Assembly (NCBI GenBank): GCA_025358555.1
Contig: JANYJD010000306.1
Location: 1-32,505, forward strand
From: Rhodoferax sp.
GTDB taxonomy: Bacteria > Pseudomonadota > Gammaproteobacteria > Burkholderiales > Burkholderiaceae_C
Direction of reading: 5' to 3'
Length of the DNA stretch: 32,505 nucleotides
A model generated the notes under the pieces. The model was not told the DNA's origin and ran no database searches. It worked only from the letters and a program-made list of their open reading frames with translations. A program made the translations under genes and the position numbers. Of the stretch, positions 1-32,505 are shown one piece after another (positions within the stretch are counted from its first letter, which is position 1; each line of letters starts with the position of its first letter).

Positions 1-75
1 CTGTCGGTCGGCATTGAAGATGCGGACGACTTGATTGCGGACCTGGAGCAGGCGTTGCAGTTGGCGCGCCGGTAA
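1..75 (+). CDS. C-terminus of a Cys/Met-metabolism PLP-dependent enzyme (partial)
   Basis: The first 25 codons, open at the window edge, end at TAA (73-75) and read LSVGIEDADDLIADLEQALQ followed by LARR. This is the usual C-terminal helix of the cystathionine gamma-synthase / O-acetyl- or O-succinylhomoserine sulfhydrylase family (MetZ, MetB, MetY), where 'RLSVGIED..DLI.DL..AL' is strongly conserved. The family makes homocysteine or cystathionine from activated homoserine with pyridoxal phosphate in the cytoplasm. Which member this is cannot be decided from 24 residues. The piece is too short for the ORF track. A degenerate interspersed repeat follows about 40 bp after the stop. Confidence 0.75.
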   Translation: MSVGIEDADDLIADLEQALQLARR

Positions 76-116
76 TCCGGTCACCACAAGTGCAGTATTG
101 AGAGATACATCGGATT

Positions 117-166
117 ACTCTATTTTTAATAGCATGTTATCCATGTTTCATTGGGATCTTAGGCCC
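117..166 (+). repeat. Degenerate copy of the interspersed AT-rich repeat (copy 1)
   Basis: An AT palindrome (CTATTTTTAATAG), then a spacer beginning ATGTTATCC, then a decayed right end 'TTAGGCC'. The order matches the clearer copies at 5219, 17424 and 18901, but the GGGCTACAGG end is damaged. It lies between the PLP-enzyme tail and the convergent GAF gene. Confidence 0.45.
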
Positions 167-187
167 TATTTATCCGCTCGTAACACG

Positions 188-700
188 TCAAAAAGCACCC
201 AGCTCCCGCAAGTATGGCGCCGTCAGCACCGGCGAAATCGCCTGCATGAACTGCACATCGCTTTCGGTGTAGTGGCCCGCCACGTCCAGCGCGTTGAGCG
301 TGCCCAACACGCGGCCCATGGCCACGATGGGGATGTTGATGGCGCTGGCCAGGCCCAGGCTGGCGATCAGTGCATGGTCGGGGAAAGCCCAGCGGATGTC
401 ATCGGCGTTGCAGCCCAGAAAGGTCTGGCGGCGCGTGAGCACCAAGTCGCCCCAGGGCGTGGGCCCCATCCGCTTCTGGCCCGCCAGCGGATAGGCCTGC
501 TCGTTACTGGAATACACGCGCTGCACGGCCTGCCCATTCTGGGTCAACACCAGCAGCGTAAACAGCTTGGCACCTGGGCCACGCGTCACCAGTTGCTCCA
601 CGGCGCGGTATACGTCGGCAGGCTCTTTGGCTTGCGCCATCGCGGTGGCAAGCGCCAGTGAATCGGCCATATTCAAAGTGTGCTTCAAGCGGTATGTCAT
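188..700 (-). CDS. GAF-domain protein
   Basis: This 170-residue protein has the look of one GAF domain: an N-terminal helix with AMAQAKEPADVYRAVEQLV, a central strand region (KLFTLLVLTQ), and the closing INIPIVAMGRVLGTLNAL strand pair followed by ESDVQFMQAISPVL. GAF domains bind small molecules or act as sensor or dimerisation modules. No output domain is attached, so it is either a free sensor or a small enzyme-like GAF. Its ATG overlaps the TGA of the liv relic ORF by four bases (ATGA), so it was once, and may still be, translationally coupled to a branched-chain amino-acid-type ABC transporter gene. I know of no defined function for this arrangement. Confidence 0.75.
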   Translation of the reverse strand: MTYRLKHTLNMADSLALATAMAQAKEPADVYRAVEQLVTRGPGAKLFTLLVLTQNGQAVQRVYSSNEQAYPLAGQKRMGPTPWGDLVLTRRQTFLGCNADDIRWAFPDHALIASLGLASAINIPIVAMGRVLGTLNALDVAGHYTESDVQFMQAISPVLTAPYLRELGAF

Positions 701-1404
701 GGTTTGGCTTTCTGGTTAAGTTCAGGCAGCAGGCCCGCAGGGCGCAGCCGCATCAGGATGAGCAAGGCCACGGCCACGGTGATCTCGCGGGCGGCAGCGC
801 CTTGCACGGGCGTGATGCCGCCCAGTTGCTCGGCACCAAAACGCGTCAGCTCCAAAAAAGCCACCAGCACATAGGCACCCAGCACCGCGCCGGCCGGGCG
901 GCCGTTGCCACCCAGGGTCACGGCCAGAAAGATGTAAATGGTGATCAGCGGCTGAAACATGTCGGGTGCCACATACGAGCCAAAGTGCCCAAACAGCGCA
1001 CCCGCCAGGCCCAGGTTCACGATGCCGCCCATGCCCCAGCTTAAGCTCAGGCTTTGCGCCAGGAAACTGCCAATGATCAGGTTTTCTTCGACCGACAGCT
1101 TGCCGAAGATGTTGCGCTCCTGCGGCACAAAAACCATGCCGGAGCTCACCAGATCACGGGGCGACAGCCCGGTCACGTCCTGCCCGTTCCGCAGCACTTG
1201 GCCGCCAGAGGGCTTGAGCAAACCAGCCAGCAGCTTGAGCGCGGTGGACTTGCCCGCGCCATTCGGGCCGACGATAGGCGCAATGCATCCACCCCATCGA
1301 CCATACGCGCAATCGACGTGTCGTCGCTGATCGCGCAGTCCGACTACATTGGCGTGCTGCCGACGACCCTCATCGACCGATGCCTCGAGCGCAGCAAGCT
1401 GCAC
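697..1404 (-). pseudogene. In-frame chimeric relic: LivF-type ATPase fragment joined to LivM-type permease fragments
   Basis: The 235-codon frame is a patchwork. Residues 1 to about 40 resemble nothing and run antisense to a LysR fragment. Residues about 43-112 are the N-terminal part of a LivF-type ABC ATPase: Walker A GPNGAGKST, then VFVPQERNIFGKLSVEENL. The ABC signature, Walker B and H-loop are missing. From about residue 117 (coordinate near 1055) it continues as a LivM-type permease, first a WGMGGIVNLGLAGA segment, then the C-terminal membrane part (LITIYIFLAVTLGGNGRPAGAVLGAYV). LivM is normally about 300 or more residues, so its middle is gone too. It cannot be a working ATPase or permease. 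The frame stays open across the joins and couples to the GAF gene by ATGA. The most likely origin is successive deletions in a liv operon; a recruited fusion protein is unlikely. Confidence 0.72.
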
Positions 1405-1560
1405 CGGCGTGAGCCTCCGGTTCGCATGCCGGTACGCTCACTGGTCATGACCTGGCACCAACGTCACGACAGCCGACCTGCACATGTATGGCTGCGCAAG
1501 ACCATTGGGGGATTGTTTACCACGACCTCCATGGCCAAAGAGGCACGGTCTTCTGATTAG
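1276..1560 (+). pseudogene. C-terminal relic of a LysR-family regulator
   Basis: Frame +1 reads STPSTIRAIDVSSLIAQSDY, then IGVLPTTLIDRC, and later MTWHQRHDSRPAHVWLRKTI, ending at TAG 1560. This is the end of a LysR effector-binding domain: the 'SDYIGVLP' strand and the 'WH.RHD..PAH.WLR' C-terminal helix are family hallmarks. The DNA-binding domain and most of the effector domain are absent. Upstream the frame runs antisense through the LivF relic, so the break lies near 1276-1290. There is no start codon with a ribosome site at the junction. I call it a broken gene end left by the rearrangement that truncated the liv genes. Confidence 0.7.
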
Positions 1561-1613
1561 CCACGCTCTGGCAACCCGATTTGCAATATCCAGGATACGC
1601 CAGTGCTAAACTT

Positions 1614-1638
1614 TCGCTATTCTAAAATGTAATAGCGA
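1614..1638. promoter_or_regulatory. ModE-type operator upstream of modA
   Basis: There is a perfect 8-bp inverted repeat, TCGCTATT and AATAGCGA, separated by 9 bp. The arms resemble the known ModE half-site (CGCTATAT / ATATAGCG-like). Its position 13 bp before the modA ATG fits repression of molybdate uptake when molybdate is plentiful. The likely binder is a ModE-type protein, with the regulator at 6744 the only candidate in the window. Confidence 0.7.
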
Positions 1639-1651
1639 TATTTTCCTCACT

Positions 1652-2458
1652 ATGAGTTTGACGCTCCCTGCCGCCGCCTTTCGCCTCAACACGCTGCATG
1701 CCCAGGCACTGGCGGGCGCCCTGCTCGTCCTGGCGCAGTCTGCCATGCCAGGCTGGGCGCAGGCCGAACAGGTGAACATCGCGGTTGCCGCCAACTTCAG
1801 CGCGCCCATGAAAGCCATCGTGGCGCAGTTTGAAAAAGACACCAACCACAAAGCGACGGTCACCACGGGCGCCACCGGCAAGTTTTATGCGCAGATCAAG
1901 AGCGGTGCACCTTTTGATGTCTTCCTGTCAGCAGATGATGAAACCCCTGCGCGGCTTGAAAAAGAAGGCAATGCGGTGGCGGGGTCGCGCTTTACTTACG
2001 CCATCGGCCGTCTGGTGCTGTGGTCTGCCACGCCCGGTTTCGTTGATGCCCAGGGCCAGGTGCTTAAGCTCGGCAATTTCACCAACATTGCCTTGGCCGC
2101 GCCGAAGGTGGCCCCTTACGGACAAGCTGCGGTTGAAACCATGACCCGGCTTGGACTGTTGGCTGCTTTGCGACCCAAATTTGTGCAGGGCGAAAGCATC
2201 GGCCAAACCTACAGCTTTGTCGCTACCGGCAATGCGGCGCTGGGGTTTGTAGCGCTGTCACAGGTGTTTGAAGACAGCAGGATCAAGCGCGGATCGGGTT
2301 GGATCGTGCCAAGCAACCTGCACAGCCCGCTGCGCCAGGACGCCGTGGTTCTGGCGCGGGGAAAGGACAACCAGGGTGCGGCAGACTTCATGCGCTTACT
2401 AAAAACGGACAAGGCGCAAAGTGTGGCGCGCAGCTTTGGCTATGAAATTGCGCACTGA
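1652..2458 (+). CDS. modA: Molybdate ABC transporter, periplasmic molybdate-binding protein ModA
   Basis: The 268-residue protein captures molybdate (and usually tungstate) in the periplasm and hands it to ModBC. A signal peptide covers residues 1 to about 38 (hydrophobic ALAGALLVLAQSAMPGWAQA). The mature protein begins with the family pattern VNIAVAANFSAPMKAI, followed by TTGATGKFYAQIKSGAPFDV and FLSADDETPARLEKEG, where the oxyanion-binding serines lie. The later VAPYGQAA and GNAALGFVALSQV segments are also typical. The ATG at 1652 has no clear ribosome binding site and lies only 13 bp after the operator, so the leader must be very short if the promoter lies upstream of it. It is the first gene of modABC, with modB following after a short gap. 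Confidence 0.93.
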   Translation: MSLTLPAAAFRLNTLHAQALAGALLVLAQSAMPGWAQAEQVNIAVAANFSAPMKAIVAQFEKDTNHKATVTTGATGKFYAQIKSGAPFDVFLSADDETPARLEKEGNAVAGSRFTYAIGRLVLWSATPGFVDAQGQVLKLGNFTNIALAAPKVAPYGQAAVETMTRLGLLAALRPKFVQGESIGQTYSFVATGNAALGFVALSQVFEDSRIKRGSGWIVPSNLHSPLRQDAVVLARGKDNQGAADFMRLLKTDKAQSVARSFGYEIAH

Positions 2459-2530
2459 CGGCCCGCCACCCAGGCGTACGACAGCAGTCTGCCGGACCGC
2501 TTGGCACGGAGCACCTCACCATGGCCCGCC

Positions 2531-3214
2531 ATGAGCACTGACGCTGCACTGGCCGCAGTCGCCCTCACACTGAAACTTGCCGGGCTGACCACGCTGATCC
2601 TGCTGCTGCTGGGCACGCCACTCGCATGGTGGCTGGCGCGCACACGGTCGCTGTTAAAACCTGCTGTGAGTGCACTGGTGGCGCTGCCGATTGTGTTGCC
2701 GCCCACCGTGATTGGTTTCTATCTGCTGGTGGCGATGGGGCCGAACGGGCCGCTGGGGCAGCTCACGCAATGGATCGGCCTGGGCACCCTGCCCTTCACC
2801 TTTGCCGGGCTGGTGGTGGGCTCGGTTTTCTACTCGCTGCCGTTTGTCGTGCAGCCGATCCAGAACGCGTTTGAAGCGATTGGCGAGCGCCCGCTGCAAG
2901 TGGCTGCCACGCTGCGCGCCTCGCCGCTGGACACGTTTTTCAGCGTCGTGCTGCCCCTGGCCCGCCCCGGCTACCTGACGGCCACTGTGATGGGGTTTGC
3001 CCACACCGTGGGCGAGTTTGGCGTGGTGCTGATGATTGGCGGCAACATTCCCAACCGGACCCGCGTGGTGTCGGTACAGATTTATGACCACGTGGAAGCG
3101 CTGGAGTACGCGCAGGCGCATTGGCTGGCTGGCGGCATGCTGGTGTTTTCGTTTTTGGTGTTGCTGGCGCTGTATGCCTTTAATGCGAAAAGCCGCAGTC
3201 AGGGTGCCCAATGA
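2531..3214 (+). CDS. modB: Molybdate ABC transporter permease ModB
   Basis: This inner-membrane permease forms the molybdate channel with ModC. It has about five hydrophobic helices, starting with [20 protein letters not shown]. The EAA-type cytoplasmic loop that contacts the ATPase reads [20 protein letters not shown], followed by [20 protein letters not shown], and the typical ModB ending [19 protein letters not shown] is present. I prefer ATG 2531 ([19 protein letters not shown]) because family members start close to this helix; the ORF track start at 2501 is a TTG that would add ten unusual residues. Neither start has a strong Shine-Dalgarno sequence. The stop overlaps the modC ATG by four bases, which implies coupled translation. 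Confidence 0.92.
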
Positions 3215-4407
3215 CGGCGGACATCTTGGCAGAACCCACGCTGGCTCCCCTCACCCTAGCCCTCTGCCCCAAGGGGAGGGAAAAAGATCCGCAAGCTGGC
3301 CCGCCGGGCATCACCGTGCGCCTCAAAATCAACTTCCCCGCCTTCGCGCTGGATGTAGATCTGACCCTGCCCGGCACGGGGGTCACTGCGCTGTTTGGCC
3401 CGTCCGGCTCGGGCAAGACCACCTGCCTGCGCGCCATTGCCGGGCTGGAGCACGCCGTCGCACTGCGCAGCGCCGCGCAGCGCAACGTCGTGACCATCAA
3501 CGGCGAAACCTGGCAGGACGACGCACAGGGCGTCTTCGTTCCAACCCATTTGCGCGCACTGGGTTATGTTTTTCAGGAGGCGTCGCTGTTCGCGCACTTG
3601 AGCGTCGCGCAGAACCTCACCTATGGCCAGAAACGGGTCGCACGGATTGCAGGCGCACAGCAGAAAGTGTCGCTGGATGCCGCCGTCGAGCTGCTCGGCA
3701 TTGGCCATTTGCTGGCGCGCCAGCCACACACCCTGTCTGGCGGCGAGCGCCAGCGCGTGGCCATTGCCCGCGCGCTGGCCACCAGCCCGCGCCTGCTGTT
3801 GATGGACGAGCCGCTGGCCGCGCTGGATGCGAAACGCAAGGCCGAGGTGCTGCCCTACCTGGAAATACTCCACCGCAAGTTGAACATCCCCATCCTCTAC
3901 GTCAGCCACGCGATGGACGAAGTAGCGCGGCTGGCCGACCACCTGGTGCTGCTGGAAGACGGCCAGGCCATTGCCAGCGGCCCTGCCGCCGAAGTTATGA
4001 CGCGCCTGGACTTGCCCCTGGCGCATGGCGATGCTGCAGGCGCAGTCATCAGCGCGACGGTAGCCAGCCACGATCCCGGCTACCACCTCACGCTGGTGCG
4101 ATTTGCGGGCGGTGAATTCTCTCTGCCGCAGCAAGCCCTCGACGTTGGCCACACGTTACGTGTCCGCGTGCAGGCGCGCGATGTGAGTTTGACTTTGCAG
4201 CGGCAGACAGGCACCAGCATCCAGAACATCCTGCCCGTCACCGTCACCGCCCTGTCGCCAGATGCCCCCGGCCAGGTGATGGTGCAACTTGACGCGGGTG
4301 GCAGCGTTTTGCTGGCACGGGTCACCGCCCGCTCGGTAGAGGCCTTGGCACTGGAGGTGGGCAAGCCGGTGTTTGCGCAGGTCAAGGGCGTGGCGATTCT
4401 GGGGTAG
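3211..4407 (+). CDS. modC: Molybdate ABC transporter ATP-binding protein ModC
   Basis: This ATPase drives ModB. Motifs are Walker [10 protein letters not shown] (residues 63-71), signature LSGGERQ (175-181), Walker B LLLMDE (195-200) and the H-loop in [10 protein letters not shown]-terminal TOBE/Mop domain (about 280-398) is typical of ModC and can bind the oxyanion. The first 35 residues are odd: residues 12-26 ([15 protein letters not shown]) are the translation of an interspersed repeat. The ATG at 3211 overlaps modB and has AGGG 7 bp upstream, so I keep it; a GTG at 3316 (just before RLKINFPAF) would leave the repeat untranslated but lacks a ribosome site. There is also a small insertion after AIAGLEH before the NGETW turn. 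Confidence 0.93.
3244..3282 (+). repeat. Interspersed C-rich repeat inside the 5' end of modC
   Basis: The motif CCCCTCACCCTAGCCCTC followed by CCCCAAGGGGAGGG is a copy of a repeat common between genes in many proteobacteria. It contains a small GC hairpin (CCCC-AA-GGGG). Another frame reads [12 protein letters not shown], the usual spurious translation of this repeat. Here it falls inside the modC reading frame and preserves it. Confidence 0.65.
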
Positions 4408-4449
4408 CTGGCAGTGCAGCGGCTTTGGGGGGGGATCATCAAGCAGCCG

Positions 4450-5289
4450 TCACCGCCCCGCATTGGGGAAAAACAATTGTTCACCTTCAATTTTGTAGCT
4501 GGCAATCACTGCCTGGCCGGGGTTTGAAGTCACCCAGTCGACAAATTTTTGCGCCTCGGCGGCTTTGACGTGCTGGTGTTTGGCCGGGTTAACAACCATC
4601 ACGCCGTATTGGTTGAACAGCCGCGTGTCGCCTTGTACCAGCACCGCCAAATTGCCCCGGTTTTTGAAACTGAGCCAGGTGCCACGGTCTGCCAGCACGT
4701 AGGCGCCGCTGCTGGACGCGATGTTGAGCGCCGGGCCCATGCCGCAACCGCATTCTTTGTAGCCTGTGCCTTTGCTGGCCGGCAGCCCCGCCAGCGCCCA
4801 GTAGCGCAACTCCGCTGCATGCGTGCCGCTTTTGTCGCCGCGCGAGATGACGCTGGCGTTGCTGGCCGACAATTTTTGAAGCGCCTCAACGATGTCTTTG
4901 CCTTTTGTTTTGGCGGGGTCGGCCGCCGGGCCAATCAGCACGAAGTCGTTGTACATCACGGGGAATCGTTTGACGGCCACGCCATCGGCCACAATCTTTT
5001 CCTCGGCTGCGGGGTCATGCACAAACAGCACGTCGGCATCGCCGCGCCGCGCCATGTCCAGTGCCTGGCCCGTGCCCAGGGCGACCACTTTCACATCGAT
5101 GCCGCTGGCCTTTTTGAATTCGGGCAGCAAGTGGCCAAACAGGCCCGACTGTTCCGTGGAGGTGGTGGATGCCATCAGGATCGTCTGAGCATGGGACAGT
5201 GCGGGAAAACTGCAAAACGCTACTATATTAATAGCTGTCCATGCACTGTGGACGAGGGCTACAGGCCTAAATGACGGGTAATTTCTCAC
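4450..5289 (-). CDS. tupA: Tungstate ABC transporter, periplasmic tungstate-binding protein TupA
   Basis: The 279-residue receptor has the TupA core: MASTTSTEQSGLFGHLLPEF, VVALGTGQALDMARRGDADV, LFVHDPAAEEKIV and PVMYNDFVLIGPAADPA. TupA binds tungstate far more tightly than molybdate and feeds TupBC. Translation starts at GTG 5289, supported by AGGAG five to six bases upstream, and the GTG overlaps the tupC stop (GTGA). The signal peptide is unusual: residues about 8-25 (RPVALVHSAWTAINIVAF) are encoded by a copy of the interspersed repeat, followed by CSFPALSHA and mature QTILMASTTS. It is the last gene of tupB-tupC-tupA and ends 42 bp from the convergent modC. Confidence 0.93.
   Translation of the reverse strand: MRNYPSFRPVALVHSAWTAINIVAFCSFPALSHAQTILMASTTSTEQSGLFGHLLPEFKKASGIDVKVVALGTGQALDMARRGDADVLFVHDPAAEEKIVADGVAVKRFPVMYNDFVLIGPAADPAKTKGKDIVEALQKLSASNASVISRGDKSGTHAAELRYWALAGLPASKGTGYKECGCGMGPALNIASSSGAYVLADRGTWLSFKNRGNLAVLVQGDTRLFNQYGVMVVNPAKHQHVKAAEAQKFVDWVTSNPGQAVIASYKIEGEQLFFPNAGR
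5219..5268 (+). repeat. Interspersed AT-rich repeat within tupA (copy 2)
   Basis: This is one of the best copies: palindrome GCTACTATATTAATAGC, a second small hairpin GTCCA-N7-TGGAC, then the right end GAGGGCTACAGGCCT. It lies antisense within the tupA 5' coding region and supplies most of the signal peptide. Confidence 0.75.
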
Positions 5290-5978
5290 GAAATCTCCTG
5301 TTTGACGAAAAAATGGGCTGCAGGGTACTGCGTTTGCAGCAATGGCCCTTCAAAAAAATTGACCGTGGGCAAATCCGCCAGCACGCGGCCCTGCTCCAGA
5401 TAGATCACGCGGGTCGCCAGGCGCTTGACCTGGCCCAGGTTGTGGCTGGCAAACACCAGCGTCATGCCGGCCGCCAGCTCGGCCAGCAACGCCTCCACCT
5501 CGCGTTTGGCATGCGGGTCCAGGTTGGCGGTGGGCTCATCCAGCAGCAGCACGTCAGGCTTGAGCACCCAGGCGCGCGCCAGCGCCAGGCGCTGCTGTTG
5601 CCCACCAGACAGCGTCCTGGCGCTGCGGCCTGCCACGCCCGCCAGCCCCACGCGCCGCAGCGCTGTGAGGGCCTGCGCCTGCGCATCGCGCCACCTCTTG
5701 CCGCGCAGCCACAGCCCCAGCGCCACGTTGTTGACGGCGGATGTGCGCAGCATGTAAGGGCGCTGAAACAGCATGGCTTGCGCTTGCGCCCCATCGTGGT
5801 GGACCTGCCCGCTTGAGGGCAGCACCAGCCCGTGCAGCAGGCGCAACAACGTGCTCTTGCCGCTGCCATTGCTGCCCACCAGGGCTACGCGCTCGCCGTG
5901 TTGAATCGCCAGGTTGATGCCAGTCAGCGCGGCCACGCGGCCGAAGCGCACATCGGCTGCCTCAACCCGGTACAACAT
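5286..5978 (-). CDS. tupC: Tungstate ABC transporter ATP-binding protein TupC
   Basis: This 230-residue ABC ATPase energises tungstate import. It has Walker [10 protein letters not shown] near residue 36, a Q-loop in [11 protein letters not shown], signature [14 protein letters not shown], Walker [13 protein letters not shown] and H-loop FASHNLGQ. It lacks the C-terminal Mop domain seen in ModC, which fits TupC. Its start ([13 protein letters not shown]) overlaps the tupB end by 17 bp and its TGA overlaps the tupA GTG. Assignment rests on position between a TupB-like permease and TupA. Confidence 0.92.
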
Positions 5979-6693
5979 CGCTCACACCCGCGCCATCCTG
6001 CCGCTCACGCCAGCGTTTGAGCCCGCCCACCAGCGCGTTGAGCAGCAGCACCACACCCAGCAAAATCAGCCCCAGCGCCAACGCCAGCGGCAAGTCGCCC
6101 TTGCTGGTTTCCAGTGCGATAGCCGTGGTCATGACGCGGGTGAAGCCGTCGATGTTGCCGCCCACAATCATCACCGCGCCCACTTCGGATATCGCCCGGC
6201 CAAACGAGGCGATCAGCACGGTGAGCAGGGCATAGCGCTCGTCCCAGGCCAAAATCAAGCTGCGCAGCAATGGCCCGGCACCAAGCGAGGTGATCTGCTC
6301 GCCATGCCGGTTCTGCGCGTCTTCCACGCACTGACGTGTGAGGGCTGTGACCACCGGCAGCACCAGCAGCGCCTGCGCAATCACCATCGCCTTGAAGCTG
6401 AACAGCCAGCCCAAAAATCCCAAGGGCCCGGAGCGCGACAGCAGCAGATACACCACCAGCCCCACCACAACGGAAGGCACGGCCAGAAAGGTATTGAGCA
6501 GCGCCAGCAATGCGTCCCTGCCCGCAAACCGCACAGCGCCCAGCCAGGCACCTGCCACCAGACCAAACGCGCAGGCAAGCAGGCAGGCCGTGGCGCTGAC
6601 TGCAAGCGAGCGGCTCACGATGGCCAGCAAACCGGCGTCTGCCGAGGCGATGAGTTGAAGCGCGGTCGTGGCACTGTCAGTGAACGTGGTCAT
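5962..6693 (-). CDS. tupB: Tungstate ABC transporter permease TupB
   Basis: This membrane permease has about five or six helices (for example LLALLNTFLAVPSVVVGLVV and LALALGLILLGVVLLLNALV). The ATPase-contact loop reads GEQITSLGAGPLLRSLILAW, and the conserved ASFGRAISEVGAVMIVGGNI segment is typical of TupB and related permeases. I start it at ATG 6693 (MTTFTDSATTALQL) rather than 6777, because the extra 28 residues would overlap the divergent regulator and look unlike a protein. It is the first gene of the operon; the order tupB-tupC-tupA differs from the common tupA-first order. Only 50 bp separate it from the regulator gene. Confidence 0.9.
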   Translation of the reverse strand: MTTFTDSATTALQLIASADAGLLAIVSRSLAVSATACLLACAFGLVAGAWLGAVRFAGRDALLALLNTFLAVPSVVVGLVVYLLLSRSGPLGFLGWLFSFKAMVIAQALLVLPVVTALTRQCVEDAQNRHGEQITSLGAGPLLRSLILAWDERYALLTVLIASFGRAISEVGAVMIVGGNIDGFTRVMTTAIALETSKGDLPLALALGLILLGVVLLLNALVGGLKRWRERQDGAGVSDVVPG

Positions 6694-6743
6694 GGGGTGC
6701 GGTATGGTAGGGGACCCATGAATATCCTGCGATAGGCAACGCC

Positions 6744-7868
6744 GTGCATAGGCTCCAGTTCCACTACACCCTGTCAAACGACAGCGGCCCGGCGCAGGTG
6801 CGCAACCCGATGATTGACCTGCTGCAGGCCGTCTCGCAGGCTGGCTCCATATCAGCCGCAGCCCGCGCCATGAAACTGTCTTACCGCCATGTCTGGGGTG
6901 AGCTCAAGCGCTGGGAAACTGTGCTGGGCCACGAGCTCATCGTCTGGGAAAAAGGCCAAAGCGCCCGCTTGTCTGAATTTGCCAACAAGCTGATGTGGGC
7001 CGAGGCGCAGGCCCAAGCCCGCCTGGCGCCGCAGATTGAAGCTTTGCGCAGCGAGCTGGAGCGCACTTTCGCCGTGGCATTTGACGACAGCGCGCACGTG
7101 GTCACCCTGTATGCCAGCCACGACAATGCGCTGGGCCGCTTGCGGGAACACGCCCTGCACCACGGCAGTCAAGGCAAGGCGGGCCACAGAGGGCCGCTGC
7201 ACCTGGACATCCGCTTCACCGGCAGCGTGGACGCCATCCGCGCACTGAATGAAGGGCGCTGCGTGCTGGCGGGTTTTCACACGCAGCAGCACCCTGCTGT
7301 GGGCTCACTGGCCGAACGCACCTACAAGCCGCTGTTGCAGCCCGGCCTGCACAAGATCATTGGCTTTGCAGAGCGCACCCAAGGCCTGATGGTGGCGCCG
7401 GGCAATCCGCTGGCGCTGATGAATTTACAAGATGTGGCCCGCAGCGCTGCCCGCTTTGTCAACCGCGCCCTGGGCACCGGCACCCGTGTGCTGCTGGACG
7501 AGCTGCTGGCAGAGGCCGGGCTGCCAGCGGACAGCTTGAAAGGCTACGCACATACCGAGCCATCCCACACCGCAGTTGCCCAAGCCATCGCCAGCGGCGC
7601 GGCAGATGTGGGCCTGGGCATTGAGCAGGCGGCGCGATCCAAGGGCCTGGATTTTGTTGCGCTGCTGCAGGAAAACTACCACCTGGTGTGCCTCAAATCC
7701 GCGCTGGAGCAACCCGCCATTGCGGCCTTGCGCCTAGTGCTGCAAGGGCCAGCGTGGCAGCAGACGCTGGCCAACATGGCGGGCTATGCGCCGTCAGACA
7801 GCGGCCAGGTGCTGGCGCTGAGCCAGGTGCTGCCGTGGTGGGATTTTAAGAGGAAAAAGAGGCTGTAG
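6744..7868 (+). CDS. ModE-like winged-helix regulator fused to a periplasmic-binding-protein-like domain
   Basis: Residues about 1-115 form a ModE/LysR-type winged helix: LLQAVSQAGSISAAARAMKL followed by SYRHVWGELKRWE matches the ModE recognition helix pattern. Residues about 140-340 resemble the substrate-binding-like domain (PBP_like) found in one-component regulators next to molybdate or tungstate transporters; GTGTRVLLDELLAEAGL and ASGAADVGLGIEQAA are typical. It probably senses molybdate or tungstate and controls tup, and perhaps mod through the palindrome at 1614. It starts at GTG 6744, divergent from tupB. The last codons and TAG stop fall in an interspersed repeat, so the basic tail (KRKKRL) may be partly repeat-derived. 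No Mop domain is present, unlike classical ModE. Confidence 0.85.
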   Translation: MHRLQFHYTLSNDSGPAQVRNPMIDLLQAVSQAGSISAAARAMKLSYRHVWGELKRWETVLGHELIVWEKGQSARLSEFANKLMWAEAQAQARLAPQIEALRSELERTFAVAFDDSAHVVTLYASHDNALGRLREHALHHGSQGKAGHRGPLHLDIRFTGSVDAIRALNEGRCVLAGFHTQQHPAVGSLAERTYKPLLQPGLHKIIGFAERTQGLMVAPGNPLALMNLQDVARSAARFVNRALGTGTRVLLDELLAEAGLPADSLKGYAHTEPSHTAVAQAIASGAADVGLGIEQAARSKGLDFVALLQENYHLVCLKSALEQPAIAALRLVLQGPAWQQTLANMAGYAPSDSGQVLALSQVLPWWDFKRKKRL

Positions 7869-7910
7869 ACCTCATTCCACTTGCACAAGCAGCTATTAAT
7901 TTTATTGCAT
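7861..7910 (-). repeat. Interspersed AT-rich repeat overlapping the regulator stop codon (copy 3)
   Basis: In reverse orientation it reads GGCTGTAGACCTCATTCCAC, then a spacer and AGCTATTAATTTTATTGCA, matching the reverse complement of copy 2. The regulator's TAG stop lies within its first bases. A run of nine G follows at 7912-7920. The 80-bp gap to the toxin gene holds nothing else. Confidence 0.7.
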
Positions 7911-7948
7911 TGGGGGGGGGAGAAGAAGCTCTGGGGAGAATAAGCCCG

Positions 7949-8245
7949 TCAGACTTTTCGCCAATAGTTCGGTTGGCGTCGATGGTGGGTCACAGCCAAA
8001 ATCCTCACTGTGCTGCCGTCTATATCGTAGACAACCGAGTATGGGAACCTGTGGAGAACCCGCCGCCGGTCACCCATATCGTCAGCGGCCTTGCCTAAAG
8101 GAGACTTACCGACTCGCTCAATGGCGTCGAAGGCTTCCGCGCGAAAGGCGTCGGCCATGAGCGCGCTTCGTTCGCCGCACCAAAGCACCGCGTCCTGGAT
8201 ATCGCTTTCGGCAACTGCCGCTACTTCTACACTGTAGCCTCTCAA
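7949..8245 (-). CDS. ParE/RelE-family toxin
   Basis: The 98-residue protein has the ParE/RelE fold pattern: an N-terminal strand (YSVEVAAVAESDIQDAVLWC), a helix pair, and the closing segment HRFPYSVVYDIDGSTVRILA followed by VTHHRRQPNYWRKV. Toxins of this class poison gyrase (ParE) or cleave mRNA on the ribosome (RelE); the HRRQPNYW ending favours the ParE-like group. Its ATG overlaps the antitoxin stop by four bases, the standard antitoxin-first arrangement. It probably acts as a stability or stress module; codon use and GC look a little lower than in the neighbours. Confidence 0.85.
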   Translation of the reverse strand: MRGYSVEVAAVAESDIQDAVLWCGERSALMADAFRAEAFDAIERVGKSPLGKAADDMGDRRRVLHRFPYSVVYDIDGSTVRILAVTHHRRQPNYWRKV

Positions 8246-8466
8246 AGCGCAGCCAAACGAGCACGCGCTTCAGCCCAAGGCACCATCTTAATGGCTCCTG
8301 TGCGAATCCCCTCTTTGCGGCGCTGGATCTCCTCTTGCCAAGCTCTTGCGACCAGGGATTCGTCCTCCCCGTCCAGGCTGTCAAGTAGAGCGAGCACAAC
8401 TGCATAACGCTCTTGGGGGACAAGAGCAAGCGCTGCATCGATGACATGATCTACGCGAGCATTCAT
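8242..8466 (-). CDS. Antitoxin, putative addiction module component family
   Basis: Starting at ATG 8466 gives 74 residues: MNARVDHVIDAALALVPQER, then ALLDSLDGEDESLVARAWQE and a C-terminal VPWAEARARLAAL. This is the small acidic helical antitoxin type (addiction module component, CHP02574-like) paired with ParE/RelE toxins. The ORF track start at 8616 would add 50 residues that partly translate an interspersed repeat, so I reject it. No strong Shine-Dalgarno is visible before 8466. It is expected to bind and neutralise the toxin and repress its own promoter. Confidence 0.8.
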   Translation of the reverse strand: MNARVDHVIDAALALVPQERYAVVLALLDSLDGEDESLVARAWQEEIQRRKEGIRTGAIKMVPWAEARARLAAL

Positions 8467-8538
8467 AACAGGTGAGTTTATCAGTGTCTGCACAATATGC
8501 GAAATCACCTGCGGCGCTTTTAACTGTAGAATAAACTG

Positions 8539-8586
8539 GGCTGTAGCCCTTTTCCCGATTGCATCGTACGCTATCAATAATATATC
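8539..8586 (-). repeat. Interspersed AT-rich repeat (copy 4)
   Basis: In reverse orientation: GGCTGTAGCCCTTTTCCC, spacer, then GCTATCAATAATATATC. It fills most of the 122-bp gap between the EgtB/SenA-like gene and the antitoxin gene and may separate them transcriptionally. Confidence 0.65.
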
Positions 8587-8588
8587 AA

Positions 8589-9908
8589 CTACAACGCACA
8601 AGAACGAAACCCACAAAACAAATTATCCCGCTGTGGCAGGCAGAAATTGCGGAATTTTGGATGCTTCATGCGCGCCCGCGTGGCAAATGAGGCACCGCGC
8701 AGCACTTTGTGGGAACCAAAAAAAGGCTGCGAATAATCCTGCCACGGGCCTGCGTCAAAACCAGGGTAGCCCCGGAACGTGGTGCCGGTCCATTCCCACA
8801 CATCGCCCCAGCGCCAGCCCCGGCGCAGCGCCGTGTGCGCCGCCACTTCCCATTCCACCTCGGCGGGCAAACGGCGCCCGGCCCAGCGCGCCCAAGCGTC
8901 CGCCTCCCACCAGGTGACGTGCGTGGCGGGCTGGCCGCCCAGCATGCGCATCGGTTTGCCAAAGCGGGTTTGCATCACCGCGCCGCTGGCCACGCCAATC
9001 TGGTCTACATAGCGGGGGCCGCGCCGGCCACCGTCCTGGCTGGCATCGGCGGCCTTGTCCTGCAACCATTGCCAGCCCAAGGGGTGCCACAGCTCGGAGC
9101 GATCGTAGCCGCCGTCGTCGACAAACTCGACAAACTGCGACCACGTCACCGGCTGCGCGTCGATCTCAAACTCGGGCACGGACACCTCATGCATCGGCTG
9201 CTCGTTGTCAAAGGCAAAGCCTTGGTCTGGCTCCAAGCTCCCGATGCCCATACGCCAGCGCACCGCCGGCACCAGCATCGGATCGCGCGGAGCCTGCGAC
9301 TGCGGCATCACCAGTTGCAGTGGCAAACCCAGCGTCTGCGCCAGCACAATCAGCTCTTCGCCGCGCATGTCTTCATGGCACAGCGCCAGACGGTAAAAAT
9401 ACAGCGCGTCATCTTCATCAGGCGTTTTCTCCAGCAAATCCAGCGTGGCTTCCAGCGTTGCCAGTAAATACCCGCGCGTGCTCGCCAGGTCCGGCAAATC
9501 CAGCGTCCAGCGGCTGTCGTGCGGGGCCGCAGCCGGGTTCCACCAGTGATCGGCGCGTGGCTCAATCGATGCCAGCCGCGTGGCCGCAGGGTCGGCGTCG
9601 GCGCCCCGGTGGCACTGCAGGTTGCGAGCAATCCACCATTCCTGAAACCAGCCGATGTGGCCGAGAGTCCACAGCGGCGGGTTGAGTTCGGGCTTTATGG
9701 GCACCACCACACCACCCGTACCGGCACGGCCCACGGCGCTCTCCAGTTGGCCCAACAAATGCAGCGTGTGGTTACGCGCGTCCATCAGCGCCAGCGACAG
9801 CACGTCCCGTCCGCCATGGCGCATGGTGGGCGAGTCAATGGAGGCGAACGGCGCGGGTTTGGGACCTGGCAACGGCGCCGGTTTGGAGGGAAGCGAAGCA
9901 TTGGACAT
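8589..9908 (-). CDS. EgtB/SenA-like non-haem iron enzyme (DinB plus FGE-sulfatase domains)
   Basis: The 439-residue protein joins an N-terminal DinB-like helical domain (about 35-200) to a C-terminal formylglycine-generating-enzyme-like domain (about 210-439). This is the architecture of EgtB (C-S bond formation in ergothioneine synthesis) and SenA (C-Se bond formation in selenoneine synthesis). Signature parts are PPLWTLGHIGWFQEWWIARN (H84), LALCHEDMRGEELIVLAQTL (H178), QPVTWSQFVEFVDDGGY, GGQPATHVTWWEADAWARWA, RRLPAEVEWEVAA and FCGFRSCAL. In EgtB the metal ligands include the HxxxHxE motif; here it is H178-EDM-R182-G-E184, with Arg at the second His. No senB, selD or egtD homologue is adjacent, so the product is uncertain. 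The overall length and match to Comamonadaceae-type members lean towards SenA, but this is inference. Confidence 0.8.
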   Translation of the reverse strand: MSNASLPSKPAPLPGPKPAPFASIDSPTMRHGGRDVLSLALMDARNHTLHLLGQLESAVGRAGTGGVVVPIKPELNPPLWTLGHIGWFQEWWIARNLQCHRGADADPAATRLASIEPRADHWWNPAAAPHDSRWTLDLPDLASTRGYLLATLEATLDLLEKTPDEDDALYFYRLALCHEDMRGEELIVLAQTLGLPLQLVMPQSQAPRDPMLVPAVRWRMGIGSLEPDQGFAFDNEQPMHEVSVPEFEIDAQPVTWSQFVEFVDDGGYDRSELWHPLGWQWLQDKAADASQDGGRRGPRYVDQIGVASGAVMQTRFGKPMRMLGGQPATHVTWWEADAWARWAGRRLPAEVEWEVAAHTALRRGWRWGDVWEWTGTTFRGYPGFDAGPWQDYSQPFFGSHKVLRGASFATRARMKHPKFRNFCLPQRDNLFCGFRSCAL

Positions 9909-10118
9909 GCCCCATTATTCACCCAGACCGTTCGCGCTACGGGATAACACGGTGGGGCGAACAAGTAGCGGGAGGTATAGTCACGCCAGCTCGGTGTATG
10001 CGCCTCCGGCGCATTCTGTCCTTGGCAAAGATTTCATGATCTCAACCTCAAACCCCGGTGACCGGGATTGTCATTTTCTGCGGGCACGCCTCTGCACCCG
10101 CTATCGGAGTACTTCACC

Positions 10119-10658
10119 GTGAAGCCACTTTTGACGCTTTCCCGTGCCATCGACTGGCTCACCGACATGTTTGGCGGCTTTGCAAAATGGGCGGTCATTT
10201 TGTCCTGCTTTATCAGCGCCCTCAACGCCGTGATCCGCTACTCCTTCGATTACAGCTCCAACGGCTGGCTTGAAATCCAGTGGTACCTGTTTGCCGCCTG
10301 CGTGATGCTGGGCGCCTCGCAAGTGCTGCGCGTCAACGAGCATGTCCGGGTCGACGTGCTGTACGGCATGTGGTCCGCGCGCGCCAAGGTGTGGATCGAC
10401 CTGTTCGGGCTGGTTTTTTTCTTGATGCCGGTGATGACATTGATGCTGTATTACGCGTTTCCGCTGTTCGTGCGCATGTACGAGACCCATGAAATGTCCA
10501 ACAATGCAGGCGGCCTGATCCGCTGGCCGGCCATGCTGATGCTGCCCTTGGGATTTGCGCTGATGCTATTGCAAGGCCTGTCCGAAATCATCAAGCGCGT
10601 GGGCTGGCTGACCCACACCTACGAGATGGATCTGCACTACGAAAGGCCACTGCAATGA
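10119..10658 (+). CDS. TRAP transporter small permease (DctQ type)
   Basis: This is the four-helix small membrane subunit of a tripartite ATP-independent transporter. Helices are visible at WAVILSCFISALNAVIRY, WYLFAACVMLGASQVLRV, LFGLVFFLMPVMTLMLYYAF and WPAMLMLPLGFALMLLQGL. The conserved EIQWYLFAACVMLGASQVLR and NEHVRVDV are typical DctQ sequence. I place the start at GTG 10119 (VKPLLTLSRAIDWL) because CGGAG lies 9 bp upstream; the track start at 10068 adds 17 atypical residues. Its TGA overlaps the ATG of the large permease. The family shows the large type paired with alpha-keto acid or lactate-like receptors. Confidence 0.9.
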   Translation: MKPLLTLSRAIDWLTDMFGGFAKWAVILSCFISALNAVIRYSFDYSSNGWLEIQWYLFAACVMLGASQVLRVNEHVRVDVLYGMWSARAKVWIDLFGLVFFLMPVMTLMLYYAFPLFVRMYETHEMSNNAGGLIRWPAMLMLPLGFALMLLQGLSEIIKRVGWLTHTYEMDLHYERPLQ

Positions 10659-12211
10659 CGATGGAAAGCTTTGCCCCCATGATGTTTGGGGGGTTGATCC
10701 TGATCATGCTGATCGGTTTTCCAGTGGCGTTTTCGCTGTCTGCGCTGGGCTTGTTCTGCGGTTTTTTTGCCATCCACATGGGCTGGTTTCCCGCCAGCTT
10801 CATGGCCAACCTGCCACTGAACGTCTTCGGCATTCTCTCCAATGACCTTTTGCTGGCCATCCCGTTTTTCACCCTGATGGGCTCGATTCTGGAGAAGTGC
10901 GGCCTGGCCGAGGACATGCTGGACTCCATGGGGCAGCTGTTTGGCCCGATCAAGGGCGGCCTGGGTTACTCGGTCATCATCGTGGGTTTTATCCTGGGTG
11001 CCATCACCGGCACCGTGGCCGGGCAAGTGATTGCCATGGCAATGATCTCGCTGCCCGTCATGATGCGCTACGGCTACAACATGCGATACGCCACCGGCGT
11101 GCTGGCCGCGTCTGGCACCATCACCCAGCTGGTGCCGCCATCGCTGGTGCTGGTAGTGCTGGCAGACCAGCTGGGCCGCTCGGTCGGCGACATGTACAAG
11201 GGTGCGTGGGGACCGTCGATTTTGCAGGTTTTGATTTTTGCGCTCTACACCTTTTTCCTGAGCCGTTTCAGGCCCGAATATGTTCCAGGCGTTCCAGCGC
11301 AAGCGCGTACGCTGGAGGGCTGGCTTCTGTGGAAAAAGTGCCTGCGCGGCATCATCCCCTCGGCCATCCTGATCTTCGCCGTGCTGGGCAGCATGGGCGG
11401 CCTGCCGGGCATTGACACAGCCGTTGCAACGCCCACGGAAGCCGGTGCGATGGGCGCAGTGGGCGCCTTCATCCTGGCCGCGATTCACGGACGTCTGAAC
11501 TGGGCGCTCATCAAGGATGGCATGACCGGCACCATGCGCATCACCGCCATGGTGGTGTTCATCCTGATTGGGTCACGCGTGTTTTCGCTGGTGTTCCAGG
11601 GCGTGGACGGCGGCAAATGGATCGAGCACATGCTGACCAACCTGCCGGGTGGGCAGACCGGGTTTTTGATCGTCGTCAACATTTTCATTTTCTTCCTCGC
11701 GTTCTTCCTGGACTTTTTTGAGATTGCCTTCATCATCTTGCCCATGCTGGGGCCGGTTGCAGACAAGATGGGCATCAACATGATCTGGTTCGGCGTGCTG
11801 CTGTGCGTCAACATGCAGACCAGCTTCATGCATCCGCCGTTCGGGTTTGCGCTGTTCTACCTGCGGGGCATTGCAGACACGCTGTTCAAGAACGGGGCCA
11901 TTCCAGAAAAGGTGCAATCGCGTGACATCTATCTGGGGGCCATCCCGTGGGTGCTGTTGCAGCTGGTGCTGGTCGTGATCGTGATTTTCTTCCCGCAAAC
12001 CGTCACCGTGTTCCTGGACAAGGAAGTCAAAATTGACATTAACAAGGTGCAGATCGAGGCACCCATCAACACCGAAGAAAGCGCTACCCCCGCTACGGCG
12101 GCTGACGACGAAAAGAAAACCGAAGACATGTTCAAGGATGCTGCCAAGAGCGACGCCGCCAAGGCGCAGGCAGGCAAAGCCGCCCCGGCAGCAGGTGAAA
12201 CGGCCAAGTAA
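10655..12211 (+). CDS. TRAP transporter large permease (DctM type) with charged C-terminal tail
   Basis: The 518-residue protein is the ion-coupled transport subunit. It has about twelve helices, with family segments such as LLLAIPFFTLMGSILEKCGL, GAITGTVAGQVIAMAMISLP, ASGTITQLVPPSLVLVVLAD and FLDFFEIAFIILPMLGPVAD. Residues about 465-518 form a hydrophilic Ala/Lys/Asp-rich tail (DEKKTEDMFKDAAKSDAAKA) beyond the last helix, longer than usual for DctM (about 430 residues). It overlaps the small permease by ATGA and is followed after one base by the PH-like gene. The receptor is encoded convergently. Confidence 0.92.
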   Translation: MTMESFAPMMFGGLILIMLIGFPVAFSLSALGLFCGFFAIHMGWFPASFMANLPLNVFGILSNDLLLAIPFFTLMGSILEKCGLAEDMLDSMGQLFGPIKGGLGYSVIIVGFILGAITGTVAGQVIAMAMISLPVMMRYGYNMRYATGVLAASGTITQLVPPSLVLVVLADQLGRSVGDMYKGAWGPSILQVLIFALYTFFLSRFRPEYVPGVPAQARTLEGWLLWKKCLRGIIPSAILIFAVLGSMGGLPGIDTAVATPTEAGAMGAVGAFILAAIHGRLNWALIKDGMTGTMRITAMVVFILIGSRVFSLVFQGVDGGKWIEHMLTNLPGGQTGFLIVVNIFIFFLAFFLDFFEIAFIILPMLGPVADKMGINMIWFGVLLCVNMQTSFMHPPFGFALFYLRGIADTLFKNGAIPEKVQSRDIYLGAIPWVLLQLVLVVIVIFFPQTVTVFLDKEVKIDINKVQIEAPINTEESATPATAADDEKKTEDMFKDAAKSDAAKAQAGKAAPAAGETAK

Positions 12212-12212
12212 C

Positions 12213-12746
12213 ATGGCGTTGCAATCTCCGCCCGGCGTACTGCCGAGTCCAGTGCCCAGCGCATTGCCCAGTCCACCGCAAGACCACTGGCCGATCAGCG
12301 GCTCGGCCGAGGGGGCCGCCTTTCCCGTCATGGTCAAGGCGCTGGCAACACTGCTGATGGCCGCGTTGACAATCTGGGGCGTGCGGGTGGCAGGCCAGGT
12401 GATGGCCACCGCATGGTCGCCCGCTGCAGCGGCCTTCCTGGTCACGACCCTGGTCGTGATCGTGGCCTGCTACTACTGGATTCTTTGCAGCCGCACCACC
12501 ATCACCGCTACCCACATCGAGCAGACCTGGCTGTGGCCAAAAAGAGCGGCTCTGGCCGACATCACCCAAGCGAAATTCATCTACCTGCCCTACCTGGCAT
12601 GGCTGATTGCCCCCAGGCTGGTAGTGCGCGTGCAGGGGCGCGGCATGTTTGTATTTCACGCGGCAGATCAACGGGTGCTGCAGGCGTTTGCCCGGCTTAG
12701 CCTGGGTCCGGTCATCGCAACGCTGATGCAGCCCGCAACGCCATGA
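12213..12746 (+). CDS. Small membrane protein with PH-like C-terminal region
   Basis: From ATG 12213, directly after the large-permease stop, this 177-residue protein has a Pro-rich N-terminus, two predicted helices (ALATLLMAALTIWGVRVAG and AAAAFLVTTLVVIVACYYWI) and a soluble C-terminal part. The latter (RTTITATHIEQTWLWPKRAA then LADITQAKFIYLP, and RLVVRVQGRGMFVFHA) resembles bacterial PH-like domains that follow paired membrane helices. I do not know a named function. Its place as third gene of the permease operon suggests a role linked to the transporter, perhaps assembly, but this is inference. The gene ends exactly at the terminator hairpin, and no good ribosome site precedes it, which fits coupled translation. 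Confidence 0.7.
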   Translation: MALQSPPGVLPSPVPSALPSPPQDHWPISGSAEGAAFPVMVKALATLLMAALTIWGVRVAGQVMATAWSPAAAAFLVTTLVVIVACYYWILCSRTTITATHIEQTWLWPKRAALADITQAKFIYLPYLAWLIAPRLVVRVQGRGMFVFHAADQRVLQAFARLSLGPVIATLMQPATP

Positions 12747-12776
12747 AAAAGGCCCTGTAAAACAGGGCCTTTTTTT
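12746..12776. terminator. Bidirectional Rho-independent terminator between convergent TRAP genes
   Basis: A perfect 7-bp GC stem, GGCCCTG-TAAAA-CAGGGCC, is flanked by A5 on the left and T7 on the right, so it can stop transcription from both sides. It lies between the permease operon and the convergent receptor gene. Confidence 0.92.
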
Positions 12777-12786
12777 ATGGGACAGG

Positions 12787-13872
12787 TCAGAGTTCCTTCA
12801 GCTTCGACTGCATGAAGCTGTCAAACTTCATCTCGGTGAACTGGAACCACAGGTTCTGGTCTTTGCGAAAAGAAGAGTAATCTTCGTAGACTTTTTTCCA
12901 GTTAGGGTTCTTGGCGCTGAGTTCTGAGTACAGGCTCATGGCTTCCTTGAACGCCAGTTCCAGCACGTCTTTGCCGAACGGCAGCACCTTGGTCTTGTTG
13001 CCCACCAGCTGCTTCAGCGCAGTGGGGTTTTTGGCGTCGTACTTGGCCTGCATTTCAACGTGGGCAAAGGATGCTGCGCACTCAATGATGGCTTTGTTGT
13101 CGGCGGACAGGGCCTCATAGGCCTTGGCGTTGACAAACAGATCCAGCTCCGGGCCACCCTCCCACCAGCCGGGGTAGTAGTAGAACGGCGCGACCTTGTT
13201 GAAGCCCAGCTTCTGGTCATCGTACGGCCCCACCCATTCGGCGGCGTCAATCGTGCCTTTTTCCAGCGCCTGGTATATCTCGCCGCCGGGAATGTTTTGC
13301 GGCACGCCGCCCATTCGCTCCAGCACCTTGCCGGCAAAGCCGCCAATACGCATCTTCAGGCCCTTGATGTCGTTGGCCGATTTGATTTCCTTGCGGTACC
13401 AGCCGCCCATCTGGCAGCCCGTGTTGCCCGCAGGGAAGTTGACAATGTTGTAGCCCTTGTAGAACTCGCGCATCAGCTTGAGGCCATTGCCCTCGTACAT
13501 CCAGGCGGTCATCTGGCGGCTGTTCAGGCCAAACGGAATGGCGCAGCCCAGCGCAAAGGTCTCGTCCTTGCCAAAGAAATAATAGGGTGCGGTGTGGGCC
13601 GCTTCAACCGTGCCGTTCTGAACGCCGTCCACCACGCCAAAGGCGGGCATCAGCTCGCCCGCTGCGTGGGTGGAAATGGTGAATTTGCCACCCGACATCT
13701 CGCTGACTCTCTTGGCGAAGGTATCGGCAGCGCCAAAAATGGTGTCCAGCGACTTCGGAAAGCTGGAAGCAAGGCGCCAGCGAATGGCAGCCTGGGCATG
13801 CACAGCAGGCGCTGCGCCTGCGGCCAGCACGCCGGCAATGCCTGCGTGCCTGATGATGGAACGACGATCCAT
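12787..13872 (-). CDS. TRAP transporter substrate-binding protein (DctP/TakP type, Tat signal)
   Basis: This periplasmic receptor captures a carboxylate for the TRAP permeases. From ATG 13872 (GGAG eight bases upstream) it has a twin-arginine-type signal, MDRRSIIRHAGIAGVLAAGA then APAVHA. The mature part starts with IRWRLASSFPKSLDTIFGAA, close to TakP-like alpha-keto-acid receptors. Ligand-site features include GLKMRIGGFAGKVLERMGGV (the conserved Arg that binds the carboxylate), EIYQALEKGTIDAAEWVGPY and YYPGWWEGGPELDLFV. The track start at 13929 adds 19 residues without a ribosome site. It is transcribed towards its own permeases. A 2-oxo acid ligand is likely by family but not proven. Confidence 0.92.
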   Translation of the reverse strand: MDRRSIIRHAGIAGVLAAGAAPAVHAQAAIRWRLASSFPKSLDTIFGAADTFAKRVSEMSGGKFTISTHAAGELMPAFGVVDGVQNGTVEAAHTAPYYFFGKDETFALGCAIPFGLNSRQMTAWMYEGNGLKLMREFYKGYNIVNFPAGNTGCQMGGWYRKEIKSANDIKGLKMRIGGFAGKVLERMGGVPQNIPGGEIYQALEKGTIDAAEWVGPYDDQKLGFNKVAPFYYYPGWWEGGPELDLFVNAKAYEALSADNKAIIECAASFAHVEMQAKYDAKNPTALKQLVGNKTKVLPFGKDVLELAFKEAMSLYSELSAKNPNWKKVYEDYSSFRKDQNLWFQFTEMKFDSFMQSKLKEL

Positions 13873-14191
13873 GGGGTTAACTCCGAAGATTTTTGATTGA
13901 AGATCTTGCCGCGCGGATTTGCGCTGCAAGCACAGGTAAAAGCCAAGGTTGATTGTAGAAAGCTGGGCTTATCACAAACGTGGGGGTAAACCCTGTCGGG
14001 AATGACCATGGCCCTGGCTGGCAACGTGACTATGACCCAACCACCTTGAGGGCCGGGCGCGGCAGATACGGGCCGATCTGAGAAGTCGACATTTTTGATC
14101 TTCCATGACCTCACGCCTGGATTTTTTTCTGACAGCCTCATCAGGCTTCAACGCGCTACGCCGTCAGTTGCATGTGCCTGCAAGTCACGCG

Positions 14192-14233
14192 CAAACAAAA
14201 ACGCGGTGGCGGCTGGTGAAGACCAGCCACCGC
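14192..14233 (-). terminator. Rho-independent terminator for the phosphoribosyltransferase cassette
   Basis: Read on the - strand, GCGGTGGCTGGT-CTTC-ACCAGCC..CACCGC forms a long stem with a three-base bulge, followed by GTTTTTGTTT. It lies about 160 bp downstream of the small overlapping gene and points the right way to end its transcript. Confidence 0.7.
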
Positions 14234-14245
14234 TTCAGCGGTTTA
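14214..14245 (+). repeat. Left member of a 32-bp imperfect direct repeat
   Basis: It starts TGGTGAAGACCAGCCACC and ends GCGGTTTA. It matches 15412-15443 at 29 of 32 positions by my count, and the two enclose the phosphoribosyltransferase cassette. It partly overlaps the terminator stem. Confidence 0.75.
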
Positions 14246-14389
14246 GCCCAGCGTTTCCCTGATGGGCGCTCAAGATGTCTAAAGCGATGCATCCATAGAT
14301 GCAAAACGTCGTTGCCAATCACAATCCACCTCGGCGATTCTCGGCATCAAATACGTTGAGTTGCAAAAGTAGTCGCTTGGTGTCAATCG

Positions 14390-14599
14390 CTATCCTGCCA
14401 CCTGCACTTTGTGAGTGGACGCATGTGTGATCGTGGCGAACGCTTGCTCAGCTAATTCCTGTTTGCTGCGAATCAGCAATTCGATTTCAGATGATGTCAG
14501 CCGTCTCAGTTCTGGCGAGGTACCTAGCCTCTGATTCAGTAAGCGCGTCGAAGGGGTGAGCGAATCTTTCGATCCACCAACTTTCAAGGTCTGTTCCAT
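14390..14599 (-). CDS. Small protein overlapping the phosphoribosyltransferase gene, function unknown
   Basis: This 69-residue protein begins at ATG 14599 inside the 3' end of the upstream gene and overlaps it by 113 bp in another frame. GAGG lies seven bases before the ATG, which supports real translation. The sequence looks protein-like: RLLNQRLGTSPELRRLTSSE followed by IELLIRSKQELAEQAFATI, giving two predicted helices with a charged surface. I cannot name a family with confidence. The tight link suggests it works with the phosphoribosyltransferase or is its regulator, which is inference. Confidence 0.6.
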   Translation of the reverse strand: MEQTLKVGGSKDSLTPSTRLLNQRLGTSPELRRLTSSEIELLIRSKQELAEQAFATITHASTHKVQVAG

Positions 14600-15179
14600 G
14601 TTTGAGCCTCAGTTCAGATAAGCGTTCGAGGGACAGGGTGAGTTTTGCGGAGTGGGGTTTGCCTGTCAAGGATACCGCAGCAAGTACTTTTCCACCGCTC
14701 GACTCGATGTAGCCTTTCAAATTAGCTAACGTGCCACCCATGCCCACAAAGTCGTCAACCAGCACGTATTCACAACCCGGCTGAATCACACCCGTAAATT
14801 CAGCCTGCCGAGCCAAGCGAGAGAATCCATCTGCGCCCGTATGAGCGACTACGTTGACTTGCGCTACGACGATATCGTGCGGCCAGCCTGTGGCTTTGCT
14901 GATCTCTACTGCAAGGGCCTCTGGAATGGCATTGATGCCTTCGCGCTCGTAGGCATGGGCGCTCACCAGCGTAGGACGATGCCCACGGAGTAAATCAGCT
15001 AAGCGCTGATTTTGCTCCCCACTCATCGTGTCGTTGACCAAGATGGTTGCTGAAAAGCCATTGCCCGCCTTTGCAGCTTGATAGGCAGGGTGCTGCTTCA
15101 CAGCCGATTCGTTGGCATGAATGAGCACCTGAGGGAAACTGTTCCACGCTGTGCGAGGGGGTTGGGGAATCGCGCTCAT
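14487..15179 (-). CDS. Phosphoribosyltransferase-family protein
   Basis: A type I phosphoribosyltransferase fold is shown by the PRPP loop EYVLVDDFVGMGGTLANLKG in the middle third: two acidic residues, then GMGGT. Upstream, PTLVSAHAYEREGINAIPEA and the later GGKVLAAVSLTGKP strand also fit. Which base or acceptor it uses is unknown; it lacks the extended patterns of Apt, Hpt, Upp or PyrE that I would recognise. The start is uncertain: ATG 15179 (MSAIPQPPRTAWNSFPQ), 15188 and 15215 are all possible and none has a clear ribosome site. A sampled 60-bp line has about 52 % GC, lower than the flanking genes, which together with the bordering direct repeats suggests acquisition. Proteins of this kind occur on mobile islands. 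Confidence 0.82.
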   Translation of the reverse strand: MSAIPQPPRTAWNSFPQVLIHANESAVKQHPAYQAAKAGNGFSATILVNDTMSGEQNQRLADLLRGHRPTLVSAHAYEREGINAIPEALAVEISKATGWPHDIVVAQVNVVAHTGADGFSRLARQAEFTGVIQPGCEYVLVDDFVGMGGTLANLKGYIESSGGKVLAAVSLTGKPHSAKLTLSLERLSELRLKHGTDLESWWIERFAHPFDALTESEARYLARTETADII

Positions 15180-15411
15180 TGTTCTCATTTTCACACGCAA
15201 ATATTCCAGACACATTGCAGCATCCGGCGCAAACCATTGGGCGGTTGAACTGAAAGGTTTTGGGTTTTACACCGCTGGTATACCCTGCATGATCGAATAC
15301 CAACGGTGCGTCATGAGGCGAAAGCCCCAAAAATTTTCAGGGCGACTGCACCACGGGCAATCTCCTCACGGGCCTTCAGCTCCGGCTGTTTGGCAGGCAC
15401 CTTGACCGTCA

Positions 15412-15443
15412 TGGTGAAGACCAGCCACCACGTCCGCGGTTTA
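15412..15443 (+). repeat. Right member of the 32-bp imperfect direct repeat
   Basis: It starts TGGTGAAGACCAGCCACC and ends GCGGTTTA, with differences only in the six central bases relative to 14214-14245. Unlike the left copy it lacks the partner arm for a terminator hairpin. Confidence 0.75.
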
Positions 15444-15487
15444 CTGCAACGCAAGGGTCGATGCCAGAAGCGCGGCTAAAACAACAG

Positions 15488-17422
15488 TCAAGCCACAGAC
15501 TTCAGCACCGGCCGCGCAGTCTCCGCGGGCACCGGGAAGCGCTTTTCGATGGAGGCTTGAACGCCCGCCGCGTCCAGCCCCTGCATGGCCATCAGCTTGG
15601 CGGGGTCGCCGTGTTCGATGAAGGTATCGGGCAAGCCCAGTTGCAGGAGGGGCCGAAGCACGCCAGCAGCCGCCAGCGCCTCTGCAACTGCACTGCCCGC
15701 GCCGCCCATGATGCAGGCATCTTCCACAGTGACGAGGGATTCATGCTCTGCCGCCACTTGCAGCAGCAGCGCAATATCCAGCGGTTTGGCCCAGCGCATG
15801 TTGACCACGGTGGCGTTGAGTATTTCTGCCGCTTGCAGCGCCGGGTAAAGCAGCGTGCCAAACGCAAAAATGGCAATGCGCGGACTGTGCGCGGGCACGT
15901 GTGCAATGGCCTGGCGGCGAATCTCGCCCTTGCCATAAGGCAGCGCCTCCAGCCCCGCCGACATGGCGGTGCCGACGCCTGCGCCGCGCGGGTAGCGCAC
16001 GGCCACCGGGTGATTTTGTGCAAACGCGCTGGACAGCAGCCCACGGCATTCGGATTCGTCCGCCGGGCAGGCAATGCCCATATTGGGGATGCATCGCAGG
16101 TAGGCAATGTCATAGGCGCCAGCGTGGGTGGCCCCATCGGCCCCGACCAGACCCGCACGGTCCAGCGCAAACACTACAGGCAGGTTTTGAATCGCCACGT
16201 CGTGGATCAACTGGTCATAGGCGCGCTGCAAAAAGGTGGAGTAAATCGCCACCACAGGCTTCAAACCCTCACAAGCCAGGCCTGCCGCAAACGTGACCGC
16301 GTGCTGCTCGGCAATGCCCACGTCAAAGTAGCGCTTGGGGAAGCGCTGCTCAAACTCGACCATGCCCGAGCCTTCGCGCATGGCGGGAGTGATGCCGACC
16401 ATGCGCGCATCGGCAGCGGCCATGTCGCACAGCCACTGGCCAAACACCTGGGTGAACGTGGCCTTGGGTGGCACCACGGGCTTGAGCAGCCCCACGGCCA
16501 GGTCAAACTTGCCGGGGCCGTGGTAGGTGACCGGGTCTGCCTCAGCGCGCTTGTAGCCCTGCCCTTTTTTGGTGACAACGTGCAGGAACTGCCGGCCCTG
16601 CAGGTGCTTGATATTCTCCAGCGTGGGGATGAGGGAATCCAGGTCGTGGCCGTCAATCGGGCCAATGTAGTTGAAGCCGAATTTCTCGAACAGCGTGGCA
16701 GGCACGACCATGCCCTTGGCGTGTTCTTCAAAGCGCTTTGCCAGTTCAAACAGCGGCGGCGCGCCTTTGAGCACGGTCTTGCCGACGTTTTTGGCGGCGG
16801 CGTAAAAATGCCCGCTCATGAGCTGCGCCAGGTAGCGGTTGAGCGCACCCACGGGCGGGCTGATGCTCATGTCGTTGTCGTTCAGGATGACCAGCAGGTT
16901 GCAGTCGGCCACGCCGCCGTTGTTGAGCGCCTCAATCGCCATGCCGGCCGTCATCGCGCCATCGCCAATGATGGCCACCGCACGCCTGTCTTCGCCCTTG
17001 ATTTTGGACGCCATCGCCATGCCCAAAGCGGCCGAGATGGAGGTGCTGGAATGCGCCGTGCCAAAGGCGTCAAACTCGCTCTCGCCGCGCTGGGGAAAGC
17101 CGCTCAAACCGCCCAGCTGACGCAGCGAGCCCATGCGGTCGCGCCGTCCGGTCAAAATCTTGTGCGGATAGGTTTGATGGCCCACATCCCAGACCAGCCG
17201 GTCATGCGGTGTGTTGAAAACGTAGTGCAGCGCGACTGTCAGCTCCACCGTGCCGAGGTTGGAGCTTAAGTGCCCGCCGGTTTTTGACACGGTGTCCAGC
17301 AAATAGGCCCGCAACTCGGCGCTGAGCTGGCCGAGCTGGGCGCGGGGCAGATGCCGCAAATCTGCCGGATCGTTGATGGTTTGCAGCAGCGGGTACGGCG
17401 TGGCTGAGAGGGTATTTGGCAT
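15488..17422 (-). CDS. dxs: 1-deoxy-D-xylulose-5-phosphate synthase
   Basis: The 644-residue enzyme condenses pyruvate and glyceraldehyde-3-phosphate with thiamine diphosphate, the first step of the MEP isoprenoid pathway. It shows the full Dxs set: [32 protein letters not shown], the ThDP-binding [18 protein letters not shown] with [21 protein letters not shown], and in the pyrimidine domain [17 protein letters not shown] and [15 protein letters not shown]. Length is normal. It is the last gene of xseB-ispA-dxs. A repeat copy lies one base before the ATG, and I see no Shine-Dalgarno sequence, so initiation is likely weak or depends on an unusual leader. Confidence 0.97.
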
Positions 17423-17423
17423 T

Positions 17424-17473
17424 TACTATATATTTTGTAGCTAACTATGCACGTTGGACAAGGGCTACAGGCT
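17424..17473 (+). repeat. Interspersed AT-rich repeat directly before dxs (copy 5)
   Basis: It reads ACTATATATTTTGTAGCTAA, then a spacer and TTGGACAAGGGCTACAGGCT. A further partial copy (ATTTTTACAGCTAATTATCA) follows to about 17492. Together they occupy much of the 124-bp gap between ispA and dxs. Confidence 0.75.
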
Positions 17474-17546
17474 ATTTTTACAGCTAATTATCAGTGCGGG
17501 CGGCGTTTTATGCCTGAATTCACCCTGATTTGACCTCAAATTCGCT

Positions 17547-18485
17547 TTAAGCGTGGCGATCCACCACCATGTGGGCCAGCGCGCGCAATGCCGCAGTGCG
17601 CGCCAGGCCGCTGGCATCCAGCGCGGCCAATGCCTCCAGCAGCAGCTCCTGGGCATGCGCGCGGGAGCGTTCCAGCCCAAGCAACGACACGTATGTGGGC
17701 TTGTCGCCAACCGCGTCCTTGCCCGCCGTTTTGCCCAGCGTGGCAGAGTCAGCCGTGACATCCAGAATATCGTCCACCACCTGAAACGCCAGGCCTATGG
17801 CCGCGCCGTAATTTGCAAGCGCAGCGTGTGCTGCAACCGCTTGCTCACGGCACGCCGCAACCTCGGCGCAGGCGGCTCCCATAAGCACACTGCCCTGCAA
17901 CAGCGCCCCGGTTTTGAGGCGGTGCATTTCGCGCAACTGGCGCTCGGTCAAGGTGTGGCCGACGCTGGCCAGGTCAATCGCCTGGCCGCCCGCCATGCCC
18001 GCGCTGCCCGCCGCCTGGGCCAGCAGGCGGCACAACCGGGCCTGCAGCACGGCTGGAATGCCCGCCTCATCGGGGGTGAGAATTTCAAACGCCAGCGCCT
18101 GCAGGGCATCACCCGCCAGCAGCGCCTGCGCCTCGCCAAATTTGACGTGTACCGTGGGTTTGCCCCGGCGCAGCACGTCGTTGTCCATGCACGGCAAATC
18201 ATCGTGCACCAGCGAATAAGCGTGGATGAGTTCGGTGGCGCAGGCGGCGCGCAAGGCAGCCTGCGGGTTGCCGCCCACCGCCTCGCAACTAGCCAGCACC
18301 AACAAGGGCCGCAGCCGCTTGCCGCCGTCCAGCACGGCGTAGCGCATGGCGTCCACCAGGGCGGCAGGGGCGCCGTGGTCCAGGCCGTGCGGCGCGTCTG
18401 CGGTGACCCAAACGTCCAGAGCCTGCTCCACGCGGGCCAGTTGGTCCTGGCTCCAGCCGGCGAAGTCAAAGCCAGTGACTGACAT
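17547..18485 (-). CDS. ispA: Polyprenyl (farnesyl) diphosphate synthase IspA
   Basis: This prenyltransferase extends dimethylallyl diphosphate with isopentenyl diphosphate to farnesyl diphosphate. It has GGKRLRPLLVLASCEAVGG, the first Asp-rich motif DDLPCMDND with RRGKPTVH, and the second motif in AFQVVDDILDVTADSATLGK then TAGKDAVGDKPTYVSLLG. Length (312 from ATG 18485) is close to the usual 295-300. ATG 18485 follows the xseB stop by 11 bp and has GGTGAG upstream; ATG 18512 would overlap xseB by 16 bp and is the alternative. Its product chain joins that of Dxs, the next gene. Confidence 0.95.
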   Translation of the reverse strand: MSVTGFDFAGWSQDQLARVEQALDVWVTADAPHGLDHGAPAALVDAMRYAVLDGGKRLRPLLVLASCEAVGGNPQAALRAACATELIHAYSLVHDDLPCMDNDVLRRGKPTVHVKFGEAQALLAGDALQALAFEILTPDEAGIPAVLQARLCRLLAQAAGSAGMAGGQAIDLASVGHTLTERQLREMHRLKTGALLQGSVLMGAACAEVAACREQAVAAHAALANYGAAIGLAFQVVDDILDVTADSATLGKTAGKDAVGDKPTYVSLLGLERSRAHAQELLLEALAALDASGLARTAALRALAHMVVDRHA

Positions 18486-18496
18486 CGACGCGGGTC

Positions 18497-18778
18497 TCAC
18501 CCGGGGGTCCATGTTTTCATCACACCGTCATCCAGCACCTTGATCTGATTTTCAACCGTTTGCAACTGGTCACGGCAAAACGCCAGCAGCTCGGCACCGC
18601 GCTGGTAGCCGGTCAGCAGTTGCGCAAGCGGCATGTCGCCCGATTCAAGCTTGCCCACCAGAGCCTCAAGTTCGGCAAGCGCTGCCTCGTAATTGGCGGG
18701 TGGCGGGGAAGCTGCCGGGGCGGGAGCAGAAGCGGAAGCAGAACCAGCGGAAGCAGTAGAGGCAATTGCCTTGGCCAT
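18497..18778 (-). CDS. xseB: Exodeoxyribonuclease VII small subunit XseB
   Basis: The small subunit of the single-strand-specific exonuclease VII. The C-terminal two thirds match the family: [40 protein letters not shown] and [12 protein letters not shown]. The first 30 or so residues are an Ala/Ser/Pro low-complexity leader ([15 protein letters not shown]), common in Comamonadaceae. I use ATG 18778 (MAKAIAST); 18799 is possible. It heads the conserved xseB-ispA-dxs operon. Confidence 0.92.
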
Positions 18779-19107
18779 AAAACGTACGGTTGTGTGCAAT
18801 CCTTGATTTTAGGCGGTAGATTGTGCGGGCGACGACCCGGTGCGCACGGTTGCATGCCAGACGCAAACCCAACCAAGTCAAAATAGGAAAATACCAAAAA
18901 GCTATGTTTTAAATAGCTAACTATGCAATATTTACTAGGGCTACAGTGCGTTTTATCGAATTTCTGGCAAAGTGCGCTGCCACCATGCCCAGTTGCACCA
19001 AAAGACCCGCAGTTACAATGAAATTTACAATGCCAGCGCTTGAAACCAAGCCTGGCCGCGCCCCATTTGCCACGTCAACCTGCCAGTCACCTGAAGTCAG
19101 CTAATCT
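18779..19107. other. Divergent intergenic region between xseB and the Rieske oxygenase gene
   Basis: About 330 bp holding the promoters for both directions and one interspersed repeat (18901-18949). A weak candidate promoter for the oxygenase gene is TTGCAC with TACAAT 15 bp away, ending near 19020; spacing is short, so it is only a suggestion. ORFs listed here are not convincing. Confidence 0.5.
18901..18949 (+). repeat. Interspersed AT-rich repeat (copy 6)
   Basis: GCTATGTTTTAAATAGCTAA, spacer CTATGCAATATTTA, then CTAGGGCTACAGTGC. A clear copy lying between the divergent xseB and Rieske oxygenase genes. Confidence 0.75.
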
Positions 19108-20286
19108 ATGTCTGATTTAAGTTCCCAGCTCCAACAAGCCTCCAGCCAGCTTTCCGTATCAAGCTACTTTGATGAAGCGCTTTTCAAGCGCGAGTCAGGC
19201 AGCATTTTCACGCGCGGCCCGCGCTATGTGGGCCACCAGCTCAGTGTGCCCCATCTGGGCGATTACGCCGCCCTCCCGCAGGAATCGGGCGGGCGCGCAC
19301 TCGTGCATACGCAGGCGGGCGTGGAGCTGATCTCCAACGTCTGCCGCCACCGGCAGTCGCTGCTTCTGAAGGGCCGGGGCTCGCTCAACGCTGCTGGCAA
19401 TGGACAACCCAGTGGCAATGGCAATATCGTATGCCCGCTGCACCACTGGACCTACAGCGCCAACAGCCCCACGGAAGGCCCCGGCAGCCTGAAAACCGGC
19501 ACCCTGGTCGGCGCGCCGCATTTTGCGCAAGACCCCTGCCTGAGCCTGAACAACTACCCGCTGCAAGCCTGGAACGGCCTGCTGTTCGAGAAAAACGCCG
19601 CCAGCCGCGATGTGGCGTTTGATCTGGCCCACATGGGCCCGCTGGCCGACCTTGATTTCTCAGGCCACGTGCTGGACCGCGTGGAGATGCACGAGTGCAA
19701 CTACAACTGGAAGACCTTTATCGAGGTCTACCTTGAGGACTACCACGTCGGCCCCTTCCACCCCGGCCTGGGCAGCATGGTGAGCTGTGAAGACCTGCGC
19801 TGGGAGTTCAAGGAACACTACTCGGTGCAAACCGTGGGCGTGGCCAACCGCCTGGGCCGGGCCGATGCCACGGGCGGCTCGCCGGTGTACGAGCGCTGGC
19901 AAAACGCGCTCTTGAAATACCGCAACGGTGTGCCGCCAAAGTACGGCGCCATCTGGCTCACCTGCTACCCCGGCGTGATGGTCGAGTGGTACCCGCATGT
20001 GCTCACGGTCTCAACCCTGCACCCCATGGGGCCGCAGAAAACCATGAACATGGTGGAGTTTTATTACCCCGAAGAGATTGCCGCCTTTGAGCGCGAGTTT
20101 GTCGAAGCACAGCAGGCCGCCTACATGGAAACCTGCGTGGAAGACGACGAGATCGCCCTGCGCATGGACGCCGGCCGCAAGGCGCTCATGCAGCGCGGGG
20201 ACAACGAGTTTGGCCCCTACCAGAGCCCCATGGAAGATGGCATGCAGCATTTTCATGAGTGGTACCGGCGGCAGATGAAATCTTAA
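19108..20286 (+). CDS. Rieske [2Fe-2S] ring-hydroxylating oxygenase, alpha-subunit type
   Basis: The 392-residue protein has the Rieske cluster ligands C79-R-H81 and C109-P-L-H112. The non-haem iron site follows in HECNYNWKTFIEVYLEDYHV then GPFHPGL, matching the D/E-x2-H-x4-H pattern of alpha subunits. Such enzymes insert oxygen into aromatic or alkyl-amine substrates using electrons from a separate reductase. The segment between the cluster ligands carries an extra Gly/Asn-rich stretch (NAAGNGQPSGNGN), so the spacing is longer than the usual 15-17. The gene stands alone, divergent from xseB, with no beta subunit, ferredoxin or reductase nearby. The substrate is unknown. Confidence 0.9.
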   Translation: MSDLSSQLQQASSQLSVSSYFDEALFKRESGSIFTRGPRYVGHQLSVPHLGDYAALPQESGGRALVHTQAGVELISNVCRHRQSLLLKGRGSLNAAGNGQPSGNGNIVCPLHHWTYSANSPTEGPGSLKTGTLVGAPHFAQDPCLSLNNYPLQAWNGLLFEKNAASRDVAFDLAHMGPLADLDFSGHVLDRVEMHECNYNWKTFIEVYLEDYHVGPFHPGLGSMVSCEDLRWEFKEHYSVQTVGVANRLGRADATGGSPVYERWQNALLKYRNGVPPKYGAIWLTCYPGVMVEWYPHVLTVSTLHPMGPQKTMNMVEFYYPEEIAAFEREFVEAQQAAYMETCVEDDEIALRMDAGRKALMQRGDNEFGPYQSPMEDGMQHFHEWYRRQMKS

Positions 20287-20288
20287 AT

Positions 20289-20336
20289 GCTATATTTATA
20301 ATATCATTTCAAGCACTATTAGCGGGGGCTACATCT
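20289..20336 (+). repeat. Interspersed AT-rich repeat filling a convergent gap (copy 7)
   Basis: GCTATATTTATAATATCATT, spacer, then AGCGGGGGCTACATCT. It fills almost the whole 49-bp gap between the Rieske oxygenase stop and the convergent amidohydrolase stop, where it might help end transcription. Confidence 0.7.
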
Positions 20337-21919
20337 CAATCAGTATGTGTTGACTGACTTGCCTCAAGCGTTAAATTGATGACCGCAACCGGCTGGTTTG
20401 CATAGGCTTGGGCCACGTCGCTCTTGAGCTTGGCCAGGGCCGCTGCAGAAAAATACTTGCCTTTCAGAAACATCCCCGAGATTTTGGACAGGTTCGCCGC
20501 GCTGTCCACAGGATTGGCGTCCAGCAGCACCAGGTCGGCATTCTTGTTTTCATCAACTGTGCCCATGGTGGCTTCCCGGTTTAAAAATTGCGCGCCGTTC
20601 AAGGTGGTCATTTGCAAAATATCAAGCGGCGTAAGCCCGGCCGCTGCAAGCAGGGCAAACTCCTGATGCAGCGCAAAGCCCGGGATCACCCACGTGGCAC
20701 TTAGCAGGTTGCTGATGCTGGTGTCAGAGCCAGTCAGCATCTTCACACCGTTTTGCTTCATCAATTTGGTTATGCCAACCTCCAGGCCGTGGTACTGCTG
20801 GAAGGTGGCCCGAACCGGTGCTGGAAAGGCGGCCAAACGCTGCACCGCTGCGGCTTCCCACGTCGCCCGGCTGACCTTGCTGACGTAGATCAGGTTGGGG
20901 TCGGTGCGGTAGACCGAATCTTCGAGGAAACGCCCGGTGCGCACGCGGATAAGCGTGGGGACGTGCCAGGTCTCATTTTTTGCGAATGTCTGCGCCAGAG
21001 CCTGGCATTTGCTGGCGTCATAGGTGTTGAATACGCGCTGAAAAAGAGGTGCGTTCAGCACATTGGTTGCAAAGCTGGGCGGGTTGGGCGCCGGGGTCAC
21101 GCCGTTGCCGCTGAGCAGCGTGGCGCGAATGCTGTCCTCGTCGGCCGAACAGTCAAGCAGCGCGCCCATGCTGGACCCCAGATGCTCGACCGCCCTCCAG
21201 CCCGCGTTGGATGACTCTTTTGCGCTGAGCGAAGGGTTGAGGTGACCGGCCACACCCAGTCCCTGTGTTTTGGCTTCAGCAAGCATGGCCAGGCTGGCGT
21301 CGCGGGAGGCACCAATCGTTTTGATGAAACCCACCCCATAGGCTTTTTGCGCCTGCACTTCCAGCGTTGCAGCCGCAGCCGATACAGCTGCCGCTGGTGG
21401 CGCGCCGCCGTCAAACCCGGGGATCGGCGGAAAGCCGATGATGCGCCCCGGAATCTGCAAAATCTCGGGCGCATCGAACTTGCCGGCCGCCACATCTGCG
21501 TTGTGTTGCCTGGCACGCGCCACAAAATCGGGCGAGCCCCCCATTTCACGGATACCGGTAATGCCATTGGCGATGAACAATTTTTGAAGCAGCGGCAGCT
21601 CTGGATCAGCCGGGGCAACATTGAACAGATGGGTGTGCATGTCCAGATAGCCCGGCACAACGAACTTGCCCGTGGCGTCAATCGCCTGCGCAGTCCCCGT
21701 GGCCCGAATGGAGGAACGGGTGATCTTCAGGATTTTTGTTCCGTCAATCACGACATTCATACCTGTCAGCAAAGTGCCATCACGCGTATTGACGACATTG
21801 ACGTTCTGGATGACGCTGCCACTCGCAATGTCAATCGGGTCGCTGCCGCCGCAGGCAACGATGATGAGGCCGAGTACCGCTGTTGAGGTGCCAGCGAGTG
21901 CAAATTTTTTGAGTTTCAT
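20336..21919 (-). CDS. Lipoprotein amidohydrolase
   Basis: From ATG 21919 (GGAG seven bases upstream) the 527-residue protein has a lipoprotein signal, FALAGTSTAVLGLIIVAC, with lipobox IVAC and Cys23 as the lipid anchor. The rest is an amidohydrolase: a small beta part (SVIQNVNVVNTRDGTLLTGM), then GYLDMHTHLF (H95, H97), a candidate carboxylated Lys in YGVGFIKTIGAS (K200), H226 in GVAGHLNPS, H246 in AVEHLGSS, and the last metal-site Asp in MLTGSDTS. It therefore acts outside the cytoplasm, probably on an amide or ester. It is the last gene of the catabolic operon, 119 bp after the FAH gene. The ORF track start at 22042 would place a basic non-signal extension in front and is rejected. Substrate unknown. 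Confidence 0.87.
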   Translation of the reverse strand: MKLKKFALAGTSTAVLGLIIVACGGSDPIDIASGSVIQNVNVVNTRDGTLLTGMNVVIDGTKILKITRSSIRATGTAQAIDATGKFVVPGYLDMHTHLFNVAPADPELPLLQKLFIANGITGIREMGGSPDFVARARQHNADVAAGKFDAPEILQIPGRIIGFPPIPGFDGGAPPAAAVSAAAATLEVQAQKAYGVGFIKTIGASRDASLAMLAEAKTQGLGVAGHLNPSLSAKESSNAGWRAVEHLGSSMGALLDCSADEDSIRATLLSGNGVTPAPNPPSFATNVLNAPLFQRVFNTYDASKCQALAQTFAKNETWHVPTLIRVRTGRFLEDSVYRTDPNLIYVSKVSRATWEAAAVQRLAAFPAPVRATFQQYHGLEVGITKLMKQNGVKMLTGSDTSISNLLSATWVIPGFALHQEFALLAAAGLTPLDILQMTTLNGAQFLNREATMGTVDENKNADLVLLDANPVDSAANLSKISGMFLKGKYFSAAALAKLKSDVAQAYANQPVAVINLTLEASQSTHTD

Positions 21920-22038
21920 GGTGTGTCTCCGTTTAATGAGGGTGTTGTTGAGTGAGGGGCTGCGGGACGGGTAGCGACGAGGGAACGAAAAAAAAGGTGA
22001 GCGAACAAGGCGCTTGAATCTTTGCGCCAGTCTTTGCG

Positions 22039-22926
22039 TCAAGCCGCAAATGGCAATTCGTCGGGCTCAGGAATCACGGTGTTCTGGATGTAGCCAATGC
22101 CATCAATCTCGACCCGCATTACGTCACCCACTTTCAGCCATGAAGGCGGGGTCATGGCCACACCGACGCCTGAAGGCGTGCCGGTGGCCAGCAGGTCGCC
22201 TGGCTCCAGCGTCATCACGGTCGAGAGGTAGGCAATCTGGTGGTAAATGTTGTAGACCATCTCGCTGGTGTTCACCGCCTGACGCACCTGCCCGTTGACC
22301 AGCATGCGCAGGTTGAGGTTGTGCGGATCGGCAACCTCATCGTCCGTCACGATCCATGGGCCAGTTGGGCCGGTGGTGTTGAACGATTTGCCCAAGGTCA
22401 TGGTGGCAGAGCGCTTTTGCCAGTCGCGTACCGACACGTCGTTGCAGACCATGTAGCCGGCAATCACCGAGCGCGCCTCGGCCACCGGCACATGACGGCA
22501 GCGCTTGCCGATTACCACGCAAAGTTCTGCCTCGTAATCCAGGTTGTCGGACACCCGGGGCATATGCACGGCGTCGAACGGGCCGTTGACACAGGACACC
22601 TGTTTGTTGAACCAGACCTGGCTGTCGGGAACCTGCACGCCGAGCTGGCGCGCCTCTGCGGCGTGCTTGGCGTAGTTCATGCCAATGGCCAGGAACTTGC
22701 TGGGGTTGGGCACAGGTGCCTCCAGCCGCACGTCGGCCAGTGGATAAACCACGCCAACATCCGCGCTGACATCGCGGGCCCGGCGCATCATGGCCGCGCC
22801 GCCAGACAGAAGTTCTCGCATGGTGCGGGGCAGGCTGTCGTCAGATGCTGGAAGATCCACAACCTGGTTGCCGACCACTTTGCCGATGGAGCGGTGCTCG
22901 CGGCACGAAAAAGTGATGAGTTTCAT
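22039..22926 (-). CDS. Fumarylacetoacetate hydrolase (FAH)-family protein
   Basis: The 295-residue enzyme has the FAH domain in its C-terminal 220 residues: KFLAIGMNYAKHAAEA, the metal-binding DNLDYEAELCVVIGK (E132, E134), GYMVCNDVSVRDWQ (D163), GKSFNTTGPTGPWIV, and the closing LEPGDLLATGTPSGVGVAM. Members hydrolyse C-C bonds or decarboxylate or isomerise products of aromatic ring cleavage. Here it directly follows an extradiol-type dioxygenase, so it most likely processes the ring-cleavage product. The gap to the upstream gene is 27 bp. Confidence 0.92.
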   Translation of the reverse strand: MKLITFSCREHRSIGKVVGNQVVDLPASDDSLPRTMRELLSGGAAMMRRARDVSADVGVVYPLADVRLEAPVPNPSKFLAIGMNYAKHAAEARQLGVQVPDSQVWFNKQVSCVNGPFDAVHMPRVSDNLDYEAELCVVIGKRCRHVPVAEARSVIAGYMVCNDVSVRDWQKRSATMTLGKSFNTTGPTGPWIVTDDEVADPHNLNLRMLVNGQVRQAVNTSEMVYNIYHQIAYLSTVMTLEPGDLLATGTPSGVGVAMTPPSWLKVGDVMRVEIDGIGYIQNTVIPEPDELPFAA

Positions 22927-22953
22927 GATGATTTGACGTGTAGCGTGTTGGGT

Positions 22954-23907
22954 TCAAACGGTTTCTGGGGCCGGTGCTGGCGCCGCCACCGTGAGGCCCT
23001 GCATTTGGGCAAAAACTGCCGGCGGCTGGTGGCCCCAGATGCTGATGCGGTTGTACTCGCGTACATCGTTCCAGTTATCCGTAATCTGCCGACCGGTAGC
23101 ACCCACCTCGACCTGCCAGCCATCCGGCCCGATGCTGTAAAAACTCACCATGCCGTCGTTCTCATGCTGGCCCAGCATGTTGGCAAGCGGCGTACCCGCA
23201 GCCAGCGCGCGCTCAAAGGCCGCGCCCACTTCTGCGACCCGCTTGACTTCAAAGTTGATGTGGTGCAGTTTTTGCGGAACTTCGGGCGCCGGTATCTGGG
23301 CGATGGCAAGTGAATGGTGTCTGGCGTTGCAGTGAAAGAAGGACACTTTCAACTCGACCGGCCCCATCGGCATGCGCAGGGTGTCAGACAGCTTCAAGCC
23401 CAGGCCTTCCAGCGCAAACTTGCGTGAGGCTTCGTACGCGTCAGCCCCGGCAACGCCAAAAACGAAATGGCCAAAGCCCTGGTTGCCCGTCACAAAGCCA
23501 TTGGGGTACATCGCGCTCTTGAAAGGCGTGGCGGCGTTCTCAAGCCCCAGCACCACTTCAACCTCCACCCCCCAGGGCGCGGGCACACGGACCATCTCGG
23601 CCACGCGGCGTTCCTTGTTCTGGGCAGCGGTTCCCGGCACCGGATCTAGATCCAGCTTTCGCAGGCGCGTCACAACGCCGTCGAAGGCCGTGCGGCTGCT
23701 GACTTCAAAGCCGATGCAAGTGGCGTCGTTGGCCGACCCCTGGGCCAGCACCACACGCTGGGCCTTGCCGTCGGCCCGCCAGGTGACGGCGCCGCCCGGC
23801 GTGGGCGCGCCGGGCATCAGGCCAATGACCTCGCCCAAGTAGGTATTGACGGCAGCCGGGTTGCGGCTTTCCAGCACGATGTAGGCAGATTCAATCTCGG
23901 TGTTCAT
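22954..23907 (-). CDS. Two-domain VOC-family extradiol dioxygenase
   Basis: The 317-residue protein has two vicinal-oxygen-chelate modules like type I extradiol dioxygenases (BphC class). Metal ligands fit: H147 in GFGHFVFGV, H216 in LHHINFEV and E267 in GWQVEVGA; the catalytic partners H198 (NARHHSLA) and Y257 (VSFYSIGPDG) are present. It should open a catechol-like ring next to the two hydroxyls using Fe(II) and oxygen. Its ATG overlaps the Rieske oxygenase stop (ATGA). Together with the FAH gene it forms the ring-opening part of the pathway. The exact ring substrate is not readable. Confidence 0.9.
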   Translation of the reverse strand: MNTEIESAYIVLESRNPAAVNTYLGEVIGLMPGAPTPGGAVTWRADGKAQRVVLAQGSANDATCIGFEVSSRTAFDGVVTRLRKLDLDPVPGTAAQNKERRVAEMVRVPAPWGVEVEVVLGLENAATPFKSAMYPNGFVTGNQGFGHFVFGVAGADAYEASRKFALEGLGLKLSDTLRMPMGPVELKVSFFHCNARHHSLAIAQIPAPEVPQKLHHINFEVKRVAEVGAAFERALAAGTPLANMLGQHENDGMVSFYSIGPDGWQVEVGATGRQITDNWNDVREYNRISIWGHQPPAVFAQMQGLTVAAPAPAPETV

Positions 23908-25061
23908 GATGTTTGCTCGTGTAGTTGTCGCTGTGTTTCGGGTTGTGCATCGGGTTGTGCATCGGGGGGCGCATTGGGGGGCGCATTGGGGGGCGCATTG
24001 GGTATGGGCGCCTCCCTGTTGGCAGACTCCTTGGCTGTGGCTTCTTTCTCAATCATTGCGGCCACCAGTTTGCGCGCATGCACCAGGCCCGCGTCAGAGG
24101 CAATCATCACCAGGGGCACTCCGCCCTGCCTGTCCAGCGACGCCTGCTGCGCCTCTACCACCACCTTGTCTTCTGCAAATGTGGGTGGCAGGCTGGTCAG
24201 CAGCTTGTTGCGGCCCTCGGGCTCGTCTGGTGAATAGGTACGCGCACCCGACCAGAAATAGTGGGTGCTCTTTTCGGTCTCTGGTGTCTGCAGGTTCAAG
24301 CCCCTGAAGGCCAGGCCGCCTTCGCGGTTGCCCTCGCGCGCGCCGGTGCCCACGTCTTTGGCGCCGGTGTGAATGCGCACCACGGCGGGCGGGAAGAAGT
24401 CAATCTCCATCCAGCGGTCAACCGTTGGCGTGTTGAACTTGTGCCCGGCCGTGTAGGCAGGCGGCGGCACAGAGTTCATCATCCAGCGCGTCACGTTGAC
24501 GCTGGCGTCAGAGCGCGTGGTTTGGGTTTCTGCTTCTGAGTGCGCCTGCGGTGTGCCGCCTATGGTGCGCTGGTGCACATAGCCCACATGCGTGAGGTCC
24601 ATCAGGTTGTCGGTGATCAACTGGTAGTTGGCGTTGATGGAATACCTGTCCTTGATCCAGGCCCAGCCGGGGTCGTTGTGCCAGGGGTGGCGAATGATCA
24701 GCGCCGGGTCGGCCAGCGCGGGCTCGCCCATCCAGATCCAGAGCATTTCATCCTGCTCGACAACCGGGTAGCTCCTGACCTTGGCCTTAAGCGGCACACG
24801 CTCCTGCCCCGGCACCTTGACGCAAACGCCCTGGCGGTCATAGACCAGCCCGTGGTAGCCGCACTGAAGCTGGTCGCCAATCACGCAACCGTGCGACAGC
24901 GGCAAGGCGCGGTGGCAGCAGCGGTCTTCCAGCGCGAGCGCGGTGCCGTCTTCGGTGCGGTAAAACACCACCGGCTGGTTCAGCAACACCCGGCCCAGGA
25001 GACCTTGCGGTTTGATTTCATCGGCCCAGGCACCCAGGTACCAAGCGTTGTAGGCGAACAT
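23904..25061 (-). CDS. Rieske oxygenase (vanillate O-demethylase oxygenase-like)
   Basis: From ATG 25061 (GGAG seven bases upstream) the 385-residue protein starts MFAYNAWYLGAWADEI, close to VanA-type oxygenases. Rieske ligands are C48/H50 (DRCCHRALPLSHG) and C67/H70 (QCGYHG); the mononuclear iron site is DNLMDLTHVGYVH (H158, H163). VanA-type enzymes remove O-methyl groups or hydroxylate aromatic acids and need a reductase, which is not encoded here. The C-terminus is a repeat-built tail, NAPP three times then DAQP twice, encoded by five 12-bp units. The track start at 25151 adds 30 residues overlapping the Bug gene and is rejected. Confidence 0.9.
   Translation of the reverse strand: MFAYNAWYLGAWADEIKPQGLLGRVLLNQPVVFYRTEDGTALALEDRCCHRALPLSHGCVIGDQLQCGYHGLVYDRQGVCVKVPGQERVPLKAKVRSYPVVEQDEMLWIWMGEPALADPALIIRHPWHNDPGWAWIKDRYSINANYQLITDNLMDLTHVGYVHQRTIGGTPQAHSEAETQTTRSDASVNVTRWMMNSVPPPAYTAGHKFNTPTVDRWMEIDFFPPAVVRIHTGAKDVGTGAREGNREGGLAFRGLNLQTPETEKSTHYFWSGARTYSPDEPEGRNKLLTSLPPTFAEDKVVVEAQQASLDRQGGVPLVMIASDAGLVHARKLVAAMIEKEATAKESANREAPIPNAPPNAPPNAPPDAQPDAQPETQRQLHEQTS
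23940..23999 (+). repeat. Five 12-bp tandem repeats in the C-terminal tail of the Rieske oxygenase
   Basis: Two units GGGTTGTGCATC and three units GGGGGGCGCATT. As multiples of 3 they change the tail length (DAQP/NAPP units) without frameshift. Near-perfect unit identity suggests recent slippage and possible variation between strains. Confidence 0.88.
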
Positions 25062-25108
25062 GTCATGTCTCCAGTCAGTGACGGGTGGGCGAGCTGCTTG
25101 CGCTGTGC

Positions 25109-26098
25109 TTATTGCGGCTTCGCGCCAACATCCTGCAGCACTTTTTCCCAACGCAGGCGATCGTCCGTCCAGTACTTGCCAAATTGGGCCGGTGTCATGC
25201 TTTTTGCATACACACCAAAGCTGTCAAAACGCTCGGTCAACTCGGGTTCACGCACCACTTTTGCCACATCCAGATTGATTCGCTCAATCGCTTTGTCGCT
25301 CGTGCCTTTGGGCGCTACGATGCCGAACCAGCCGTTCACCACCATGCCGGGGTAGGTTTCGCTCACTGCCGCCGTCTGCGGCCGGTTGGCCATGCGGCCG
25401 TCGGAAAACAGGGCAATTGCCTTGAGCTTGCCGCCCTTAACCATGGGCTCAATGGGTGGAATCCCGTCAATGATCAGTTGGGCGTCGTTGTTCATGACAG
25501 CGGCGATGGCGGCACCGCTATTGGTATAGGGCACAGACCGCAGGGGCACACCCGCTGCTTTCGCCAACACCTCGACCGTCAGGTGCGGCACAGAATAGAT
25601 GAACGGCGAAGTGACGACAAACGTGTCAGGACTTTTGCGGGCCTGAGCAATCACGTCGGCTACCGTGTTCATGGCAGACGTTGCGTTCACCGCCATCATC
25701 ATCGGGCCTTCGGCCACCAGGGCGACCGGCACAAAATCACGCACCACATCAACCTGGGTGCTTTTGAACATGTAGGGCGTCAGCGTCAGCACCGAGGCCG
25801 GTACAAACGCGAAAGTGTGGTCATCCTGCGTACCGCTCTTGATGGCTCCAAGTCCGATGTTGCCACCCGCGCCGGGGCGGTTCTCGACGATCACAGGCTG
25901 TCCCCACAGTTTTGACAGCTTGTCGCCCATCACCCGGGCCACGATGTCGGGCGCGGTACCGGCAGGCGACGGCACCCACAGGCGAACCGGTTTGGTGGGC
26001 CAGCCAGCGGGCGCTGCCGTCTGGGCCTGTGCTACGCCATTGGCCAGCAGGGCTGCGGCACAAACAGCAAGGGCGGTACGACGTTTGAGTGAGGTCAT
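25109..26098 (-). CDS. Bug-family solute-binding protein (tripartite tricarboxylate transporter receptor type)
   Basis: The 329-residue protein has a signal peptide (LAVCAAALLANGVAQAQ) and the Bug pattern: WPTKPVRLWVPSPAGTAPDI, VARVMGDKLSKLWGQPVIVE, NRPGAGGNIGLGAI, and later YPGMVVNGWFGIVAPKGTSD. Bug receptors in Burkholderiales bind carboxylates or aromatic acids in the periplasm; many are 'orphan', without permease genes beside them, as here. Lying between the hydroxylase and the Rieske gene, it most likely captures the pathway substrate or acts as its sensor. Confidence 0.93.
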   Translation of the reverse strand: MTSLKRRTALAVCAAALLANGVAQAQTAAPAGWPTKPVRLWVPSPAGTAPDIVARVMGDKLSKLWGQPVIVENRPGAGGNIGLGAIKSGTQDDHTFAFVPASVLTLTPYMFKSTQVDVVRDFVPVALVAEGPMMMAVNATSAMNTVADVIAQARKSPDTFVVTSPFIYSVPHLTVEVLAKAAGVPLRSVPYTNSGAAIAAVMNNDAQLIIDGIPPIEPMVKGGKLKAIALFSDGRMANRPQTAAVSETYPGMVVNGWFGIVAPKGTSDKAIERINLDVAKVVREPELTERFDSFGVYAKSMTPAQFGKYWTDDRLRWEKVLQDVGAKPQ

Positions 26099-26132
26099 GG
26101 GTTTTTCCTTTGAGGTTTAACGAAAACTGAAT

Positions 26133-27797
26133 TCAGGTCACAGGTTCAAGTACTTTGCCGGTGGCGCGCGCCAGCATGTCCAAAGCGCCATCGACGCTGT
26201 TGCCACACCAGGCGATGAAGTGGTCGGGGCGGATCAGCGCGTAATCGCAGCCATACAGCGCATTGAGTTTCTTCAGAGGCTGGACAAGCAGCGTGAGCGG
26301 CATACCCAACCCGGCGGCTGCCTGCACCAGCGGATCCGCCGCTTCAGCCGCGCTTTGCGTGGTCACCAGCAAGGTAAAACCGCCGCTCGAGAATTGGTCG
26401 TACAGCGACGCGCCGTTGGCGCTGCCCGCATCAAGCCACATGTGCGGTGCCAGGCAACCCGGCCTGGCCAGCGGGGTGTAGTCGATAGAGTCGGCCATGT
26501 CGCCCGCAAGGTTCGCGGGGCTTGCCAGCACCGGCGATTGCCGATACCGGCTGCCCAGCACCACGCCCAGCGAATAAAACTCGCGGCGCTTGGTCGCGGC
26601 TATTGTGGCCCCAACGCCAGCCCTGATGGCGTCGGCCGCATCGCCCGCGTCCTCTATGCCTGCAACCACCAGCTTTGCGGTGCTCACAGCGTGGTTGGCC
26701 ACCGACTCTTCAATCACGCGCTGATGCACCTGACGCCGTTCAATCTCGTAACTCGGCAGCAGGGCGTCCCCTGCCCAGCCGGACAGCACGGCGGACAACT
26801 TCCAGCCCAGGTCCAGCGCGTCGCCGATGCCCATGTTCATGCCGTAGCCGCCAAAGGGTGGATGCAGGTGGCAAGCATCGCCGATCAGGAAGGCGCGGCC
26901 GCTGCCATAGCGCTCGGCGATGAGTTGGTGTGCGGTCCACTCATCGCGGGTCAAGATCTCGATGTCCATGTCAAAACCCAGCGCCTTGCGAATCAGCAAA
27001 GCCGGGTCTTGGGAGGTGTCGTCCAGGATGGGGCAGGCAAAAGTCCAGAGATCGCCCTTGTCCAGCGGAGCGACGACGGACGGCACTTCTTCATTGACCA
27101 GCCAATACATGATCGCTCGGCCCAGCCCATGTTGCGCGGCCAGCCCCGGCGCGCGGAAGATGATGTTGTGGTTATGCGAGAGTGGCGAGGTGCCATTCAT
27201 CTTGATGCCGAGCTTTTCCCGCACCGTGCTGCGCGCGCCATCTGCGCCAACGATGTAGGCCGCTTTAACGCTTGTCTGCTTGCCGGTCTTGACGTCACGC
27301 AGCACCGCCATGACGTGATCGCCGCGGTCGGTGAACTCTTCCAGTTCAACCTCGAAACGAATCTCCACGCCCGGCAACTCGCTGGCCCGCGTTTTGAGCA
27401 CGGCTTCCACCTTGTACTGCGGAATCCACTGTGCATGCTCCGAATAGCGCTCGTCCCTGGTCGGGCTGCCGTTGAACGCGTTGGGGAAACGGTGCAGCTC
27501 GTACCCGTTCATGCGCGTGGCAAACACCACGTCGGGAGGGTAGTCCACACCAAACGGCGATTCTGCCGCCAGGCGGTCGGCAATGCCCCAGCGGCGAAAC
27601 AGCTCACGGGTGCGCACGTTGCTGGTTTTGGCGCGGGGGGCGAAGCCCACATGCTCGTGCCGCTCGACCACGATGCAGCGCTGGCCCTGTGTGCCAAGCT
27701 CTACAGCCAAGGACAGACCGGCGGGCCCTGCACCGATGATGAGCACGTCAGTGTTTTGACCTGTGACGCTGTCTTGCAGATTGTGCGATTTGTTCAT
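26133..27797 (-). CDS. FAD-dependent aromatic hydroxylase (MhpA/PheA-like monooxygenase)
   Basis: A 554-residue flavoprotein with the three class A monooxygenase fingerprints: GAGPAGLSLAVEL (residues 22-27 core), GADGARSTVREKLG, and FLIGDACHLHPPFGGYGMNM followed by GIGDALDLGWKL. A C-terminal thioredoxin-like region follows, as in phenol or 3-hydroxyphenylpropionate hydroxylases. It should add a hydroxyl to a phenolic acid with NAD(P)H and oxygen, preparing the ring for extradiol cleavage. I prefer ATG 27797; the TTG at 27806 given by the track is less likely. It is the first gene of the operon and divergent from the LysR gene. Confidence 0.92.
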   Translation of the reverse strand: MNKSHNLQDSVTGQNTDVLIIGAGPAGLSLAVELGTQGQRCIVVERHEHVGFAPRAKTSNVRTRELFRRWGIADRLAAESPFGVDYPPDVVFATRMNGYELHRFPNAFNGSPTRDERYSEHAQWIPQYKVEAVLKTRASELPGVEIRFEVELEEFTDRGDHVMAVLRDVKTGKQTSVKAAYIVGADGARSTVREKLGIKMNGTSPLSHNHNIIFRAPGLAAQHGLGRAIMYWLVNEEVPSVVAPLDKGDLWTFACPILDDTSQDPALLIRKALGFDMDIEILTRDEWTAHQLIAERYGSGRAFLIGDACHLHPPFGGYGMNMGIGDALDLGWKLSAVLSGWAGDALLPSYEIERRQVHQRVIEESVANHAVSTAKLVVAGIEDAGDAADAIRAGVGATIAATKRREFYSLGVVLGSRYRQSPVLASPANLAGDMADSIDYTPLARPGCLAPHMWLDAGSANGASLYDQFSSGGFTLLVTTQSAAEAADPLVQAAAGLGMPLTLLVQPLKKLNALYGCDYALIRPDHFIAWCGNSVDGALDMLARATGKVLEPVT

Positions 27798-27905
27798 TGT
27801 CTCCAAGCTGGCGGGAGCTGCCCAGCCCTTGCTGTTGTACGGCGGGGTGTGGTGACTTTAAGCACATGCGGGATAATTAGATAGATCATTCGTTGAATAC
27901 AGGTC
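27798..27905. promoter_or_regulatory. Divergent promoter region between LysR gene and catabolic operon
   Basis: The 108-bp gap should contain both promoters and the LysR operator. An AT-rich patch at about 27870-27900 (ATAATTAGATAGATCATT) is the best place for them. I see no clean T-N11-A palindrome, so no operator is marked. Confidence 0.5.
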
Positions 27906-28838
27906 ATGAGAAAATTTGATAACCCTCAACCCGAGCTTGCCGACCTCAAGGCCGTCATGGCGTTGATGGAGCACGGCACCGTGACACGCGCCGCGCAGAC
28001 GCTGGGCACCAGCCAGTCGGCACTGAGTTACCAGCTTGACCGCATGCGCAAACGCTTTGGCGACGCGCTGTTTGTGCGCATCGGCAATCGCATGGCCGCA
28101 ACGCCTTTCACCCAGCGCCTGGCAGAGCCCGCCGCGCGCGTGCTGCGCATCATGGAGACCGAAATCGGCGGCTTGCAGAGTTTTGATGCTGCCACCACCA
28201 CACGGGAATTCCGCGTCGGCATGAACGAGCTGGGTGCCATCACGCTGGTGCCCAGGCTGGTCAAGCGCCTGGCAGCGCTGGCGCCCCATGCACTGCTGTC
28301 GCCAGTGCAATTGGGCTCCGAGGACCTTAGCGCCGGGCTGGAATCGGGGCAACTGGACATGGCGGTGGGTTTTTTTGCGACATCCGACCCGGGGCTGTTC
28401 CAGCAGCGGCTTTACCAGCGCGACTATGTGTGCATTGCGCGCAGGGACCATCCGCAGGTGGGTGCAACGCTGTCATGGCAGGCCTTTAGCCTGGCCCGCA
28501 AGGTGCATACCGGGGCCATCCCCGTGACCACGGCCTGGTTGGAAACGCAGTTGCGCAAAGCCAGCTTCGCCCCCAGCGTCACCATGAGCATCCAGCACAT
28601 CGCGGCGATTCCCTTTATTGTTGCCGCCAGCGACATGGTGGCTGTGGTGCCGCGCGAGTTGTACGAGCTGCTCTCACCCATCGTCGCGCTGAAGACCGTG
28701 CGCCTGCCCAAGGCCATTCCGGCCATCACAATCCGCCAATACTGGCACCCCAGAATTGCCAGCGACCCGTCGGTGAAATTCCTGCGGGAACTGGTGTACG
28801 ACGTTGCGCGCGAACCGCAGGCCAAATTTGACAAATAA
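27906..28838 (+). CDS. LysR-family transcriptional regulator of the catabolic operon
   Basis: The 310-residue protein has an N-terminal winged helix (LADLKAVMALMEHGTVTRAA then QTLGTSQSALSYQLDRMRKR) and a C-terminal effector domain from about residue 100. FRVGMNELGAITLVPRLVKR and the closing RQYWHPRIASDPSVKFLREL match the NodD/NahR/LinR-type subgroup, often tied to aromatic catabolism. Divergent placement to the FAD hydroxylase gene strongly suggests it activates that operon in the presence of a pathway compound. It ends 7 bp before the DMT transporter ATG. Confidence 0.93.
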   Translation: MRKFDNPQPELADLKAVMALMEHGTVTRAAQTLGTSQSALSYQLDRMRKRFGDALFVRIGNRMAATPFTQRLAEPAARVLRIMETEIGGLQSFDAATTTREFRVGMNELGAITLVPRLVKRLAALAPHALLSPVQLGSEDLSAGLESGQLDMAVGFFATSDPGLFQQRLYQRDYVCIARRDHPQVGATLSWQAFSLARKVHTGAIPVTTAWLETQLRKASFAPSVTMSIQHIAAIPFIVAASDMVAVVPRELYELLSPIVALKTVRLPKAIPAITIRQYWHPRIASDPSVKFLRELVYDVAREPQAKFDK

Positions 28839-28845
28839 AACCGTG

Positions 28846-29733
28846 ATGCAGGCAGTGTGGATGGTGTTGGCCTCGCTGCTGTTTGCCACCATGGGCGTCG
28901 GCGTCAAGATCGCTGCTGGCGCGTTCAACATCACCGAACTGGTGTTCTACCGCGGGCTGGTCAGCGTGGTCTTCACCGCATTGCTGCTGCGCGCGCAGGG
29001 CACGCCGCTTCGCACGCCCGTGCCCATGATGCACGCCTGGCGCACGCTGGTGGGCACACTGTCGCTGGGGGCGTGGTTCTACGCCATTGCCTACCTGCCG
29101 CTGGCCACCGCCATGACCTTGAATTACATGAGCAGCGTGTGGATTGCGGCCTTCATCGTGGGCGGTGGCCTGCTGTATGGCAACCTGCCGCGCCAGGGGC
29201 CACTGCTGGCCACAGTGCTGGCCGGGTTCGCAGGCGTGGTGCTGACGCTGCGCCCCACGCTGGACCAGAACCAGCTTTTTGCGGGCGTGATTGGCCTGCT
29301 CTCCGGCATTGGCGCGGCGCTGGCTTACATGCAAGTTACTGCACTTGGCCGACTGGGCGAGCCCGCCGGGCGCACTGTATTTTATTTTGCCCTGGGTGCG
29401 TTAGTGGCGGGAGCGGTGGGCATGGCCTTTACGGGCTTTACGCCGTGGCATCGGGTGACTTGGCAAGCGGCCGCCTGGCTGGTGCCGATAGGCATGCTGG
29501 CCTCATTGGGCCAGTGGTGCATGAACAAGGCCTACAGCGGCGGCTCCACGCTGGTGGCTGCCAATTTGCAGTACTCTGGCATTGTGTTTGCGTCGGTTTA
29601 CAGTGTGCTGCTGTTTGGCGACAAAATACCCTTCATCGGCTGGCTGGGCATTGCCGTGATAGTGGCCAGCGGCATTGCGGCTACCGTGCTGCGGTCACGC
29701 TCGCTGCCCAATACGCCAGCGGAAGACCACTGA
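28846..29733 (+). CDS. EamA/DMT-family membrane transporter
   Basis: The 295-residue protein has ten likely helices in two EamA halves: LASLLFATMGVGVKIAAGAF with ELVFYRGLVSVVFTALLL, and in the second half IGLLSGIGAALAYMQVTALG and LQYSGIVFASVYSVLLFGDK. DMT carriers of this type export metabolites or amino acids. I use ATG 28846 after the LysR stop; the track start at 28804 (TTG) would overlap LysR by 35 bp. No strong ribosome site is visible, so translation may be coupled. Its substrate is unknown, and a link to the pathway next door is only possible. Confidence 0.88.
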   Translation: MQAVWMVLASLLFATMGVGVKIAAGAFNITELVFYRGLVSVVFTALLLRAQGTPLRTPVPMMHAWRTLVGTLSLGAWFYAIAYLPLATAMTLNYMSSVWIAAFIVGGGLLYGNLPRQGPLLATVLAGFAGVVLTLRPTLDQNQLFAGVIGLLSGIGAALAYMQVTALGRLGEPAGRTVFYFALGALVAGAVGMAFTGFTPWHRVTWQAAAWLVPIGMLASLGQWCMNKAYSGGSTLVAANLQYSGIVFASVYSVLLFGDKIPFIGWLGIAVIVASGIAATVLRSRSLPNTPAEDH

Positions 29734-29755
29734 CAAGGACCCACAGGACTGACCC

Positions 29756-30709
29756 ATGACCCAACATCCGACATACACCACCCTGATTTCCGCAGACCAG
29801 TTAAAGCTGCTCACCGCCAGCGACCAACCCCTCATGGTGTTTGATTGCAGCTTTGACCTGATGAACCCGCAAGCCGGTGAAGCGATGTACCGGGAGGCCC
29901 ACATTGCCGGCGCGGTGTATGCGCATCTGGACACGGCCCTTAGTGATAAGTTGAGTGACAAGTTGAGTGACAAATCCAGGCCACCAACAGACGAAGCCCA
30001 GCTGCCTGACAACGAACGCCCCGCCAGCGGTGGCCGCCACCCGCTGCCCGCGCGCGAAAAGTTTGCCGCCTGGCTGGGCAGTGTCGGGTTTGCCAATCGA
30101 ATGCAAGCGGTTGTCTACGACCGCCAGGGTGCCAACTACTGTGGCCGCCTGTGGTGGATGCTGAAGTGGGCGGGCCATGACAACGTGGCCGTGCTGGACG
30201 GTGGGCTGCAGGCCTGGCAGGCGGCTTCTGGCAATGTTTCTGGCACGGTCTCAGGCGGATTGTCCAGCGCTGCAGAACCTGCAAGATCACCCTCAAAATT
30301 CGCTCTAGCCCCCGTTGTTGCTACATTATTAACTACAAAACAAATAGCAGACAACCTGGGTCGTCCCATCCAGACCGTGCTGGACGCACGCGCCGCACCG
30401 CGCTTTCGCGGCGAGGTGGAGCCGCTGGACCCGGTGGCCGGCCACATCCCCGGCGCGCTGAACCGGCCGTTCACCCAGAACATCGGCGCAGATGGCAAAT
30501 TCAAACCCGCATCAGTTTTAAAAACCGAGTTTGAAGCCCTGCTGGCCGGGCGCGACCCCGCCACCGTGGTGCACCACTGCGGCAGCGGTGTGAGCGCCGT
30601 GCCCAACATCCTCGCCATGGAAATCGCCGGGCTGGGCCGCACAGCGCTGTACGCGGGCAGCTGGAGCGAATGGTGCAGCGACCCTTCGCGGCCCGTTGCG
30701 CGGGGGTAG
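29756..30709 (+). CDS. Two-domain sulfurtransferase (thiosulfate/3-mercaptopyruvate type)
   Basis: The 317-residue protein has an inactive N-terminal rhodanese domain (LISADQLKLL to AVLDGGLQAWQAA) and an active C-terminal domain (about 195-317). The catalytic cysteine is in VVHHCGSGVSAVPNILAME; CGSGV[ST] is the mercaptopyruvate sulfurtransferase-type loop, as in SseA. DARAAPRFRGEVEPLDPVAG then HIPGALN is the standard entry to the active domain. Two additions are unusual: LSDK repeated three times near residue 62, and an interdomain linker (ALAPVVATLLTTKQIADNL) encoded by an interspersed repeat. AGGA lies seven bases before the ATG. It follows the DMT gene by 22 bp. Confidence 0.92.
   Translation: MTQHPTYTTLISADQLKLLTASDQPLMVFDCSFDLMNPQAGEAMYREAHIAGAVYAHLDTALSDKLSDKLSDKSRPPTDEAQLPDNERPASGGRHPLPAREKFAAWLGSVGFANRMQAVVYDRQGANYCGRLWWMLKWAGHDNVAVLDGGLQAWQAASGNVSGTVSGGLSSAAEPARSPSKFALAPVVATLLTTKQIADNLGRPIQTVLDARAAPRFRGEVEPLDPVAGHIPGALNRPFTQNIGADGKFKPASVLKTEFEALLAGRDPATVVHHCGSGVSAVPNILAMEIAGLGRTALYAGSWSEWCSDPSRPVARG
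29939..29974 (+). repeat. Three 12-bp tandem repeats in the sulfurtransferase gene
   Basis: Units CTTAGTGATAAG, TTGAGTGACAAG and TTGAGTGACAAA, each encoding LSDK. They extend a surface loop of the N-terminal rhodanese domain in frame. Confidence 0.82.
30302..30350 (-). repeat. Diverged interspersed repeat within the sulfurtransferase gene (copy 8)
   Basis: In reverse orientation: GCTCTAGCCCCCGTTGTTGC, spacer, then AAACAAATAGC. It keeps the CTAGCCC end and the AT-rich TAGC end, but is more diverged than the other copies. It is translated as the linker between the two rhodanese domains. Confidence 0.5.
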
Positions 30710-30832
30710 CACCGAATGTCGCCTGGCGTTTTAGCAGTTTTTCAAGGGTAGTTACCAAGGCTGATCCAGGCCGATCTGCGGAAAATCAAAACCAGCCGCA
30801 AAAGCAACCCCACCACCCCAAGGAACAAGTCC

Positions 30833-32505
<1,673 letters not shown>

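What the first reader, a model, noticed from the sequence alone, without database searches (positions are those of the whole stretch)
14192..15443. Phosphoribosyltransferase cassette between 32-bp direct repeats with an overlapping gene
A lower-GC segment carries a phosphoribosyltransferase of unknown target and a 69-residue gene that overlaps it by 113 bp in another frame and has its own GAGG. The segment is bounded by 29/32 direct repeats. This looks like an inserted two-gene unit, and such pairings can belong to uncharacterised nucleotide-based or mobile-island systems.
Basis: partly seen in the sequence, partly recalled or inferred. Interest (0 to 1): 0.6.

Follow-up and report, generated by a model that had tools for sequence, protein, structure and literature searches.

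The report
Mobile enzyme gene hiding overlapped partner
A 1.2-kb insert next to dxs carries a toxic-type phosphoribosyltransferase gene whose last 113 bases also encode a second small protein in another frame, and this double-coded pair is conserved in many bacterial phyla, in phages and inside the plasmid gene kfrC, so a real small gene has been overlooked in a well-studied plasmid gene.

Summary
Between dxs and a TRAP gene lies an insert (14214-15443) bounded by 29/32 direct repeats. It holds P, a type I phosphoribosyltransferase of the mobile-element/KfrC-N-terminal group, and S, a 69-aa ORF in the +1 frame overlapping P by 113 bp. In about 110 homologous loci (several phyla, phages, plasmids including RA3 and RK2-like kfrC) S is almost always present. 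P shows synonymous constraint only over the overlap (observed/expected about 1.05 elsewhere, 1.52 [1.44-1.65] in the overlap, 22 sequences under 60% identity). The +1 frame is open in 72/74 against 16 expected. S is in neither Pfam nor NCBIfam, and I found no mention in the papers read. P-S behaves as a minimal mobile unit: long flanking direct repeats (30-159 bp) in 9/77 loci against 1/241 controls. It also sits inside defence loci: antisense between res and mod of type III R-M, and P in frame inside Csb2 of type I-G CRISPR. S-like proteins also occur alone on small plasmids. Best reading: a compact toxin-antidote-like module (P toxic, S its modulator). The overlap and mobility are well supported; the antidote role is inferred.

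The parts
14487..15179 (-). P: type I phosphoribosyltransferase of the mobile-element group (230 aa; longer reading from 15215 possible); catalytic D142-D143 followed by GGT
   Evidence: ORF; phrog_22413 E=4.3e-55; KfrC homology; D142, D143, G148, G149, T150 invariant in 58 sequences; model pLDDT 91.7 matching ComF, APRT, OPRT, ShosT
14390..14599 (-). S: 69-aa protein in the +1 frame, overlapping the end of P
   Evidence: ORF; conserved in nearly all homologous loci; synonymous constraint on P over the overlap; no Pfam or NCBIfam family
14487..14599 (-). 113-bp region coding in both frames (P residues 194 to end)
   Evidence: +1 frame open in 72/74 homologues against 16 expected
14607..14610 (-). 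GAGG ribosome-binding site of S, made from P codons including Arg191 = AGG
   Evidence: Arg191 is AGG/AGA in 52 of 67 homologues against 121 of 661 Arg codons elsewhere in P
15412..15443 (.). direct repeat, dxs-side copy; half of the hairpin is missing
   Evidence: fold z-score -0.5
14214..14245 (.). direct repeat, TRAP-side copy; on the minus strand it leads into a hairpin followed by T-rich DNA (terminator-like, probably that of dxs)
   Evidence: fold z-score -2.7; not called by the consensus scan
14246..15443 (.). inferred inserted unit (1198 bp including one repeat copy); no integrase or transposase inside

Best explanation
P and S form a minimal selfish mobile module. P is a PRPP-using phosphoribosyltransferase that harms the cell when unchecked. 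S is a small helical protein translated from within the P mRNA by its own start, which I infer restrains P (toxin-antidote logic). Because S is written inside P, P cannot be inherited without its partner. The pair inserts at gene ends, tRNA ends and terminators with long target duplications, is built into phage MuF-like proteins and plasmid KfrC, and settles in host defence operons. Shown here: the conserved double coding, the fixed linkage, and the insertion pattern. Shown by others: toxicity of the KfrC PRTase domain and its dependence on the DDT motif. Inferred: that S neutralises P, the substrate, and the mechanism of movement.
For: Double coding: synonymous-codon identity in P is 1.03-1.07 times expectation for residues 10-160 and 1.52 (bootstrap 1.44-1.65) for residues 194-230 in 22 sequences under 60% identity; S core motif in 15/21 against 0.21 expected. 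+1 frame open 72/74 against 16 expected, +2 frame 0/74 against 9; ATG aligned in 56/74; AGG/AGA at Arg191 52/67. The signal is present separately in solo, KfrC/plasmid, phage-fused and Csb2-inserted groups. Linkage. Toxicity: overproduced RA3 KfrC slows E. coli growth, DDT->AAA does not, and KfrC1-249 could not be cloned stably (PMC8124265); that clone ends 11 codons before the S stop, at KfrC codon 260. Mobility: long direct repeats at gyrB, tRNA, asnB and PemK-like gene sites. Genomic company: type III and type I R-M, CRISPR I-G. ShosT, a PRTase toxin of a defence pair (from my own knowledge), is among the structural matches.
Against: No experiment shows that S is made or binds P. Full-length kfrC, which still contains the S frame, is toxic when overproduced. 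S-like proteins occur on small plasmids without P, so S cannot be only a P antidote unless those are orphan antidotes. S surviving in loci with broken P (9 with stops or frameshifts) is what target size alone would predict. Most P-S loci (68/77) show no flanking repeat at the threshold used.
Confidence: 0.5

Rival explanations
1. S is not an antidote but a partner: a subunit, activator or localisation factor of P, or a general plasmid/mobile-element regulator that also works with resolvases, Rep and Mob genes.
For: Fixed linkage fits an obligate partner equally well. Stand-alone S-like proteins lie directly after rep, resolvase, DUF2442 and mobilisation genes on plasmids without P, with profile similarity to S at probability 96.4.
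Against: An obligate subunit of P alone does not explain S-like proteins without P. KfrC toxicity was tested without considering S, so no data favour activation.
Confidence: 0.32
2. P-S is a host-serving defence or conflict effector: P acts as an abortive or guard enzyme embedded in R-M and CRISPR operons and is released when the guarded system is attacked.
For: Insertion between res and mod of type III R-M in about 7 loci, in frame inside Csb2 in 12 representative sequences, one copy next to HsdR. CRISPR-guarding toxin-antitoxin pairs (CreTA) are known to me from the literature, not tested here.
Against: Most loci sit beside unrelated housekeeping genes (dxs, gyrB, thiolase, hypD). The defence-associated copies may descend from few insertions. 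P is also on phages and plasmids.
Confidence: 0.15
3. The second frame is a by-product: conservation of P, codon bias or an RNA element creates an apparent ORF.
For: Half of S lies over conserved P residues, so part of its sequence (for example GG from Trp-Trp) is dictated by P.
Against: Synonymous constraint limited to the overlap, codon resampling, frame +2 control, aligned ATG and ribosome-binding codons; conservation of S past the P stop and homology of its core to stand-alone proteins.
Confidence: 0.03

Closest known systems
KfrC of IncU RA3 and IncP-1 RK2-like plasmids (PMC8124265)
   Same: N-terminal PRTase domain homologous to P (31-35% identity over about 220 aa); toxic when overproduced and DDT dependent (published); S frame present inside kfrC in the +1 frame
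   Different: The window P has no C-terminal KfrC domain and no kfrA/kfrB neighbours; a term search of the published KfrC paper found no mention of an overlapping gene
PRTase domains of polyvalent proteins and MuF fusions (Iyer et al. 2017, PMC5512222)
   Same: Same group of mobile-element PRTases, solo or fused, with DD motif
   Different: That paper holds no mention of overlap; its PRTase section does not describe S, the direct repeats, or the Csb2 and type III R-M insertions
ShosTA defence pair (toxin ShosT with PRTase fold)
   Same: PRTase-fold toxin; ShosT structure 8zvc is a Foldseek match (E 3.4e-4)
   Different: Its antitoxin is DprA-like (own knowledge); S is a 69-aa protein with no family match, encoded inside the toxin gene
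Restriction-modification units inserted with long target duplications (PMC3874152, PMC3031569)
   Same: Small addictive gene units without transposase, flanked by long variable (order of 100 bp) target duplications
   Different: No restriction or methylation genes in the P-S unit itself
XopC/Rsp1239 type III effector family
   Same: Weak match of P to NF041412 (E 4e-6)
   Different: Far below its cut-off; the effector genes were not fetched or examined

Membership tests
Mobile-element type I PRTases (phrog_22413 / polyvalent PRTase) | PRTase fold and catalytic DD-x(n)-GGT PRPP loop | tested here: met
   D142 D143 G148 G149 T150 invariant; phrog_22413 E=4.3e-55; Foldseek to PRTases; Pfam PF00156 only sub-threshold
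Mobile-element type I PRTases (phrog_22413 / polyvalent PRTase) | PRPP binding and transferase activity | not testable with these tools
   needs enzymology; activity dependence of KfrC toxicity published
KfrC | PRTase N-terminal domain | tested here: met
KfrC | C-terminal dimerisation/partner-binding domain | tested here: not met
   window P ends at the PRTase domain
KfrC | linkage to kfrA/kfrB and plasmid backbone | tested here: not met
   neighbours are dxs and a TRAP gene
ShosTA | DprA-like antitoxin next to the PRTase | tested here: not met
   S has no Pfam/NCBIfam/PADLOC match
Type II toxin-antitoxin | adjacent/overlapping small partner always linked to a toxic gene | tested here: met
   linkage; toxicity is published for the KfrC homologue only (PMC8124265)
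Type II toxin-antitoxin | partner neutralises the toxin by binding | not testable with these tools
   needs co-expression; complex prediction not available here
R-M-like mobile unit with long target duplication | long direct repeats of target sequence flanking the unit, no transposase | tested here: met
   9/77 loci against 1/241 controls; gyrB, tRNA, asnB targets
R-M-like mobile unit with long target duplication | single-copy empty site in a close relative | tested here: inconclusive
   synteny shows absence of the insert but intergenic DNA is not alignable

The most novel reading that the evidence does not exclude
P-S is an unrecognised family of toxin-antidote modules in which the antidote gene is written inside the toxin gene. 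It spreads as a 1-kb unit, is built into the backbone of broad-host-range plasmids as kfrC, and acts as an addiction or guard device of R-M and CRISPR I-G operons; stand-alone S proteins on small plasmids are orphan antidotes against it.
Probability: 0.25. Interest if true: 0.92.

Novelty: new variant of a known kind. Interest (0 to 1): 0.78.

Why it matters
A protein-coding gene family conserved across phyla appears to have gone unannotated because it overlaps the PRTase gene, including inside kfrC of RA3 and RK2-like plasmids, where existing truncation, clone and deletion data were read without knowing that S is also affected. It offers a directly testable answer to what restrains the PRTase domains of phages and plasmids, whose role is called enigmatic in the literature. 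It adds a very small mobile unit that moves with long target duplications, and it links that unit to R-M and CRISPR operons.

Tried and rejected
Chance or by-product overlap: rejected by synonymous-constraint and resampling tests. S as a leftover of a longer fused protein or frameshift product: in most loci a stop lies just upstream of the S ATG and ribosome-binding codons are kept, so independent initiation is simpler. Retention of S in broken-P loci as evidence for an antidote: dropped, since target sizes predict it. An antitoxin-like N-terminus of the S-like protein in L191: not supported by NCBIfam or Pfam. Repeat as a dispersed element: its 18-bp core occurs exactly only twice in the genome. 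S structure: low-confidence model, one long helix (residues 36-65), not used further. The 18-row alignment was too diverse for contig scans. The L106 repeat is an exact 127-bp copy at a contig start and may be an assembly effect. Paper searches for PRTase toxin-antitoxin, overlapping genes and Csb2 gave nothing describing S. XopC genes were deliberately not fetched.

Full report
1. The observation. The segment lies between dxs (minus strand, ends 15488) and a TRAP solute-binding gene (minus strand, start about 13872). It holds two minus-strand ORFs: P (phosphoribosyltransferase, best start 15179, stop at 14487) and S (69 aa, 14599-14390) in the +1 frame, overlapping by 113 bp, with GAGG 7 nt before the S ATG. 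GC falls to 0.51-0.55. The 32-bp repeats are real, and their 18-bp core occurs exactly nowhere else in the genome. The TRAP-side copy leads into a strong hairpin with a T-rich tail on the minus strand, while the dxs-side copy has lost half of it, as if the unit had entered the terminator region of dxs. In relatives dxs and the TRAP gene are neighbours with 109-320 nt between them in 11 of 12 syntenic cases, so the insert is absent there. P occurs in only 4 of 101 relatives, own genome included, which fits a mobile gene.

2. What P is. P gives only weak Pfam/NCBIfam PRTase matches but matches phrog_22413 at 4e-55. It is homologous over about 220 aa to the N-terminal domain of plasmid KfrC and to many plasmid phosphoribosyltransferases, and to the end of a phage protein annotated as coat protein in Moraxella phage Mcat8. 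The AlphaFold model (pLDDT 91.7) matches ComF, APRT, OPRT and the toxin ShosT. This is the group described by Iyer et al. (PMC5512222), who call its role enigmatic.

3. What S is. In the first homologues examined the +1 frame at the end of P carried the same protein. A genome-wide scan gave 80 further loci from Burkholderiales, Rhodocyclales, Geobacter/Desulfuromonadales, cyanobacteria, Acidobacteria, Latescibacterota, Verrucomicrobia and others, plus 5 viral contigs. Nearly all carry S, consensus M..NLKTGG..S.TPSTALLNQKLGTSPAPRMLTPSEIELLRQSKQEIA. Exceptions are few: two giant polyvalent ORFs with a TAG in S (L027, L029), one broken copy (L014), contig ends, and two Oxalobacteraceae copies with an inserted stretch before the core (L158, L168). 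S has no Pfam or NCBIfam family.

4. Is S really coding? In 74 representatives (under 85% identity) P codons are about as variable as codon usage predicts along residues 11-170 (ratio 1.03-1.15). In the last four bins, which cover the overlap, they become conserved: 1.42, 1.56, 1.69 and 2.33. With 22 representatives under 60% identity the ratio is 1.52 (1.44-1.65) against 1.03-1.07 for residues 10-160. The +1 frame is open in 72 of 74 where 16 are expected; the +2 frame is open in none where 9 are expected. The S ATG is aligned in 56 of 74. Arg191, which forms the ribosome-binding site, uses AGG/AGA in 52 of 67 cases against 121 of 661 elsewhere. The S core motif is found in 15 of 21 diverse sequences against 0.2 expected. 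The signal is present separately in solo genes, plasmid KfrC/polyvalent genes, phage fusions and Csb2 insertions. A modest rise over residues 160-193 (1.18) is unexplained.

5. KfrC. In RA3 the S frame runs within kfrC to codon 260. The published work found KfrC toxic in excess, non-toxic after DDT->AAA, and the 1-249 fragment unclonable under tac without rearrangement (PMC8124265). That fragment ends 11 codons before the S stop. This is compatible with S restraining P, but also with loss of the C-terminal domain.

6. Mobility. With P-S as centre, 9 of 77 testable loci have flanking direct repeats scoring at least 44, against 1 of 241 control positions in the same contigs. Targets include the 3' end of gyrB (L115, 138 bp), a tRNA 3' end with its terminator (L136, 94 bp), the 5' end of an asparagine synthase gene (L142) and a PemK-like toxin gene (L118). 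The tRNA and terminator at L136 were read from the sequence by eye. L107 and L113 also have repeats. No integrase or transposase lies inside the window unit. Insertion with long, variable target duplication is described for restriction-modification units (PMC3874152, PMC3031569); P-S resembles these. Trans-mobilisation by an integrase is equally possible.

7. Company. Among 115 neighbouring proteins 11 are Csb1/Cas7g, 9 are type III res and 8 DNA methylases. In the R-M cases P-S lies antisense between res and mod. In the CRISPR cases P is inserted in frame inside Csb2 (two separate PF09609 stretches), between Csb1 and Cas3 genes, and S is still kept. Other copies sit next to housekeeping genes.

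8. S without P. The core LTPxEIEALRxxMxxAxxWAxAELxRRR also forms small stand-alone ORFs on plasmids lacking P nearby, after rep, resolvase, DUF2442 or mobilisation genes. Profile comparison with S gives probability 96.4, E 1.4e-9. This weakens the view that S serves P only.

9. Verdict. Conserved double coding and mobility of the pair are well supported. Toxin-antidote action is my best inference (about 0.5). A partner or general regulator is the main rival. The PRTase family is known; the overlapping gene, its spread, and the Csb2 and type III R-M insertions were not found in the papers I could search.

Noticed in passing
L131:5284-7656, L148:5326-7686, L160:5329-7674 and nine other representatives: PRTase domain inserted in frame inside Csb2 (Cas_GSU0054) of type I-G CRISPR operons, with the overlapping S frame intact.
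   Followed up: partly
L097:3003-9017, also L094, L098, L102, L103: P-S lies antisense between res and mod of type III restriction-modification operons.
   Followed up: partly
L196-L204, L191: Small stand-alone proteins with the S core on plasmids or contigs without P nearby, mostly unannotated, often overlapping or directly following rep, resolvase or toxin-antitoxin genes.
   Followed up: partly
L136:5799-6927: P-S integrated at a tRNA 3' end with a 94-bp duplication that includes the terminator, but with no integrase in the unit.
   Followed up: no
L008:1969-3708: Moraxella phage Mcat8 'coat protein' carries the PRTase at its C-terminus; in Mcat5 the same region is broken into small ORFs while the S frame is kept.
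   Followed up: partly
L158 and L168, +1 frame: S variants with an insertion of a few dozen residues between the overlapping part and the LTPSEI-type core.
   Followed up: no
P residues 160-193 in the alignment: Slightly raised synonymous conservation upstream of the S start, perhaps a regulatory or translation-coupling signal.
   Followed up: no
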